Source of the DNA: Aureimonas frigidaquae
Lineage (GTDB): Bacteria; Pseudomonadota; Alphaproteobacteria; Rhizobiales; Rhizobiaceae
NCBI RefSeq assembly: GCF_001463905.1
Contig: NZ_BBWR01000003.1
Location: 124,001 to 188,000 of the forward strand
Direction of reading: 5' to 3'
DNA length: 64,000 bases
The notes below the pieces were generated by a model. It had not been told where the DNA came from and searched no databases. It saw only the letters and a list, made by a program, of their open reading frames with translations. Positions 1 to 64,000 of the stretch are shown piece after piece. A program made the translations under genes and the position numbers. Each line of letters opens with the position of its first letter. The stretch's first letter is position 1.

Positions 1-346
1 CCAGCACCGCATTGAGCGCCCCGATGGCGAGCCCGCCGCCCACGATCAGAGCGAGGGTGACGCAGAAGCCGGCGGCCGTGCCCGTGGAGGTCATCACGCT
101 GACATAGGCGCCGAGCGTGACGAGGCCGGGAATGGACAGGTCGATATTGCCGCGCCCCGTCGTGACGACGAGCATCTGGCCGAGCGCCGGCAGGAGCAGG
201 AAGGAGGCCGAGATGGCGACGCCCGACAGGCTGTAGAGCGAGAAGCGGGCCGTCAGCACCGTCAGGGCCACCCACAGGAGCAGGATCCCGATCAGCGGCC
301 ACACCCACCGCCGCATCCGCAGGAAACGCAAGGTCGCTTCAGCCAT
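1..346 (-). CDS. Sugar ABC transporter permease, RbsC type (partial, C-terminus outside window)
   Basis: The N-terminal 115 residues of an inner-membrane permease of the ribose/xylose (BPD_transp_2) family are present. The rest lies beyond base 1. The visible part has a basic start followed by hydrophobic membrane segments and a DLSIPGLVTLGAYV-like stretch that matches the conserved 'IDLSxG' region of RbsC-type permeases. The ATG overlaps the stop of the upstream fused ATPase-permease gene by 8 bases (ATGGCTGA), so the two are translationally coupled. With the permease domain fused to that ATPase it probably forms a heterodimeric channel. The family call is firm; the substrate is inferred from the neighbouring catabolic genes only. 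Confidence 0.85.
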   Translation of the reverse strand, partial: MAEATLRFLRMRRWVWPLIGILLLWVALTVLTARFSLYSLSGVAISASFLLLPALGQMLVVTTGRGNIDLSIPGLVTLGAYVSVMTSTGTAAGFCVTLALIVGGGLAIGALNAVL

Positions 347-2810
347 GACGCCGCTTCCTCAAGGCCAGGGCCTGCAGGCCCAGTATGACGATCAGAAGTC
401 CACCCTGAACCGCTGCGTTGTAATCGGTGCTGACGCCGAGCGAGGCGAGAAGCGCACCGATGAGCGACAGCGTCACCGCCCCGGCGACCACGCCGAGCGG
501 CGCGATGACGCCGCCCAGGAGCTGGCAGCCGCCGATCACCACCGATGCGATGGACAGGAGCGTGAAGGCATTGCCGGCATTGATGTCGCTCGCATTGTTG
601 GTGCCGGTCACGTAGAGGCCGGCCATCGTGGCGAAGAGGCAGGCGACCACATAGCGCAGCACCGCGAAGCGGACGGGCGACCAGCCCGCGCGCTCCAGCG
701 CCCGCCCGCTCGAGCCGAAAGCCCGCAGGACGGTTCCGGTGGGCGACCGGTCGATCAGATAGGCTGCCGCGCCGGCCAGAAGGATCAGAACGAGGGGCGT
801 CGGCAGCCCGGCAATGGACCAGGTGAAGAGGGCCGAGAGCCAGGCCGGGCTTTCCCCGCCGGGCGAGGGCTGGATGGTCTGGCCAAGCCCCATCCAGATG
901 AAGGAGGCGCCGAGCGTGACGACGATGGCCGGGATCGACCGGGCATGGATGATGAGACCCATGATCGCATAGAGCGCGAGCCCGCCGATCAGCGCCCCGA
1001 CGCCCAGAAGCGGCGTGGCGACGAGCAAGGTCGCGCTGACCACGTTGACGAAACCGGTAAAGGCCCCGACGCCGAGATCGATCTCGCTGCCGCCGACGAC
1101 GAACATCTGCGCCAGTGCCACGAAGACCAGCGTGACGGCGGGCGCCAGGAGGAGCTCCAGTCCGAAACTCGTGGCCACCATGGGGTTGAGCGAGGACATG
1201 ACGGCGAAGACAAGCGCCAGGCTGACGAAGGGCAGGGCCTTCAGGAGTGTGGCGCCGATCCCGCGGCCCGCCTGTGCGGTTGCCGGGCGGACGGTGCGCG
1301 GCTGCAGGAAGGAGGCCTCCACGACGCGTTCTTCCGAAATCTCCTCCCCCTCCAGCTCGGCGACGATATCGCCCCGGGAGAAGACGAGGACACGGTCGCA
1401 TTCCAGGAATTCGAGGTCTTCTGTCGAGTGCCAGACGACCAGCCGCCTATCCTGTGCGATCTGTCGGACGAGTCGGTAGAAATCCCGCTTGGCGGCGATG
1501 TCGACGCCGCGCGTCGGATCGTCCAGGAGGATGATGTCGGCATCCTCGTCGAGCGCACGGGCCACCAGCGCCTTCTGCTGGTTGCCGCCGGACAGGTCCA
1601 GAATGTTGGAATCGAGGCGCTTGTCGTCGAGCGCCAGGAGCCCGGCCCGCTGCCGTGCGACGGCGCGCTCGGCCCCGTCATCGACCGGCGACAGGCCGAA
1701 ACGTCGTGCGATCCGACCGATGGCGATATTGTCGAGGACGCTCCAGAGCGGAAAGACGCCCTCGCGGCCCCGATCGCCGGAGACGTAGCGCACATCGCCC
1801 GAGCGGGCCACGCCCGCGCCGCCGCGCCCGCTGAAGAGGGCCTCCAGCAACGCCTTCTGGCCGCTGCCTTCCAGGCCCGCCAGGCCGATGATCTCTCCGG
1901 CGCGCAGTTCGATCGGCGCGCCGGAATGCTCGTGATGCGGGCCCGACAGCGTTACGCGGACAGGCGCATGCGCGGCCACCGCGCTGCCGGCCGTCCGGCG
2001 CTCGCCGGCCCCGGCGCCGCCCATGGCTTCCACGAGATCGGCGATCGAGGTGTCCCGCGCCTGCCGCACCCAGGCGAGCCTGCCGTTGCGCATGGCCACG
2101 ACACGGTCCGCGACGTCGAGAACCTCACCGAGCTTGTGGCTGATGAAGATGACCGTCTTGCCGCCGGCGGTGAGGTCCTTGATGAAGCTGCGGAGTTGCC
2201 CGCTCCGCTCCGCACCGAGCGAGGATGTCGGCTCGTCCAGGATGAGCAGGCGCAAATCGGGGTCGGATGCCGCCCGCGCGATCTCGACCATCTGGCGCTC
2301 GGCGATGGACAGGCCGTCCACCCGGCGCCCGGTGCCGATGCGCGCGCCCGGGAAGATGCGTTCGATGGTCTGCGCGGCGAGCCGGTCGTAGGATCGTAGC
2401 CACAGCGGCGACAGCCCCGCGAACTGGGGCTGCTCGACGTAGAAATTCTCCGCCACGCTGAGATTGGGCGAAAGCGACAGTTCCTGCCAGACGATGCGGA
2501 TACCATGGCGGCGCGCCTGTGTCGGCGTGAAGGCGGCAGGGTCGAGGGCCACACCGTTCAGTTCCATCCGGCCGGCATCGGGCCGCGTCACGCCGCACAG
2601 GATGCGCATCAAGGTGCTTTTTCCGGCGCCATTGGCGCCGACCAGGCCGATCACCTCGCCGGGGACGACCATAAGGTCGATGTCGCTGTTGGCGCGCGTG
2701 CTGCCATAGGTCTTCCCGACGCCGTGCAGCGCCAGGAAGGGGGCAATCCCTGCCTCGGCGCCGGCCGGAGCGCCAACCGTCTCGCGCTGCGTGTTGCGGA
2801 GTGCTGTCAT
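339..2810 (-). CDS. Fused sugar ABC transporter: two ATPase domains plus permease domain (RbsA-RbsC fusion)
   Basis: This 823-residue protein combines what are usually two genes. Residues 1 to about 500 form a double ATPase of the RbsA/XylG type: Walker A near 58-66 (GANGAGKST), first-domain Walker B LLILDEPTSS, then a second domain with a degenerate Walker A (GLEGSGQKA), signature LSGGNQQK and Walker B IILLDDPTRGVD. From about 515 to the end is an RbsC-type permease with many hydrophobic helices and the IDLGVGAFTGF motif. The ATG at 2810 was chosen because the ABC domain starts soon after it and the frame upstream runs into the intergenic spacer. It lies 74 bases after the binding-protein gene and overlaps the next permease gene. 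Import of a sugar or sugar acid is expected. The fusion is seen directly in one uninterrupted frame. Confidence 0.92.
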   Translation of the reverse strand: MTALRNTQRETVGAPAGAEAGIAPFLALHGVGKTYGSTRANSDIDLMVVPGEVIGLVGANGAGKSTLMRILCGVTRPDAGRMELNGVALDPAAFTPTQARRHGIRIVWQELSLSPNLSVAENFYVEQPQFAGLSPLWLRSYDRLAAQTIERIFPGARIGTGRRVDGLSIAERQMVEIARAASDPDLRLLILDEPTSSLGAERSGQLRSFIKDLTAGGKTVIFISHKLGEVLDVADRVVAMRNGRLAWVRQARDTSIADLVEAMGGAGAGERRTAGSAVAAHAPVRVTLSGPHHEHSGAPIELRAGEIIGLAGLEGSGQKALLEALFSGRGGAGVARSGDVRYVSGDRGREGVFPLWSVLDNIAIGRIARRFGLSPVDDGAERAVARQRAGLLALDDKRLDSNILDLSGGNQQKALVARALDEDADIILLDDPTRGVDIAAKRDFYRLVRQIAQDRRLVVWHSTEDLEFLECDRVLVFSRGDIVAELEGEEISEERVVEASFLQPRTVRPATAQAGRGIGATLLKALPFVSLALVFAVMSSLNPMVATSFGLELLLAPAVTLVFVALAQMFVVGGSEIDLGVGAFTGFVNVVSATLLVATPLLGVGALIGGLALYAIMGLIIHARSIPAIVVTLGASFIWMGLGQTIQPSPGGESPAWLSALFTWSIAGLPTPLVLILLAGAAAYLIDRSPTGTVLRAFGSSGRALERAGWSPVRFAVLRYVVACLFATMAGLYVTGTNNASDINAGNAFTLLSIASVVIGGCQLLGGVIAPLGVVAGAVTLSLIGALLASLGVSTDYNAAVQGGLLIVILGLQALALRKRRHG

Positions 2811-2883
2811 GCCAAGCCCGGAATGGTGTTGCGAGTGGATGCGCCGGTGGCAAGAGCCACCGGCGCGCGTTCGGTCGGGCCGG

Positions 2884-3918
2884 TTATTTTGCGGTGAGGA
2901 GGTTCTCCTTGACCCAGGCGTCGTCATAGCTCGGGCTGATGATCATGCCGGGCTTCAAGCCGGCCGCCATCTGCTCCAGATTGGCGGCTTCCACGGTCGC
3001 CACGGGCATGGTCATATCCTTGGGCGCTTCGGCGCCCTTGACGATCTCGTAGGCGAGCCAGAAGGCGGCGCCGCCGATGCCCGGCGTCGTGTTCATGGAT
3101 GTCGTGCGGTAACCGTCCTTGGCCTTTTCGTTCCACCAGAGGACGAAATCGCTCGAGCCGCCGCCTTCGATCACCGGCAGCTTCTCCGCATAGGGGCCGC
3201 CGGCCTGTTCGAAGGCCTGTGCGATCCCGAAATCGTCGCTGCCGCCCTGGCCCAGGACGGCATCCACATGCGGCAGGCTCGGCAGGACGTTGCCGATTGC
3301 CGACTGCGCGACCGAGGCCGTCGCCTGGCCGTAGACTTCCGCCACGACCTTCACGTCGGGATGGGCGTCCAGCACCTTCTTCTGCGCCGAGTACATGAGG
3401 TTGTCCGGTCCAGAACCCTTCACGCCGCGCACCACGATGACGTTGCCCTTGTTCCCGATCAGGTCGAGCGTGGCTTCCGCCTGCTCGGTCTTGTAGCCGG
3501 TGAAGTCGAAGGACAGCTTGTAGGCGCAGTCGGCCGTCAGCAGCGAATCGAAGGCGATGACCTTGATGCCGGCCGCGCAGGCCTTTTCGGCAAGGCCGTT
3601 CAGCGCTGTCTCGGACGCCGCGTTGATGGCGATGGCGTCGACGCCGCGCAGGATCAGTTCGGCAAGCTGGCTGTTCTGCTGGTTCACGCTGCCGTCGCCG
3701 TTCAGGACCACGAAATCGGCGATCTGTCCGGCGGCCTTGGCCTTCTCCGCTTCGGCCGTGAACGCATCCACCATCTGGCGGCGCCACGTATTGCCGTAGA
3801 AGGAATTGGACAGCGCGATCACGGGCTTTTCCGGATCAAGCGCGGCGGCGGGTCCCATCGTCCCTGCGGCCAGCGCGACAAGGGACGTCGCAGCCGCGAG
3901 CATGCGGATGTTCAGCAT
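2884..3918 (-). CDS. Periplasmic sugar-binding protein of ABC transporter (RbsB/Peripla_BP_4 family)
   Basis: The product is a 344-residue periplasmic binding protein that captures the ligand for the adjacent fused importer. It begins with a typical signal peptide (MLNIRMLAAATSLVALAAG..., cleavage expected near an AAA-L site) followed by the pattern of RbsB-type proteins: VIALSNSFYGNTWRRQM, a central AIAINAASETALN repeat region, and hinge segments. The ATG at 3918 was chosen over an upstream in-frame ATG because GGAGGAATAA sits just before it. It is the first gene of the minus-strand operon and faces the divergent FadR-type regulator across a 160-base promoter region carrying a candidate operator. 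The ligand is unknown; a branched or acidic sugar is inferred from the enzyme genes nearby. Confidence 0.9.
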   Translation of the reverse strand: MLNIRMLAAATSLVALAAGTMGPAAALDPEKPVIALSNSFYGNTWRRQMVDAFTAEAEKAKAAGQIADFVVLNGDGSVNQQNSQLAELILRGVDAIAINAASETALNGLAEKACAAGIKVIAFDSLLTADCAYKLSFDFTGYKTEQAEATLDLIGNKGNVIVVRGVKGSGPDNLMYSAQKKVLDAHPDVKVVAEVYGQATASVAQSAIGNVLPSLPHVDAVLGQGGSDDFGIAQAFEQAGGPYAEKLPVIEGGGSSDFVLWWNEKAKDGYRTTSMNTTPGIGGAAFWLAYEIVKGAEAPKDMTMPVATVEAANLEQMAAGLKPGMIISPSYDDAWVKENLLTAK

Positions 3919-3965
3919 CTTTATTCCTCCCATGAGACACGGTTCCTCCACGGTGTCCTGACATA

Positions 3966-3986
3966 CTCATTATACCATCAAATGAG
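3966..3986 (-). promoter_or_regulatory. Candidate operator/promoter of the sugar importer operon
   Basis: Read on the minus strand, this site is CTCATT-N9-AATGAG, a 6-base inverted repeat enclosing TGGTATAAT. The 11-mer TGGTATAATGA (3967-3977) recurs at 4812-4822 in front of the RuBisCO-like gene. TGGTATAAT also equals an extended -10 promoter (TGnTATAAT), so the element could be a promoter core, an operator of the FadR/NanR-type regulator encoded next door, or both overlapping. NanR of E. coli recognises GGTATA repeats (established); its application here is inference. Confidence 0.55.
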
Positions 3987-4081
3987 GCGGCTCAAGCAAA
4001 AGGTAGCCGACGGTCGGGGAGAGGCGACGCGATTGTGCCGCATCGGAGCCTGCACTACACCCTCTCCAGAAGGAGATGCCC

Positions 4082-4810
4082 ATGGAGCCTGTGCAGAAGC
4101 GCAAACTCTCTCATCAGGTGCTCGAGCGGCTGGTGGAGGCGATTTCGACATCGGAGTTCCCGCCCGGCTCGCAGCTTCCCTCCGAGCGCGAACTCATGAG
4201 CATGACGGGCGTCGGCCGCCCCTCGATCCGCGAAGCCATGCTGTCGCTGCAGCAGATGGGCCTGATCAAGATCAGCCACGGCGAGCGGGCCAGGGTCATC
4301 AACCCGACGCCCGACGTGGTGATCGACCAGATTTCCGCAGCCATGATCATGCTCCTGGCCACCAGCCCGCGCGGACTGGACGAGTTGAAGGAAGCCCGCC
4401 TGTGGCTGGAGACAGGGCTTGTGGCTATGGCGACGCGCAACGCCACCGCCCACGACCTCGATGCCCTCGCCGCATCGATCCGCGCGCTGCAGGATGCCCG
4501 TGACGACCAGGCCCGGTTCATCGCCGCCGACCTGTCCTTCCATGCGCTGATCGCCGAGATGAGCGGCAACGGCATGGTCGCCGCGATCACCAGGGGCATG
4601 CTGGAATGGCTCTCGCGGTTCAAGCGCGACCTCGTCTCCAAGCGGGGCAAGGAGCGCCTGACGATCGAGGAACACGACCGGATCTACCGCGCCATCGCCA
4701 GCGGTGATGCCGAAGCCGCCGCGCAGGCGATGCGCCAGCATATCGGCCGGGCGAACCAGCTCTACTGGCAGGAGGCCGACCCTTCGGCCGTGACGCAAAA
4801 AGACGCGTAA
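4082..4810 (+). CDS. FadR-subfamily GntR transcriptional regulator (NanR/UxuR-like)
   Basis: A 242-residue regulator with an N-terminal winged helix (about residues 8-75, PPGSQLPSERELM...GVGRPSIREAMLSLQQMGLI, the GntR signature) and a C-terminal FCD ligand-binding domain (about 95-225, with D/H metal-binding positions such as ADLSFHALI and IEEHDRIYRAI). GntR proteins of this type usually repress sugar-acid genes and release DNA when the ligand binds. I chose the ATG at 4082 rather than 4076 because AAGGAG lies 6 bases before it but directly abuts the earlier ATG. It lies between the importer (divergent) and the RuBisCO-like gene (same strand), so it very likely controls both through the shared TGGTATAATGA element. 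Confidence 0.88.
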   Translation: MEPVQKRKLSHQVLERLVEAISTSEFPPGSQLPSERELMSMTGVGRPSIREAMLSLQQMGLIKISHGERARVINPTPDVVIDQISAAMIMLLATSPRGLDELKEARLWLETGLVAMATRNATAHDLDALAASIRALQDARDDQARFIAADLSFHALIAEMSGNGMVAAITRGMLEWLSRFKRDLVSKRGKERLTIEEHDRIYRAIASGDAEAAAQAMRQHIGRANQLYWQEADPSAVTQKDA

Positions 4811-4811
4811 C

Positions 4812-4822
4812 TGGTATAATGA
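4812..4822 (+). promoter_or_regulatory. Second copy of TGGTATAATGA element, upstream of RuBisCO-like gene
   Basis: This is an exact 11-base match, in the direction of transcription, to the element in front of the importer genes. It begins 2 bases after the regulator's stop codon and lies 54 bases before the RuBisCO-like start. As at the other copy it could be an extended -10 hexamer (TGGTATAAT), a repressor half-site, or both. Here it lacks the flanking CTCATT arm, so the common core is TGGTATAATGA. Confidence 0.5.
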
Positions 4823-4875
4823 CATGAAGACTTACCGGTGCTATGAACGAGTCATGGCGTCGGGAGGAGGACTTC

Positions 4876-6135
4876 ATGGTCGAGCGCATCGTCGCGACCT
4901 ATCGGATCGAAACACGGTATCCCGTGCAGCAGGCAGCGGCCGCCATGGCGGGCGAGCAGTCGAGCGGCACGTTCCGCCCCGTACCGGGCGAAACGCCCGA
5001 GCTCCTGGCGCGCTTCGGCGCCCGGGTGGAGGACATCGAACTTCTGGGCGAAGTCGCGCAGCCGAGCCTGCCCGGTGCCAGAGCCCCGCGTGACACGGCA
5101 TCGCCAAGGCCGGTGCAGGCGCGCGTGCGCCTGTCCTGGAATTTCGAGAATGTCGGGGCGAACCTGCCGATCCTGTGGTCCACGGTCCTCGGCAATCTTT
5201 TCGAGCTGCACCATTTTTCCGGCCTCAAGCTCGAAACGCTCGAGCTTCCCGATGCCATGGCGCCGGCCGGCAGGGGCCCTGCCTTCGGCGTCGAGGGCAC
5301 CCGGGCGCTGACGGGGGTCTACGGCCGCCCGATCATCGGCACCATCATCAAGCCGAGCGTCGGGCTGACGCCCGAACAGTCGGCCGAGCTCGCCGACCGG
5401 ATGATCGGCGCCGGGCTGGACTTCATCAAGGATGACGAGTTGATGGGCGACCCGCCCCATTCGCCCTTTGCCGAGCGCTATGCCCGGGTGATGGACGTCA
5501 TCGACCGGCATGCCGACCGGACGGGCCGGCGGGCCATGTATGCGGCCAATCTGTCGGGTGATCTGGATGCGATGCGCCGGCAGCTGGACCTTATCCATGC
5601 GCGCGGCGGAAGCTGCGCCATGCTCGTCCTGAATGCGGTCGGCCTCGTCGGCGTGGCGGAGATCCGCAAGCACGCCGCCGTCGCCCTGCACGGCCACCGG
5701 GCCGGCTGGGGCCTGTACGACCGCGCGCCGCAACTTGGCCTAAGCTACCGAGCCTACCAGAAATTCTGGCGCCTGGCCGGGGTGGACCATCTGCACGTCA
5801 ACGGACTCGGCAACAAATTCTGCGAAAGCGACGAGAGCGTGATGGCATCGGCACGCGAATGCCTGACGCCCATGTTCCAGGACAAGCCCTGCACCGTGAT
5901 GCCCGTCTTCTCGTCGGGACAATCCGCCGTGCAGGCGGGCGAGACCTTCCGGCAACTCGGGGGCGACGACATCATCTTCTGCGCCGGCGGCGGCATCATC
6001 GCGCATCCCGACGGGGCGGAGGCCGGCGTGCGCTCGATCCACGAGGCCTTCGAGGCCGCCCGTTCGGGCATCGACGCGGCCACCTACGCACAGGACCATC
6101 CTGCCCTGAAACGGGCGCTGGAAAGTTTTGCCTGA
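4876..6135 (+). CDS. RuBisCO-like protein (form IV), probable sugar-acid phosphate (trans)decarboxylase
   Basis: A 419-residue RuBisCO large-chain homologue. The ATG at 4876 follows GGGAGGAGGACTTC. Core catalytic positions are kept: K159 (GTIIKPSVG, loop 1 base), the carbamate/metal site K185-D187-E188 (DFIKDDE), H274-R275 (HGHRAG), K314 (GLGNKF, loop 6), S347-G348 and the GGGIIAHP phosphate loop at 371-378. Surrounding sequence differs strongly from true RuBisCO (no SQPFMRW after KDDE; the equivalent reads DPPHSPFAER), so CO2 fixation is not expected. Known relatives in D-apionate breakdown act on 3-oxo-isoapionate 4-phosphate (established for that family). The apnO-like gene directly downstream supports a similar role here, but substrate and reaction are inferred. 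Confidence 0.88.
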   Translation: MVERIVATYRIETRYPVQQAAAAMAGEQSSGTFRPVPGETPELLARFGARVEDIELLGEVAQPSLPGARAPRDTASPRPVQARVRLSWNFENVGANLPILWSTVLGNLFELHHFSGLKLETLELPDAMAPAGRGPAFGVEGTRALTGVYGRPIIGTIIKPSVGLTPEQSAELADRMIGAGLDFIKDDELMGDPPHSPFAERYARVMDVIDRHADRTGRRAMYAANLSGDLDAMRRQLDLIHARGGSCAMLVLNAVGLVGVAEIRKHAAVALHGHRAGWGLYDRAPQLGLSYRAYQKFWRLAGVDHLHVNGLGNKFCESDESVMASARECLTPMFQDKPCTVMPVFSSGQSAVQAGETFRQLGGDDIIFCAGGGIIAHPDGAEAGVRSIHEAFEAARSGIDAATYAQDHPALKRALESFA

Positions 6136-6203
6136 CGCTCGGCGTCACGCTGCGGCGCAGCGCCGGACAGAGAGATCAACATGACATTGGGAGGAGAGAG
6201 ACG

Positions 6204-7049
6204 ATGTCGGTTTCCGTAGCCATTCTGGGCTCCGGCGGGAAAATGGGCTTCCGCATCACGCGCAAGCTCGTCGACGCCGGTTATGACGTGCGTGCCATCG
6301 AGATCGGCGAGCCGGGGCGCGCCCGGCTGGCCGAGGCGGGCATCACCGCCGTCGACCGTGATGCCGGTGTGTCGGGTGCGCGGGTCGTGGTGCTGGCCCT
6401 TCCGGACAATGTCATCGGCGGCGTTGCGGCGGAACTCTCGCCGCTCCTGGCGCCGGGCACGATGCTCCTGATCCTCGATGCAGCCGCGCCCTATGCGGGC
6501 GACCTGCCCAAAGACAGGCCCGACCTGACCTATTTCGTCGGCCATCCGTGCCATCCCCCGCTCTTCAACGACGAGACGGACTGGGCCGCGCGGCGGGATT
6601 ACCACGGCGGTATCGCGCGCCAGTCCATCGTCTGCGCGCTCATGCAGGGCCCGGAGGAAGACTATGCGCTGGGCGAGGAGATCTGCCGGGCCATGTGGTC
6701 GCCCATCATCGACGCCTGGCGGGTGACGGTGGAGCAACTCGCCATCCTGGAGCCCGGCCTGTCGGAAATGGTCGCCATGCCCTTCGTGGACACGATGGTG
6801 GAGGCGGTGGAAGAGTGCGAGCGCGTCTACGGCATTCCCCGGCAGGCGGCGCTGGATTTCCTGATCGGCCACCTCAATGTCGAGATCGCCATGTGGTTCG
6901 GCTATTCGCCCAAAGTGCCGTCGGACGCGGCGCTGCGGCTCATGCGCTTCGCCAAGGGCGTTGTCGTGCGTGACGAATGGCGCGAGGCGCTGTCTCCGGC
7001 CAAGGTGCGTGAGGCATCCGAACTCATCGTCTACGGCAAGGGTGCCTGA
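6204..7049 (+). CDS. apnO: NAD-dependent oxidoisomerase resembling D-apionate oxidoisomerase
   Basis: A 281-residue dehydrogenase. Residues 1-30 form a Rossmann fold with AILGSGGKMGFRITRKL (dinucleotide-binding loop). The C-terminal half resembles the putative phosphogluconate-dehydrogenase C-terminal domain found in ApnO, which oxidises D-apionate and rearranges it to 3-oxo-isoapionate. Conserved-looking stretches are FVGHPCHPPLFNDE and FLIGHLNVEIAMWFGYSPKVPSDAA. The ATG at 6204 follows GGGAGGAGAGAGACG, an excellent ribosome site. It lies 68 bases after the RuBisCO-like gene and 2 bases before the TIM-barrel gene, forming a three-gene operon. The symbol is offered by family resemblance and context; the substrate remains to be shown. 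Confidence 0.7.
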   Translation: MSVSVAILGSGGKMGFRITRKLVDAGYDVRAIEIGEPGRARLAEAGITAVDRDAGVSGARVVVLALPDNVIGGVAAELSPLLAPGTMLLILDAAAPYAGDLPKDRPDLTYFVGHPCHPPLFNDETDWAARRDYHGGIARQSIVCALMQGPEEDYALGEEICRAMWSPIIDAWRVTVEQLAILEPGLSEMVAMPFVDTMVEAVEECERVYGIPRQAALDFLIGHLNVEIAMWFGYSPKVPSDAALRLMRFAKGVVVRDEWREALSPAKVREASELIVYGKGA

Positions 7050-7051
7050 TC

Positions 7052-7891
7052 GTGCGCCCGGTCGCGGTGTCCACCGCGCTGTTCGACGGATATGACCTGC
7101 AGGCGGCGATCGGGGAGATCGCCGCCGCAGGTGCCACCTTCGTGGAGCCGGCCTTCATACGCGGCTATATCGACTTTGCGGAAGACGCATTCCTGCCGCC
7201 GCAGTCCAGCCGGCTCGCAGGGTGGATAGGCCAGGCCGGGCTGCGCGTGATGGCGGTGTCGGCCCATTGTGACCTGGCGGCCCACGATGCCGTCGATATG
7301 CTGCGCCGGCGCATCGCCATGGCGGCAGAGCTTGGCGCGCCTGTGCTCATCACCAATACGGGTGCGGCGGCAGAGCGCGTGCGGATCTGCGCCGTGCTCG
7401 ACGGGGCGCTGGCCGCCTGTGCCGACAGCGGCGTGACGCTCGCTCTGGAAAATCCCGGTCATGGTGAGGGCGATCTCATCGGAACGGGGGCCGACGGCGC
7501 CGCGCTCGTGGCCGCGCTCGACTCACCATGGCTGCGCCTCAACTACGATGTCGGCAATGTCCTGACCTACAGCGAAGGACGGCTGGCGCCGGACGAGGGC
7601 GACCTCAGGCAGGCGCTCCCGGCCATCGCCCATCTGCATCTGAAGGATGCGCTGCCGGCCGACGGCCATTGGCGCTACACGGCCATCGGCGACGGCGCGA
7701 TCGACTATGCCGCGCTGTGGCCGGACATCCCGGCCACGCTGCCCGTGGCGATCGAGCTGCCGCTGCGCCTGCGCCGTGCCGTCGGGGCTGCGCCGCAGCG
7801 CGAGCCGACGCCCCTGCCGCTTCCGGAACTGCGGGAGGCACTGGCCCGCTCGTTGCGCTTCGTGCGGGGGCTGGACGCGGCCCCTGCCTGA
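7052..7891 (+). CDS. Sugar phosphate isomerase/epimerase family TIM-barrel protein
   Basis: A 279-residue xylose-isomerase-like (AP_endonuc_2) barrel starting with GTG two bases after the preceding stop. The four classical metal ligands can be picked out: E133 (LALENPGH), D166 (NYDVGN), H196 (HLHLKD) and E235 (AIELPL). Such enzymes isomerise or epimerise ketoses and sugar acids, and some members act as decarboxylases. As third gene of the RuBisCO-like/apnO-like operon it probably acts on an intermediate of the same pathway. Its C-terminal tail (residues 240-279) is arginine/proline rich and diverges from the barrel. The next gene, leuB, is convergent, so this gene ends the operon. Confidence 0.8.
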   Translation: MRPVAVSTALFDGYDLQAAIGEIAAAGATFVEPAFIRGYIDFAEDAFLPPQSSRLAGWIGQAGLRVMAVSAHCDLAAHDAVDMLRRRIAMAAELGAPVLITNTGAAAERVRICAVLDGALAACADSGVTLALENPGHGEGDLIGTGADGAALVAALDSPWLRLNYDVGNVLTYSEGRLAPDEGDLRQALPAIAHLHLKDALPADGHWRYTAIGDGAIDYAALWPDIPATLPVAIELPLRLRRAVGAAPQREPTPLPLPELREALARSLRFVRGLDAAPA

Positions 7892-7917
7892 CGGCAGGCG
7901 CCGCTGCGGTCAGGTCA

Positions 7918-9030
7918 TCAGGCGGTCAGCCGGGCCCGGAAACGCTCGGCGATCGCATCGCCCATGGTTCCGGTCGTGACCGGCTCGATGCCCGGCACCA
8001 CGATATCGGCCGTGCGGATTCCGGCATCCAGCACTTCGGCGATCGTCGCCTCCAGGGCGTCGGCCTCGGCGGTGAGGCCGAAGGAGTAGCGCAGGCACAT
8101 GGCGAAGGAGGCGATCATGGCGATCGGATTGGCGATGCCCCGCCCGGCAATGTCCGGCGCCGAGCCGTGGACCGGCTCGTAGAGCGCGCGCCGACGCCCC
8201 GTCGTATCGTCCGGCCGCCCGAGCGATGCGGAGGGCAGCATGCCGAGCGAGCCGGTCAGCATGGCCGCGATGTCGGACAGCATGTCGCCGAACAGATTGT
8301 CGGTCAGGATCACGTCGAACTGCTTGGGCGCGCGCACGAGCTGCATGCCGCCGGCATCGGCCAGCATGTGTTCCAGCGTCACGTCCGGGTAGTCGGCATG
8401 CACGGCCGTCACCACCTCGTTCCACAGGACGCCCGTCTTCATGACGTTGCGCTTTTCCATGGAAGTGACCTTGCCACGCCGGGTGCGCGCCAGCTCGAAG
8501 GCCGCACGGGCGATCCGCTCGATCTCGAACGTGTCGTAGATCTGGGTGTCGATGCCGCGCTTCTGGCCGTTGCCGAGATCCCGGATTTCCTTCGGCTCGC
8601 CGAAATAGACGCCGCCCGTCAGCTCGCGCAGGATCAGGATATCGAGCCCGTCGACGAGCTCGCGCTTGAGCGAGGACGCGTCGGCCAGGGCCGGGTAGCA
8701 GATGGCCGGCCGCAGATTGGCGAAGAGCTCCAGATCCTTGCGCAGGCGCAGGAGCCCCGCTTCCGGGCGCTTCTCATAGGCGACCTTGTCCCATTTCGGG
8801 CCGCCGACCGCCCCGAACAGGACCGCATCGGCGGCAAGGGCGAGCGCCATGTCGCCCTCGGAGACGGGGGTGCCATGCGCATCCAGCGCCGCGCCGCCGA
8901 CAAGGCCGCGCTCGATCGTGAAGCCGGCGCCGACGGTCTCGTTCATCAGGGCGATGAGCTTCTCGACTTCGGCCATGGCCTCCGGGCCGATCCCGTCGCC
9001 GGGCATGAGAAGCAGTGTGCGGGTGGTCAT
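7918..9030 (-). CDS. leuB: 3-isopropylmalate dehydrogenase
   Basis: This 370-residue NAD-dependent enzyme oxidatively decarboxylates 3-isopropylmalate in leucine synthesis in the cytoplasm. Family hallmarks are visible: the N-terminal [19 protein letters not shown], the [13 protein letters not shown] stretch with substrate-binding arginines, a Y-x-T-F element in [48 protein letters not shown] with metal-binding aspartates, and the NAD-binding ...[23 protein letters not shown] motif. Length is typical. It lies 79 bases downstream of leuD in the same orientation, an arrangement common in Hyphomicrobiales; leuC is not in the window. Confidence 0.97.
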
Positions 9031-9109
9031 GCGTCAGTGTCCTCCAGGCAAGATCGTCGGGCCGGCGCCGTTCGACGGCCCGGTCCGTGGGGCGCGCCGC
9101 GCTCGGGCG

Positions 9110-9715
9110 TCAGGCCCAGGGCCGGCTGGCCGACAGGCGCGTTTCGTAATCGGCGATGGTCGGGTTGCGCTCCAGGGTCATGCCGATATCGTCGAGGCCG
9201 TTGAGCAGGCGGTGCTTGCGCGATGTCTCGATGTCGAAATGGATCGTGGCGCCGTCCGGGCGCTGGATCTCCTGGGTCTCGAGGTCGACCGACAGCCGCG
9301 CATTGGCGCCCTTGGCGGCATCGTCCAGAAGGGCGTCCAGCTCTTCCTGCGTCACGCGGATCGGCAGGATGCCGTTCTGGAAGCAGTTGTTGTAGAAGAT
9401 ATCGGCAAAGGAGGTGGAGATCACGCAGCGTATGCCGAAATCCAGGAGCGCCCAGGGCGCATGCTCGCGCGAGGATCCGCAACCGAAATTATCGCCGGCG
9501 ATGAGGATTTCCGCCTTGGCATAGGCCGGCTTGTTCAGGACGAAGTCCGGGTTCGGGGCGCCATCCTCAAGATAGCGCAGATTGGCGAAGAGTCCGACGC
9601 CGAGCCCCGTCCGCTTGATCGTCTTCAGGTAGTCCTTCGGAATGATCATGTCGGTGTCGATGTTGACGATGGGCAGGGGGGCTGCGACCCCGGTCAGCCT
9701 GTCGAACTTCTGCAT
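9110..9715 (-). CDS. leuD: 3-isopropylmalate dehydratase small subunit
   Basis: A 201-residue swivel subunit of isopropylmalate isomerase, which pairs with LeuC to interconvert 2- and 3-isopropylmalate. Diagnostic pieces are [16 protein letters not shown] near the start and [15 protein letters not shown] in the middle. Its length equals that of the standard enzyme. The ATG at 9715 is preferred to a GTG three codons earlier because AAGGAG lies 8 bases before the ATG but directly abuts the GTG. It is the first gene of the leuD-leuB unit and has a candidate promoter upstream at 9752-9778. Confidence 0.97.
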
Positions 9716-9751
9716 GGTTTCCACTCCTTGCCGGTCGCCCTTTGGGGTTTC

Positions 9752-9778
9752 GTTATATCAAGCGCTCAGGCGGGTCAA
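9752..9778 (-). promoter_or_regulatory. Candidate promoter of leuD-leuB
   Basis: On the minus strand TTGACC (9773-9778) and TATAAC (9752-9757) are separated by 15 bases. If the -35 is read one or two bases upstream (TTTGAC, TTTTGA), the spacing becomes 16-17. The -10 lies 36 bases before the leuD ATG. It matches the sigma-70 pattern reasonably, but no experiment supports it. Confidence 0.4.
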
Positions 9779-9819
9779 AACCATTGCGGAGGCGTGGCGC
9801 ATTTGGCAGGACAGGTGCC

Positions 9820-10704
9820 ATGAACGCCACCCGAACGCTTCTCCGCTCCGCGCTGTTCGTGCCGGCGGCCAATGCCAGGGCGCTTGCCAAAAGCGCCGGC
9901 CTTGCGCCCGACGCCATCATCTTCGATCTGGAGGATAGCGCCGCGCCGGGTGAAAAGGCCGCAGCGCGCGAGGCCCTGCGCGCGCATCTGTCAAGGCCGC
10001 GCAGCCGGGCCCTCCACGTGGTGCGCATCAACCCGCTGGCCTCTGCGGACGGCACCGAGGACATGCTCATGGCCCGGGGCGCGCGGGTGGACGCGATCCT
10101 CCTGCCCAAGGTCGAATCGGCGGCGCAGCTCGTCGAACTCTCCGATGCCCTGGCGGAAACGGATGCCCCCGCGCACCTCCGTATCTGGGCCATGCTGGAA
10201 ACGCCCAAGGGCATCCTGAACGCCGGACGCATCGTGGAGGCGCCGCTGCGCTACCGCCTGGCCGCGCTGGTGGCCGGGCCCAACGACATCGTCGCGCAAG
10301 CACGGCTGCGCCTGTCGCCCGGGCGGCCCGAACTCCTGCCCTGGCTCGCGCAGATCGTTCTGGCGGGCAAGGCGGCCGATATCGTCGTGCTGGACGGCGT
10401 CTACAACGATTTCCGCGACACGGCCGGCTTCGAGGCGGAATGCAGTGCCGGCCGCAACATGGGCTTCGACGGCAAGACGCTGATCCATCCGGGCCAGATC
10501 GACGGGGCGAACCGGCATTTCGGCCCCTCCCAGGCCGAGATCGACGACGCGCGGGAGATCGTCGCCGCCTTCGACGATCCGGCCCATGCCGGGCGCGGCG
10601 TCATAAAGCTTGGCGGACGCATGGTCGAACGGTTGCATCTCAATGCCGCCACGGCGCTCCTGGCAGGGCTTGGCGAGGGACAGGATCGAAAGGAACCGCA
10701 ATGA
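9820..10704 (+). CDS. HpcH/HpaI aldolase / citrate lyase beta-like (CitE-type) protein
   Basis: A 294-residue CitE-like TIM barrel. Typical motifs are RSALFVPAANARALAK (start), IFDLEDSAAPGEK (metal/acid region), VVRINPLAS, ILLPKVESA and AMLETPKGILNA, plus GFDGKTLIHPGQI near the C-terminus. Members cleave or hydrolyse acyl-CoA thioesters such as malyl-CoA or citramalyl-CoA; the precise substrate cannot be told from sequence. The ATG at 9820 is used because the canonical protein starts there and AGGACAGGTGCC precedes it. It is divergent from leuD and overlaps the following DUF1737 gene by 4 bases (ATGA), so the two are coupled. Confidence 0.88.
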   Translation: MNATRTLLRSALFVPAANARALAKSAGLAPDAIIFDLEDSAAPGEKAAAREALRAHLSRPRSRALHVVRINPLASADGTEDMLMARGARVDAILLPKVESAAQLVELSDALAETDAPAHLRIWAMLETPKGILNAGRIVEAPLRYRLAALVAGPNDIVAQARLRLSPGRPELLPWLAQIVLAGKAADIVVLDGVYNDFRDTAGFEAECSAGRNMGFDGKTLIHPGQIDGANRHFGPSQAEIDDAREIVAAFDDPAHAGRGVIKLGGRMVERLHLNAATALLAGLGEGQDRKEPQ

Positions 10705-10907
10705 AACTCTATCGCCTGCTGACCGGCGTCGACGACGCCGCCTTCTGCCACAAAGTATCGCTGGCCCTGTCCAGGGGCTGGGAACTGGCCGGCAGCCCGG
10801 CCTACGCCTTCGACGCGGCGGAGGGTGTCATGAAATGCGCCCAGCCCGTGACCAAGGTCGTGGAAGGGCGGGATTACGAGCCCGGCATGAAGCTGGGCGA
10901 GCAATAG
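10701..10907 (+). CDS. DUF1737 domain protein
   Basis: This 68-residue protein begins with MKLYRLLTGVDDAAFCHKVSLALSRGWELAGSP, the signature of the DUF1737 family. The family is small, soluble, of unknown function, and widespread in proteobacteria. It is translationally coupled to the CitE-like gene through an ATGA overlap, with the ribosome site AAAGGAACCGCA inside that gene. No membrane segment or known catalytic motif is visible. A role accompanying the lyase is possible but unproved. Confidence 0.85.
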   Translation: MKLYRLLTGVDDAAFCHKVSLALSRGWELAGSPAYAFDAAEGVMKCAQPVTKVVEGRDYEPGMKLGEQ

Positions 10908-10926
10908 GGCGCAGCGGGGCGGCGGC

Positions 10927-11349
10927 TCAGTCCGCCGTCTGTTCCAGCGTTTCCATGTCGTCGTCCGACAGGCCGAAATGGTGTCCGATCTCGTGGATGA
11001 GGACATGCGCCACGATGGTGTCGAGCGTCTCCTCGTGCTCGGCCCAGTAATCCAGTATGGGGCGGCGATAGAGCAGGATGCGGTTGGGCATCTCGCCGGT
11101 CATGGGAGTTGCCGCTGCGGCCACCGCCCGTCCTTCGAACAGGCCGAGAATGTCGAAGGGGCTTTCCAGCTCCATCTCCTCGACAACCGAATCATCTGGA
11201 AAGTCGGCGATGTGGAAGCGGATATCGCCGCACAGGGCCCGGAACTCGGCGGGAAGGGCGGCATAGGCCTCGATCGCGAGCTGTTCGATCTCACCTAGAT
11301 CCGGCGCCATGCGGCCCGCCCATCCGGCCCCGTGATCCAGCTTTCCCAT
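10927..11349 (-). CDS. Small zincin-like metallopeptidase family protein
   Basis: A 140-residue member of the Zincin_1 (PF06262) family. The HExxH zinc motif is clear: HEIGHHFGLSDDDME, with H119, E120 and H123, followed by conserved D/E. The central NRILLYRRPILDYW matches the family's 'I.lYr.pi' segment. The start at 11349 includes the tryptophan-containing WAGRMAPDLGEIE lead-in seen in relatives; a start 13 codons later (11310) is possible. The family is widespread in alphaproteobacteria and no substrate is established. It converges with the DUF1737 gene (19-base gap) and its 5' side faces imuA. Confidence 0.85.
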   Translation of the reverse strand: MGKLDHGAGWAGRMAPDLGEIEQLAIEAYAALPAEFRALCGDIRFHIADFPDDSVVEEMELESPFDILGLFEGRAVAAAATPMTGEMPNRILLYRRPILDYWAEHEETLDTIVAHVLIHEIGHHFGLSDDDMETLEQTAD

Positions 11350-11598
11350 CGGCCCTCGCTTATCCGTCCACCCGTCGGAACGCGCCTTTTCTAGCCTAAG
11401 GGCAAGGGCTTTGCCATGGCGTCGCACGGGGTGCAGCAAGCTCGCTCCGACATGTGATGGCGTGGCAGGAAACAGATTTTTTTTAAGGTGGCTGCCGGGC
11501 CGGGATTCGTCGGATTCACAGGGCGGAGAGAGCCGATCCGGCATGTCGCGCCCGTTTCCACCATGCTTGACTCCATCCGGGCGCTCTGGAATCCATAG

Positions 11599-11613
11599 GA
11601 ACAAATCAGGAAC
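11599..11613 (+). promoter_or_regulatory. LexA (SOS) box upstream of imuA
   Basis: GAAC-AAATCAG-GAAC is a perfect direct repeat with a 7-base spacer, equal to the alphaproteobacterial LexA box (GTTC-N7-GTTC read on the other strand). It lies 23 bases before the imuA ATG, where LexA would block transcription. This places imuA-imuB-dnaE2 in the DNA-damage regulon, as established in Caulobacter and rhizobia. Confidence 0.85.
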
Positions 11614-11635
11614 AAAAAGGCCCTGTGGAGGTCTT

Positions 11636-12529
11636 ATGGAGCGGCGATGCGACCCATCTGCCGAGAGCGTGATGTCCGTGACCGGAAAGGCCAGTCGCCT
11701 GTCCCTCTTGCGGGGCGAGATCGCCCGGCTGGAGGAGCTGCCGCCGGCCGGCCGCGCGGCGACGCGCTCGGGCAACATCCTGCCTTTCGGCGTGGCCGAG
11801 GCCGATCGCGCGCTGGGCGGCGGCTTTCCGGCTGCCGGCCTGACGGAGATCCGGCTGGCGGAGGCGCAGGGCGGTGGCGCTGCGGCAGGGTTCCTGGCCG
11901 GGCTGGCGGTGCTGTTCGGCGCCACCCCCGCACGGCCGCTCCTGTGGATCGCCGATCGGTTCACCCTGCGCGAGGCGGGGCTGTTCTATGCGCCGGGGCT
12001 GACGGCCTTCGGCCTGCCGCCTGCCGCCTTCGCCATGGTGCGGCCCATGCGGCTGGAAGAGGCCCTGTGGGCGGCGGAGGAGGCGGCGGCCTCGGGCGCG
12101 GCCGCACTGGTCGTCCTGGAAGTCTTCGGCAATCCGGCCCGGCTGCGGATGGAAGGCACGCGCCGCCTGCATCTGCGGGCCAGGACCGCGCGCCTGCCCA
12201 TCGTGCTGCTGCGGCAGGCTGCCCAGCCGGAAACCACGGCGGCGCCGCAACGGCTGCGCCTGGCCTCTGCGCCGGCCTCCCGCGTGCCGGACCTGCCGCA
12301 TCTGGCCCGGCTGATCGGCCATTCGGTCTTCGAGATCGTGGTGGAGAAATCTCCGCTCGGTCAGCCTGCCCCCTTTCGCCTGGAGTGGAACATTGACGAA
12401 CGCCGCTTTGCCGCGAGCCAGCCGCATCCTGGCCTTGTCGCTTCCCCACCTGTCGACCGACCGGCTGCGGCGGGAACGGTCCGGCCGTTCCTGGCGCCGG
12501 GAATTTCCCTTGCCAGACGCCGGGCCTGA
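11636..12529 (+). CDS. imuA: SOS mutagenesis accessory protein ImuA
   Basis: A 297-residue RecA/SulA-like protein of the damage-inducible mutasome. ImuA works with ImuB and DnaE2 in error-prone lesion bypass (established in Caulobacter and mycobacterial analogues). Family traits are LPFGVAEADRALGGGFPAAGLTEI, PLLWIADRFTLREAGLFYAPGLTAFGL, and PFRLEWNID near the end. The ATG at 11636 has GGAGG five bases before it and lies just after the LexA box; the longer upstream frame is not needed. The gene overlaps imuB by 137 bases in another frame, giving a C-terminal tail of about 45 residues rich in proline and arginine. Confidence 0.92.
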   Translation: MERRCDPSAESVMSVTGKASRLSLLRGEIARLEELPPAGRAATRSGNILPFGVAEADRALGGGFPAAGLTEIRLAEAQGGGAAAGFLAGLAVLFGATPARPLLWIADRFTLREAGLFYAPGLTAFGLPPAAFAMVRPMRLEEALWAAEEAAASGAAALVVLEVFGNPARLRMEGTRRLHLRARTARLPIVLLRQAAQPETTAAPQRLRLASAPASRVPDLPHLARLIGHSVFEIVVEKSPLGQPAPFRLEWNIDERRFAASQPHPGLVASPPVDRPAAAGTVRPFLAPGISLARRRA

Positions 12530-14131
12530 GCGCAGCGAAGGGCGTGGGCCGCCGACGGCGGGATTGTTCCGGGAAGCCACGGGCAGTGCCCACCGCGCGC
12601 CGCGCGCGGGGCTTCTGGCCGTGGCCGAGGATGGCATTGCCGCCGCCGCCCGCACGCAGGACGACCTGGCCCCGCTGGCGCTGTACGAGCGCGACGGCGG
12701 CCTGGTGCGGATCGTCGCCCTGTGCGAGCGGGCACGCCGCGCCGGTCTGGCGCGCGGCGCCAGCCTGGCGGAGGCACGGGCGCGCTTTCCCCATTTTGCC
12801 TTCGAGCCGGCCGATCGGGGCGCCGACATGCGGCTCCTGGACGCCGTGGCCGACTGGTGCGACCGGTACACGCCGCTGGTCGCGCTGGACGGCGCACGCG
12901 GCCTTCTGATGGACATTACGGGCTGCGCGCATCTGTTCGGGGGCGAAGCGGCCATGATGGCCGACCTTCTGGCGCGGCTGACCGCGCAAGGCCTTGCCGG
13001 GCAGGCGGCGATCGCCCCCTCGGCCGGACCGGCCCTGGCCCTTGCCGCCTTCGTGCCCGGTACCATCCTGGCGGCGGGCGCGGAACTGGAGGCGCTGCGT
13101 CCGCTGCCCGTGCGGGCCCTGCGCTTTCCACCGGACACGGCGGCCATACTGGACCGGCTGGGGTTGCGCTGCGTGGGCGATATCCTGTCCCAGCCCCGGG
13201 CATCGCTGGGCCGGCGCTTCGGGGCCGCCTTCCTGGACCGGCTCGATACGGGAACCGGCCAGGCCACCCGGCCGATCAGCCCGCGCCGTCCTGTCCCCCA
13301 GCTCATCCACGAGCGCAGGCTTTTCGAGCCGATCGGGCGCGTGGAGGATATCGAAGGCCTGATCCTGCACCTGGCCACCCGCCTGAAGCCCGATCTGGAA
13401 CGGTCGGGGCAAGGGGCGCGCCAGCTCGAACTGTCCCTGTTCCGGGTGGACGGGGTGGTGGAGCGGATCCTGTTGGCGACATCCCGTCCGCTGCGCGATC
13501 CCGAGCGGGTGCGCCGCCTGTTTTCCGAGCGCCTGAAGGCGATCGGCGACGAGCGGGATGCCGGCTATGGCTATGACCTCCTGCGGCTTGCCGTCATGTC
13601 GATGGCGCCCCTGGCCGAGCGCCAGACGGGCTTTTCGCAGAGCGAAGACAGCGGCGAGGCGCTGACCGTCCTGGTGGACCGGCTGGCGGCCCGCCTGGGC
13701 CCGGAAAGCGTCCTGTCGCTCGCCCCCGTCGCCTCGCACTGGCCGGAAGCGGCCCAGCGGCTTGTTCCCGGGCTGGCCCCCGGGCTTGTTCCTGGGCTGG
13801 CACGGGCACGGGACATGGCGCCCGAACGGTCGCTGGCCATGCGCCCCTTGCGGCTCCTGCATCCGGCCGAGCCGGTGGAGGCGATGGCCGTCCTGCCGGA
13901 GGGAGAGCCGGTGCGCTTCGTCTGGCGCCGCGCCGTGCACCGGGTGCTGCGGATCGAAGGGCCGGAGCGGATCGAGCCGGAATGGTGGCGGCGTGCCGTT
14001 CCCGGCGCCGAGCCGGAGCCCCCGCGCGATTATTTCCGCATCGAGGACGAGGAAGGGCGCCGGTACTGGATGTTCCGCGAGGGGCTCTACGGCGCCAAGG
14101 AACCGCGCTGGTTCCTGCATGGCATCTTCGC

Positions 14132-14135
<4 letters not shown>
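12393..14135 (+). CDS. imuB: Catalytically inactive Y-family polymerase ImuB
   Basis: A 580-residue Y-family polymerase homologue beginning at TTG (12393) inside imuA. The palm motif that is usually S(L/V)DE reads VALDGARGLLMDITGCAHLFGG, lacking the catalytic D-E pair, as typical for ImuB, which serves as a hub binding the beta clamp and DnaE2. Residues about 30-70 (PDAGPERSEGRGPPTAG...) look like an insertion relative to common ImuB proteins, and near 450-465 there is a short GL-x-PGL triple repeat (bases about 13757-13800). It shares ATGA with dnaE2, so all three genes are coupled and LexA controlled. Confidence 0.93.
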
Positions 14136-17582
<3,447 letters not shown>

Positions 17583-17608
<26 letters not shown>

Positions 17609-18758
17609 AGGCCTTGACGACCGGCTTCATGAGATATTGCAGCACGGTGCGCTCGCCGGTGCGGATGTCGACCGTCGCCGTCAGCCCCTGCTTGACCAGG
17701 ATCTGCGATGCCTTGGCGTTCTGCGACTGGTCGTCGTTGAGCCGGACATGGACCCGGTAATAGGGCATGCTCTGGCCATTGGCCGCCGTATCCGTCAGCG
17801 TATCCGGGCTGATCAGGGTCACCTCCCCCTTCAGGGAACCGTAGATCGAGTAGTCGAAGGCATCGATGCGCACCGTGGCCGGCAGTCCTTCGGACAACTG
17901 GCCGATATTGGCCGGCGGAACCTTGCCCTCGATGATGACGCCGCCGTCGGTCGGGGCGATCTGCATGAGCTCGTCGCCCGGCCGCAGCACGCCGCCGACC
18001 GTGTTGATGCGCATGAATTTCACCACGCCCGACACCGGCGACAGGAGAGCCGTGTGGCGCAGGATGTCCTGCCGCTCGTCGATCTTGTAGTCCATGGAGG
18101 AAAGTTCCTCCTCCAGCTTGGCGACCTCAGCCCGCGCATCCTGTATGGCTTTGTTGCGGATGTCGGAAATCTTGCCGTCGAGTTCGAGCACGGCGCGCTG
18201 CGCGCGCAGAAGATCGAGCTTGGAAACGTCGCCGTTCTTCAGGAGATCCTGGGTCATGGTCAGCTCCTGCCTGGCCATGACGAGGGCTTCGTCCAGGGTC
18301 TCCAGCGTTTCGCCCAAGGCGCGCTGGCGCTGCTCGTGCAGGCGCTTCTGCGCCTCGACGAAATCGGGATACTGGTCCAGATCGGCGTCGAAACTTGGAT
18401 CCCCGTCGATGGCTTCGGCGCGGGCCCGCGCCAGCGAGGCGCGCAGTGCCGCCCGGCGGGAGCGGCTTTCCTCGTAGCCGGCCTCGGCCCGGCCGCGCTC
18501 CAGCACGGCCAGTTCCTGCCCGCTTTCCACCACCTGCCCTTCATGGACCAGGATTTTGGACACCACGCCGCCATCCACGGACTGGATGATCTGCGTGCGG
18601 CCGCTCGGGATGATCTGGCCGGTCATGCGCACGGCCTGCTCGATCTTGAAGAAGCTGGCCCAGGCCATGAAGATGCCCAGGAGCAGGGCCAGGAGGAGCG
18701 AGGCGGGGATGCGCCGACGCGCCGCATATTCGATGCGCTTGTCGAAGGTCTGGCTCAT
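17583..18758 (-). CDS. Type I secretion membrane fusion protein (HlyD family)
   Basis: A 391-residue adaptor that links the inner-membrane ABC exporter with the TolC-like channel. It has one N-terminal membrane helix (residues about 17-36), a lipoyl-like half (GQIIPSGRTQIIQSVDGGVVSKILVHEGQVVESGQ), a long alpha-helical hairpin (about 95-245), the second lipoyl half with SPVSGVVKFMRINTVGGVLRPGDELMQI, and a beta-barrel region ending in TGERTVLQYLMKPVVKAF, a strong HlyD-family signature. Its start overlaps the ABC gene by 4 bases (ATGA), and its stop overlaps dnaE2 by 26 bases on the other strand. It is the last gene of the three-gene export operon. Confidence 0.95.
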
Positions 18759-20848
18759 GCGGATACCTTTACGCCCTGTTCCTGGCTCATCTTCTGCAGG
18801 TGCTGAAGCACCGCGTCGCGCGGGCCGTCGACGACCACCCGGTTGTTGGTCACGACCATGAGCCGCTGCACGAGCGACAGCATTTCCGGCTTGTGCGTCA
18901 CGAGGATCAGCGTGTGCTGCGGCGCGATCGTCTGGCGAAGCGCCTGGATGACGCTTTCCTCGGAGGCCCTGTCCATGGAGGCGGTCGGCTCGTCCAGGAG
19001 CCAGATGCCCGGATTGCGCAGGAAGATGCGCGTCAGGTTGACGAGCTGGCGCTGGCCGCCGGACAGGCCGATGCCGCCCTCGTAGATCGGCTGGTGCAGG
19101 CCCTTGGGATGGTTGGCGATCACCGCCGCCATCAGGCCCGTGCGCCGCGCCGTTTCCAGGATCACCTCGTCGCCCGGATCGATCAGGCCGAGCACGAGAT
19201 TGTCGCGCAGGGAGCCTGCAAACAGCCGGCCCTCCTGCTGGAGATAGCCGATATGCTCGGCCACGACGGGCTTGGACAGCTGCGACAGGTCGATGTCGTC
19301 CATCAGGATGCGGCCCTTGCCGGGCTTGTACATGCCGCTCAACAGCCGCAGCAGGGTCGTCTTGCCGGCGCCGATCGGGCCGACGATGCCGATCTTGTCG
19401 CCCGGCTTGATTTCCAGCTTCTCGGCCTGGAAGGCGACGCGCTCGCCATAGAAGGAGGCCACCTCCTCGAAGCGGTAATGCCCGTTCAGCCGGGGCAGCA
19501 CGACGGGCTGTTCCTCCCCGTCATGGTCGTCCTTGAGCTGCCACAGCCGGTCCAGGCCCTGGATCGCCGCCCGCACGCTCGACCATTGCACGAGCTGCGA
19601 GGGAATGGCGGAGACGGGCGCCAGAGCCCGGCCGGACAGGATGGAGCAGGCGATGAGGCCACCCATGGTGACCTGCCCCGTGCTGACCACCAGCGCGCCG
19701 GCCGCCACCAGGCCCACATAGCAGAGCTGCTGCAAGGCCGCCGCGAGATAGGCAGCGTGCTCGGACACATGCCGCATCTCCATTTCGTTCTGGCGCGCAT
19801 CGTCCGTGACCTGCAGCCATTTGGACAGCATGCGCCAGCCGCCATGGCCGGACTTGATCGTTTCGGCCCCTTCGATCGTCTCGACCAGCAGGCCGTTCTT
19901 CAAATTGCCGGCGGCGTTCGCCTTGGTGGCGAGCTGATCCATCCGCCGGCGGTAGAAGAGGCCGATGCCGATGCTGACCACCAGCATGCCCACCGGAATG
20001 ATGGCGATCCAGCCGACGATGGACCAGATGATGATGACGAAGAAAATGGCGAAGGGCGCGTCGACCAGCAGATAAGAGGCGATGGAGGTCAGGAAGGCGC
20101 GCACCGATTCGTAGCCGCGGATCTGCGCCGCGAGCGAGCCGACGCTGCGCGGCATCTGGTCCAGGCGCACATTGAGCAGGCGCTGGTAGACCGCGCGTGT
20201 GAGATGCTGGTCGACGAAGTCGATCAGCCGTTCATAGGCGCGGCTGCGCACGAACTTGGCCACGAGCTCGAACAGGATGGCGGCGAAGACGCCGAGCGTC
20301 AGCACAAGGAGGGTCTGGCTTGCGCCCGTCGGCACCACGCGGTCATAGACCTGCATGGAATAGAAGGAACTCGCGATCGCGATGAGGTTGATCAGCACCG
20401 TGGTGAGCATGATGTCGCCCAGGGTGCGCCAGTGGGAAAAGACTTCCCGCTTGATCAGATGCCAGACCTTGCTCTGCGACGCGTCGAAGGGCGGGGCCAT
20501 CCGCACGCGCAGCACGAGCGCCGCGGGATCGGGTTCCCAGACCTCCTCCACGAAGGTTTTCTTTTCCTCGTCCAGCCTCTCGCTGACCCATTGTCCCTGC
20601 CCGTTCTGGCCGCGCAGCAGGCGCCAGCTTCCACGGCTGTGGATCAGCGTCGGGACAAGCGAGGGGTCGGCATTGCGCAGCTTCTGGATCTTCGGGAGCT
20701 GCAGCCGCTTGCCGATCTGGACAAGCTGCTCATAAGGCCCGCTGCCGCTCGCCTCTGCCGTATCGGCAGCTTCCTTGAGGGCATTGCGATCGACGATTTC
20801 CGCCTGGAGAGCCGCCAGGCGCGTCAGCGTGGGGAATAGAACGCTCAA
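18755..20848 (-). CDS. Type I secretion ABC exporter with degenerate C39-like domain
   Basis: This 697-residue exporter has three parts. Residues 1 to about 130 resemble a C39 peptidase-like domain but contain no cysteine, so it cannot cleave leader peptides, as in LapB/HlyB-type transporters. About 150-420 is the six-helix transmembrane domain. The nucleotide-binding domain has Walker A near 489-497 (GPIGAGKTT), Q-loop YLQQEGRLFAGSLRDNL, signature LSGGQRQ, Walker B IWLLDEPTAS and a switch histidine (LVTHK). Such exporters drive secretion of large, often RTX-type, unfolded proteins. Coupled by ATGA overlaps to both neighbours. No substrate gene lies within the window. Confidence 0.94.
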   Translation of the reverse strand: MSVLFPTLTRLAALQAEIVDRNALKEAADTAEASGSGPYEQLVQIGKRLQLPKIQKLRNADPSLVPTLIHSRGSWRLLRGQNGQGQWVSERLDEEKKTFVEEVWEPDPAALVLRVRMAPPFDASQSKVWHLIKREVFSHWRTLGDIMLTTVLINLIAIASSFYSMQVYDRVVPTGASQTLLVLTLGVFAAILFELVAKFVRSRAYERLIDFVDQHLTRAVYQRLLNVRLDQMPRSVGSLAAQIRGYESVRAFLTSIASYLLVDAPFAIFFVIIIWSIVGWIAIIPVGMLVVSIGIGLFYRRRMDQLATKANAAGNLKNGLLVETIEGAETIKSGHGGWRMLSKWLQVTDDARQNEMEMRHVSEHAAYLAAALQQLCYVGLVAAGALVVSTGQVTMGGLIACSILSGRALAPVSAIPSQLVQWSSVRAAIQGLDRLWQLKDDHDGEEQPVVLPRLNGHYRFEEVASFYGERVAFQAEKLEIKPGDKIGIVGPIGAGKTTLLRLLSGMYKPGKGRILMDDIDLSQLSKPVVAEHIGYLQQEGRLFAGSLRDNLVLGLIDPGDEVILETARRTGLMAAVIANHPKGLHQPIYEGGIGLSGGQRQLVNLTRIFLRNPGIWLLDEPTASMDRASEESVIQALRQTIAPQHTLILVTHKPEMLSLVQRLMVVTNNRVVVDGPRDAVLQHLQKMSQEQGVKVSA

Positions 20849-22344
20849 TTGCGCTCACCTTTCATGCTCGGAATATGGCTGTCCAGCCCATCGGCCAGAA
20901 TGCGCAGGCGCCAGCGCACCACGATGGCCGTGGCGCGCGCATCGGCGAGCTGCACTTTGAGGTCCATCTGCTCACGGGCGGCGTTCATGACGTCGAGCCA
21001 GGTCTTGCGGCCGGCCACGAACTGACGATCCCAGGATTCACGCGTTTCGCCCGTGGAGCGGACGGCGCTCTCCAGGTTGCGGATGCGCGCATCGATCGTG
21101 GAGGCGACGGCGAGGTCCGTCGTCATCTGTTCGACGAGGGCGAGTTCACCGGAGCGGATCGACAGCTTGGCCGTGTCCCGGTCGTAGGCCGCGCCCTGAA
21201 TGTCGACCAGGTTCGACAGTCCGGCGCCGAGCTGGCTCTGAACGCCGACATAGACGCTGTCGATGGGCTCGTCCGTCTTGTAGTCGAGGCGGCCATACTG
21301 GCGCTGGGCCCGCAGGTAGATTTCCGGCGAAAGCGTGGACCGCGCCCGGGAGATTCCCTCGTCGGCGACGCGAACCTCCGCCGACAGGCGCCGCAGCAAC
21401 GGGCTGCGGGCGCGCGCCTGCTCGACGAGGCGCTGCGCGTCGGTGCTGGAAATCTGTGGTCCTGCGCTTTCCTGCTTGAGGTCGGCGGCCATGAGTGGGC
21501 CGCCGATATACTGGCTCAGCGCCGCGATCGCCGTCTGTTCGGACGTTTCCATCTGATTGATGGACACGTTAAGCTGATCGACGCGGCTCTGCAGGACGAG
21601 CATGTCGCTTTCGGCCGAAGCGCCGGCATCGATGCGGCGCTGAATCAGGCTTTCGAGATGCGCATAGAGCGACTGGCCCTCGATCATGGCCTGGCGCTTC
21701 AGGTAGGATGAGTACCATTGATTGTACTTATCCAGAATGCCGAGCGCCACGCCCTGCCGCTCGTGATCGAGATCCGCCTCTGCCACATCAACCGTGGCCT
21801 TGGCCCGCCGCAGGTTCGAGGTCAGGCGGCCGCCGGTCCAGAGCGGCTGCTGCACGCGCAGGATGGTGACGGCATCGTTGCCGCGCAGCAGCGGATCGTT
21901 CTGGGTGACGGGCCCCTCGACCGACACGCTGGGCGTGGCCAGGAACTGCAGCTTGGCGGATTTGACCTGGGTCTGGGCGCTCAGGATGCGGTTGCCGCGG
22001 ACCCGCAGGGTGGGGTTGCTTTCCATGGCGACGTCAATCAGTTCGACGATCCCGAAACGCTGCGCACCGTGGACCGCCTTGGCCGACCCCGTATAGGCGG
22101 CCGGCTGCATCTGCGCCGTGATCGCATGCGGGCCCGCCGATGTGGGGCCTTGTACCGGCTCAACCGTCGACCCGGCCTGTTCGCTCGGCTTTACGACGGA
22201 ACTCAGCGCCTGAAATGGCAGGCTTCCGCCAACGCCGGTGCAACCGCCAAGCAGCAGCAGCAGAAAGGCAACGGAGCCTATGCTCGAACCCTGGGTCATT
22301 AAAAACCGAACCGTGAAAACCACTGATCTTATGCGTAATAACAT
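20845..22344 (-). CDS. TolC-family outer membrane channel of type I secretion system
   Basis: A 499-residue outer-membrane efflux protein with two OEP repeats; helical segments such as IVELIDVAMESNPTLRVRGNRILSAQ and LGILDKYNQWYSSYLKRQAMI are typical of TolC trunks. Near the N-terminus VAFLLLLLGGC is a good lipobox, suggesting a lipoprotein. The start is uncertain: no clear ribosome site precedes the ATG at 22344 or the one at 22299, and I keep the longer form because it supplies the arginines expected before the signal helix. It leads the operon TolC-ABC-HlyD and is divergent from the MarR gene, which might regulate it. Confidence 0.9.
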   Translation of the reverse strand: MLLRIRSVVFTVRFLMTQGSSIGSVAFLLLLLGGCTGVGGSLPFQALSSVVKPSEQAGSTVEPVQGPTSAGPHAITAQMQPAAYTGSAKAVHGAQRFGIVELIDVAMESNPTLRVRGNRILSAQTQVKSAKLQFLATPSVSVEGPVTQNDPLLRGNDAVTILRVQQPLWTGGRLTSNLRRAKATVDVAEADLDHERQGVALGILDKYNQWYSSYLKRQAMIEGQSLYAHLESLIQRRIDAGASAESDMLVLQSRVDQLNVSINQMETSEQTAIAALSQYIGGPLMAADLKQESAGPQISSTDAQRLVEQARARSPLLRRLSAEVRVADEGISRARSTLSPEIYLRAQRQYGRLDYKTDEPIDSVYVGVQSQLGAGLSNLVDIQGAAYDRDTAKLSIRSGELALVEQMTTDLAVASTIDARIRNLESAVRSTGETRESWDRQFVAGRKTWLDVMNAAREQMDLKVQLADARATAIVVRWRLRILADGLDSHIPSMKGERN

Positions 22345-22501
22345 ATATAGGATAAGTTAAATACGGCATAATGGAGATGATGGCTATGGTTTCCGACAGG
22401 CGGTTGCCGCGACACGGTGCCGCCGCGTGTTCGACGGCGTTGACGGCACGGGTCCGGGGATAGCGGCCGGTGGTAGAGCGTGCAGGCCTTGACGCGTTAA
22501 A

Positions 22502-22511
22502 TTGATATCAA
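22502..22511. promoter_or_regulatory. Candidate MarR-type operator (palindrome TTGATATCAA)
   Basis: A perfect 10-base palindrome, TTGATATCAA, ends 3 bases before the ATG of the MarR gene and lies in the divergent intergenic region with the secretion operon. Many MarR proteins bind TTGnnnnCAA-type palindromes at their own promoters. Autoregulation is the natural inference; control of the export genes, about 160 bases away, is less certain. Confidence 0.4.
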
Positions 22512-22514
22512 CAT

Positions 22515-23015
22515 ATGGGAAGGATGTCCCGATCCGCTGCCGCCGCATCCCGCCTCGTTCCCTATGCCACCACGCTTGCCGTGCGGGACAGTTGCCTCTG
22601 TCTGCATGTCCAGCGCGCCGCGCGGGGCCTGGCCCGTACCTTCGATGCGGCATTGGCGCCGCTCGACCTGACGAATGGCCAGTTCTCGCTTCTCATGTCC
22701 CTGAACCGGCCGGAACCGCCAGGCATGGGCCCGGTCGCGGCCCTGCTCGCCATGGATCGAACGACGCTGACGGCCGCCCTCAAGCCGTTGCAGCGCCGCG
22801 GCCTGGTCGAGGTGACGGTCGATCCGCAGGACCGGCGGGGTCGGCTTCTCGTTTTGACGCAGGATGGCCTCGCCCTTCTGGCGCAGGCGGCGCCCGTATG
22901 GGAGCGCGCGCATGCGAGCCTTGCGGCGGAGATCGGCCCGGCCGAGATGGAGATGCTGCGCTCGCTCCTCAACCGGCTGCCGGGCGGCAGCGCCGCAGGA
23001 GGTAGGAATCCATGA
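22515..23015 (+). CDS. MarR-family transcriptional regulator
   Basis: A 166-residue winged-helix regulator. The core LTNGQFSLLMSLNRP...GPVAALLAMDRTTLTAALKPLQRRGLVEVTVDPQDRRGRLLVLTQDG is a full MarR DNA-binding domain with the D-x-R-G-R wing. A cysteine pair (DSCLCLHVQRA, residues about 27-29) precedes it and could sense thiol stress, as in OhrR-like regulators, but this is inference. No good Shine-Dalgarno is seen before either in-frame ATG (22515 or 22524). The 3' end overlaps the convergent cobF by 47 bases. Confidence 0.88.
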   Translation: MGRMSRSAAAASRLVPYATTLAVRDSCLCLHVQRAARGLARTFDAALAPLDLTNGQFSLLMSLNRPEPPGMGPVAALLAMDRTTLTAALKPLQRRGLVEVTVDPQDRRGRLLVLTQDGLALLAQAAPVWERAHASLAAEIGPAEMEMLRSLLNRLPGGSAAGGRNP

Positions 23016-23736
23016 TCCAGCCGTGCTGCCGGCGGGCATCCGCCCGATAAACTGCGATGGCCTGCGCCAGCCCGTCCAGCGGCCCGGCCAGGAGCTTTTC
23101 CTGCGCCATGCCGAGATAGGCTCCGTAAAAAATCTCCAGATCCCGCCCGACGAGCCGGGTCAGCGCGTCGCCACCGTCCAGCATGGCCACGACCGTGCCG
23201 GCCGATTCCCAGTCCATCGCGTCCAGGCGCCGCGCCGGGGTGATCGTCACCGGATCGCCGACGAGGTTGAGCGGAATGCGATGGCGCGCGGCGAGCGCCT
23301 GCACGCTGGAAATGCCGGGAATGACATCATAGGTCAGGTCGGGGCGCTCGGCACCCAGTGCGTCGATGATGCGGATCGTGGAATCGTAGAGGGCCGGATC
23401 CCCCCAGACGAGGATGGCTGCGTGCTCGCCGGGGGCAAGCTCCGTATCGATCAATTGCCCGGTCAGGATGGTCTTGCGCCGGTTCAGATCCGCCACGATG
23501 CCTTCATAGCCCGGCCCGCGGCTGGACCAGGCGGGGCTTTCGCCCTGGACGAGCCGGTAAGGCGAATCGCCACGGTGGCGTCGGATCATGTCGTGCCGCA
23601 GGCTCGAGAGTTGCGCCTTGTCCTGGCCCTTGTCGAACAGAAAGAACACATCGCTCCGCGCAATCGCAGCCACGGCCTGGAGGGTCAGATGGTCCGGATG
23701 GCCGGCGCCGATGCCGACGATATGAATGTGGCGCAT
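22969..23736 (-). CDS. cobF: Precorrin-6A synthase (deacetylating)
   Basis: A 255-residue SAM-dependent methyltransferase of the aerobic cobalamin pathway. CobF methylates precorrin-5 at C-1 with loss of acetate. The start MRHIHIVGIGAGHPDHLTLQAVAAI is the TP_methylase nucleotide-binding region; LVWGDPALYDSTIRI and VIPGISSVQALAARHRIPLN are further family motifs, and DWESAGTVVAMLDG is typical for CobF. The ATG at 23736 has GAAGGATCATC before it. It stands alone: no other cob gene and no recognisable cobalamin riboswitch lies beside it. It is divergent from the cardiolipin synthase gene and overlaps the MarR gene tail-to-tail. Confidence 0.93.
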   Translation of the reverse strand: MRHIHIVGIGAGHPDHLTLQAVAAIARSDVFFLFDKGQDKAQLSSLRHDMIRRHRGDSPYRLVQGESPAWSSRGPGYEGIVADLNRRKTILTGQLIDTELAPGEHAAILVWGDPALYDSTIRIIDALGAERPDLTYDVIPGISSVQALAARHRIPLNLVGDPVTITPARRLDAMDWESAGTVVAMLDGGDALTRLVGRDLEIFYGAYLGMAQEKLLAGPLDGLAQAIAVYRADARRQHGWIMDSYLLRRCRPAAG

Positions 23737-23850
23737 GATGATCCTTCGTTGCGACGCGACCTGGAAGGATAATGTTCCAGGCCCAAGCTGGACAAGCCGT
23801 TCGCGGCCGTCCAACGTCGCTCGCGGTCAGGCAATGGAGGGTATACGGGG

Positions 23851-25269
23851 GTGGACTTCAGCTTTCTGGCAGGTCTCGGCACCGTGTATCTGGCAGCGGA
23901 ATGGCTGGTGCGGCTCGTCATGCTGGCGGTGGCGCCTCTGCGCCGCACGCCGGACGCCGCCCGCAGCTGGCTCCTGCTCCTGTTCTTTCTGCCCATTCCC
24001 GGGCTGATCCTGTTCTTGGCCATCGGCACACCGCGTTTTCCACCCTGGCGTGCGGCGCGCTTCGCCGCCTTCGCCCCGGTGAGTGACAGGCTCGTCGACC
24101 AGCTCCATCCGATCCGCGCCAACGCCATGGACCGTCGGGAGGCCGAACTGGCCAGCCTTGCCGAACGCGTCGGCGCCTATCCGCCCGTGGGCGGCAACCG
24201 GATCGAATGGCTGGCCGATTACGACGCGGTGGTCAATCGGCTCGTGGCCGATATCGATGGCGCACGCCAGTCCGTCCATATCCTCGTCTACATCTTTGCC
24301 GACGATGCGGCGGGGCAGAAGATCATCGCGGCGCTGACGGCCGCGGCCCGGCGCGGCGTTCAGACCCGTGTCCTCATCGATGCCCTGGGCTCCCGGCGCT
24401 GGATGAAGGGAACACTGGCGAAGCTGCGGGCGGGCGGCGTCGACGCGCGCGAGGCGCTGCCCCTGCGCTTCATCCGCGGCCACACGCGCAGCGATATGCG
24501 CAATCACCGCAAGCTCTACATCGTGGATGGGCGGATCGGCTATGGCGGCTCGCAGAACATCGTCGCCAAGGATTTCCGCCCCGGGGTCGTCAACCGCGAA
24601 TTGGTGATCCGCATGGAGGGGCCGGCGGTGGCGCAGATGGCATCGATCTTCCAGTCCGACTGGTATCTGGAAACGCTCGATCTCCTGCCCGATCCCGACA
24701 TTGTGGAACCGATCGAGGGCGGCGTCGTCGCGCAGCTTCTGCCATCCGGCGCCGATTATCCGATCGAAGGCTTCGAAACCCTCCTCGTCTCACAGATCAG
24801 CGCTGCCCGCTCGCGGGTTATCATCACCACGCCCTACCTCATTCCCGACGCGGCCTTGATGAATGCGCTGCGCACGGCGGTCCTGCGCGGGGTCGAGGTG
24901 CATCTCATAGTGTCGCTAATTGCCGACCAGCTTCTGGTGGCGCTGGCGCAACGCTCCTACTATGCCGAACTCCTGCGGATCGGCGTGGAGATCCACCGCT
25001 ACCGGACCTATCTCCTGCATGCCAAGCACGTCACCATCGACGGGCGGGTGGCGATCGTCGGCTCCAGCAACGTGGACATCCGGTCCTTCCAGCTCAATGC
25101 GGAAGTGAGCGTGCTTCTGTTCGACCGGGTGGAGGTCGCGAAGCTGGAGGCTATCCAGGACGGCACCATGGCGGCGTCCGAACGGGTCGACCCCAAGGAA
25201 TGGGCCAGCCGCCCCGCGCATCGCAAACTCGTCGAGAACTGGGCGCGGCTGATCAGCCCGCTCCTGTAG
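23851..25269 (+). CDS. cls: Cardiolipin synthase (phospholipase D family)
   Basis: A 472-residue ClsA-type enzyme that joins two phosphatidylglycerol molecules into cardiolipin at the inner membrane. Two N-terminal membrane segments (residues about 8-28 and 42-60) anchor it. The two HKD motifs are intact: H219-x-K221-x4-D226 (HRKLYIVDGRIGYGGSQN) and H390-x-K392-x4-D397 (HAKHVTIDGRVAIVGSSN). Translation begins at GTG (23851), preceded by GGAGGGTATACGGGG. It is a stand-alone gene, convergent with the cellulose operon (5-base gap). Confidence 0.95.
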   Translation: MDFSFLAGLGTVYLAAEWLVRLVMLAVAPLRRTPDAARSWLLLLFFLPIPGLILFLAIGTPRFPPWRAARFAAFAPVSDRLVDQLHPIRANAMDRREAELASLAERVGAYPPVGGNRIEWLADYDAVVNRLVADIDGARQSVHILVYIFADDAAGQKIIAALTAAARRGVQTRVLIDALGSRRWMKGTLAKLRAGGVDAREALPLRFIRGHTRSDMRNHRKLYIVDGRIGYGGSQNIVAKDFRPGVVNRELVIRMEGPAVAQMASIFQSDWYLETLDLLPDPDIVEPIEGGVVAQLLPSGADYPIEGFETLLVSQISAARSRVIITTPYLIPDAALMNALRTAVLRGVEVHLIVSLIADQLLVALAQRSYYAELLRIGVEIHRYRTYLLHAKHVTIDGRVAIVGSSNVDIRSFQLNAEVSVLLFDRVEVAKLEAIQDGTMAASERVDPKEWASRPAHRKLVENWARLISPLL

Positions 25270-25274
25270 GACGG

Positions 25275-27512
25275 TCAGCGCTTCGTCGGCTGGATGGCCT
25301 CGCGGACGGCGGCGAGGCCACGGATTCCTTCGCGGTTGCCGGTGGCCGCCACGGCCTTGAAGACCCGCTCGGCATCGCGGTAGCGGCGCAGCTGCATATA
25401 GGCATAGCCGCGCAGGACCATGAGATCGAGCTGTTCTGGAACGATCCGGGCCCGCTGGTCCAGCGTCATCAGCGTTTCGACGGGACGCCCGGCATCGAAG
25501 GTGCTCGTGGCGCGCTGCGACAGGATGGCGCCCTCGAGCTCGATCCGGCGGGCGCGCGGCTGCTGTGCGATCGTGGCCGCGACGGCCGCCTTGTCGGTCA
25601 GCTGCGCGCGCAGATAGGCGAGGGACAGGCCGTAGGCGGCATCCTGCCGCAATCCGGCACTGGTGGTCGCGAGCGCACGGTCGAAGAGCGGCGCGGCTTC
25701 CATGGGGCGGTTCGCCTCCATCAGGCACCAGGCGCGGTTCAGCGCCGCCTGTGGCGCCAGGGTCTGCGGCGGTATGGCATCGCGGCAGCCGCGCACCGAG
25801 GCGCCGCCGCCGGAGGCAGCCTGGCGCTGCGCGGGCGGCGCGGCGCGCGCAGGCGGTTGGGTGGCCACCGGGGCAGGGGCCATTACGGGGGCAGGCGCCA
25901 TGGCCTGCGGCTGCATGGTCGCCTGTGGCTCGGCATAGGCCATGGGCGCGACGGGCGCAGCCTGCTGCGTTCCGGCCTGCGCGCCGGCTGGCGCAAGCGT
26001 GCCCTGGACGGGCGCCATGGGCTGCATTGCCATCGTGGCGGGAGTGGACGGCAGCGCCGCGGATGCCTGCGGCGTGGCGCCGCGCCAGTCGCGTCCGATA
26101 TTGGCGATCCGTTCGGACCGGCCGGCCCAGGCCTCTTGGATCGCGCGCAAGCCGGCGGCATCGCCGAGCCGCTGCCGGGTCAGGGCCAGGCCGAAGGCGG
26201 CCAGCTCGCTGTCCGCCCGCCAGTTCAGGCTCGTGGCGAACCATTGGCCAGCCGTCGGAAACTGGTTCAGCGCATAGGAGTACCAGCCCAGTTGCTCGGC
26301 CGTCGCGGCATCCCGCGCGTTGGCGACTTCCTGCACGATGAGCGACAGGACGTCCGCCGGCAGCGACACCGGCGGCTCTGCGGCCAAAAGGTTGGCTGCG
26401 GCGGCCAGATAGACGGAGCGCGACTCGGTCGATTCGGAGCTGAAGGGCCGCATCGTGGCTTCCGCGGCGGTAAAGTCGCGAAGGCCGATCTGAGCCAGGG
26501 CAAGCCCGCGCGCGGCTTCGGCCGTGTTGTCGCGCTGGGCGGCGCGGGTGAACCAGTCCCGGGCGTCGGTATAGTCCTGGCGCTGGACGTAGTACCAGCC
26601 GAGCAGCAAAGCATCGGCGGCCGAATCATTGTCCTGCGCCGTGGTCCGCAGAAGGGTGAGCTGCTCCGGCGGAACGGTCATCTTCGGGTCCGCACCGCCG
26701 TCGGCCACGGCCTGGCGGGCAATGTCCACGCGGATCGACTGGAACTCTCCCTGTCCACTCGCATCCTTGCGCTCGAGAGAAAGGAGCTGTTGCAGATCTT
26801 CGCGCGGCAGGAGCGGCAGAGCCATCTGCACCGTCGCCAGCCGCTCATTGGCATTGTCGCACGTGCTCAGGATGTAGCGGTAGGCATCGGTCGCCCGGGC
26901 CGGCCGGTCGGTTTCGGCAAAAGCCCTGGCCACCCGCCACAAGACGTCGACGTCGCTGCAGGTCAAAAGGCTCGGATTTTCGGCGCCGAGCCGGATGACG
27001 GTTTCGTTCTGCTTGAGGTCCGAGGCATTGATGAGCTGCTGGCGCGCTTCCGCCAGGGCCAGGCGGTCCAGCAAATCCTGCGGCACCTGCCAGGCCGGCT
27101 CGCGGTTGCGCCGCTCGGCGATGGCCTCGCGGACCTGGGCGTACTGCCCCTGCGCATAGAGCTGCCACATGCGGTCGAGTTCGGTATCGCCCACATCGGC
27201 GACGGCCAGCGGGTCGGCCGGCGGCGTCCAGTTGGGATAGAGCGCCCGCAAACGGGCGATCTCCGCCTCCAGCCGTCGCGTATCCCCCTGCCGGGCGAAG
27301 TAACGCAGCGCGGTCTCGTCTACCTCCGGTACGCTGTCGGCAGCAGGCTGCGCAGCCGCCGGTGCCGGAGTGCCCTGGCCGGCCGGCGCATCCGCCTGTG
27401 CGTAGAGCCGGGCCTGGCCGGATACGGGCTGCGCGGAGCCGGTGAAAGGGCCGGCAAGGCCAAGTGCGGTCACGAGCCCGGCGCCGAGCCCGAAAATGGC
27501 CAACTGGTTCAT
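25275..27512 (-). CDS. TPR-repeat protein of cellulose operon
   Basis: A 745-residue exported protein: an N-terminal signal segment (MNQLAIFGLGAGLVTALGLAG), then many helical TPR-like repeats (for example ADALLLGWYYVQRQDYTDARDWFTRAAQ and AALNRAWCLMEANRPMEAAPLFDRAL), interrupted at about 510-600 by a linker rich in Ala, Pro, Gln and Met. It ends without a beta-barrel, so it is not a full BcsC; it may be the periplasmic TPR scaffold used by rhizobia (CelD/E-like position). Its ATG overlaps the bcsZ stop (ATGA), and it is the last gene of the operon. The function within cellulose export is inferred from position only. Confidence 0.8.
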   Translation of the reverse strand: MNQLAIFGLGAGLVTALGLAGPFTGSAQPVSGQARLYAQADAPAGQGTPAPAAAQPAADSVPEVDETALRYFARQGDTRRLEAEIARLRALYPNWTPPADPLAVADVGDTELDRMWQLYAQGQYAQVREAIAERRNREPAWQVPQDLLDRLALAEARQQLINASDLKQNETVIRLGAENPSLLTCSDVDVLWRVARAFAETDRPARATDAYRYILSTCDNANERLATVQMALPLLPREDLQQLLSLERKDASGQGEFQSIRVDIARQAVADGGADPKMTVPPEQLTLLRTTAQDNDSAADALLLGWYYVQRQDYTDARDWFTRAAQRDNTAEAARGLALAQIGLRDFTAAEATMRPFSSESTESRSVYLAAAANLLAAEPPVSLPADVLSLIVQEVANARDAATAEQLGWYSYALNQFPTAGQWFATSLNWRADSELAAFGLALTRQRLGDAAGLRAIQEAWAGRSERIANIGRDWRGATPQASAALPSTPATMAMQPMAPVQGTLAPAGAQAGTQQAAPVAPMAYAEPQATMQPQAMAPAPVMAPAPVATQPPARAAPPAQRQAASGGGASVRGCRDAIPPQTLAPQAALNRAWCLMEANRPMEAAPLFDRALATTSAGLRQDAAYGLSLAYLRAQLTDKAAVAATIAQQPRARRIELEGAILSQRATSTFDAGRPVETLMTLDQRARIVPEQLDLMVLRGYAYMQLRRYRDAERVFKAVAATGNREGIRGLAAVREAIQPTKR

Positions 27513-28564
27513 GACAGGCACTCCGGATGATGCTCCGCCGCATAGGACAGACCCAGGAGGTGCAGGGTCGAAGGGTAATAGAGCGTCGGTGTGAACTGGC
27601 GCAGATCCTCGCCGATCTTTGTGCCGTCCCGCGCGCAGGCGGCGAGAGCCGGAATGATGCGGTATCCCGGATCCGTCAGCCGCTCGCTGACCGCGCCCGA
27701 CTCAAGATCGACCAGCGTCACCGCGTTGCCGTCCGGATCCATCGCCTTGGCGAGGCGCTCGATCAGCTCCGGCGCGTCGATCTGGCCACGCACGAGATAG
27801 AGCGGAATGCGCAGCGCATTGTAGCCGAACTCATCCTTAAAGCCTTCCGCAGGGCGCGGCACCGTGCGGATGGACAACCATTCGGGGGGCAGGTTGCGCC
27901 CGTCCGTCAAGGACTGCTCGATCAGGGCCACGCCGTTCTGCGAGACAGCGTCCCAGTCGATCGACGGGGCGAGGTCGGCCAGCACGGGGAAGGCCTCGAA
28001 GACCCAGTAGGACAGGTTGACGACGGGCCCGTCCGGGCGCGCCTGTGCATCATATCCATCGGCGCCGGGCATGATGACCGGAGCGCCATTATGCTGGCGC
28101 ACGACCGTATCGCCGATCGCCTTGGCCAGGCCCGCGCCGGCGTTCAGGAGGTCGGGCCGGTTCCAGCCGCGGCCGGCCAGGCCCAGCGCATAGGCGATCA
28201 GGATATCGCCGTCGGTGGCATTGTTCGGATCGGTGATGCGCGGTGTCGATTGCGGATCCCAGCGCCACATGACGAGCCCGTCGTCGCGCAGCATCATTTC
28301 CGTTCGGGTGAAGGACCAGATCCGTTCGAAATCACCCCGGTTGTCGGCCAGATAGGCCAGGATCATCCCGTAGCCCTGGCCCTCGCTGTGGCTGATGCGG
28401 CCATTGGCGGTGTCCACGACGCGGCCGTTGGGCTCCACGAAGGCATTGCGGAAGGCCGTCCAGTCGTCGGCTTCGATCGCTGCGGCGAGCGCCGGACCAG
28501 AACACAGGGCCATGAGGGGGGCCATAAGGGCAAGGCTCGATAGGGTGCGGGCAAGACGGCGCAT
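27509..28564 (-). CDS. bcsZ: Cellulase of cellulose synthase operon (glycoside hydrolase family 8)
   Basis: A 351-residue GH8 endoglucanase with a signal peptide (ALMAPLMALCSGPALAA). The proton-donor motif SHSEGQGYGM (E61) and the ATDGD motif (D118, D120) are clear, plus LSYWVFEAFPVL and a C-terminal YYPSTLHLLGL. At the place where E. coli BcsZ has the general-base aspartate (YDAIR) this protein reads YNALR (N249), as reported for the GH-8c subgroup. BcsZ-type cellulases trim nascent glucan in the periplasm. Its start overlaps the bcsB stop by one base (TGATG) and its stop overlaps the TPR gene. Confidence 0.93.
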   Translation of the reverse strand: MRRLARTLSSLALMAPLMALCSGPALAAAIEADDWTAFRNAFVEPNGRVVDTANGRISHSEGQGYGMILAYLADNRGDFERIWSFTRTEMMLRDDGLVMWRWDPQSTPRITDPNNATDGDILIAYALGLAGRGWNRPDLLNAGAGLAKAIGDTVVRQHNGAPVIMPGADGYDAQARPDGPVVNLSYWVFEAFPVLADLAPSIDWDAVSQNGVALIEQSLTDGRNLPPEWLSIRTVPRPAEGFKDEFGYNALRIPLYLVRGQIDAPELIERLAKAMDPDGNAVTLVDLESGAVSERLTDPGYRIIPALAACARDGTKIGEDLRQFTPTLYYPSTLHLLGLSYAAEHHPECLS

Positions 28565-30975
28565 CAGTGTCGTCCCAGCCGACGGGCGAGAAGGGTCGTG
28601 GCGATGCCGAGGATGGCGGAGAAGATGAACAGCATGGCCGCGTAGAGCAGGATGTTTTCCGAAAGGGCGTTGGCAGCGATCAGACGAAAATTCGTATAGG
28701 AGAGCGCCTGGGTCTGGACGAACTCCACACTCGCAACCGGAACATTCGTGAAACTGTCGGTGGCGGGGGAGAAGCTCGTCAGACGTCCTTGCAGCAAGGG
28801 CCAGTTGTCGTACTCCGTCATGGTTTCCATGCCGGACTGGAGTTCCTCGTCCGTCGGGGCCGTGACCAGGAGCCAGGAGCCACCGCCATCGGGGCTGATG
28901 CCCTGGGCGATCATGGCGGAGGTGCCGGGTGGCGGCGTGTAGGGGCCGCTACTGCCCGGCAGGAGCCGCAACGTGTCGAAGGACAGGTCGAACGTATCGG
29001 ACAGCCATTCGCTGACGCGCTCGAGCGGGCGCAGCCAGTTGGTTCCGACCTGGCTGCTCCACCGGTCCATGGCCGCGGCCGTCCCGGCGGAGGTCGGCAT
29101 GGCGCCCGGCGCGACCGTGCCGCTGGTGCGGGCCTGCTCCGAAATGCCGACGGTCGCCAGCACGCCGACCGGAACCTGCGGCAGCGTGTTGACGAAGATC
29201 GCCCCGCGCCCCGGCAAAGAGGTGAGCGGCGCGGTCGAATCCAGATCGATGATGCGCCCCGCAGACAGGGAAAGGCGCGCCAGGAAGGTGGCGGCGGCCG
29301 ACAGGGTGGCGCTGCTGCCGCGGTCGAGGATCAGCGGGACCGGCTCGGTCGCGCGGTTGTAGGGGAAGCCGGTGCCGCTGACGGCCGGCAGGTTCGGCTG
29401 GGTGCCGATCCGGGCAAAGTTGGGAATGTCGAAGCTCGATGTATCGAACAGCGCGAAGCGCACCGCATCGCCCGCGCTGGCGCCCGGTGCGCAGACGGCG
29501 TCCGATTCGGTCAGGAGCACCGTCTCGATGGCGATCTCGTTGATGCCGGGCCGGAAGTGTCGCATCGTCACATTGACGGGCAGCTGCCGCAGGATCGCGC
29601 CCGCGCCGGCACCCAGGGGCACGGTCGTGGCGATGTTGCCGTTCACATAGATATCGAGATGGCTGCCCGGAAGGATGTCCTGCGAATAGGCGGCATCCAG
29701 AATGAGCTGCGCTTCACCGTAGTCTGCGGCATAGAAGTCCGACGGCACGCCGATGTTGAAGGACGTGTTGAAGCGCCGCCCGGAAAATTCCGTGGTCGTC
29801 ACCCCCAGCTCCGAGAGGGGGATCGACGCTGCGCCCATCACGAAGGGCGGGTCGGGATAGACCCAGCCCGCATAGGAGAGGACGGTCCGCTGGACCGAGA
29901 TGGGGCGCTCGGACGGCGCCGTGATCTGCCGCATGGCGGCGTTCACATCGGCCCAGCCGGGACCGGACAGGACCAGCACCGAGCGATTCGGCATGACGCC
30001 GTCGACGAAATCCAGCGTGGCGGCGCTGCCCACCTGTTCGGGCAGGCTCGGAACCAGCCGGCGCAGCGGCGCGGCGGGGCCGAGCAGTACCACGATCTCA
30101 CCCTCGGCAGCGTCGCTCGGAAGGGCATCGAGGACACGGACGGACTGGTTGGGCATGCTGGCCAGGAGCGACATGCCCTGCGCCAGCTTGGTCAGCGGCT
30201 CGACGGCCGAGGCCACTTCGCTCGGCGGCACGACGATGGAGAATCGCGTGCGCCCCGCGCTGTCGGCACCCAGCCCGCGCAGATCGTCCAGCCGGCGCAT
30301 GCGCACCGTGTCGGGATCGGCATAGTCCAGGAAGGTGCGGGCCGGCGTGATTTCGGTCCAGAGATCGTAGGTGGATGATATGCTGCAATCGGTGCGGTGG
30401 CGCATCGATGCCTCGAAGACGACCAGGTTGTAGCCGGTCTTCAACACACCCGGCGGCACGTCGATCTGCATGTCGCTCACCCCGTCCGAGGAGGCGATGG
30501 GCTCGTCCACCAGCATGCTGCCATTGATGGAGACGCGCAGGCGCGAGGATTCCGGGGCCACGAAAATGGCGTTCTGATAGCCAAGGTTGAAGGTGGCCGC
30601 GGCACCGGCCTCTTCCGGCGTCAGATACAGGGACCAGGCCCGCCGGGCGATCTCTCCCGGCAGGTTCAGCCGCTCGAAGGGTACGATGAACCTGCGTCCG
30701 CTGGTGGCCGCCGCCTGAGCCGGCGCGGGGCTCGTCTGTGCGGGCTGCGAAGCCGGAGGTGCCGCCACGGGGGCGTTTTGGGGGGCGGCAGGTGCAGGCT
30801 GCGCGGGGGCAGGCGGTGCTGCCGGAGCGGGCGCCTGCTCCACCGGCGCAGGCTCCGCCGGCCGCTCGCCCGACATGTCGAAGGGACTGCTCTGTTGTGC
30901 CAGCGCCGGCGCGCCGGTCAGGACGAGCATCGACAGAAGGGCACGTGCGGCAAGGCGCGACAGGGTCATCCGCAT
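28564..30975 (-). CDS. bcsB: Cellulose synthase periplasmic subunit BcsB
   Basis: An 803-residue BcsB subunit that guides the glucan through the periplasm and anchors to BcsA. It has a signal peptide (RLAARALLSMLVLTGAPALAQ), a long Ala/Pro/Gln-rich linker (about 30-95), then paired carbohydrate-binding and flavodoxin-like domains (PFERLNLPGEIARRAWSLYLTPEEAG... and LDIYVNGNIATTVPL), and a C-terminal membrane anchor (ENILLYAAMLFIFSAILGIATTLLARR). The ATG at 30975 lies 1 base after the bcsA stop; an ATG two codons later is possible. Co-expression with bcsA is certain from spacing. Confidence 0.94.
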   Translation of the reverse strand: MRMTLSRLAARALLSMLVLTGAPALAQQSSPFDMSGERPAEPAPVEQAPAPAAPPAPAQPAPAAPQNAPVAAPPASQPAQTSPAPAQAAATSGRRFIVPFERLNLPGEIARRAWSLYLTPEEAGAAATFNLGYQNAIFVAPESSRLRVSINGSMLVDEPIASSDGVSDMQIDVPPGVLKTGYNLVVFEASMRHRTDCSISSTYDLWTEITPARTFLDYADPDTVRMRRLDDLRGLGADSAGRTRFSIVVPPSEVASAVEPLTKLAQGMSLLASMPNQSVRVLDALPSDAAEGEIVVLLGPAAPLRRLVPSLPEQVGSAATLDFVDGVMPNRSVLVLSGPGWADVNAAMRQITAPSERPISVQRTVLSYAGWVYPDPPFVMGAASIPLSELGVTTTEFSGRRFNTSFNIGVPSDFYAADYGEAQLILDAAYSQDILPGSHLDIYVNGNIATTVPLGAGAGAILRQLPVNVTMRHFRPGINEIAIETVLLTESDAVCAPGASAGDAVRFALFDTSSFDIPNFARIGTQPNLPAVSGTGFPYNRATEPVPLILDRGSSATLSAAATFLARLSLSAGRIIDLDSTAPLTSLPGRGAIFVNTLPQVPVGVLATVGISEQARTSGTVAPGAMPTSAGTAAAMDRWSSQVGTNWLRPLERVSEWLSDTFDLSFDTLRLLPGSSGPYTPPPGTSAMIAQGISPDGGGSWLLVTAPTDEELQSGMETMTEYDNWPLLQGRLTSFSPATDSFTNVPVASVEFVQTQALSYTNFRLIAANALSENILLYAAMLFIFSAILGIATTLLARRLGRH

Positions 30976-30976
30976 G

Positions 30977-33169
30977 TCACCGTGCCGCCGACTGGAGTTG
31001 CTGTGCCGTCTGCTCCTTGCGGCCGACCTTGGCACGGAACAGGTAGTAGAGGCCCCTCTGCGTCTGGAAGAGTGCGATCTTGATGAAATAGTAGGTCCCG
31101 CGCAGGACGCCGGGGTTGCGGCGGCGCGACTGCTGAATGGCCGACCACTGGTCCGAATTGGCGAAGACCAGGTCGGAGATCAGGCTGAAATGCAGGGCGC
31201 TGGTCGGGGCGAACTGGCAGCCGATGGCCGCGCCGTTGCCGACGCGTTCGACGTTGCGGATATCCACCGGCATGGAGTCGCCGCCCACGGGGCGGCCCGG
31301 CTTGAAGCGCACCATGCCATGCGATCCGCCGCCCAGCGTGTCGGGCAGGGCGCCGAACACGCGGATGCGGGCGCCGGACACCGAGACATCCTCGATGGTG
31401 CCGGGCAGGATCTGGCCATTCACCTCCACCTCGCAACGCCGCTTGATGGAAACGCGCTGCGTCTGGCGCTTGGAGGAGCGCTCGGACACGACGCCCAGGG
31501 CGCAGCCCGCAATCAGGAGGTTCAGGAGGTTCCAGCCGCCCACGACGAGCGTCAGATCGGCCCGGTAAGGCTCGGCATAGATGCGCCAGATCGTAACGCC
31601 GACGGCCACGACCAGGACGAAGAAGATCACGAAGAAGGGCAGGCTGATTTCCGACAGGCGGCTCTGCGCGATGGATTCGTCCTTGGCCGTCACCTTGAAG
31701 GTCGGCTTGCTCGGGTTGATCATCACGGAGATGACCGCCGGCAGGAGATGCACCGTCTGGACATATTCGTAGAGCTCGGAAATCCAGGGCCAGCGGTAGA
31801 AGCCGTACATGTAGTTCTGCATCATCAGGTTCACCGCCATGTAGGTCAGCGTATAGGCGAGGAACTCGCCACCCGATGCGGTGAAGATCTCAAGGTCGAG
31901 GAACAGATAGAAGAGCGGCGCGATGAGGAACATGGCGCGCGGAAAGGGGAACAGCCAGAAGAGCGTGGACGACATGTAGCAGAAGCGTTGCGGCAGGGAG
32001 AGGCCGCGCTTCAGCGGCGGGAAGCGGTAGCGCAGGATCTGCATCATGCCCTGCGCCCAACGCGAGCGCTGGCCGATGAAGCTGGCGAAGGTGGCCGGCT
32101 GCAGCCCCGCGATCAGCGGCTTGTCCACATAGACGCTGTTCCAGCCGCGGGAATGCAGCTCGATCGCGGTTTCGCAATCCTCGGTGATGCTGACGCCGGA
32201 AAAGCCGCCCGTCGTCTCGAGCGCCTTGCGGCTCAGGACGGCGGCCGAGCCGCAGAAGAAGGCAGCGTTCCATTTGTCGAGGCCGCGCTGGATCATGCCG
32301 TAGAACATCTCGTTCTCGGACGGCATCAGCGTGAAGGTGCGCAGGTTGCGCTCCACCGGATCGGGATTGAGGAAGAAGTGCGGCGTCTGCACCAGGAAGA
32401 GCTTGGGATCTTCGCGGAAATAGCCGACCGTCTCGCGCAGGAAGTCACGCGCCGGCGCGTGGTCGGCATCGAAGACCACGATCAGCTCGCCGCTGGAAAA
32501 GGCCATGCCGTTGTTGAGGTTGCCGGCCTTGGCGTGCTGGTTGCGCTCACGCGTCAGGTAGATGGCGCCGAGCGAGGCGCAGAGCGCCTGCAATTCGCGG
32601 TACCGTTTCTCGGCTTCCTGGGCCGATTCCGGATCGTCGGAGTTGCGCTTCTGCACGGTGCCGCCATCGTCGAGCAGCCAGACCTTCAGCTTTTCCGGCG
32701 GGTAGTCGATGGCCAGGCATGCCGCCAGCGTGTTGGCCAGAAGGCCAGCATCCTCGTTGTAGGTCGGCACGAAGACATCCACATGCGGCAGGTCCTGCGG
32801 GTCCTCTTCCGGGCGGGGCGGGCGCGGCGGGATCGGTGCAGCCACCACGAAGAGGCTGAGGAACAGCATGAAGACGCTGTACATCTCGGCCATATAGACC
32901 ATGAGGCCGGGGATGAAGTTTTCCGGCTGGTTGATGGGCGGCAATGTGCTCGTGGTGCGCCAGTAGACGTAACGCAGCACGACGGCCGTTCCCAGCGCCA
33001 GGGCGATGAGCCGCCACGGGCCGGACAGGCGAAGCATCTTGATGATCGCCATCGCGATGAGGACGAGCGCCACCGAGACGAGCTGCGTCTCCACGCTGAC
33101 GGGCAGCGTGATCAGCGAGATCGACATGACCGCCGTGACGAACCACAGGACGAAGGTTCCAGCCGTCAT
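30977..33169 (-). CDS. bcsA: Cellulose synthase catalytic subunit (UDP-forming) with PilZ domain
   Basis: A 730-residue inner-membrane family 2 glycosyltransferase that polymerises UDP-glucose. The active site is complete: DDG at 167-169, DAD at 234-236, TED at 329-331 and QRSRW at 367-371, with membrane helices on both sides. The C-terminal cytosolic PilZ domain has RQTQR (568-572, RxxxR) and DVSVSG (594-599, [DN]xSxxG), the two c-di-GMP contact motifs, so synthesis should need c-di-GMP. The ATG at 33169, with AGGG upstream, matches the usual BcsA start. Second gene of the operon after bcsN. Confidence 0.97.
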   Translation of the reverse strand: MTAGTFVLWFVTAVMSISLITLPVSVETQLVSVALVLIAMAIIKMLRLSGPWRLIALALGTAVVLRYVYWRTTSTLPPINQPENFIPGLMVYMAEMYSVFMLFLSLFVVAAPIPPRPPRPEEDPQDLPHVDVFVPTYNEDAGLLANTLAACLAIDYPPEKLKVWLLDDGGTVQKRNSDDPESAQEAEKRYRELQALCASLGAIYLTRERNQHAKAGNLNNGMAFSSGELIVVFDADHAPARDFLRETVGYFREDPKLFLVQTPHFFLNPDPVERNLRTFTLMPSENEMFYGMIQRGLDKWNAAFFCGSAAVLSRKALETTGGFSGVSITEDCETAIELHSRGWNSVYVDKPLIAGLQPATFASFIGQRSRWAQGMMQILRYRFPPLKRGLSLPQRFCYMSSTLFWLFPFPRAMFLIAPLFYLFLDLEIFTASGGEFLAYTLTYMAVNLMMQNYMYGFYRWPWISELYEYVQTVHLLPAVISVMINPSKPTFKVTAKDESIAQSRLSEISLPFFVIFFVLVVAVGVTIWRIYAEPYRADLTLVVGGWNLLNLLIAGCALGVVSERSSKRQTQRVSIKRRCEVEVNGQILPGTIEDVSVSGARIRVFGALPDTLGGGSHGMVRFKPGRPVGGDSMPVDIRNVERVGNGAAIGCQFAPTSALHFSLISDLVFANSDQWSAIQQSRRRNPGVLRGTYYFIKIALFQTQRGLYYLFRAKVGRKEQTAQQLQSAAR

Positions 33170-33197
33170 GCACGAGCCCTCACGCCGAGAAACGTCT

Positions 33198-34193
33198 TTA
33201 CTGGCATACGACGCCCTCGCCGCTGGCATGGGGCAGGCAGAGCGGGCGGGACGGCCGATCGCTGGCGGCCGGCGACGGCACGCTCTGCGTGGCCCCCGGC
33301 GTGGCGCCTGCCGGAGCCGTGCTGACCGGCGGCGGCGGCGGGACCGGCGTACCGATCGGCGCGGGCAGCGGTTCGGCCTGGACGGGCGCCGGCGCGACCG
33401 CCTGGACCCGCTGCGGGCTGGCACGGCGTGCCGGCGCGCGGGGTGGCGGTGCGGGCTCCGGATCCGCCAGGACCGATTCGAACCCGCCTGCCGCCACGGG
33501 GTACATGGGCTCGCCCGGGCGGCCCAGATCCTCGCTCGGCCCCTTGGGCGAGCCGTAGGGATTCCACTGGAAATTGTCGAAGTAGGCGTTGATCGAATAG
33601 CCGTACATGGTCAGCAGCAACTGCTCTTCGCTCTGGTTCGGAGCGCAGAGCCGCAGGCGCAGCTGGATGGTCCCCTGAGCGCGCAGGATCAATGTGGAGT
33701 TGTCGCGGCCGACAATGCGCTGCCAGCCATAGAGGCAGATGTCGCCGGACGCCGAGCGCCCGACCGCATAGGAGAAGGTGCCGAAGCGGTTCTGCACATA
33801 GCTCGCCGATTGCTGCATCGGCACGCCCGGCATGGCGGCGCGGATTTCCTTGGCAATATCGTTGGCGCGCAGCGGACGGTCGTTCAGCGGGCTGTCGCCC
33901 AGGCCCGGGCCGTTGCCGACCGGCCCGAAGAACTGGACCAGGAGGTAGTTCTCGCCGGTGGTGGAGCCCTGCGTTTCCAGGACGATCTTCTGCTCCGTCG
34001 CATCCGTGTAGCGGCGCTCGATCACGCTGACCACGGCAGGCCCGCCCGGCGGCGGCAAGGCGAAGGCGCCTTCCGGCGGCACGAAACGGTAGCTGGAGGA
34101 CAGATCCGGCTGGCCGGTCATGCATCCTGCCAGAAGAAGGCCGGCACACAGGACCGACAGGTGGGACAGGAGGCGTATGGCTGGACGCGGCAT
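33198..34193 (-). CDS. bcsN: Cellulose biosynthesis protein BcsN (lipoprotein)
   Basis: A 331-residue protein of the BcsN family, found in cellulose operons of rhizobia and relatives. A lipoprotein signal (LSVLCAGLLLAGC) suggests anchoring in a membrane facing the periplasm. The conserved part runs to about residue 215 (SYRFVPPEGAF..., ERRYTDATEQKIVLETQGSTTGENYLLVQFFGP, FSYAVGRSASGDICLYGWQRI); the remainder is a low-complexity Pro/Ala tail. An in-frame GTG six bases earlier (34199) is an alternative start, closer to the only nearby AGGAG. It is the first gene of the cellulose operon, 28 bases before bcsA. The molecular role is not established. Confidence 0.9.
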   Translation of the reverse strand: MPRPAIRLLSHLSVLCAGLLLAGCMTGQPDLSSSYRFVPPEGAFALPPPGGPAVVSVIERRYTDATEQKIVLETQGSTTGENYLLVQFFGPVGNGPGLGDSPLNDRPLRANDIAKEIRAAMPGVPMQQSASYVQNRFGTFSYAVGRSASGDICLYGWQRIVGRDNSTLILRAQGTIQLRLRLCAPNQSEEQLLLTMYGYSINAYFDNFQWNPYGSPKGPSEDLGRPGEPMYPVAAGGFESVLADPEPAPPPRAPARRASPQRVQAVAPAPVQAEPLPAPIGTPVPPPPPVSTAPAGATPGATQSVPSPAASDRPSRPLCLPHASGEGVVCQ

Positions 34194-34199
34194 GATCAC

Positions 34200-34548
34200 G
34201 ACGCTTTAACTCTCCTGTCGAACACCCGCCCGTCGAACTGACGGCAGCAGCGCCGGCGGCCCCTGCGACCTACGCCTTTGGGAGGCGCGGGTACGGGTTT
34301 GGACGGCAGAAGCCTCGATAAGTATTCCGCTTTGCGTAGGGAACGTCCAGTTGTGTGGCCGCGCTTGTGCCAAATTACCACAGGTAGTGACTCAAAGGTC
34401 ACGTCGGAAATTCTGAGGCGCAGGCAGGTTGGTAGCCAACGGGCTGTTTCCAACGAGGGCGATGATTATGTAGTAGGGAGGCGAGCGGCGTGCGCGACCG
34501 GTATGAGCCGAGTGCGAGCGGCTATGAGACAACGGGGTTCGTGAGGAC
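34200..34548. promoter_or_regulatory. Divergent intergenic region between cellulose operon and transaldolase
   Basis: These 349 bases lie between the divergent bcsN and transaldolase genes and are less GC-rich than their surroundings. No convincing gene is present. The region must hold both promoters. One small inverted repeat, GTGAC-N6-GTCAC at 34387-34402, could be an operator. I see no recognisable riboswitch. Confidence 0.4.
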
Positions 34549-35505
34549 ATGACAAGCAAGCTGGAACAACTGCGCGAGATGACGGTCGTCGTGGCCGACA
34601 CGGGTGATATCGAGGCCGTGCGTCGCCTGAAGCCGGTGGATTGCACGACCAATCCGACCCTGGTGCTCAAGGCCGTCGGCCTGCCCCTCTTTGCCGAGAA
34701 ACTGGACGAAGCCGTATCCTGGGGCCGTTCGCAGAGCATGGATGGTGGGGAGCGCGTCGCGGCCGTGGCCGACCGGCTCGCCGTGTCGGTCGGGGCGGCC
34801 TTGTCCGAACTGGTGCCGGGCCGCGTATCGACCGAGGTCGATGCCGACCTCTCCTTCGACACGGAGCGCTCGCTCGAAAAGGCACGCGGCATCATCGCCG
34901 CCTACGAGGAGCGGGGTGTCGGGCGTGACCGAATCCTGGTCAAGCTGGCGGCGACGTGGGAGGGAATCCGCGCTGCGGAGATCCTGCAGCGCGAGGGGAT
35001 CGACTGCAATCTGACCCTTATTTTCAACGAGGCCCAGGCCATTGCCTGCGCCGATGCTGGCGTCTTCCTGATCTCGCCCTTCGTGGGCCGCATCCTCGAC
35101 TGGCACGTCAAGCAGTCGGGCAAGAGCTTCACGCCGGACGAGGATCCGGGCGTGCAGTCCGTTCGCAGCATCTATCGCTACTTCAAGGCGCACGACATCA
35201 AGACGGTCGTGATGGGCGCGTCCTTCCGCTCGGCCGGAGAGGTCGAGGCGCTGGCCGGCTGCGACCGGCTCACCATTTCCCCCGCGCTCCTGGAAGAACT
35301 CGACAAGGACCAGGGGACGCTGGAGCGCAAGCTTTCTCCCGACATGGGCGGAGAGACGCCCGAGCGCCGGCATTACGACGAGAAATCGTTCCGCTGGGCG
35401 ATGAACGAGGATCCGATGGCGACCGAGAAGCTCGCCGAAGGCATCCGCTCCTTCAATGGCGACCTCATCAAGCTGCGCACGCTGGTGGCCGAGCGCCTGG
35501 CCTGA
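34549..35505 (+). CDS. tal: Transaldolase
   Basis: A 318-residue class-I transaldolase of the classical (TalB) subfamily in the non-oxidative pentose phosphate pathway, transferring a dihydroxyacetone unit from sedoheptulose 7-phosphate to glyceraldehyde 3-phosphate. The Schiff-base lysine is K132 in [12 protein letters not shown], the same position as in E. coli Tal[10 protein letters not shown] near residue 31 and [24 protein letters not shown] complete the signature. GAGGACATGA shows GAGG five bases before the ATG. Length and motifs are standard; it converges with the DUF1402 gene. Confidence 0.97.
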
Positions 35506-35525
35506 CGCTGCGCAATCGCAAATCC

Positions 35526-35550
35526 GGTCCGGCGCCTGTGGCGCCGGGCC
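35526..35550. terminator. Hairpin between convergent transaldolase and DUF1402 genes
   Basis: CCGGCGCC-TGT-GGCGCCGG (35529-35547) forms an 8-base perfect stem with a 3-base loop, extendable by three pairs including one G-T wobble. There is no T-run on either side, so classical intrinsic termination is doubtful, although the position between two convergent genes fits a shared terminator. Confidence 0.4.
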
Positions 35551-35554
35551 GCAT

Positions 35555-36538
35555 CTATTGGAAGAGCGCGCGCAGCTCCGTTTCCCGGTCGTTGACGAGC
35601 CAGCCGTAATAGTTTTCCTCGGGCAGGCGCTTGGGCTGGCGAGAGGCCGCACGCTGCCGGTTGTCGCGCGACAGGACGCCGGCGCGGGCAACCGGGCTTC
35701 CCACATTGTAGAGCGTGGAGACGATGCCCGGATTGCCGGAAATGTCGAAGCCCGCAATGTCACGATAGGCCGCTATGGACGAGCGGATGACCGCCGCCAT
35801 GTAGGCCAGCGATTTGTCAGGATCCATGATGGCGGCATAGACCCCGGCCGCGTCGTTCGGGTCGAGCCGCGGATAGCCCGACACCTTGGCCACCACATCC
35901 GAAACCGACAGCGCCGTCAGCGGGTTGAGCTGGCCGAGACCGAAGGTCTGCCCTGCATAATAGGGCTGAAAGAAGGTGGCGCCGAAGCGCTGGTTGGGGT
36001 AGGTCCGGCCGTTCACCGTGCGGCCCCGGAAGTTGGCGTCGTAGACCGTTTCCCGGCAGTTCCAGAGCGCCTCGTCGTTGCTGGACGCATCGCAGGCCCG
36101 GAACGGCGCCGCCTTCAGGAGCTCCGACAGGCTTTCGCCCTTATAGGCGAACTCCATGCTCGAATTCAGGTAGGACGCGGCCTTCACGTAATAGGTCTGG
36201 AGCCGGTCCAGCGCATCGACATTGTAGGTATGCTCCCCCACCAGCGCGCCGGCGATATGCACCGGATCGATGGAGTAGCGACGCGATACGGCGACGATCT
36301 TCTTGCGCAGGTCCCGGTCACGCTCCAGAAGCGCGTAGATACGCTGATACTTGTTGTCGTAGCTCGTCTTGAGCTGGCGCGTGCGCCGCTGCGAGGCGCC
36401 GGGAATGGGTGGCTGCTCGGCATGCCGGTTGCCCGGGGGGACGGTCTCGGCGGCGTGGCCGGCATCCGGCTGGAACAGCAGCGCCGCGCACAGAGCAAGC
36501 ATGGTCAGGCCGGAGCGCCGGCGGATTGGACCTGGCAT
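35555..36538 (-). CDS. DUF1402 family protein
   Basis: A 327-residue exported protein of the DUF1402 family, almost confined to Hyphomicrobiales. A signal peptide (RRRSGLTMLALCAALLFQPDAGHAA) is followed by a conserved core: KYQRIYALLERDRDLRKKI, DPVHIAGALVGEHTYNVDALDRLQTYYVKAA, FGLGQLNPLTALSVSD and ISGNPGIVSTLYNVG. The combination of an EH-type acidic residue, GQLNPLTAL and the NVG stretch recalls lytic-transglycosylase-like folds, but I do not claim activity. The ATG at 36538 was chosen because it gives the shortest protein with a complete signal peptide; its ribosome site is weak. The role is unknown. Confidence 0.85.
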   Translation of the reverse strand: MPGPIRRRSGLTMLALCAALLFQPDAGHAAETVPPGNRHAEQPPIPGASQRRTRQLKTSYDNKYQRIYALLERDRDLRKKIVAVSRRYSIDPVHIAGALVGEHTYNVDALDRLQTYYVKAASYLNSSMEFAYKGESLSELLKAAPFRACDASSNDEALWNCRETVYDANFRGRTVNGRTYPNQRFGATFFQPYYAGQTFGLGQLNPLTALSVSDVVAKVSGYPRLDPNDAAGVYAAIMDPDKSLAYMAAVIRSSIAAYRDIAGFDISGNPGIVSTLYNVGSPVARAGVLSRDNRQRAASRQPKRLPEENYYGWLVNDRETELRALFQ

Positions 36539-36660
36539 CGTGGAAACATCCGCATGTTGCGATGGTCCGCAGTCTGCCTGCGGCACGCAAGAAAGGGTGC
36601 GCGCTCCTTAGCACGCACCCCTGGCAATGTACAATTGTAAGCCCGGCTAACCTTAAAGCG

Positions 36661-37941
36661 TCAATTCGCGGCGCGGGTCAGTCGGATGATCGAGCTGTCG
36701 CCGCCGCCCCGCTGCTCCGTCACCGCATAGACGGCCCCGTCCGGCCCGACACGCACGTCGCGGATGCGCGCATCCAGCGGCACACGCTCCTCGGACGCCA
36801 CACGGCCATTTTCCGTATGAAGAACGACGATGCCCTGGGATACGAGGCCGCCGATCAGCAGCGCATCCTGCCATTCGGGGAACTCGTCGCCCGTATAGAG
36901 CGCCATGCCCGACGGCCCGATCACCGGATCCCAGTAATAGACGGGCTGTTCCATGCCCTCGGCCGCGGTCTGGCCCTCGCCGACCTTCGCGCCGGAATAT
37001 TCCACGCCATAGGTGATGACGGGCCAGCCATAATTCAGGCTCGGCTGCGGCTGGTTCAGCTCATCGCCGCCCTTGGGACCGTGCTCCACCGTCCAGAGCG
37101 TTCCGTCGGCATCGAGAGTTGCCGATTGCAGATTGCGGTGGCCATAGGACCAGATCTCCGGGAGTGCCCCTTCCTGGTCGATGAAGGGGTTGCCCTCGGC
37201 GGGCTCGCCGTCGGGCGTGATGCGGAACACCTTGCCGAGCCCGCTGCCAAGATCCTGCGACTGGACGCGCGGTTCGGGATCGGAGCGCTCGCCGACTGTC
37301 ACGAAAAGGTTGCCATCCGGCGCAAAGACGAGCCGCGAGCCGAAATGCTTGTCGCCATCATAGGTCGGCATCTGCTGGAAGATCACGGCCACGTCCTCGA
37401 GCCGCGCGGTATCGCCGTCCTCGACCAGCCGTGCCTTGGCGACGCTCGTTCCGTTGCCGCCGTCCCGCGGCTCGGAGAAGGAGAAGAAGATGGTCTGGTT
37501 TTCTGCAAATTGCGGGCTCAACGCCACGTCGAGCAGCCCGCCCTGGCCCTCGGACGCGACCTCGGGAACACCGTCGATTGGATCGCCGGCCTGTCCTTCA
37601 GCCGACACGATCATCATCTGCCCTTCCTTGGCGGTGACGAGCATGCGACCGTCGGGCAGGAACTCCATGGCCCAGAGGTGCGGAAGACCATCGGCGACGA
37701 CGGTCGCCTCGACCTGCGGCATCTCGGCCGGCTGCGGCGCGCGCGTCTGGTCCGCGCTGGCCGGTTGCTGGTCAGGTGCGTTGGGCGGGTTCGTTTCGAC
37801 CGGCTGGCCAGCCGCCTCGGGGGCCTCGCCCGTCGCGGGTGCGACGCCTTCGACATGGCCAAGGCCGGAATTGTCGTTCTGGGCAAGGGCCACTCCGGTG
37901 AAGAGCGCCGTCGTGGCCAGGAGTACGGTCAGTCGGGTCAT
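36661..37941 (-). CDS. PQQ-dependent sugar dehydrogenase (glucose/sorbosone dehydrogenase family)
   Basis: A 426-residue periplasmic six-bladed propeller protein of the soluble aldose sugar dehydrogenase (YliI/Asd) type. A signal peptide (LTVLLATTALFTGVALAQ) precedes a Pro/Glu/Ala-rich linker (about 25-75), then the family sequence: GLPHLWAMEFLPDGRMLVTAKEGQM, SEGQGGLLDVALSP, KHFGSRLVFAPDGNLFVTVGERSD, IWSYGHRNLQ (a PQQ-binding H-R-N) and VEHGPKGGDELN. It would oxidise aldoses using PQQ and feed the respiratory chain. GGAGCTCGA precedes the ATG. It lies downstream of hslU in the same orientation, separated by 131 bases with a large hairpin. Confidence 0.92.
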   Translation of the reverse strand: MTRLTVLLATTALFTGVALAQNDNSGLGHVEGVAPATGEAPEAAGQPVETNPPNAPDQQPASADQTRAPQPAEMPQVEATVVADGLPHLWAMEFLPDGRMLVTAKEGQMMIVSAEGQAGDPIDGVPEVASEGQGGLLDVALSPQFAENQTIFFSFSEPRDGGNGTSVAKARLVEDGDTARLEDVAVIFQQMPTYDGDKHFGSRLVFAPDGNLFVTVGERSDPEPRVQSQDLGSGLGKVFRITPDGEPAEGNPFIDQEGALPEIWSYGHRNLQSATLDADGTLWTVEHGPKGGDELNQPQPSLNYGWPVITYGVEYSGAKVGEGQTAAEGMEQPVYYWDPVIGPSGMALYTGDEFPEWQDALLIGGLVSQGIVVLHTENGRVASEERVPLDARIRDVRVGPDGAVYAVTEQRGGGDSSIIRLTRAAN

Positions 37942-37991
37942 TCGAGCTCCATCGATTCGTCGTCTCGCCATCATGGCTGAGGGCACAATGC

Positions 37992-38028
37992 GCAAGGGGC
38001 GGCCGGTGTTGCCCCGGCCGCCCCTTGC
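37992..38028 (-). terminator. Large GC-rich hairpin downstream of hslU
   Basis: GCAAGGGGCGGCCGG (37992-38006) and its exact complement (38014-38028) form a 15-base stem with a 7-base loop, 45 bases after the hslU stop. There is no T-run on either strand, so it may act as an atypical terminator or an mRNA-stabilising structure. Confidence 0.5.
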
Positions 38029-38072
38029 AGGCGAACACGATATCGAAATCGCCCCGTGACCGGGCCGACGGT

Positions 38073-39380
38073 TCAAAGGATGAAGCGCGACAGATCCGCA
38101 TTGTCGGCAATGCCGTCCAGCGCCCGGCGGACATAGGCGCCATCCACCGTGTAGGACTGGCCGCCTTTATCGGGTGCCTCGAAGGAGATGTCGTCGAGCA
38201 CCCGCTCCATCACCGTCTGCAGGCGCCGCGCGCCGATATTCTCGACACTCGCATTGAGAGAGACGGCAATGTCCGCAATCGCCTCGATGGCATCGTCGGT
38301 GATGTCCAGCGTGACATTCTCGGTCTTCATCAGGGCCACATACTGCTTGATGAGCGAGGCCTCCGTCTCCGTCAGGATGCGGCGGAAATCCTCCCGCGTC
38401 AGCGGTCGTAGCTCCACCCGGATCGGCAGGCGGCCCTGCAGTTCCGGCAGGAGGTCGGACGGCTTGGCCACATGGAAGGCGCCGGAGGCGATGAACAGGA
38501 TATGGTCGGTCTTGACCGGTCCATGCTTGGTGGCGACCGTCGTTCCCTCGACGAGCGGCAGAAGATCGCGCTGCACGCCCTCGCGGCTGACGCCGCCGCC
38601 CATCCCGTCCTGCCGGTTGGCGACCTTGTCGATCTCGTCCAGGAAGACGATTCCGTTGTTTTCCACCGCCGCGATGGCGTCGGACACCACGGCCTCATTG
38701 TCGAGCAGTTTGTCGGATTCCTCGTTTATGAGGAGCTCGTAGCTCTGCTTGACGGTGGTGTGCACCTGCTTGGTCCGGTTTCCCATCGCCTTGCCGAACA
38801 TGTCCGACAGGTTCAGCATGCCGATATTGGCCCCGGGCATGCCCGGGATCTCCATGGCGCCCATGGGATTGGACGTGTCGGCCACGTCCACATCGATTTC
38901 CTTGTCGTCCAGTTCGCCCGCCCGCAACCGCTTGCGGAAACTATCGCGGGTGGCAGGTGAGGCGGTCTTGCCCACCAGCGCGTCCAGGACGCGCTCCTCC
39001 GCCCCACGATGCGCCTTGGCGCGCACTTCCTCGCGCTTCTTCTCACGCACCAGGGAAATGCCGATCTCCACCAGGTCGCGCACGATCTGCTCGACGTCGC
39101 GGCCGACATAACCGACTTCGGTGAACTTGGTTGCCTCCACCTTGATGAAGGGCGCGCCCGCCAGCCTGGCGAGGCGACGGGAAATTTCCGTCTTGCCGAC
39201 GCCGGTGGGGCCGATCATCAGGATGTTCTTCGGCATGACCTCTTCCCGCAGCGAATCGTCCAGCTGCTGCCGGCGCCAGCGGTTGCGCAGTGCCACGGCC
39301 ACGGCGCGCTTGGCGTCGTTCTGCCCGATAATGTGCCTGTCGAGTTCGGAGACGATCTCGCGCGGGGAAAAGTCGGTCAT
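38073..39380 (-). CDS. hslU: ATP-dependent protease ATPase subunit HslU
   Basis: A 435-residue AAA+ unfoldase that feeds substrates to the HslV peptidase in the cytoplasm. Features are the N-terminal [33 protein letters not shown], Walker [11 protein letters not shown], pore-loop region [12 protein letters not shown], the I-domain (about 105-235), Walker [13 protein letters not shown], and the C-terminal LSRFIL that inserts into HslV. Length is typical for alphaproteobacteria. The ATG at 39380 corresponds to the canonical start. Its partner hslV lies 6.2 kb away in the opposite orientation rather than adjacent. Confidence 0.98.
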
Positions 39381-39600
39381 GATCTTTTGTCTTGTCCAGC
39401 GATGGGATGAATGCCGACCGGCATCCGGTATCCAGATGGGGAAGCCTTCGCCACTTTGCCACCCCGGCGCATGCCCCGGTGTGCGGCGACCGGAAAAGGC
39501 CGCAATAAGCTGGGTATGACGCGGGCGAGGACCGCGCCACGGGTGTCGATGCAACGCATGATTGATATAGTTCCACACGACCACAGCAGGAGACGTCGTC

Positions 39601-40353
39601 ATGCCGCCCTTTGAGGAGAGGCCGTCCGCGGAGCATGGCGGCCTTGCCGCGCCGCTCCTGGCCCTCCCCATGCCGTGGTCAGAGGACGAGCTGATGGATG
39701 CGGTGGCCCGCATCGGCGCCTCGGTCGGCCTGCCGCTCGCCGCACTCTGCGTGTTTCTGGCGGCAGAGGAGGGGCAGGGGGAGCTGCGCGTCGCCCTGTC
39801 GAACTGGGCGCCGGCCTTCCTGCGCCGCTACAACGCGCTCGGGCTTGCCGCCTACTCACCCGTCATCCGGGCGCTGAAGGCCGATGCCTCGCCCTTCGCC
39901 TTCGATGTGGAAAGTCTGTTCGGCTACGATCCCGCGCGCCCGGACGAAGGCGACGAGACGGCGCGCCTTCTGGCCGGCGGCGGCTTCGAATGTGGCGTCT
40001 ACCTGCCGGTGCACGGGCCAGGCGGCCTGGCAGGCGCGGCCATCCTGGCGGGGCCCATGCGGCCTCTGCCGGACGAACTCCTGTCGCGGCTGCACTGCCT
40101 GGCATTCTCCATGTTCGGCATCCTGTCAGCCTGCCGCCTGAAGGAGAACCGGCAATCCAACCCCCTGTCGCAGCGGGAGATGGATTGCCTGCGCCTTGCC
40201 ATGCTGGGAAAGACCTCGTCCGAGATCGGCGGTTTGCTCGGCCTGTCCGAGCACACGGTCTCGCAGCATCTCGCCTCTGCCACGCGCAAGCTGAATGCGG
40301 CCAACCGCACCCACGCCGTGGCCCTGGCCGCGCAGCTCGGCTATTTGAGCTGA
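39601..40353 (+). CDS. LuxR-family transcriptional regulator (orphan, autoinducer-binding-like)
   Basis: A 250-residue regulator with an N-terminal sensor domain resembling the autoinducer-binding fold (about 25-175) and a C-terminal LuxR HTH ([54 protein letters not shown]). AGGAGACGTCGTC precedes the ATG. No luxI homologue lies nearby, so if a signal is sensed it comes from elsewhere. Relatives in rhizobia include the orphan LuxR-type regulators VisN/VisR, but assignment to one is not justified. It converges with the phosphatase gene with a 13-base overlap. Confidence 0.85.
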
Positions 40354-40814
40354 GGGCTGAGCCGGTGCACGAGGGCCTGTGCGCCGGCCGTCACGTCCGC
40401 CCATGTCGTCTCGAACCCGTCATCCGGCCCGTAATAGGGATCGGCGACCGACTGGCCGGCGCGCCCCGGGACATGGTCCAGGAGAAGCGACAGTTCCGCC
40501 GTGGCGTCGGCTGGGCGCAGCGCGGCAAGATCGTCCAGGTTGGCGCTGTCCATGGCGAGGATATGGGTGAAACGGCGAAAATCGGCCGGGGTGACGAGCC
40601 GCGCCTTGCGGCCGGATATATCGATCCCGGCGCGCCGCGCCACCGCCTGGGCCCGAGGATCCGGCGGATAGCCCAGATGGTATCGGCCGGTTCCCGCCGA
40701 GGCCGTCTCGACCGACAGTCCGGCGCGCGACGCAGCATCGCGGAAGGCCGCCTCGGCCAGCGGCGACCGGCAGATATTGCCAAGGCACACGAAGAGCACG
40801 GCAGGCTTGTCCAT
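40341..40814 (-). CDS. Low-molecular-weight protein-tyrosine phosphatase
   Basis: A 157-residue LMW-PTP. The P-loop CLGNICRS (C10, R16, the CX5R motif) and the general acid D125 (DPYYG) are intact, so the enzyme should be active. Bacterial LMW-PTPs dephosphorylate tyrosine kinases of exopolysaccharide synthesis or act on other phosphoproteins; no kinase gene is adjacent, so the target is unknown. It lies 3 bases after coaA in the same orientation and is probably co-transcribed with it and the his genes. Confidence 0.94.
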   Translation of the reverse strand: MDKPAVLFVCLGNICRSPLAEAAFRDAASRAGLSVETASAGTGRYHLGYPPDPRAQAVARRAGIDISGRKARLVTPADFRRFTHILAMDSANLDDLAALRPADATAELSLLLDHVPGRAGQSVADPYYGPDDGFETTWADVTAGAQALVHRLSPQLK

Positions 40815-40817
40815 GGG

Positions 40818-41774
40818 TCAGATCTTTCTGAGCGCGACCTGTTCGACCCTGTGACGCCCGCCCTTGCGCAGGATCAGGTCGGCGCGGGGCCGGGTCGGCA
40901 GGATATTCTCATAGAGGTTGCGGGCGTTGATATCGGCCCACAGCCCTTCGGCGATGGTGCGCGCTTCCGCCTCCGACACTTTGGAGTAGCGGTGGAAGAA
41001 GGAGCCTTCCTGGCGGAAGGCGGTCTCCCGCAGCTTCATGAAGCGGGACACATACCAGCGCCGCAGATCGACCTCGTCCGCGTCGATATAGATGGAATGG
41101 TCGAAGAAGTCCGACACGAAGGGCACGGCCTGCCCGTCCTTGGGCATTTCACGCACCTGAAGCACGTTCAGCCCCTCGAAGATCAGGATGTCCGGGCGAT
41201 CGACGGTGATGTTCTGCCCCGGCACGACATCGTAGCTGAAATGCGAATAGACGGGTGCGCGCACCTCCGGAGCCCCGGCCTTGATGTCGGACAGGAAGCG
41301 CAGGATCGAGCCCACGTCGTAGCTTTCCGGAAAGCCCTTGCGCTGCATGAGCCCTTCGGACTGCAGGACCGCATTGGGGTAGAGGAAGCCGTCCGTCGTG
41401 ACCAGGTCGACCTTGGGCGATGACGGCCAGCGCGCCAGAAGCTCCTTCAGAATGCGGGCCGTGGTGGACTTGCCCACCGATACGGAGCCAGCGATCCCGA
41501 TGATGAAGGGTGTCTTGCGCTGCTCCGGCCGCCGCAGGAAGTGCTGGCGTTGCCGGAACAGGAACTGCATGGCCTCGACATGCGCGGACAGAAGGCGCGA
41601 GATCGGAAGGTAGATGCGCGCGACCTCGTCCAGATCGATGTCGTCGCCGAGCGAACGCAGACGCTCGAGCTCCGCTTCCGTGAGGGTCAGCTTTTCGTCC
41701 GCGCGGAAGGCGGACCATTCCTGCGCGGAATAGAAGCGGTAGGGCGACAGGGTCGAAGGGGACATCTGGTCCAT
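40818..41774 (-). CDS. coaA: Pantothenate kinase, type I
   Basis: A 318-residue prokaryotic type I pantothenate kinase, the first enzyme of coenzyme A synthesis. Signatures: [15 protein letters not shown] at the start, Walker [49 protein letters not shown] and FEGLNVLQV. The ATG at 41774 was chosen (MDQMSPSTL); an ATG three codons later and a TTG three codons earlier are alternatives. It follows hisE after 5 bases, a his-coaA arrangement known in rhizobia. Confidence 0.97.
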
Positions 41775-41779
41775 CGATC

Positions 41780-42103
41780 TCAATCGGCGCCGCGCTGCGC
41801 CTTTTCCTCCAGGCCGGTCTGCGCCGTCCGCCGCTGGAGTTCCGCTTCCACCTCTGCAAGCGGAAGGTCCGCCAGATGCATCAGCACCATCAGGTGGTAC
41901 AGAAGATCGGCGATCTCGCCGGTGAGCGCCGCCTTGTCCTGGCCGAGCGCCGCGATGACGGTTTCCACCGCTTCCTCGCCCAGCTTCTGGGCCACCTTCG
42001 GCATGCCTTTGGCAACGAGCCTGGCCGTATAGGAGGCCGGATCCTCCGCCGTCGCGCGGCGGGCGACACGCGCCTCGAGGTCCTTGAGCGAAAACTGCGT
42101 CAT
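41780..42103 (-). CDS. hisE: Phosphoribosyl-ATP pyrophosphatase
   Basis: This 107-residue all-alpha MazG-like pyrophosphatase performs the second step of histidine synthesis, converting PR-ATP to PR-AMP. The key segment [16 protein letters not shown]...[13 protein letters not shown] carries the ExxE...ExxD metal-binding residues. [13 protein letters not shown] at the ATG 42103 is the usual N-terminus. It sits 4 bases after hisF. hisI, the next enzyme, is not fused to it and is not in the window. Confidence 0.96.
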
Positions 42104-42107
42104 GGGT

Positions 42108-42887
42108 TCAGCCATCCAGTCGCACGGGCAGCCCGGCCGCGGCCATGTGCGCCTTGGCCTGCCCGATCGTGTAGGTTCCGAAATGGAAGATGGAGGCGGC
42201 GAGCACACCCGTCGCGTGCCCCTCCCTGATGCCGTCCACCAGATGGTCCAGCGTGCCGACGCCGCCGGAGGCGATCACCGGCACGTCCACCGCATCGCTC
42301 ACCGCGCGCGTCAGCGCCAGGTCGAAGCCGGCCTTGGTGCCGTCGCGGTCCATGGAGGTCAGGAGGATCTCGCCGGCGCCGAGCGCCGTCACCTGCCGGG
42401 CGAAGTCCACGGCGTCGAGCCCCGTCGTCTGCCGCCCGCCATGGGTGAAGATCTCCCAGCGCAGCGGCTCTCCGTCGGCCGAGACACGCTTGGCGTCGAT
42501 AGCGACGACGATGCACTGGTTGCCGAACTTGTCGGCCGCCTCGGCGACGAAGTCCGGCCGCCGCACCGCCGCCGTGTTGATGGACACCTTGTCGGCGCCC
42601 GCCAGAAGGAGCCGGCGGATGTCGGCCACGCTGCGCACGCCGCCGCCCACCGTCACCGGCATAAAGCAGGCTTCGGCCGTCCGGGCCACGACGTCGTACA
42701 GGGTGGCCCGCTCGTCGGAGGATGCCGTGATGTCCAGGAAGCAGAGTTCGTCCGCACCGGCTGCATCATAGGCGCGGGCAGCTTCGACCGGGTCGCCCGC
42801 GTCGATCAGGTCGATGAAGTTGACACCCTTCACCACCCGGCCGTCCTTGACGTCGAGACAGGGAATGATGCGGCACTTGAAGCTCAC
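42108..42887 (-). CDS. hisF: Imidazole glycerol phosphate synthase cyclase subunit
   Basis: A 259-residue TIM barrel that uses ammonia from HisH to form imidazole glycerol phosphate and [25 protein letters not shown] (catalytic Asp) and [13 protein letters not shown] (second catalytic Asp) are present, and the phosphate loops VGGGVRS and ASGGVG are clear. I start at GTG 42887 ([12 protein letters not shown]...) because the canonical protein begins there with AAAGGCCTTCAC in front. It is separated from hisA by 84 bases and from hisE by 4. Confidence 0.97.
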
Positions 42888-42971
42888 GTGAAGGCCTTTC
42901 CCGTCATGGGCGCGGCTGCGCCACGCCTGCATATGCTACCGCATGCCCTGCCGGGGCAAGCGTTCGGCCGC

Positions 42972-43712
42972 TCAACGCGCCGCGCCGAGAAGGGCCAGCG
43001 CCGCTGCCGCGTCGATCCGGCCGTCATAGAGCGCGCGCCCCGAAATCGCCCCTTCCAGCCGCGCAGCACGCGGCGACGCCAGCGTCTCCACATCTTTCAT
43101 GGAGGCGAGGCCGCCGGAGGCGATGATCGGAATGTTCACGGCCTCCGCCAGGGCGATGGTGGCATCCCAGTTGATCCCGGCCAGTATGCCGTCGCGCTCG
43201 ATGTCGGTGTAGATGATGGCGGCGACGCCGGCATTCTCAAAGCTTTGCGCCAGCTGTGCAGCATCGAGGCTGGAGGCCTCCGCCCAGCCCTCCACCGCCA
43301 CGCGCCCGCCGCGCGCGTCGATCCCCACGGCCACCCGGCCGGGAAAGCGGGCAGCGGCCTGCCGGACAAGGTCCGGATCGCGCACGGCGACCGTTCCCAG
43401 GATGATGCGGGCGAGGCCCTTGTCCAGCCAGGCCTCTACCGCCGCCATATTGCGGATGCCGCCGCCGAGCTGCACGTCCATATCCTGCCCGACCGCATGA
43501 AGGATGGCATCGACGGCCGCCCCGTTCACCGAACGGCCCTCGAAGGCGCCGTTCAGATCGACGACATGGAGCTTGTCGAAGCCCATGTCGCGGAAGGCGC
43601 GGGCCTGGTCGGCCGGATCGGCGTTGTAGACGGTCGCCTCATCCATCAGGCCGAGCTTCAGCCGAACGCAGGCGCCGTCCTTCAGATCGATGGCGGGGAA
43701 GAGATGCGGCAT
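42972..43712 (-). CDS. hisA: ProFAR isomerase (1-(5-phosphoribosyl)-5-[(5-phosphoribosylamino)methylideneamino]imidazole-4-carboxamide isomerase)
   Basis: A 246-residue TIM barrel, paralogous to HisF, that performs the Amadori rearrangement of ProFAR in histidine synthesis. [18 protein letters not shown] contains the catalytic aspartate in strand 1, and [12 protein letters not shown] the second one; LGGGIRN and ASGGLAS are phosphate-binding loops. It starts 1 base after the hisH stop, so it is co-transcribed with hisH. Confidence 0.97.
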
Positions 43713-43713
43713 G

Positions 43714-44370
43714 TCACGGCGCCCATGTCAGGAAGTTGGCAATCAGCGCCAGGCCGAGCGTCTGGCTTTTTTCGGGGTGGAACTGCGTCCCGGCCTTGTT
43801 GCCATCGGCCACGATGGCGGTGACCGGGCCGCCGTAATCGGCCGTGGCGACACGCTGCTCGGGCCGCCGCCCATCCAGATGGTAGGAATGGACGAAATAG
43901 GCGTGAAGGCCGCCCGGCCCGGTCGCAATGCCCGACAGGAGTGGATGGGCGATGGCCGCATCGATCGTGTTCCAGCCGATCTGCGGTATCTTCAGCGTCG
44001 GATCCGACGGGGTGATCTGCGTCACGTCGCCGGCGATCCAGCCGAGGCCGGGCGTCACACCCTTTTCCAGGCCCCGTTCCGCCATGAGCTGCATGCCGAC
44101 GCAGATGCCGAGGAACGGGACGCCCCGCCGCTCGACGCTCTCGCGCAGAGCGTCGACAAGTCCCGGTACGGCATCGAGCCCGGCCCGGCAATCGGCGAAG
44201 GCGCCGACCCCCGGCAGGACGATGCGGTCGGCCCGGCGGATCGTGTCCGGATCCTGCGTCAGGCCGATCTGTGCGTCGACGCCCGCATCGGCCGCCGCCC
44301 GCTCGAAGGCCTTGGTGGCCGAGCGCAGATTGCCCGAGCCGTAATCGATAATGGCGACATGCTGCGTCAT
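43714..44370 (-). CDS. hisH: Imidazole glycerol phosphate synthase glutaminase subunit
   Basis: A 218-residue class I glutamine amidotransferase that delivers ammonia to HisF. The catalytic triad is visible: C90 (GICVGMQ), H198 and E200 (FHPEKSQ). Start [17 protein letters not shown] at 44370 is canonical. The ATG overlaps the stop of the upstream DUF2628 gene (ATGA), and hisA follows after 1 base, so the chain hisB-DUF2628-hisH-hisA-hisF-hisE reads as one operon. Confidence 0.97.
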
Positions 44371-44855
44371 GGTCGGTCCCCGATCGGATCGAGCAGGCTG
44401 CGGGATGCGCGCCAGGCCCGGTCGGCCGGCGACGGCGTCAATCCCATGGGGGCCGATGCCACGCCGCCCCGCACGCCGTCCGGCGTGCCGGACAGCACCA
44501 TGCGGTCCTGGGCCAGCATGGCTTCGGCATCGTCGAGCGTGTCGGCATCGATCGTGCCGATATCGGTGTAGCCGGCACGGCGCAGCTTGGCGACGATCCA
44601 GTGCGGGCCTTCCAGCGCCACGAGGGCGCCGATCGCCAGGAGGCTGATCTGCAGCGTTCCCGCGCCCGAAAGCTGCGCCAGGGCGAAGACCGCCCCCACC
44701 GCGACGAGATAGCCGAGCGTCGCCAGCCAGAGCCGGTGCCACAGAAGCCACAGGAAGGGAAAGATCAGCCCCAGCCAGCGGAACCGGTCCGCCACGAGGA
44801 CGACGTCGCCATCCGACGCGCCGGCAGGGGGCTCGAGGACGACGTAGCGCGACAT
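44367..44855 (-). CDS. DUF2628 membrane protein within his operon
   Basis: A 162-residue protein with the DUF2628 pattern: [34 protein letters not shown], giving two membrane segments around residues 27-65, then a third near [20 protein letters not shown], and a soluble tail (about 90-162). It is inserted between hisB (1 base after its stop) and hisH (4-base overlap), a conserved position in Hyphomicrobiales. No enzymatic motif is visible; a function in histidine synthesis is not established. Confidence 0.85.
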
Positions 44856-44856
44856 A

Positions 44857-45465
44857 TCAGGCAAGCACTCCCTTGGTGGAGGGGATCAGGTCGGCCTGGC
44901 GCGGGTCGATGGACAGGGCCTGCCCGAGCACCCGGGCCACCGCCTTGAAGCAGGTTTCGGCGATATGGTGGGAATTCTCGCCGTAGAGCGTTTCGATATG
45001 CAGGGTCAGGCCCGCATTCTGGGCGAGCGCCTGGAAGAACTCGCGCACGAGCTCGGTGTCGAAGGTGCCGATCTTTTCGGCCGTGAAGCGCGTCCGGAAG
45101 ACCAGGAAGGGCCGGCCGGACACGTCGACGGCGGCGCGGGTCAGGCATTCGTCCATGGCCAGATCGAGCGATGCGTAGCGCTGGATGCCGCGCCGCTCGC
45201 CCATGGCGCGGCGCAGGGCCTGGCCGAGCGCGATGCCGACATCCTCCACCGTATGATGATCGTCGACGTGGAGGTCGCCCTTGGCCTCGACCGTGATGTC
45301 CATGAGGGAATGGCGCGCCAGATGGGTGAGCATGTGATCGAAGAAGCCGACGCCCGTCGCGACCTTGGTGCGGCCCTGACCGTCGATGTCCACGCGCACG
45401 CGGATCGCGGTTTCCTGCGTTTCCCGCTCGATTGCCGCGTCCCGCCGCCCGGCCGTATCGCCCAT
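44857..45465 (-). CDS. hisB: Imidazoleglycerol-phosphate dehydratase
   Basis: A 202-residue monofunctional IGP dehydratase (no N-terminal phosphatase domain), the sixth step of histidine synthesis. The manganese-binding histidine clusters are [36 protein letters not shown] and [13 protein letters not shown]. The ATG at 45465 with GGCAGGCG before it gives a standard N-terminus. First gene of the his operon; it is divergent from hslV across 143 bases. Confidence 0.97.
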
Positions 45466-45536
45466 CGCCTGCCAATCCCCTGTTCGGTCCTCTCGTTGCC
45501 ATAGGCCAAACTGGCCTGCGTGAAAACCCATGCCAT

Positions 45537-45565
45537 TTGCGCAAGCTGCGGCAGGCCACCATATG
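45537..45565 (+). promoter_or_regulatory. Possible heat-shock-type promoter of hslV
   Basis: TTGCGC (45537-45542) and CATATG (45560-45565) are separated by 17 bases and lie 43 bases before the hslV ATG. The -10 resembles the CCATAT core of alphaproteobacterial RpoH promoters, which would fit a heat-shock protease. The -35 is weak (TTGAA expected), so this is only a candidate. Confidence 0.3.
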
Positions 45566-45608
45566 AGCGCCAGGACGGCGCAGGCCGGGCGAAACCGAGG
45601 TTAAGACG

Positions 45609-46172
45609 ATGAGTATGGATAGGCACGATCCGGCCACGATGTACGGGACCACGATCGTGACGGTGCGCAAGGACGGCAAGGTCGTCGTGGCGGGTGACGG
45701 CCAGGTCTCGCTCGGCAATACGGTCATGAAGGGCAATGCGCGCAAGGTGCGCCGCATCGGCAAGGGCGGGCAGGTCCTGGCCGGCTTCGCCGGGGCCACC
45801 GCCGACGCCTTCACCCTTCTGGAGCGGCTGGAAGCCAAGCTGGAGCAATATCCCGACCAGCTCATGCGCGCCTGCGTGGAACTGGCCAAGGACTGGCGGA
45901 CGGATCGCTACCTGCGCCGGCTCGAAGCCATGATGATCGTGGCCGACCGCAGCGTGACCCTGACCTTGACCGGCAATGGCGACGTGCTGGAGCCGGAAGC
46001 GGGGATCATCGCCATCGGATCGGGCGGCAACTACGCGCTGGCGGCGGCGCGCGCCCTGAGCGACAGCAGCCTGTCGGCCGAGGAGATCGCCCGCCGCGCC
46101 ATGAAGATCGCCGCCGAGATCTGCATCTACACCAACGAAAACCTGGTCGTGGAAAGCCTCGACGCGGCCTGA
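45609..46172 (+). CDS. hslV: ATP-dependent protease peptidase subunit HslV
   Basis: A 187-residue proteasome-related threonine peptidase, partner of HslU. The mature N-terminal threonine is T14 ([31 protein letters not shown]), so a 13-residue propeptide must be removed; E. coli HslV has only the initiator Met. The C-terminal half [48 protein letters not shown] is standard. GAGG stands 8 bases before the ATG; a start two codons later would shorten the propeptide to 11. It is divergent from hisB. Confidence 0.97.
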
Positions 46173-46247
46173 CGGCCGTCATGGCGCGCTTTGACCTGCC
46201 GCCATGCGCTCCCTAAGATGCCTTCCGTCATTGCAACGGTTGGCATC

Positions 46248-47468
46248 ATGCGGTTCGATTTCGCGATTGTCGGCGGCGGTATCGTGGGCCTTGCCACGGT
46301 GCGCGCCATTCTTAAGCGCCAGCCGGGCGCGCGCGTCCTCCTTCTGGAGAAGGAGGCGCGCTTTGCCGCGCACCAGACCGGCCATAACAGCGGTGTCATC
46401 CATGCCGGCGTCTATTACGCGCCCGGCAGCCTGAAGGCGCGCCTCTGCCGCGACGGCGCCATCGCCACCAAGGCCTTCTGCCGCCAGAACGACATTCCCT
46501 TCGACGTCTGCGGCAAGCTCATCGTCGCCACGAACGCCCTGGAGCTGGAGCGCATGCAGGCGCTCGAGGGCCGTGCACGCCAGAACGGGATCGAGGTCGA
46601 ACGCCTGACGGCCGACGATCTGCGGGTGCGTGAGCCCAACATCGCCGGGCTGGGGGCCCTCTTCGTCGCGGCGACGGGGATCGTCTCCTACAGCGCCATA
46701 TGCGCGGCTCTGGCCTGCGAGGTGACCGAAAAAGGCGCGCAGTTGCGGCTGGGGTCGAAGGTCCGCGCCATTGCCGAGGATCCCCAGGGCGTGACGATCG
46801 AGACGGAGGGCGAGACCTTCCACGCGGACCGGCTGATCGCCTGTGCCGGGCTGCAATCGGACCGCGTCGCCCGGATGGCGGGGCTGGAACTCGATTGCCG
46901 CATCGTCCCGTTCCGCGGCGAGTATTACGTGCTGCCGCCGGAGCGCAATCATGTCGTGCGCCATCTCATCTACCCGGTTCCCGATCCCGACCTGCCCTTC
47001 CTCGGCATCCACCTGACGCGGATGATCGACGGGCGTGTCACGGTCGGCCCCAATGCGGTGCTCGGCTTCTCGCGGGAAGGGTACGGCCGGGGCGCCGTGT
47101 CGGCCTCGGACCTCTACGACATGGCCCGCTTCCCCGGCTTCTGGAAGACACTCGGCATCCACTGGAAAAGCGGCCTTCGCGAATCCCGCAATGCCCTGTC
47201 CCGCAACGGCTACCTTGCCGAGTGCCGTAAATACTGCCCGAGCCTGACCTTGAACGATCTCCAGCCCTACCCGGCCGGCATCCGCGCGCAGGCCGTCGCG
47301 CGGGACGGAACGCTCATCCACGATTTCCTCTTCGCCCAGAGCCCCCGCATGCTGCATGTCGTCAACGCGCCGTCACCGGCCGCGACCTCGGCCTTCCCCA
47401 TCGCCGAAATGATCCTGGACAGGATGCTCGGCGTGACGGGGCAGGCCGGCGCGATCAACGCTGCCTGA
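46248..47468 (+). CDS. lhgO: L-2-hydroxyglutarate oxidase (FAD-dependent)
   Basis: A 406-residue flavoprotein of the DAO family closest to LhgO (YgaF), which oxidises L-2-hydroxyglutarate to 2-oxoglutarate and passes electrons to the membrane quinone pool. FDFAIVGGGIVGLATVRAIL is the FAD-binding Rossmann motif; AAHQTGHNSGVIHAGVYYAPGSLKARLC is the highly specific LhgO signature, together with FRGEYYVLPPE and YPVPDPDLPFLGIHLTRMIDGRV. The ATG at 46248 has a weak ribosome site but starts exactly at the FAD motif. It lies 75 bases after hslV and converges with tRNA-Ala. Confidence 0.92.
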   Translation: MRFDFAIVGGGIVGLATVRAILKRQPGARVLLLEKEARFAAHQTGHNSGVIHAGVYYAPGSLKARLCRDGAIATKAFCRQNDIPFDVCGKLIVATNALELERMQALEGRARQNGIEVERLTADDLRVREPNIAGLGALFVAATGIVSYSAICAALACEVTEKGAQLRLGSKVRAIAEDPQGVTIETEGETFHADRLIACAGLQSDRVARMAGLELDCRIVPFRGEYYVLPPERNHVVRHLIYPVPDPDLPFLGIHLTRMIDGRVTVGPNAVLGFSREGYGRGAVSASDLYDMARFPGFWKTLGIHWKSGLRESRNALSRNGYLAECRKYCPSLTLNDLQPYPAGIRAQAVARDGTLIHDFLFAQSPRMLHVVNAPSPAATSAFPIAEMILDRMLGVTGQAGAINAA

Positions 47469-47516
47469 AAGGCGAATCACAGCTTGCGGATCGGTTCGGG
47501 TAAAGGCGGGAACGGC

Positions 47517-47556
47517 AAAAAACAAAGGGTCGATATCCTGCTGGATATCGACCCTT
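47517..47556 (-). terminator. Intrinsic terminator of tRNA-Ala
   Basis: On the minus strand a perfect 14-base stem (AAGGGTCGATATCC, 47525-47538 with 47543-47556) and a 4-base loop are followed by TTTGTTTTTT. This is a textbook Rho-independent terminator 9 bases after the tRNA CCA end. It lies 48 bases after lhgO, read from the other strand. Confidence 0.92.
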
Positions 47557-47565
47557 CATTCAAAC

Positions 47566-47641
<76 letters not shown>

Positions 47642-47685
47642 GGAGCGGGCCGCTTCGTGAAGCGGCGTTGCTCTCGTGTGGCGGC

Positions 47686-47714
47686 TTGGTATTGGAATGC
47701 CGGGAGAAGATCAA
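47686..47714 (-). promoter_or_regulatory. Candidate promoter of tRNA-Ala
   Basis: On the minus strand TTGATC (47709-47714) and TACCAA (47686-47691) are separated by 17 bases and lie about 45 bases before the mature tRNA. The spacing is right but the -10 is poor. A small inverted repeat (GCCGCTTC/GAAGCGGC) sits in the leader between this site and the tRNA. Confidence 0.3.
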
Positions 47715-47760
47715 GCGCTAAATTGACGCTTTGTCTGCAGCCCGTTCCAAGCCCTTCAAA

Positions 47761-48174
47761 TCAGACGTCATCCTCGTCGTCGCGACCGCCGCCGATGATG
47801 TCGGTCATGTCGTCGTCTTCGTCTTCGTCGTCCTCGAGGAAGGTCGAATCATCGTCGCCATCGTCGTCGACCACGATCCCCTCGTCATCGTCGCCGTCGA
47901 CATCGGGCAGCTCGTCCTTGCCGTTGTCGTCATCCTCGTCGAGGTCGTTGATCGAGACGGTCTCCTCGTCGGTCTCGGCAACCTCCGTCACCTCGGTCTC
48001 CGCCTCGTCCGCAACGCGGCTCGGGCGGCTCGGCGCGGCCTTGATCGTCTCGAAGAAGGACAGGGGATACTGTTTCCCGGTAAAGGGAGACACGATCGGG
48101 TCCTTGTTCAGATCGTAGAATTTGCGGCCCGTTTCGGGGCAGACACGCTTGGTGCCAAGTTCTGGTTTCGACAT
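47761..48174 (-). CDS. FYDLN acidic domain protein (TIGR02300 family)
   Basis: A 137-residue protein with a conserved N-terminus (GTKRVCPETGRKFYDLNKDPIVSPFTGKQYPLSFFE) and an extremely acidic tail: from about residue 56 on it is dominated by Asp and Glu, with long D-rich runs. The family is typical of alphaproteobacteria and often sits beside aroA, as here. The function is unknown; the single cysteine of the N-terminus does not make a zinc finger by itself. It is divergent from aroA across 273 bases that show no other gene. Confidence 0.9.
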   Translation of the reverse strand: MSKPELGTKRVCPETGRKFYDLNKDPIVSPFTGKQYPLSFFETIKAAPSRPSRVADEAETEVTEVAETDEETVSINDLDEDDDNGKDELPDVDGDDDEGIVVDDDGDDDSTFLEDDEDEDDDMTDIIGGGRDDEDDV

Positions 48175-48390
48175 CGTGACCTCGCTGCGATGGGTCGTGA
48201 AGGCTGGGCGGGCAACCCGCGGTCTCTAGCTCCCGGGGGCGACCGCGCTCCGGGACCGCGCCTGCCGGAAAATCGATGGTCCCTTACGGCGTGTACCCGC
48301 CCTTGTCAAAGCTTGATGTTTCGGTGAAGACGCGCCGGCGGGGACACCTCCGGTCGGCCCCCCGTGACGCGCGGTCGGAATGCATGTTAA

Positions 48391-49806
<1,416 letters not shown>

Positions 49807-49810
49807 GGCC

Positions 49811-50449
49811 ATGGCGGATCGTCCCCTGACCATCGCCATCGACGGCCCGGCCGCAGCGGGCAAGGGCACGCTCGCCAAGCGCGTGTCGCAGCATTACGGG
49901 CTGGCCTATCTGGATACGGGCCTCCTCTACCGCGCCGTCGGCAGGCTGGCGGCCGAAAGCGGTGTGGATCTGGACGACCCGGAGGCAACCGGCGCCATCG
50001 CCGCGCGCCTGGACACGGCCGATCTGACCGAAACAGGGCTGCGCGGCCGCGAGGCGGGGGAGCGCGCCTCCCGCGTGGCGGTGCATCCGCCGGTGCGGGA
50101 AGCGTTGATTGCCTTCCAGCGCAGCTTTGCCAGCCAGCCCGGCGGCGCGGTGCTCGACGGGCGCGATATCGGCACGGTCATCTGCCCGGATGCCGAGGTG
50201 AAGATCTTCGTCACCGCCTCGCCGGAAGTCCGGGCGCGCCGGCGCACCGACGAGTTGAACGCCAAGGGGCGGTCCGTCGCCTATGAAACCATCCTGGCCG
50301 AGGTGCGGGACCGCGATGCGCGCGATGCCGGGCGCAGTGCCGCACCCTTGCGGCCGGCGCAAGACGCACTCTTGCTGGATACGAGCGAAATGGATATAGA
50401 AACCGCGTTCCGTGCGGCTTGCGATTTGATCGATCGCGCCACATCTTGA
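49811..50449 (+). CDS. cmk: Cytidylate kinase
   Basis: A 212-residue (d)CMP kinase that phosphorylates CMP to CDP in the cytoplasm. Walker A IAIDGPAAAGKGTLA, the substrate region YLDTGLLYRAVG, LDGRDIGTVICPDAEVKIFVTAS and the RRRTDEL lid are all typical. It starts 4 bases after the aroA stop and is followed by rpsA after 309 bases; aroA-cmk-rpsA is a conserved order in proteobacteria. Confidence 0.97.
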   Translation: MADRPLTIAIDGPAAAGKGTLAKRVSQHYGLAYLDTGLLYRAVGRLAAESGVDLDDPEATGAIAARLDTADLTETGLRGREAGERASRVAVHPPVREALIAFQRSFASQPGGAVLDGRDIGTVICPDAEVKIFVTASPEVRARRRTDELNAKGRSVAYETILAEVRDRDARDAGRSAAPLRPAQDALLLDTSEMDIETAFRAACDLIDRATS

Positions 50450-50758
50450 CGGGGGAGCCGCCGTTGCGGCTCGCAAGCCCTGCCTGGGCAGGAACGATGC
50501 CATCGGGTTGCGACGCTTCCGGACGCCCTCCGGGAAATCCAGACGCAGCAGCCGGACGGCGGATCCGATCACCGAAATGCCAAACGTCCGGGGCCGGTTC
50601 CACCGCGCCACATACCGCTTTCCGTCACCGACGGGAGCACCCCTCCTTCCGACATGGCGCTTTGCGTCAGCCGGAAGCGGAACGGCCGCACCGGGCAGTC
50701 GAAACACGAACATCTTGGCGCACGCCTGCCCCGCGGGGCAGGTTCTCTAGGAGAACGA
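50450..50758 (+). promoter_or_regulatory. cmk-rpsA intergenic region with two hairpins (rpsA leader)
   Basis: These 309 bases contain no convincing gene. Right after the cmk stop there is GAGCCGC-CGTT-GCGGCTC (50455-50472), a 7-base stem without a T-run that could partly terminate or process the aroA-cmk transcript. The remainder must hold the rpsA promoter and a long 5' leader ending in the palindrome at 50725-50742. Confidence 0.45.
50725..50742 (+). promoter_or_regulatory. Perfect palindrome in rpsA leader, next to ribosome site
   Basis: CCTGCCCCG followed by its exact complement CGGGGCAGG makes an 18-base palindrome that ends 16 bases before the rpsA ATG and 6 bases before the AGGAG ribosome site. 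In RNA it would fold into a 7-base stem with a CGCG tetraloop. Ribosomal protein S1 is known to autoregulate translation through leader structure in E. coli; an equivalent role here is inference. Confidence 0.45.
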
Positions 50759-52465
50759 ATGTCCAACGTAACAACCTCGCGTGACGATTTCGCCGCGCTG
50801 CTCGAAGCCTCCTTCCACGATCACGACGTTGCCGAAGGCAGTGTCGTCCGCGGTACGGTCGTCGCCATCGAAAAGGACATGGCCGTCATCGACGCCGGTC
50901 TGAAGGTGGAAGGCCGCGTCGCGCTGAAGGAATTCGGCTCGAAGGGCAAGGACGGCGAACTGCAGGTCGGCGATACGGTCGAAGTCTATGTCGAGCGTAT
51001 CGAAAACGCGCTCGGCGAAGCGGTCCTGTCGCGCGACAAGGCACGCCGTGAAGAGAGCTGGGTCAAGCTCGAAGCCAAGTTCAGCGCCGGCGAAAAGGTC
51101 GAAGGCCAGATCTTCAACCAGGTCAAGGGCGGCTTTACGGTCGATCTCGACGGCGCCGTGGCCTTCCTGCCGCGCTCGCAGGTCGATATCCGTCCGATCC
51201 GCGACGTCGGCCCGCTGATGAACACGCCGCAGCCCTTCCAGATCCTCAAGATGGACAAGCGCCGCGGCAACATCGTCGTTTCGCGCCGGACCGTCCTGGA
51301 AGAGAGCCGCGCCGAGCAGCGCTCGGAGATCGTGCAGAACCTCGAGGAAGGTCAGGTCGTCGACGGTATCGTCAAGAACATCACCGATTACGGTGCGTTC
51401 GTGGACCTGGGCGGCATCGACGGCCTCCTGCATGTCACCGACATGGCATGGCGCCGTGTGAACCACCCGAGCGAGATCCTGCAGATCGGCCAGTCGGTCA
51501 AGGTGCAGATCATCCGCATCAACCAGGAGACGCACCGCATCTCGCTGGGCATGAAGCAGCTCGAGGCGGATCCCTGGGAAGGCATCGGCGTCAAGTACCC
51601 GATGGGTGTCAAGGTCACGGGCCGCGTCACCAACATCACCGACTACGGCGCGTTCGTGGAACTGGAGCCGGGCATCGAAGGCCTGATCCACGTGTCCGAG
51701 ATGAGCTGGACCAAGAAGAACGTCCATCCGGGCAAGATCCTCTCCACCTCCCAGGAGGTCGAGGTCGTCGTGCTCGAGGTCGATCCGGTCAAGCGCCGCA
51801 TCTCGCTCGGTCTCAAGCAGACCTTGCAGAACCCCTGGGAAGCGTTCCGCGACCAGTTCCCGGTCGGCTCCGTCGTCGAAGGCGAAGTCAAGAACAAGAC
51901 CGAGTTCGGCCTGTTCATCGGCCTGGACGGCGACGTGGACGGCATGGTGCACCTGTCGGATCTGGACTGGAACCGTCCGGGCGAGCAGGTCATCGAGGAG
52001 TTCAACAAGGGCGACGTCGTCAAGGCGCAGGTCCTGGACGTCGATGTCGAGAAGGAGCGCATCTCGCTCGGCATGAAGCAGGTCGGCGGTGATCCCTTCG
52101 TCAACGCGTCCGAGGGTGGCGACATCCGCCGCGGCGCGATCGTCACCTGCGAAGTGACCTCGGTCAACGAGGGCGGCATCGAGGTGAAGATCGTCGATAC
52201 GGACCTCACCTCCTTCATCCGTCGGGCCGATCTCAGCCGCGACCGCGAAGAGCAGCGCCCGGAGCGTTTCTCTGTCGGCCAGAAGGTCGATGTGCGCGTC
52301 ACGCAGTTCGACAAGAAGGCGCACCGCGTCGGCGTGTCGATCAAGGCGCTGCAGATCGCCGAAGAGAAGGAAGCCGTGGCTCAGTACGGTTCGTCCGACT
52401 CGGGCGCCTCGCTCGGTGACATCCTCGCCGCGGCGATGAAGAACCGCACCGACGACGCCGAATAA
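50759..52465 (+). CDS. rpsA: 30S ribosomal protein S1
   Basis: A 568-residue protein with six S1 (OB-fold) repeats that binds mRNA on the 30S subunit and supports translation initiation. The repeats are recognisable by recurring patterns such as GIVKNITDYGAFVDLGGIDGLLHVTD, GRVTNITDYGAFVELEPGIEGLIHVSE and GEVKNKTEFGLFIGLDGDVDGMVHLSD, each ending in RISLGMKQ-like text. AGGAG precedes the ATG by 5 bases. Codon use is strongly biased, as expected for a highly expressed gene. A strong terminator follows. Confidence 0.98.
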   Translation: MSNVTTSRDDFAALLEASFHDHDVAEGSVVRGTVVAIEKDMAVIDAGLKVEGRVALKEFGSKGKDGELQVGDTVEVYVERIENALGEAVLSRDKARREESWVKLEAKFSAGEKVEGQIFNQVKGGFTVDLDGAVAFLPRSQVDIRPIRDVGPLMNTPQPFQILKMDKRRGNIVVSRRTVLEESRAEQRSEIVQNLEEGQVVDGIVKNITDYGAFVDLGGIDGLLHVTDMAWRRVNHPSEILQIGQSVKVQIIRINQETHRISLGMKQLEADPWEGIGVKYPMGVKVTGRVTNITDYGAFVELEPGIEGLIHVSEMSWTKKNVHPGKILSTSQEVEVVVLEVDPVKRRISLGLKQTLQNPWEAFRDQFPVGSVVEGEVKNKTEFGLFIGLDGDVDGMVHLSDLDWNRPGEQVIEEFNKGDVVKAQVLDVDVEKERISLGMKQVGGDPFVNASEGGDIRRGAIVTCEVTSVNEGGIEVKIVDTDLTSFIRRADLSRDREEQRPERFSVGQKVDVRVTQFDKKAHRVGVSIKALQIAEEKEAVAQYGSSDSGASLGDILAAAMKNRTDDAE

Positions 52466-52501
52466 GCACAAGGGCCGCGAGACGCGGACCTTGCAAGAAC
52501 G

Positions 52502-52538
52502 AGCCCGCGGCGCTTCCAGGCGCCGCGGGCTTTTTTTA
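52502..52538 (+). terminator. Intrinsic terminator of rpsA
   Basis: A 12-base perfect stem (AGCCCGCGGCGC, 52502-52513, with 52520-52531) and a 6-base loop are followed by a run of seven T. It lies 36 bases after the rpsA stop and is a textbook Rho-independent terminator. Confidence 0.95.
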
Positions 52539-53136
52539 TGCCGTATGCGGAAGGAGCCGAGGTCAGGATGGCGCGGTGACGGCCAGCCCGGCTTTCCGTG
52601 CGGATTGGTGTAAAGCCCGCCAGTGCGTGAACCGTTTGGAAGGAACTCACCAGAACGGCATTGGCCGCATCCGGCGCTGCGGCAAAACAGCGGAACTTTT
52701 CCGCGATCGCATGGGTGCGCTGATGGCCGAAGGCGGCGTCGAGCTCCGCCTCGAAGGCCGCCACGGGCTATGCAGGATAGGCGAGAGGCCCGGCGCGGCA
52801 CCGCGACGTATCCGGCCGGCGCGTTAGGGCGCGCATCGTCAGGCCGGCCCCTGCGCCGCGGCCACGGCCGCTCCTTGCACACTGTCGGCTGCCGTTACGG
52901 CCAGGATCGGAAGTCTTGCGGAGGCCTGGATCGTCTGGGGATCGCAGCACACGGTCGTGGAGAGAACCTTCCCGGCTCGGTGAAGGAGCCTGTGCCTACC
53001 CATATCACGCTCGCTATTGCGACAGCGCTGCATGGCCGTCTTGCATCGGCGGGTCCATGGCCGGCGTGAAGGCTTGCAAACCCGGCCCGCTTCTGGAAAT
53101 TGCGAAGGGCGTGGGTGTGGGAAAGGGTTGAGCGGC
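52539..53136. other. Gene-poor interval between rpsA terminator and GNAT gene
   Basis: About 600 bases hold no gene I can support. Short open frames exist on both strands (for example 52576-52827 plus and the 5' part of 52381-52764 minus), but none has a ribosome site with recognisable family features, and the minus-strand frame would have to run through the rpsA terminator and into rpsA. The composition is somewhat less biased than in the neighbouring genes. It could hold a decayed gene or a small RNA. Confidence 0.4.
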
Positions 53137-53757
53137 ATGACCAATTGGGACGAGCGCTTCGAGGATCTGCCGCGCGGCAAGATCGCCGCCATCGCGACGT
53201 CGATGGAACTGACCCGGTGGCCCGCGCCGCGCCCCGAGCGCCCGGATGCGCCCGGTACGGTCGAACCCGTCTCGACGCCCGATGTGGATTGGTATCTGGA
53301 AGTCTATCGTCGCGTGGGCGCCGATCATCTCTGGTTCTCGCGCCTCTTTATGGAGCGCGAAACGCTGATCGCCGTCCTGTCGGATGCCGCCACCTATGTG
53401 GCGCGGCTGACGATCGACGGGCGGGACGAGGGGCTTCTGGAGCTTGACTTCTCGGAAGACGATACGTGCGAGATCAAGTATTTCGGCGTCACCGTCCCGC
53501 TCCAGGGGACGGGCGCAGCGCGGCGGTTGATGAACCATGCGCTGGCGACGGCCAAGGCACGGGGCGTGGGGCGGGTCTGGCTGCACACCAATACGCTCGA
53601 CCACCCCAACGCCATGGGATTCTACCGCCGCACGGGCTTTACGCCCGTATCGCAGCAGATCGAGGTTGCCGACGATCCCCGCCTGCGCGGCGTTCTGCCC
53701 ATGGACGCGGCGCCGCACGTCCCGATCTTTCCCATCGACAATCCGCACGATGCATAA
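53137..53757 (+). CDS. GNAT-family N-acetyltransferase
   Basis: A 206-residue protein whose C-terminal two-thirds form a GNAT fold: YVARLTIDGRDEGLLELDFSEDDTCEIKYFGVTVPLQGTGAARRLMNHALATAKARGVGRVWLHTNTLDHPNAMGFYRRTGFTPV, with the acetyl-CoA loop at V-x5-QGTGAA and the NAMGFYRRTGF motif. The first 50 residues (LTRWPAPRPERPDAPGTVEPV...DVDWYLEVYRRVG) are seen in several alphaproteobacterial acetyltransferases. GAAAGGG precedes the ATG. It stands alone; the acceptor substrate is unknown. Confidence 0.88.
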   Translation: MTNWDERFEDLPRGKIAAIATSMELTRWPAPRPERPDAPGTVEPVSTPDVDWYLEVYRRVGADHLWFSRLFMERETLIAVLSDAATYVARLTIDGRDEGLLELDFSEDDTCEIKYFGVTVPLQGTGAARRLMNHALATAKARGVGRVWLHTNTLDHPNAMGFYRRTGFTPVSQQIEVADDPRLRGVLPMDAAPHVPIFPIDNPHDA

Positions 53758-53877
53758 CATACAAACTATATAGAATAGCAAAATCCTGTGCTATGACGCT
53801 GTCGGGGCTGCCATTGGGGCGGCCATGTTGACGGCGCGGCCGCCCTTTGAGGGGCGCCGCTCGAACCGAGCGGACGC

Positions 53878-55023
53878 ATGGACAGGATCCTCATCGTCGG
53901 GGCAGGGCTTTCCGGAGCGGTCATCGCCCGGGTCCTGGCGGAATCCGGCCATGCCTGCCTGGTGATCGAGGAGCGGCCGCATGCCGGCGGCAACTGCCAT
54001 ACGCAGACGGACGAACGAACGGGCATCATCGTCCACCGCCACGGGCCGCACATCTTCCATACCGACGACGAGGAGGTGTGGCGTTTCGTCCAGCGCTTCT
54101 GCACCATGCGGCCATATCGCCACCGGGTGATCACGCAGCATGGCGGCCGTGTCTATACGCTGCCGATCAATCTCCTGACCATCAACCAGTTCTTCGGCAC
54201 GGCGATGAACCCGGGCGAGGCGCAACGCTTCATTGCCGCGGAGGCGGAGCCATGCATGGCGCCCGCCAACTTCGAGGAGCAGGCGCTGTCGATGATCGGG
54301 CGCCGGCTCTACGAGGCCTTCTTCCGGGATTATACGCGCAAGCAATGGGGGCTGGATCCCACCGCTCTTCCAGCCAGCGTGCTGAAGCGCCTGCCGCTGC
54401 GCTTCAGCTACGAGGACAGCTACTTCACGCACCGCCACCAGGCCATTCCGGAGGATGGCTACACGCCGATGATCGCGGCCATGCTCGATCATCCGGCGAT
54501 CGAGCTGCGCTTTGGCACGCCCTTCGTCCGGGAGCGCTTTCCAGCGCGCCACGTCGTCTATAGCGGCCCGCTCGACCGCTACTTCGATCATGCGGCCGGC
54601 CGGCTCGCCTATCGCACGCTGGATTTCGAGACGGTTTATGCACCCGGCGACGTCCAGGGCGCCGCCGTCCTGAACTATGCCGATGCCGCCATTCCCTACA
54701 CGCGGATCACCGAACATCGCCACTTCGCGCCGTGGCGCGCGCCAAGGGGGGAATCGATCCTGTCTGTGGAGTACAGCCGCGACTGCGGGCCGACCGATCT
54801 GCCCTACTATCCGATCCGGCTGGCGGCGGACGAAGCGCGTCTGGCCGCCTATGTGGCACTGGGGCGCGGGACATCCGGCGTCACCTTTGCCGGGCGGCTC
54901 GGCACCTATTCCTACATCGACATGGATGTCGCCGTGCGCCGCGCCATCGATACCGCACAGGCGGCCGGAGCAGCGCTGTCGCAGGGCGCGGCCCCTTGCG
55001 CCTTCTATCATCCCCCACTGTGA
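53878..55023 (+). CDS. glf: UDP-galactopyranose mutase
   Basis: A 381-residue FAD enzyme converting UDP-galactopyranose to UDP-galactofuranose, the donor for galactofuranose in surface glycans. RILIVGAGLSGAVIARVLAESG is the FAD loop; GGNCHT, GPHIFHTDDEEVW, LPINLLTINQFF, FRDYTRKQWGLDP and RYQ-like Y/R substrate contacts follow the Glf pattern, with VEYSRDCGPTDLPYYPI near the end. The following gene, 10 bases away, probably uses or accompanies the galactofuranose product. Two genes form a small island without other glycan genes nearby. Confidence 0.95.
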   Translation: MDRILIVGAGLSGAVIARVLAESGHACLVIEERPHAGGNCHTQTDERTGIIVHRHGPHIFHTDDEEVWRFVQRFCTMRPYRHRVITQHGGRVYTLPINLLTINQFFGTAMNPGEAQRFIAAEAEPCMAPANFEEQALSMIGRRLYEAFFRDYTRKQWGLDPTALPASVLKRLPLRFSYEDSYFTHRHQAIPEDGYTPMIAAMLDHPAIELRFGTPFVRERFPARHVVYSGPLDRYFDHAAGRLAYRTLDFETVYAPGDVQGAAVLNYADAAIPYTRITEHRHFAPWRAPRGESILSVEYSRDCGPTDLPYYPIRLAADEARLAAYVALGRGTSGVTFAGRLGTYSYIDMDVAVRRAIDTAQAAGAALSQGAAPCAFYHPPL

Positions 55024-55033
55024 GAGTGATGGC

Positions 55034-56017
55034 ATGAGCACGGTCTACATCCTGACACCCGTTGCCAAGACCGGAGGCATCGAGGCGATCTTCCAGCTCG
55101 CCCATGCCCTGGAATCGATCGGCGTGACGGCCCGGCTCCTGCCGGGGGAACTGGCGATGGACAGCGAACGCCACATCCTGGCGAATGGTCCGGCCGATTT
55201 TGCGCAGACCTATCCGGAATACGGCGTGACCTGCGTGCACCAGGCGCATCTTCTGCCGCAGGACAGTATCGTGGTGCCGGAGGTCTATATCCGCTTCCAT
55301 GGCGAGCTGCGGCGACTGGCCTGCCGTCGGTATATCTGGTGGCTCAGCCTCGACAATGCCTTTTACGGTGATCTCGGCGCATGGCGTGACCATCCGTTTT
55401 TTGCGGAAGGCAGCGCGCGCGACTTCGTGCATCTGTATCAGAGCTTCTATGCGGCCGCCTTCCTGCATGGGCGCGGCGTCCTGCAGGCGCACGAACTCAA
55501 ATGCTATGTGAACAGCCTCTTTTCCGGCGGCGCCGGACCGGCAGGCGTTCAGGAGCGCCAGCCCGTTATCCTCTACAATCCACGCAAGGACGACGTCTTC
55601 TGGCGCATCCTTGCCCGGCAATGTCCCGAGCTTCGATTCCAGCCGCTTCAGGGCCTGTCGCCTGACGAGATGAAGCAGGTCTTCGCAACGTCGCGCGTCT
55701 ATATCGATTTCGGAAGCCATCCCGGGATGGACCGCATCCCGCGCGAGGCAGCGCTGAACGGGCTCGTCGTCATGACCGGGCTGCGCGGCGCCGCCGGCAA
55801 TCTGGTGGACGTGCCCATCCATCGCGACTTCAAGTTCCGCGACGACGAGGTCGAGTCCGGCCACTGCGCGCAGGCGCTGCGCCATATCGTGGCAGACTAC
55901 GATGCGCAGGTCGCCCGGCAGGACGGCTATCGGCGCTGGATCGCCGGGCAGAGGCAGGCCTTCGACCTGGCGGTGCGCACCGTCTGGGGTGGCGACGGAT
56001 CGGCTAAGTGCGGTTGA
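55034..56017 (+). CDS. Probable glycosyltransferase (GT-B like) linked to glf
   Basis: A 327-residue soluble protein that I place only loosely. It opens with VYILTPVAKTGGIEAIFQLAHALESIG, like the N-terminal Rossmann half of GT-B glycosyltransferases, and near 235-265 has FATSRVYIDFGSHPGMDRIPREAALNGLVVMTGLRGAAGN, which resembles the donor-binding E-x7-E region of GT4-type enzymes. The middle part (YIRFHGELRRLACRRYIWWLSLDNAFYG) is not familiar. Its position directly after glf suggests a galactofuranosyl- or related transferase; this is inference. The 3' end overlaps the convergent ribonuclease D gene by 14 bases. Confidence 0.65.
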   Translation: MSTVYILTPVAKTGGIEAIFQLAHALESIGVTARLLPGELAMDSERHILANGPADFAQTYPEYGVTCVHQAHLLPQDSIVVPEVYIRFHGELRRLACRRYIWWLSLDNAFYGDLGAWRDHPFFAEGSARDFVHLYQSFYAAAFLHGRGVLQAHELKCYVNSLFSGGAGPAGVQERQPVILYNPRKDDVFWRILARQCPELRFQPLQGLSPDEMKQVFATSRVYIDFGSHPGMDRIPREAALNGLVVMTGLRGAAGNLVDVPIHRDFKFRDDEVESGHCAQALRHIVADYDAQVARQDGYRRWIAGQRQAFDLAVRTVWGGDGSAKCG

Positions 56018-56630
56018 CGGAGTGGGAGAAGATGTCTTCCTCGGCCCAGCCGGCAAGGTCGAGCTTCGCGCGGGTCGGCAGATAGGCAAATGAGGCGCGG
56101 GCCAGGTCCAGCCGGTCCTCGCGCTCCAACCGCTTCAGCAGCACGCCCATCAGGTCGTGTAGATAAAGAACGTCCGAGGCCGCATAGTCGAGCTGCGCCT
56201 GGGTGAGCGTTTCGGCCGCCCAATCGGAGGATTGCTGCTGCTTGGACAGATCGACGCCGATCAATTCCTTGGCCAGGTCCTTGAGGCCGTGCCGATCCGT
56301 ATAGGTGCGCGTGAGCCGCGAGGCGATCTTGGTGCAGAAGACGGGTTCCACCATGACGCCGAAGGCGTGGTACAGCGCTGCGATGTCGAAGCGAGCATAA
56401 TGGAAGATCTTGACCTTGCTGGTATCGGCCAGGAGCGCCGTCAGATTGGGCGCCGCGCTCTGGCCCTTGGCGATCTGCACCACATCGGCCGATCCGTCGC
56501 CGGGCGATAGCTGGACGACGCAGAGCCGGTCCCGCCGGGTGTTGAGACCCAAGGTCTCAGTATCGATGGCAACGGCGCCTGTGTAGCGGTCGAGATCGGG
56601 CAGGTCGCCCTTGTGTACGCGGATCGGCAT
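56004..56630 (-). CDS. Ribonuclease D-like 3'-5' exonuclease
   Basis: A 208-residue DEDDy exonuclease, only the catalytic domain of RNase D (no HRDC domains), a short form common in alphaproteobacteria. Metal ligands: D23 and E25 (AIDTETLGL), D82 (ARFDIAAL), D153 with Y149 (LDYAASDVLYL). It probably trims structured RNA such as tRNA precursors; the short version may have other substrates. The ATG at 56630 opens the typical MPIRVHKGDLPD start. It converges with the glf-linked gene, and its 5' side faces the DUF1127 terminator. Confidence 0.93.
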   Translation of the reverse strand: MPIRVHKGDLPDLDRYTGAVAIDTETLGLNTRRDRLCVVQLSPGDGSADVVQIAKGQSAAPNLTALLADTSKVKIFHYARFDIAALYHAFGVMVEPVFCTKIASRLTRTYTDRHGLKDLAKELIGVDLSKQQQSSDWAAETLTQAQLDYAASDVLYLHDLMGVLLKRLEREDRLDLARASFAYLPTRAKLDLAGWAEEDIFSHSVNRT

Positions 56631-56712
56631 GGGGCGCAGGCTTCCCGGGAGGTGAAGAGACGTCCTGTCCTTACCCCATAGGACACACCTCGTCCAATGT
56701 GGTCGGAACGCG

Positions 56713-56744
56713 AAAAGGGCGGCATCGTCGCGATGCCGCCCTTT
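56713..56744 (-). terminator. Intrinsic terminator of DUF1127 gene
   Basis: A 14-base perfect stem (56714-56727 with 56731-56744) and a 3-base loop are followed on the minus strand by TTTT. It lies 45 bases after the DUF1127 stop and before the ribonuclease D start. Confidence 0.8.
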
Positions 56745-56788
56745 GATGTCTGTCGATCCGGCGCCGGTGCGGCGCCGCAGATCACATG

Positions 56789-56938
56789 TCAGATGCGGCC
56801 GAAGCTGACAGCGCGGCGGATATCGCCCCGCGAGACGCCGATGTCGGCGAGCTGACGGTCGTCCAGCGAGGACAGCTCGTTGATGACGCGCTGACGGTTG
56901 CGGAAGTTGCGGAAGCGGGAAGCAAGTTCGTTGATCAT
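56789..56938 (-). CDS. Short DUF1127 protein
   Basis: A 49-residue arginine-rich protein: it starts MINELASRFRNFRNRQRVINELSS and continues with LDDRQLADIGVSRGDIRRAVSFGRI. The L-x-D-x-x-LxDIGv-R-dI pattern is the DUF1127 signature. Such small proteins in rhizobia and Agrobacterium take part in RNA-linked stress and phosphate/polyamine responses (established for a few members). GAAGG lies 9 bases before the ATG. It has its own terminator, so it is a monocistronic gene, divergent in effect from nothing nearby. Confidence 0.92.
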   Translation of the reverse strand: MINELASRFRNFRNRQRVINELSSLDDRQLADIGVSRGDIRRAVSFGRI

Positions 56939-57107
56939 TGTGGTCTACCTTCGGGCAGGAAAATCTGTTGCTCCTGATATAGCTCCACGGACTGCACAAA
57001 AGGAGAGCAATTGCTGCACACCAGTTGTGCGTTTTGTGCATGACAAGGTCACTTCGGGCGACCCAGTTCGCATGCCTCCCCTGAAGCTTGCCCATTCATT
57101 CCACAGC

Positions 57108-57139
57108 AAAAAGGGCCGGCATCGTGCGATGCCGGCCCT
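57108..57139 (-). terminator. Intrinsic terminator of betaine importer operon
   Basis: A 12-base perfect stem (AGGGCCGGCATC, 57112-57123 with 57128-57139) and a GTGC loop are followed on the minus strand by a T-run (bases 57112-57108). It lies 29 bases after the stop of the binding-protein gene. Confidence 0.85.
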
Positions 57140-57168
57140 CTCTCGAGAATATCGGTGTGATGGGCTGT

Positions 57169-58014
57169 TTACTGGGCGCCCGCGGTCCAGGCTGCGACGG
57201 TGTCGGTGTTGGCGTCCACCCAGGCCTTTGCCGTCGTGGCGGGATCTCCGCCTTCCTCGTTTTCGAGCATCACCTTCTGCTCGGCATCGAGGCTGAGCTT
57301 GAAGTTCTTCAGGATGGCGTAGGCTTCCGGCATGTCCTCCTGCAGGCCCTTGCGCACCACGGTGTTGACCGATTCGGCGCCCCCGAAGGCACCCTTCGGA
57401 TCCTCCAGATATTTCAGGTCCCAGCGGCCGAACATCCAGTGCGGCGTCCAGGTGGTGACGACGATGTCTTCCTTGCGATCGATCGCGTCCTTCAGGGCCG
57501 CGGTCATCGTCGCGTCGGACCCTTCCACCAGCGTGATGTTGGACAGGTCGTAATCGGCGATCGCCTTTTCGGACGCCTGCATCAGGCCGGCGCCGGGATC
57601 GATGCCGATGACGCGGTTGTCCACCGACTCGCCCTCGTCCTTCAGTTCCTCGACCGAGGTGATCTGCGTATAGGCGGGGACGGCCCAGCCGATCTTGGCG
57701 CCTTCGACATTGGGGCCGAGAAGCTCGACCTGGTCCTTGAGTTCCTCGTAATAGGCCGCGTGCGTCACCGGCAGCCAGGCCGCCACCATGGCGTCGGCCT
57801 CGCCCGTCGCCACGGCCTGCCACATGGCCGCGGCGGGGAGCGGCGTCATGTTCACGGTGTAGCCTTCCTGTTCGAGGACGGTCTTCAGGATGTTGGTCGC
57901 AACCACGGCATCGGACCATTCGACATAGGCGAGGTCGACCGTCTTGGACTGGGCGTTCGCCGTCCCGGCAAGTGCTGCGGTGGCAAGCAGCGCAGCGGTC
58001 ATGACTCGGAGCAT
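57169..58014 (-). CDS. Glycine betaine/choline-type ABC transporter binding protein (ProX/OpuAC family)
   Basis: A 281-residue periplasmic protein with a signal peptide (MLRVMTAALLATAALAGTANAQ) and the OpuAC fold: VDLAYVEWSDAVVATNILKTVLEQEGYTV, MWQAVATGEADAMVAAWLPVTHAAYYEEL (the aromatic-box region), NNRVIGIDPGAGLM-like text and WTPHWMFGRWDLKYLEDPKGAFGGAE. It binds quaternary ammonium compounds such as glycine betaine or choline. AAGGAAACAGAT precedes the ATG. Third gene of the operon ATPase-permease-binding protein. Confidence 0.93.
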   Translation of the reverse strand: MLRVMTAALLATAALAGTANAQSKTVDLAYVEWSDAVVATNILKTVLEQEGYTVNMTPLPAAAMWQAVATGEADAMVAAWLPVTHAAYYEELKDQVELLGPNVEGAKIGWAVPAYTQITSVEELKDEGESVDNRVIGIDPGAGLMQASEKAIADYDLSNITLVEGSDATMTAALKDAIDRKEDIVVTTWTPHWMFGRWDLKYLEDPKGAFGGAESVNTVVRKGLQEDMPEAYAILKNFKLSLDAEQKVMLENEEGGDPATTAKAWVDANTDTVAAWTAGAQ

Positions 58015-58054
58015 ATCTGTTTCCTTCTGGGTTGTGGTTGGTGGTGGAGTGGGC

Positions 58055-58897
58055 TCAGCTCGGCCGGGCCTTCTGGGCCATGGCCTGGGTGATGCGGTCG
58101 AGGACCACGGCGACGATCACGATGGCGATGCCGGCCTGGAAGCCGGAGCCGGCATCGAGGCGCTGGATGGAGCGCCAGACCTCTCGGCCCAGACCCCCGG
58201 CCCCGATCATCGAGGCGATGACGACCATCGAGAGGGACAGCATGATCGTCTGGTTGATGCCGGCCATGATGGTCGGCAGGGCCAGCGGCAGCTGGACCTT
58301 GAAGAGCTTCTGCATCGTCGTCGTGCCGAAGGCGTCCGATGCCTCGACGAGTTCACGCGGGACCGACAGGATGCCCAGCGCCGTCAGCCGGATCACCGGC
58401 GGCATGGAAAAGACGATCGTGGCGAAGACGGCCGAGACCGAGCCCAGCCCGAAGAAGGGAATGGCGGGGATCAGATAGACGAAGCTCGGCATGGTCTGCA
58501 TCATGTCGAGGCCCGGCCCGACACCGCGCCACACCCGCTTGCTCAGGGCGCAGAGAATGCCGATCGGGATGCCGATGGACAGGGCGGCCGCCGTCGCCAG
58601 GATGACGAGGACCAGCGTCTCCATGGTCGGGCCCCACAGGCGCAGGTTCCAGAGGAACAGGAAACCCACCGCCGACAGGATGGCGACCCTGCGCCCCGCC
58701 AGCCACCAGGCCAGGAGCGCGATGGCGATGATCACCACCGGGGGCGGCAGCGCGGTCAGGAACTCCGTCCCCGTCTCGATCCAGCCGCGCACGACGCGAC
58801 TGGTGCTGCGCGTTACATCCGAAAAGTGGGCTGTGAGCCAGGAGAGGGCGTTGTCGCTGTATCGGTCGAGGGGGAATTTGGGAACTGTCCAGTCCAC
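58055..58897 (-). CDS. Glycine betaine ABC transporter permease (ProW family)
   Basis: A 280-residue inner-membrane permease with about six or seven helices and the EAA loop EASDAFGTTTMQKLFKVQLPLALPTIMAGI. The N-terminus MDWTVPKFPLDRYSDNALSWLT is like ProW. Translation starts at GTG 58897, which lies inside the end of the ATPase gene; the 85-base overlap is large but the ProW-like first residues argue for it. The binding-protein gene follows after 40 bases. Confidence 0.93.
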   Translation of the reverse strand: MDWTVPKFPLDRYSDNALSWLTAHFSDVTRSTSRVVRGWIETGTEFLTALPPPVVIIAIALLAWWLAGRRVAILSAVGFLFLWNLRLWGPTMETLVLVILATAAALSIGIPIGILCALSKRVWRGVGPGLDMMQTMPSFVYLIPAIPFFGLGSVSAVFATIVFSMPPVIRLTALGILSVPRELVEASDAFGTTTMQKLFKVQLPLALPTIMAGINQTIMLSLSMVVIASMIGAGGLGREVWRSIQRLDAGSGFQAGIAIVIVAVVLDRITQAMAQKARPS

Positions 58898-60114
58898 GAT
58901 GCGTCTCCGCTCTCATCGGGGGTGTCGATCGCGCCGGCCGTGCCCGCCAGGGCCCGCAGCGCCATGGCTTGCGTCACGATGCCGACATAGCGGCCATCGT
59001 CGTCGACGATGGCGATGCCGCCAGGTTCGGAGGCGAGCCGCGGAAGGGCGGTCTTCAGGACGTCCGAGGCCTTGGCCGTCGCCACGCCCGACTGCATGAG
59101 CCGATCGATGGGGGCACCGTCGGACGAGCCTGCCAGCGCATCGCGCGTGATGCGGCCGACCGGCATGTTGCGATCGCAGGTGACGATGTAGATGTCCGTC
59201 TTCCGGTTGCCGAGCTGGGGGAACACATCCCGTGCGCTGGCACTGCGCAACAGGCCCGGCGGATCGCGCAGGGCCAAGCGCCCGAGCGTGATGACCGACG
59301 AGACGTCGATATTCTCGACGAAACGGCGGACATAATCGCCCTGCGGGTTGGTCAGGATTTCTTCCGGATAGCCCTGCTGCACGATCCGGCCGTCTTTCAT
59401 GAGCACGATCCGCCCGCCCAGATGGATGGCTTCGTCCAGATCGTGGCTGACAAAGACGATGGTCTTCTTCATCTTGCGCTGGAGCGCGACGAGCTCGTCC
59501 TGCATTTCCCGGCGGATCAGCGGATCCAGAGCAGAGAAGGCCTCGTCCATCAGGAGGATGTCGGCATCCACGGCCAGCGCGCGGGCAAGCCCGGCGCGCT
59601 GCTGCATGCCACCCGACAGCTGGCTCGGATACCGGCTGTCCCAGCCCTTCAGCCCGACCAGCTCGATCGCCGAAAGGGCACGGTTGCGGCGCTCGGTGCG
59701 TGAAACGCCCTGCACCTCCAGCCCGTATTCCACATTTTCGGCGATGGTGCGGTTGGGAAAGAGCGCGAAATGCTGGAACACCATGCCGAACTTGGCCCGG
59801 CGAAACTCCAGGAGATCGCGGTGGTTCAGCGTGGTGACCTCGGTCCCGTCCACCTTGATCGAGCCGCTCGTGGGATCGATCAGGCGGTTGATGCAGCGAA
59901 GCATGGTCGACTTGCCGGAACCGGACAGTCCCATGACGACCAGAATTTCGCCCTCATTGACGCTGAAGGAGACATTGTCGAGCCCGAGAACGGCTCCTGT
60001 TTCGTCATGGATCTCGTCCTTGCCCTTTCCGGACGTCAGGAGGGCGAGGCCCGTTGCGGCGTTGTCGCCGAACAGCTTGACGACATTCTCCACGCGAATG
60101 CGTTCGTTCGTCAT
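58813..60114 (-). CDS. Glycine betaine ABC transporter ATPase (ProV family)
   Basis: A 433-residue ATPase. It has the ProV N-terminal extension (ENVVKLFGDNAATGLALLTSGKGKDEIHDETG), Walker A VVMGLSGSGKSTMLRCINRLI, signature LSGGMQQRAGLARAL, Walker B DILLMDEAFSALDP, and two CBS-like repeats in about 280-400 (DRNMPVGRITRDAL, GGIAIVDDDGRYVGIVTQAMAL), which sense ionic strength in OpuA/ProV. The last 35 residues are a Thr/Ser/Pro tail read out of the start of the permease gene. CGGAG precedes the ATG 60114. Confidence 0.94.
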   Translation of the reverse strand: MTNERIRVENVVKLFGDNAATGLALLTSGKGKDEIHDETGAVLGLDNVSFSVNEGEILVVMGLSGSGKSTMLRCINRLIDPTSGSIKVDGTEVTTLNHRDLLEFRRAKFGMVFQHFALFPNRTIAENVEYGLEVQGVSRTERRNRALSAIELVGLKGWDSRYPSQLSGGMQQRAGLARALAVDADILLMDEAFSALDPLIRREMQDELVALQRKMKKTIVFVSHDLDEAIHLGGRIVLMKDGRIVQQGYPEEILTNPQGDYVRRFVENIDVSSVITLGRLALRDPPGLLRSASARDVFPQLGNRKTDIYIVTCDRNMPVGRITRDALAGSSDGAPIDRLMQSGVATAKASDVLKTALPRLASEPGGIAIVDDDGRYVGIVTQAMALRALAGTAGAIDTPDESGDASWTGQFPNSPSTDTATTPSPGSQPTFRM

Positions 60115-60292
60115 CGATGCTCCGTCGTTGCCGAAGTGCCCCGCCAGCAAGCGCTGCACCTTCGGTTGCAAGGGGGATCGTGACGGGAAGCCTACCCGTT
60201 GACGATGCCAGAACGGACACGGATAGGTATAAACCCGACAGAGGATAGATCAGCGCATCATCTGTCGCGCACTGATCGGGTAGACCCTTTCG

Positions 60293-61339
60293 CTACTGCA
60301 CAAAAACCGGATAGTCAACCGGCTCAGCTTTGTGCAACGTGCCTCTTTCCGCGGCGCGAATATCTCTTGGTGCAATGCCGAAGAAGAGGCGGAACTGTCG
60401 TGCGAAATGCGCGCCGTCGCAAAAACCTGCTTCGACGGCAATCTCCGTGACGCTCTTCTTCGTGGTTTCCAGAAGGCGCCGCGCATAGCGCAGGCGCAAT
60501 TGCCGATAGGCCTGGGCCGGGCTGATCGACAGGGTTTCGTGGAACAGGCGTTCGAGCTGGCGTGTGGACAGGCCAAGGCGCGTGGCGATGGCTTCGACCG
60601 ACAGCGGCTGCGCCACATGCTGATCCATCAGCAGCAGCGCCCGCCGGACACGATCGTCGGCCACCGCGATGCCGCCGGAATGCGGCTGCGCATCACTCCC
60701 GGCCCGCGCATTCTGAAGCTGCAGGACGTGGAGGCCCTTCTGCGCCGCCTGCGGCCCGATATGCCGCTCGATCAGCCAGGCAGCAAGATCGGCGACGCCG
60801 CTGCCGCCGGCGCAGGTGATGCGGTCGCCATCCTCGATGAAGAGGCGGTCGGCATCGGGCACCTGATCGGGAAACTCGGCTTCGAAATCGGCGAAATGGT
60901 ACCAGGACACGCAGGTCCGGCGGCCTTTCATGAGACCGGCGCGCGACAGGATGAAGGAGCCGGTGCAGACGCCCACGAGCGGCACGCCGGCCGCGGCCGC
61001 AGTGCGCAGATAGGCGATGGCGGCGTCGTCCAGCTGCTCGCCGGCGTGAAGAAGCCCGCCGACGACGACGATATAGTCGAAATGCGTCGGGTCGGTCAGC
61101 GGCGCGCTGCGCAGGATGCTGACGCCGCAGCTCGACCGGATCGGCTCGGGACGCGCGGCCATGATCTGCCAGGTGCAGCGGACCTGGCGCGAACGGTCCC
61201 CTTCGTCACCGGCCAGCCGCAGGACATCGAGGAACAGCGAGAGGGCCGACAGGGTGAAGTTGTTGGCGGCAAGGAAACCGACGCGCAAGGCCGGGCGCTC
61301 GATGAACCGCTTCGTATGCATCGTGATCTGAGATGCCAT
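60293..61339 (-). CDS. GlxA/GbdR-type AraC-family regulator
   Basis: A 348-residue regulator: a DJ-1/PfpI-like N-terminal domain (ALRVGFLAANNFTLSALSLFLDVLRLAGD...IVVVGGLLHAG...VPLVGVCTGSFILSRAGL, about 16-215) and a C-terminal AraC HTH pair (PLSVEAIATRLGLSTRQLERLFHETLSISPAQAYRQLRLRYARRLL...VTEIAVEAGFCDGAHFARQFRLFFGIAPRDIR). GbdR of Pseudomonas, with the same layout, activates choline and betaine catabolism. Its location just upstream of the proVWX-type operon, in the same orientation, suggests it controls betaine uptake. The specific ligand is inferred. Confidence 0.88.
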   Translation of the reverse strand: MASQITMHTKRFIERPALRVGFLAANNFTLSALSLFLDVLRLAGDEGDRSRQVRCTWQIMAARPEPIRSSCGVSILRSAPLTDPTHFDYIVVVGGLLHAGEQLDDAAIAYLRTAAAAGVPLVGVCTGSFILSRAGLMKGRRTCVSWYHFADFEAEFPDQVPDADRLFIEDGDRITCAGGSGVADLAAWLIERHIGPQAAQKGLHVLQLQNARAGSDAQPHSGGIAVADDRVRRALLLMDQHVAQPLSVEAIATRLGLSTRQLERLFHETLSISPAQAYRQLRLRYARRLLETTKKSVTEIAVEAGFCDGAHFARQFRLFFGIAPRDIRAAERGTLHKAEPVDYPVFVQ

Positions 61340-61440
61340 GGCCCGACCCTCTCGTGTGCGATGCCGACGAGACGATCATGACGCGTGTTCCGACCGATGA
61401 CCAGTCCGGAATCGTTACAAGAACGGCGTGGCCTGGCGGA

Positions 61441-62502
61441 TCAGGCGGCGCTGCGCCCCGGCGCCGCGCCGAGGTTCCAGACGACAGGCGGGATCGTCAG
61501 GAGATTGGCGCGGAACTCGGCGGTGCATTCGTCCCAGGAAAAGGACTCCGCATGGGCCCGGCAGGCCGCCCGGTCGATGTGGAGCGCCGCCAGCGCCGCT
61601 GTGCGCAGATCTTCCGACAAAACGGCCACGGGCGCATCGCCCACAATGTCGGCAGGGCCGGCCACCGGCAGCGCCGCGACGGGCGTGCCGCAGGCGAGCG
61701 ATTCCAGGACGACGAGGCCGAACGTCTCGAAGCGGGAGGGGAAGACGAAGACGTCCGCCGCCGAGAAGTGCCGGGCCAGATCGTGCCCGGTACGGTAGCC
61801 GGTGAAGTGCACGCCGGGGTAGCGCGCCTTGAGCTGCGGCAATTGCGGCCCATCGCCCACCACGAGCTTGGAGCCCGGCAGGTCGAGGTCGAGGAAAGCC
61901 TCGATGTTCTTTTCGGCCGAGACGCGCCCGAGATACAGAAAGATGGGGCGCGGCAGGTTCAGAAAGTCCTTGTCGAAGGCCGGATCTTCGCGGCAGGGGG
62001 TGAAAGCGGCCAGGTCGACGGCCCGTCCCCAGCGCGTCATGTTGCGAAAGCCCCGCTCCGCGAGCTGCCGCTCCAGGGTCGGCGTCTGGACCATCAGCGC
62101 ATTGCCGGCATTGTGAAAGCGCCGCTGCAGCGCATAGGCCAGATTGACCCCGTGGCCGATCCGCTTCTCGATATAGTCGCCGAAGCGCGTGTGGAAGGAG
62201 GTGGTGAAGGGGAGCCCGCGGCGCAGGCAATAGCGGCGCGTGGCAAGGCCGATCGTTCCCTCGACCGGGATGTGGATCGCATCGGGGCGAAAGGCCTCGA
62301 TCATGCCGGCAAGCCGCCGGCCCGGCATGACGGCCAGGCGCACCTCTGAATAGCCGGGCGCCGGGACCGTCGGGAACATGGATGGCTCGACCACCATGAC
62401 CTCGTCGCCGCCCGCCCGCAGCAGTGACGCCGTCATATCCAGGACACGGACGACGCCGTTGATCTGTGGATGCCAAGCATCGGTGGAAATGAGAATGCGC
62501 AT
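61441..62502 (-). CDS. Glycosyltransferase family 4, SqdX/glycolipid synthase-like
   Basis: A 353-residue GT-B enzyme. RILISTDAWHPQINGVVRVLDMTASLL at the start and FVFPSRFETFGLVVLESLACGTPVAA at about 255-280 (the E-x7-E donor motif) mark GT4. SFHTRFGDYIEKRIG is a feature of the SqdX and alphaproteobacterial glucosyl/glucuronosyl-diacylglycerol synthase branch. GGGAGAATTAGGGG precedes the ATG. It is divergent from sqdB, 95 bases away, so it probably transfers sulfoquinovose, or glucose/glucuronate, to diacylglycerol at the membrane face. The choice among these is not decided by sequence. Confidence 0.85.
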   Translation of the reverse strand: MRILISTDAWHPQINGVVRVLDMTASLLRAGGDEVMVVEPSMFPTVPAPGYSEVRLAVMPGRRLAGMIEAFRPDAIHIPVEGTIGLATRRYCLRRGLPFTTSFHTRFGDYIEKRIGHGVNLAYALQRRFHNAGNALMVQTPTLERQLAERGFRNMTRWGRAVDLAAFTPCREDPAFDKDFLNLPRPIFLYLGRVSAEKNIEAFLDLDLPGSKLVVGDGPQLPQLKARYPGVHFTGYRTGHDLARHFSAADVFVFPSRFETFGLVVLESLACGTPVAALPVAGPADIVGDAPVAVLSEDLRTAALAALHIDRAACRAHAESFSWDECTAEFRANLLTIPPVVWNLGAAPGRSAA

Positions 62503-62597
62503 CCCCTAATTCTCCCCTCGCGAGATGGATTTGTCGCGACAGACAAGAATGCTAAATCACGGTTGCGTATAGATAGCGTGACGGAGTCGCTAGCCCT

Positions 62598-63776
62598 ATG
62601 AAAATCATTGTACTCGGAGGCGACGGCTTCTGCGGCTGGGCCACCAGCCTGCACTTGTCGGCGGAAGGCCACGATGTTCTGATCGTGGACAATTTCGCAA
62701 GGCGCCGCACCGACGAGGAACTCGGCGTCAAGAGCCTCACCCCGATCCGCTCCATGGAGGAGCGGCTGGCGGCGTGGCGCGAAACACGCAACACGCCCAT
62801 CGAATTCGTCGAACTGGACGTTGCACGCGACTATGAGCGGCTCGAGGCGCTCTTTGCCAGCGTGCAACCGGACGTGATCGTGCATTTTGCCGAGCAGCGC
62901 GCCGCGCCCTATTCCATGAAGTCGCCAGGCCACAAGCGCTATACGGTCGACAACAATGTCAACGCCACCCATGCCGTGCTGTGCGCCATGGTGGAGGCGG
63001 CGCCGGATGCCCATCTGGTGCATCTGGGCACGATGGGCGTGTATGGCTACGGCAAGACCAAGGGAATGACCATTCCCGAAGGCTATATCGACGCGACATT
63101 GCGCTCCCATGGCGCCCATGCCGATGTGGAGATCCTCTACCCGGTCGATCCGGGCTCGATCTACCACATGACCAAGACGCTCGATCAGCTGCTCTTCATG
63201 TATTACGCCAAGAATGACGGGCTGAAGATCACCGATCTGCACCAGGGGATCGTCTGGGGTACGACGACCCCGCAGACCGAGCTGGACGACCGGCTCGTCA
63301 ACCGCTTCGACTATGACGGCGATTACGGGACGGTGCTGAACCGCTTCCTGATGCAGGCGGCCATCGGCCATCCGCTGACCGTCCACGGCTCCGGCGGCCA
63401 GACGCGCGCCTTCATCCATATCCGCGATACGGTCCGCTGCATCGCGCTGGCCGCTGCCGCGGCGCCGGAGCGCGGCGATCGCGTGCGGATCATGAACCAG
63501 ATGACGGAAACCCACCGTATCCGGGATCTGGCGGAGATGATTTCGGGGCTGACGGGCGTGCCGGTCGAGCTGCGGGACAATCCGCGCAAGGAAATGGCCG
63601 AGAACGACCTCGTCGTCGCCAATGATACGCTCTTGAAGCTCGGCCTGGAGCCGACCCGCCTGTCGGAAGGGCTCCTGTCGGAAGTGGTCGATATCGCCGC
63701 GCGGCATCGCGATCGTTGCGACGAAAGCCGGATCGTCTGTTCCAGCCTCTGGGTTCGGCCGCAGGCGGCCGAATAG
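62598..63776 (+). CDS. sqdB: UDP-sulfoquinovose synthase-like NAD-dependent epimerase
   Basis: A 392-residue extended SDR. The N-terminal IVLGGDGFCGWATSLHLSAEGHDV (GGDG-x-CGW, residues 7-14) is characteristic of SqdB/SQD1, which makes UDP-sulfoquinovose from UDP-glucose and sulfite. The catalytic region VDPGSIYHMTKTLDQLL carries Y-x3-K, and HFAEQRAAPYSMKS and TRFDYDGDYGTVLNRFLMQAA-like segments match the family. GGAG stands about 13 bases before the ATG. Paired with a divergent GT4, it implies sulfolipid (SQDG) synthesis, useful as phosphate-free membrane lipid. Confidence 0.93.
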   Translation: MKIIVLGGDGFCGWATSLHLSAEGHDVLIVDNFARRRTDEELGVKSLTPIRSMEERLAAWRETRNTPIEFVELDVARDYERLEALFASVQPDVIVHFAEQRAAPYSMKSPGHKRYTVDNNVNATHAVLCAMVEAAPDAHLVHLGTMGVYGYGKTKGMTIPEGYIDATLRSHGAHADVEILYPVDPGSIYHMTKTLDQLLFMYYAKNDGLKITDLHQGIVWGTTTPQTELDDRLVNRFDYDGDYGTVLNRFLMQAAIGHPLTVHGSGGQTRAFIHIRDTVRCIALAAAAAPERGDRVRIMNQMTETHRIRDLAEMISGLTGVPVELRDNPRKEMAENDLVVANDTLLKLGLEPTRLSEGLLSEVVDIAARHRDRCDESRIVCSSLWVRPQAAE

Positions 63777-63796
63777 GGACGGGGCCCCTCCTTGCG

Positions 63797-63824
63797 AAAA
63801 TGGGCGCCGGCCATGGCCGGCGCC
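63797..63824 (-). terminator. Palindromic hairpin between sqdB and ABM-domain gene
   Basis: GGCGCCGGCC-AT-GGCCGGCGCC (63803-63824) is a perfect 22-base palindrome followed on the minus strand by CATTTTCG. It lies 8 bases after the stop of the minus-strand gene and 27 bases after sqdB, so it may terminate both convergent transcripts. The T-run is short. Confidence 0.55.
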
Positions 63825-63831
63825 GATGAGT

Positions 63832-64000
63832 TCAGGCTGCGTCGCGCTTACGCTCGACGGTCTGGATCACCTCGAAGCCTTCGAATTCGGGGTGGCCGAT
63901 ATAAAGCGGCTTCGACCGCGGGGCGGACTGATGCGCCGCGCGGAAGGCCTCGGACCTGGTCCAGTTCTCGAAATCGGCCCGGCTCTCCCAGATCGTATGG
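63832..64000 (-). CDS. Antibiotic biosynthesis monooxygenase (ABM) domain protein, partial
   Basis: Only the C-terminal 55 residues are in the window; the 5' end lies beyond base 64000. They read HTIWESRADFENWTRSEAF, then RAAHQSAPRSKPLYIGHPEF, then EGFEVIQTVERKRDAA. The W-E-S-x-x-DFxxWTRSEAFRxAH pattern belongs to the ABM/heme-degrading monooxygenase fold (HmoA/IsdG-like superfamily). Relatives in rhizobia are annotated as antibiotic biosynthesis monooxygenases with unproved substrates. It converges with sqdB. Confidence 0.8.
   Translation of the reverse strand, partial: HTIWESRADFENWTRSEAFRAAHQSAPRSKPLYIGHPEFEGFEVIQTVERKRDAA

Follow-up and report, generated by a model that had tools for sequence, protein, structure and literature searches.

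This locus places a RuBisCO-like protein (RLP) in a sugar-acid operon of the apionate type with no kinase or lactonase beside it, which raises the question of where those steps are encoded and on what substrate the operon acts. The window, the whole 64-kb stretch analysed (G000:C3:124001–188000), lies on the 373-kb contig C3 of a 4.1-Mb genome in 30 contigs. Two sets of genes diverge from positions 3952–4075. On the plus strand, a NanR-like GntR/FCD regulator (4076–4810; 281 bits, cutoff 260) is followed by a form IV RLP (4843–6135; PF00016, 222 bits), a PGDH_C dehydrogenase, here termed PGDHw (6204–7049; PF16896, 202 bits), and a xylose-isomerase-like TIM barrel (7052–7891; AP_endonuc_2, 88 bits). 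The minus strand encodes a periplasmic sugar-binding protein (2884–3951; Peripla_BP_4, 165 bits), an ABC importer with its ATPase fused to a permease domain (339–2810; family match) and a second permease, named by place and by eye, of which the window edge leaves the 3′ part (2–346; whole gene L003:11393–12346). The ATPase–permease fusion is a single protein of 823 residues, with homologues of similar length in the related loci described below. All named genes are intact ORFs with clear family matches, in agreement with the first-pass annotation, which had described an RLP, an ApnO-like dehydrogenase and a barrel beside an importer and a FadR-type regulator, and which had rightly called the operon apionate-type. 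A decayed relict was considered and dropped, given the uninterrupted reading frames and the conserved neighbourhood. Elsewhere in the window, three consecutive ORFs (11411–17608) resemble, by eye, an ImuA–ImuB–DnaE2 mutagenesis cassette.

The same annotation had rightly noted the lack of a local kinase or lactonase; at the level of the operon, the kinase-dependent D-apiose pathway is therefore incomplete, its DUF1537 kinase being absent from all 373 kb of the contig. Its proposal that the missing genes lie left of base 1 did not survive extension of the sequence: the permease gene cut at base 1 ends approximately 607 bases further left, beyond it come ORFs resembling an inorganic pyrophosphatase and a potassium transporter (named by eye), no kinase or lactonase follows, and the set is found on other contigs. 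Of the three DUF1537 kinases in the genome, C11 encodes two and C7 the third; of its two RuBisCO-family genes, one is in the window and the other on C11. The C11 protein is OiaX (750 bits, cutoff 700) and is 41% identical to the window RLP. It is preceded by a NanR-like regulator and ApnL (735 bits against a cutoff of 750, the gene being cut by the contig end) and followed by an OiaK-like kinase (459 bits; cutoff 700, next model 165) and then a transporter. At the end of C10 stand an ApnO-like gene and a Gfo/Idh gene, whose product we take to be the apiose dehydrogenase. Because C10 ends and C11 begins inside one apiose gene set, the two contigs are probably neighbours in the genome. At the level of the genome, the D-apiose pathway with a kinase is present as dehydrogenase, lactonase, oxidoisomerase, kinase and RLP, with the kinase below the OiaK cutoff and ApnL just below its own. 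The gap in the window operon is explained by genes in trans, and a missing neighbour gene need not mean a missing pathway step. The other two DUF1537 kinases of this genome (L017 10008–11234 and L018 9990–11138) are only 25–27% identical to the query kinases.

On balance we lean towards a reading in which the operon provides uptake and the later steps of a pathway of D-apiose/apionate type, the kinase, lactonase and first dehydrogenase of which are encoded elsewhere in the genome. PGDHw, as a specialised relative of the D-apionate oxidoisomerase, would oxidise the branched acid; the metal-dependent barrel would isomerise or epimerise its product ahead of phosphorylation; the OiaK-like kinase of C11 would make, in trans, the 4-phosphorylated 3-oxo branched sugar acid; and the RLP would act on that acid by cleavage or decarboxylation. 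The gene content, the clade to which the RLP belongs, the co-occurrence of kinases, the kept catalytic and phosphate-site residues and the changed pocket residues are observed; the individual reactions, their sequence and the substrate are all inferred.

The window RLP belongs to form IV of the RuBisCO superfamily (RuBisCO_large cutoff 30.1 bits), with the catalytic lysines and metal ligands present. Numbered from 4843, the catalytic set is K170, K196–D198–E199, H285 and K325; the residues K159, K185, D187, E188, H274 and K314 named in the first-pass annotation are the same ones counted from an in-frame ATG at 4876. The latter is the likelier start, since residues 1–11 are the sole stretch of the model with pLDDT below 50 and the corresponding position is where the orthologues in L019 and L020 start. 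OiaX (NF042437) is the best NCBIfam match of the protein, which reaches 415.6 bits of the 700 needed for membership.

Relatives of the RLP were collected by a scan of genome contigs (191 found, of which the best 80 were kept), to which a plasmid hit and genomes from a search of the family were added. The window RLP falls in a clade, termed W, of 15 members from 14 genomes and one plasmid record: the window, the plasmid of S. meliloti LMB1 (L010), L019–L027, G541, G544, G553 and G559. Its support is 100/100 in the IQ-TREE analysis of 39 chosen rows, and the FastTree analysis of 89 rows agrees for the 11 members that it included. Outside the clade, a DUF1537 kinase lies downstream of the RLP, on the same strand and within 2.6 kb, in 63 of 71 scan loci, and 58 of these kinases are within 200 bases; of the remaining eight loci, three lack such a kinase and five stand too close to a contig end. 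In clade W, none of the nine loci with room has a kinase directly downstream of the RLP, and PGDHw and the barrel stand in the kinase’s usual place. The contig of L027 breaks off behind PGDHw. The RLP and the PGDHw–barrel pair are approximately 3 kb apart in L019, L020 and G541, and TRAP transporter genes were identified in this interval in L019. This placement of the pair is new and probably marks a variant of the apiose-degradation route in which both enzymes are uncharacterised; as judged from sequence, the window operon is probably such a variant of the apiose/apionate route, with D-apionate or a cousin as its substrate.

Kinases nevertheless accompany the clade, as every one of the 15 members has matches to PF07005, the DUF1537 kinase family. 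In 11 of them the clade RLP has such a kinase no more than 18 kb away (the plasmid record W01, G001, G002, G004–G007, G541, G544, G553 and G559), and in G000, G003, G008 and G009 it is on other contigs; the near kinase adjoins a second RLP in G004, G006 and G007. The clade RLP is the sole RLP in G001, G544, G553 and G559, where the cluster kinase is 53–55% identical to that of C11; PF00016 has no second match in G544 or G553, and in G001 and G559 it has a single one, of approximately 450 bits, taken by its score as form I RuBisCO. In the complete clusters of G544, G553 and G559 the RLP has ApnL, ApnO-like, Gfo/Idh and OiaK-like genes as neighbours, and the G544 ApnL passes its cutoff (761 against 750). 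The importer type of the window, with orthologues of its binding protein, shares one operon with an OiaK-like kinase, ApnL and an ApnO-like gene in L019, L020 and L136. When the kinases of C11, L020, L136, L140 and L137 (the last outside the clade) were typed with NCBIfam, OiaK was the best model for all five, and none reached its cutoff of 700 (422–459 bits). In IQ-TREE the window RLP nests with L019, L020, G544, G553 and G541, whose kinases lie within 11 kb; the absence of a kinase from the window cluster is thus best read as loss or relocation of the gene where a second set is at hand.

The separation of RLP and kinase would also fit an RLP that acts on an unphosphorylated sugar acid, as the first-pass annotation had proposed; the lack of a directly following kinase in all nine clade loci with room, against its presence in 63 of 71 others, speaks for this, as does the loss in clade W of N287, the neighbour of the phosphate-site arginine. 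The site itself is intact: R286, H318, S358, G383 and G384, presumably the counterparts of the phosphate ligands of RuBisCO, are kept. In G637 the RLP has A287 (and C262) and stands next to a kinase gene, and A287 is therefore no sign that the phosphate has been lost. Together with the kinases in all 15 members, 11 of them within 18 kb, and in clusters where the clade RLP is the sole RLP, these residues make action on an unphosphorylated acid highly improbable.

The pocket of the clade W enzymes is altered at three positions. V262 and A287 occur in all 15 members, and position 235 is alanine in 11 and valine in four; among 73 other rows, the same positions are S262 (72 of 73), N287 (73 of 73) and F235 (66 of 73), and the four sister rows have S262 (4/4), N287 (4/4) and F235 (3/4). 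In the predicted model, the three positions coincide with the ends of strands 232–236, 258–262 and 281–285 or come shortly after them, and judged by their place in the barrel we infer that they would lie near K196 and H285.

PGDHw has the PGDH_C fold, and its residues differ from those of the ApnO type. The label ‘ApnO-like’ given to it earlier holds, whereas plain ‘ApnO’ would be wrong, as it forms a separate subfamily and is 52% identical to the ApnO-like protein encoded on C10 of the same genome. The 28 aligned PGDHw rows, representing 17 genes of which some were entered twice, all have histidine at position 134, where 59 of 59 ApnO-type rows have phenylalanine; the A161C and T189M replacements likewise separate 28 of 28 PGDHw rows from 58 of 59 ApnO-type rows, and G237K and F239P are further differences. 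Matches to PGDHw at an E value of 1e-60 occur in 115 of 394 genomes of the family, with orthologues at 70–100% identity in 11 of the 394, the barrel beside them in all 11. The other full-length matches in the family are at most 54% identical, and one partial match reaches 59%. Among 385 genomes of the class there are four matches at this threshold, including that of the window genome, the others having at most 52% identity. Roles for the two enzymes as tartronate semialdehyde reductase and hydroxypyruvate isomerase were considered and dropped, the dehydrogenase being of the PGDH_C type and the barrel matching no such model.

The fixed changes in the RLP pocket (S262V, N287A, F235A/V) and in PGDHw (F134H, T189M, G237K) argue for a changed substrate and count against our preferred reading. 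They lend some support to a different branched sugar acid, the third option of the first-pass annotation. The operon would then serve another sugar acid, branched or of four carbons, on which a DUF1537 kinase would still act in trans, with PGDHw, barrel and RLP all retuned. Two distributions point the same way: PGDHw occurs beside a separate ApnO-like gene in eleven loci (L010, L019, L020, L022–L025, L136, L140, L141 and L143), and 11 of the 15 clade W members, including the window genome, also carry another RLP, so that the clade RLP could have a job of its own, a further point against the preferred reading. In G596 and G637, however, the PGDHw–barrel pair is part of an apiose-type cluster that includes an ApnL-like gene (36–38%), Gfo/Idh, an RLP and a kinase, and neither genome (that of G637 being 83% complete) gave another match to PGDHw at E 1e-60, as if PGDHw took the part of ApnO; moreover, the RLP of G596 has the ordinary F, S and N at positions 235, 262 and 287. 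We regard such a retuned operon as possible, and hold it tentatively. A more specific proposal seems to us rather doubtful: clade W as a separate pathway for a branched acid other than D-apionate, in which PGDHw would oxidise and the barrel isomerise, splitting the work of ApnO in two, a DUF1537 kinase would phosphorylate, and the RLP, with S262 replaced by V and N287 by A, would cleave a substrate without one of the hydroxyls found in the apionate series, such as a methyl-branched tetronate. Such a pathway would represent a new reaction of the RuBisCO superfamily. Apiose-type clusters with PGDHw and the barrel are also seen in L137 (4198–11215) and L146, where a search at E 1e-60 gave no ApnO-like match.

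The barrel groups with the 3-epimerases and isomerases of the AP_endonuc_2 family, whose kind of activity it may share. Its metal site, E133, D166, H196 and E235, is invariant in nine of nine aligned clade barrels and throughout a broader set of 13 rows, which confirms the E–D–H–E site described earlier; the accompanying suggestion that the barrel supplies a step is probably right. The model (pLDDT 90) is nearest to UlaE and D-tagatose 3-epimerases, with TM scores of approximately 0.7 and 14–19% identity among the hits listed, a likeness of predicted folds from which its function cannot be carried over. A search of PDB sequences returned one chance-like hit only, the barrel did not match the OtnI model, and OiaC was not among its model matches.

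OiaC, the 3-oxo-isoapionate decarboxylase, yields erythrulose. PGDHw and a barrel of OiaC type could on this pattern form a non-phosphorylative side branch giving erythrulose, in parallel with the RLP and its kinase in trans. On plasmids, DhaK/DhaL come immediately after a relative of the barrel in L099 and L100, the relative in L101 has transketolase, transaldolase and RpiB genes in its neighbourhood, and the window genome has five matches to Dak1, the dihydroxyacetone-kinase type (on C2, C3, C12, C17 and C20). A Dak1 kinase is nevertheless absent from three of the 11 genomes with the pair (G541, G596 and G526), the fold is nearest to 3-epimerases with all four metal ligands kept, and position 137 is histidine in all ten pair-linked barrels shown but aspartate in those plasmid relatives. 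A side branch of this kind is accordingly unlikely. The plasmid clusters of L099 (4105–13403) and L100 (3950–9509), with their barrel–DhaK/DhaL genes near a transketolase pair or an L-threonate-dehydrogenase-like gene (in L100, 294 bits against a cutoff of 350), may belong to another sugar-acid route.

Returning to the preferred reading of a lower arm completed in trans, a NanR-like operator element, TGGTATAATG, matches the window twice by pattern, ahead of the RLP (4812–4821, plus strand) and ahead of the binding-protein gene of the importer (3968–3977, minus strand), where its function would be that of an operator. The element also precedes the RLP in the sister loci L011, L012 and L014; the same pattern gave no match in L010, L023, L026, L149 or the C10 stretch. 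On C11, the interval from the regulator to OiaX holds a similar site with two mismatches. The genome-wide count, three hits against five in a reversed control, shows no excess for a pattern drawn up with the C11 site in view. Co-regulation through a shared operator-like element is thus offered as a suggestion. The patchiness of the element and its lack of genome-wide excess count against the preferred reading, as do the kinase scores below the OiaK cutoff and the distance of the kinase from the RLP in G000, G003, G008 and G009.

No paper on this operon was found in the open-access library searched. To our knowledge, RuBisCO-like proteins with known reactions are few, and a sharply bounded clade with a constant dehydrogenase–barrel pair and altered pocket residues makes three enzymes testable together for a new substrate or reaction. 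Among known systems, the barrel shares its fold and four-ligand metal site with UlaE and the D-tagatose 3-epimerases, at the low identity given above. OtnK, the kinase of the L-threonate pathway, belongs to the DUF1537 family. That pathway (LtnD–OtnI–OtnK–OtnC), as outlined in PMC12540250, follows the same logic of dehydrogenase, isomerase, kinase and decarboxylase; it differs in that the barrel has no OtnI model match and the RLP stands in the place of OtnC.

OiaX, the 3-oxo-isoapionate-4-phosphate decarboxylase, has its catalytic residues in common with the window RLP, which differs from it in its score (415 bits of 700), in its 41% identity to the genome’s own OiaX and in having, with the rest of clade W, H316 and H318 where OiaX has Q/Q. 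Because the clade keeps these histidines, our guess from the sequence is that the chemistry may be OiaT-like rather than OiaX-like. From 3-oxo-isoapionate 4-phosphate, OiaT gives 3-phosphoglycerate and glycolate, and OiaX gives CO2 and L-erythrulose 1-phosphate. OiaT of Xanthobacter, a transcarboxylase/hydrolase cited in PMC6302742, is by that account an RLP for the same phosphorylated acid. The closest parallel to the clusters of G544, G553 and G559, in their ApnL, ApnO-like, Gfo/Idh and OiaK-like genes, is the oxidative D-apiose pathway with a kinase, for which PMC11747546 names five enzymes (apiose dehydrogenase, ApnL, ApnO, OiaK and OiaX) in a strain growing on D-apiose. Compared with the pathway as given there, clade W adds a second PGDH_C subfamily and the barrel, its RLP is not OiaX, and in the window genome the kinase is encoded on another contig.
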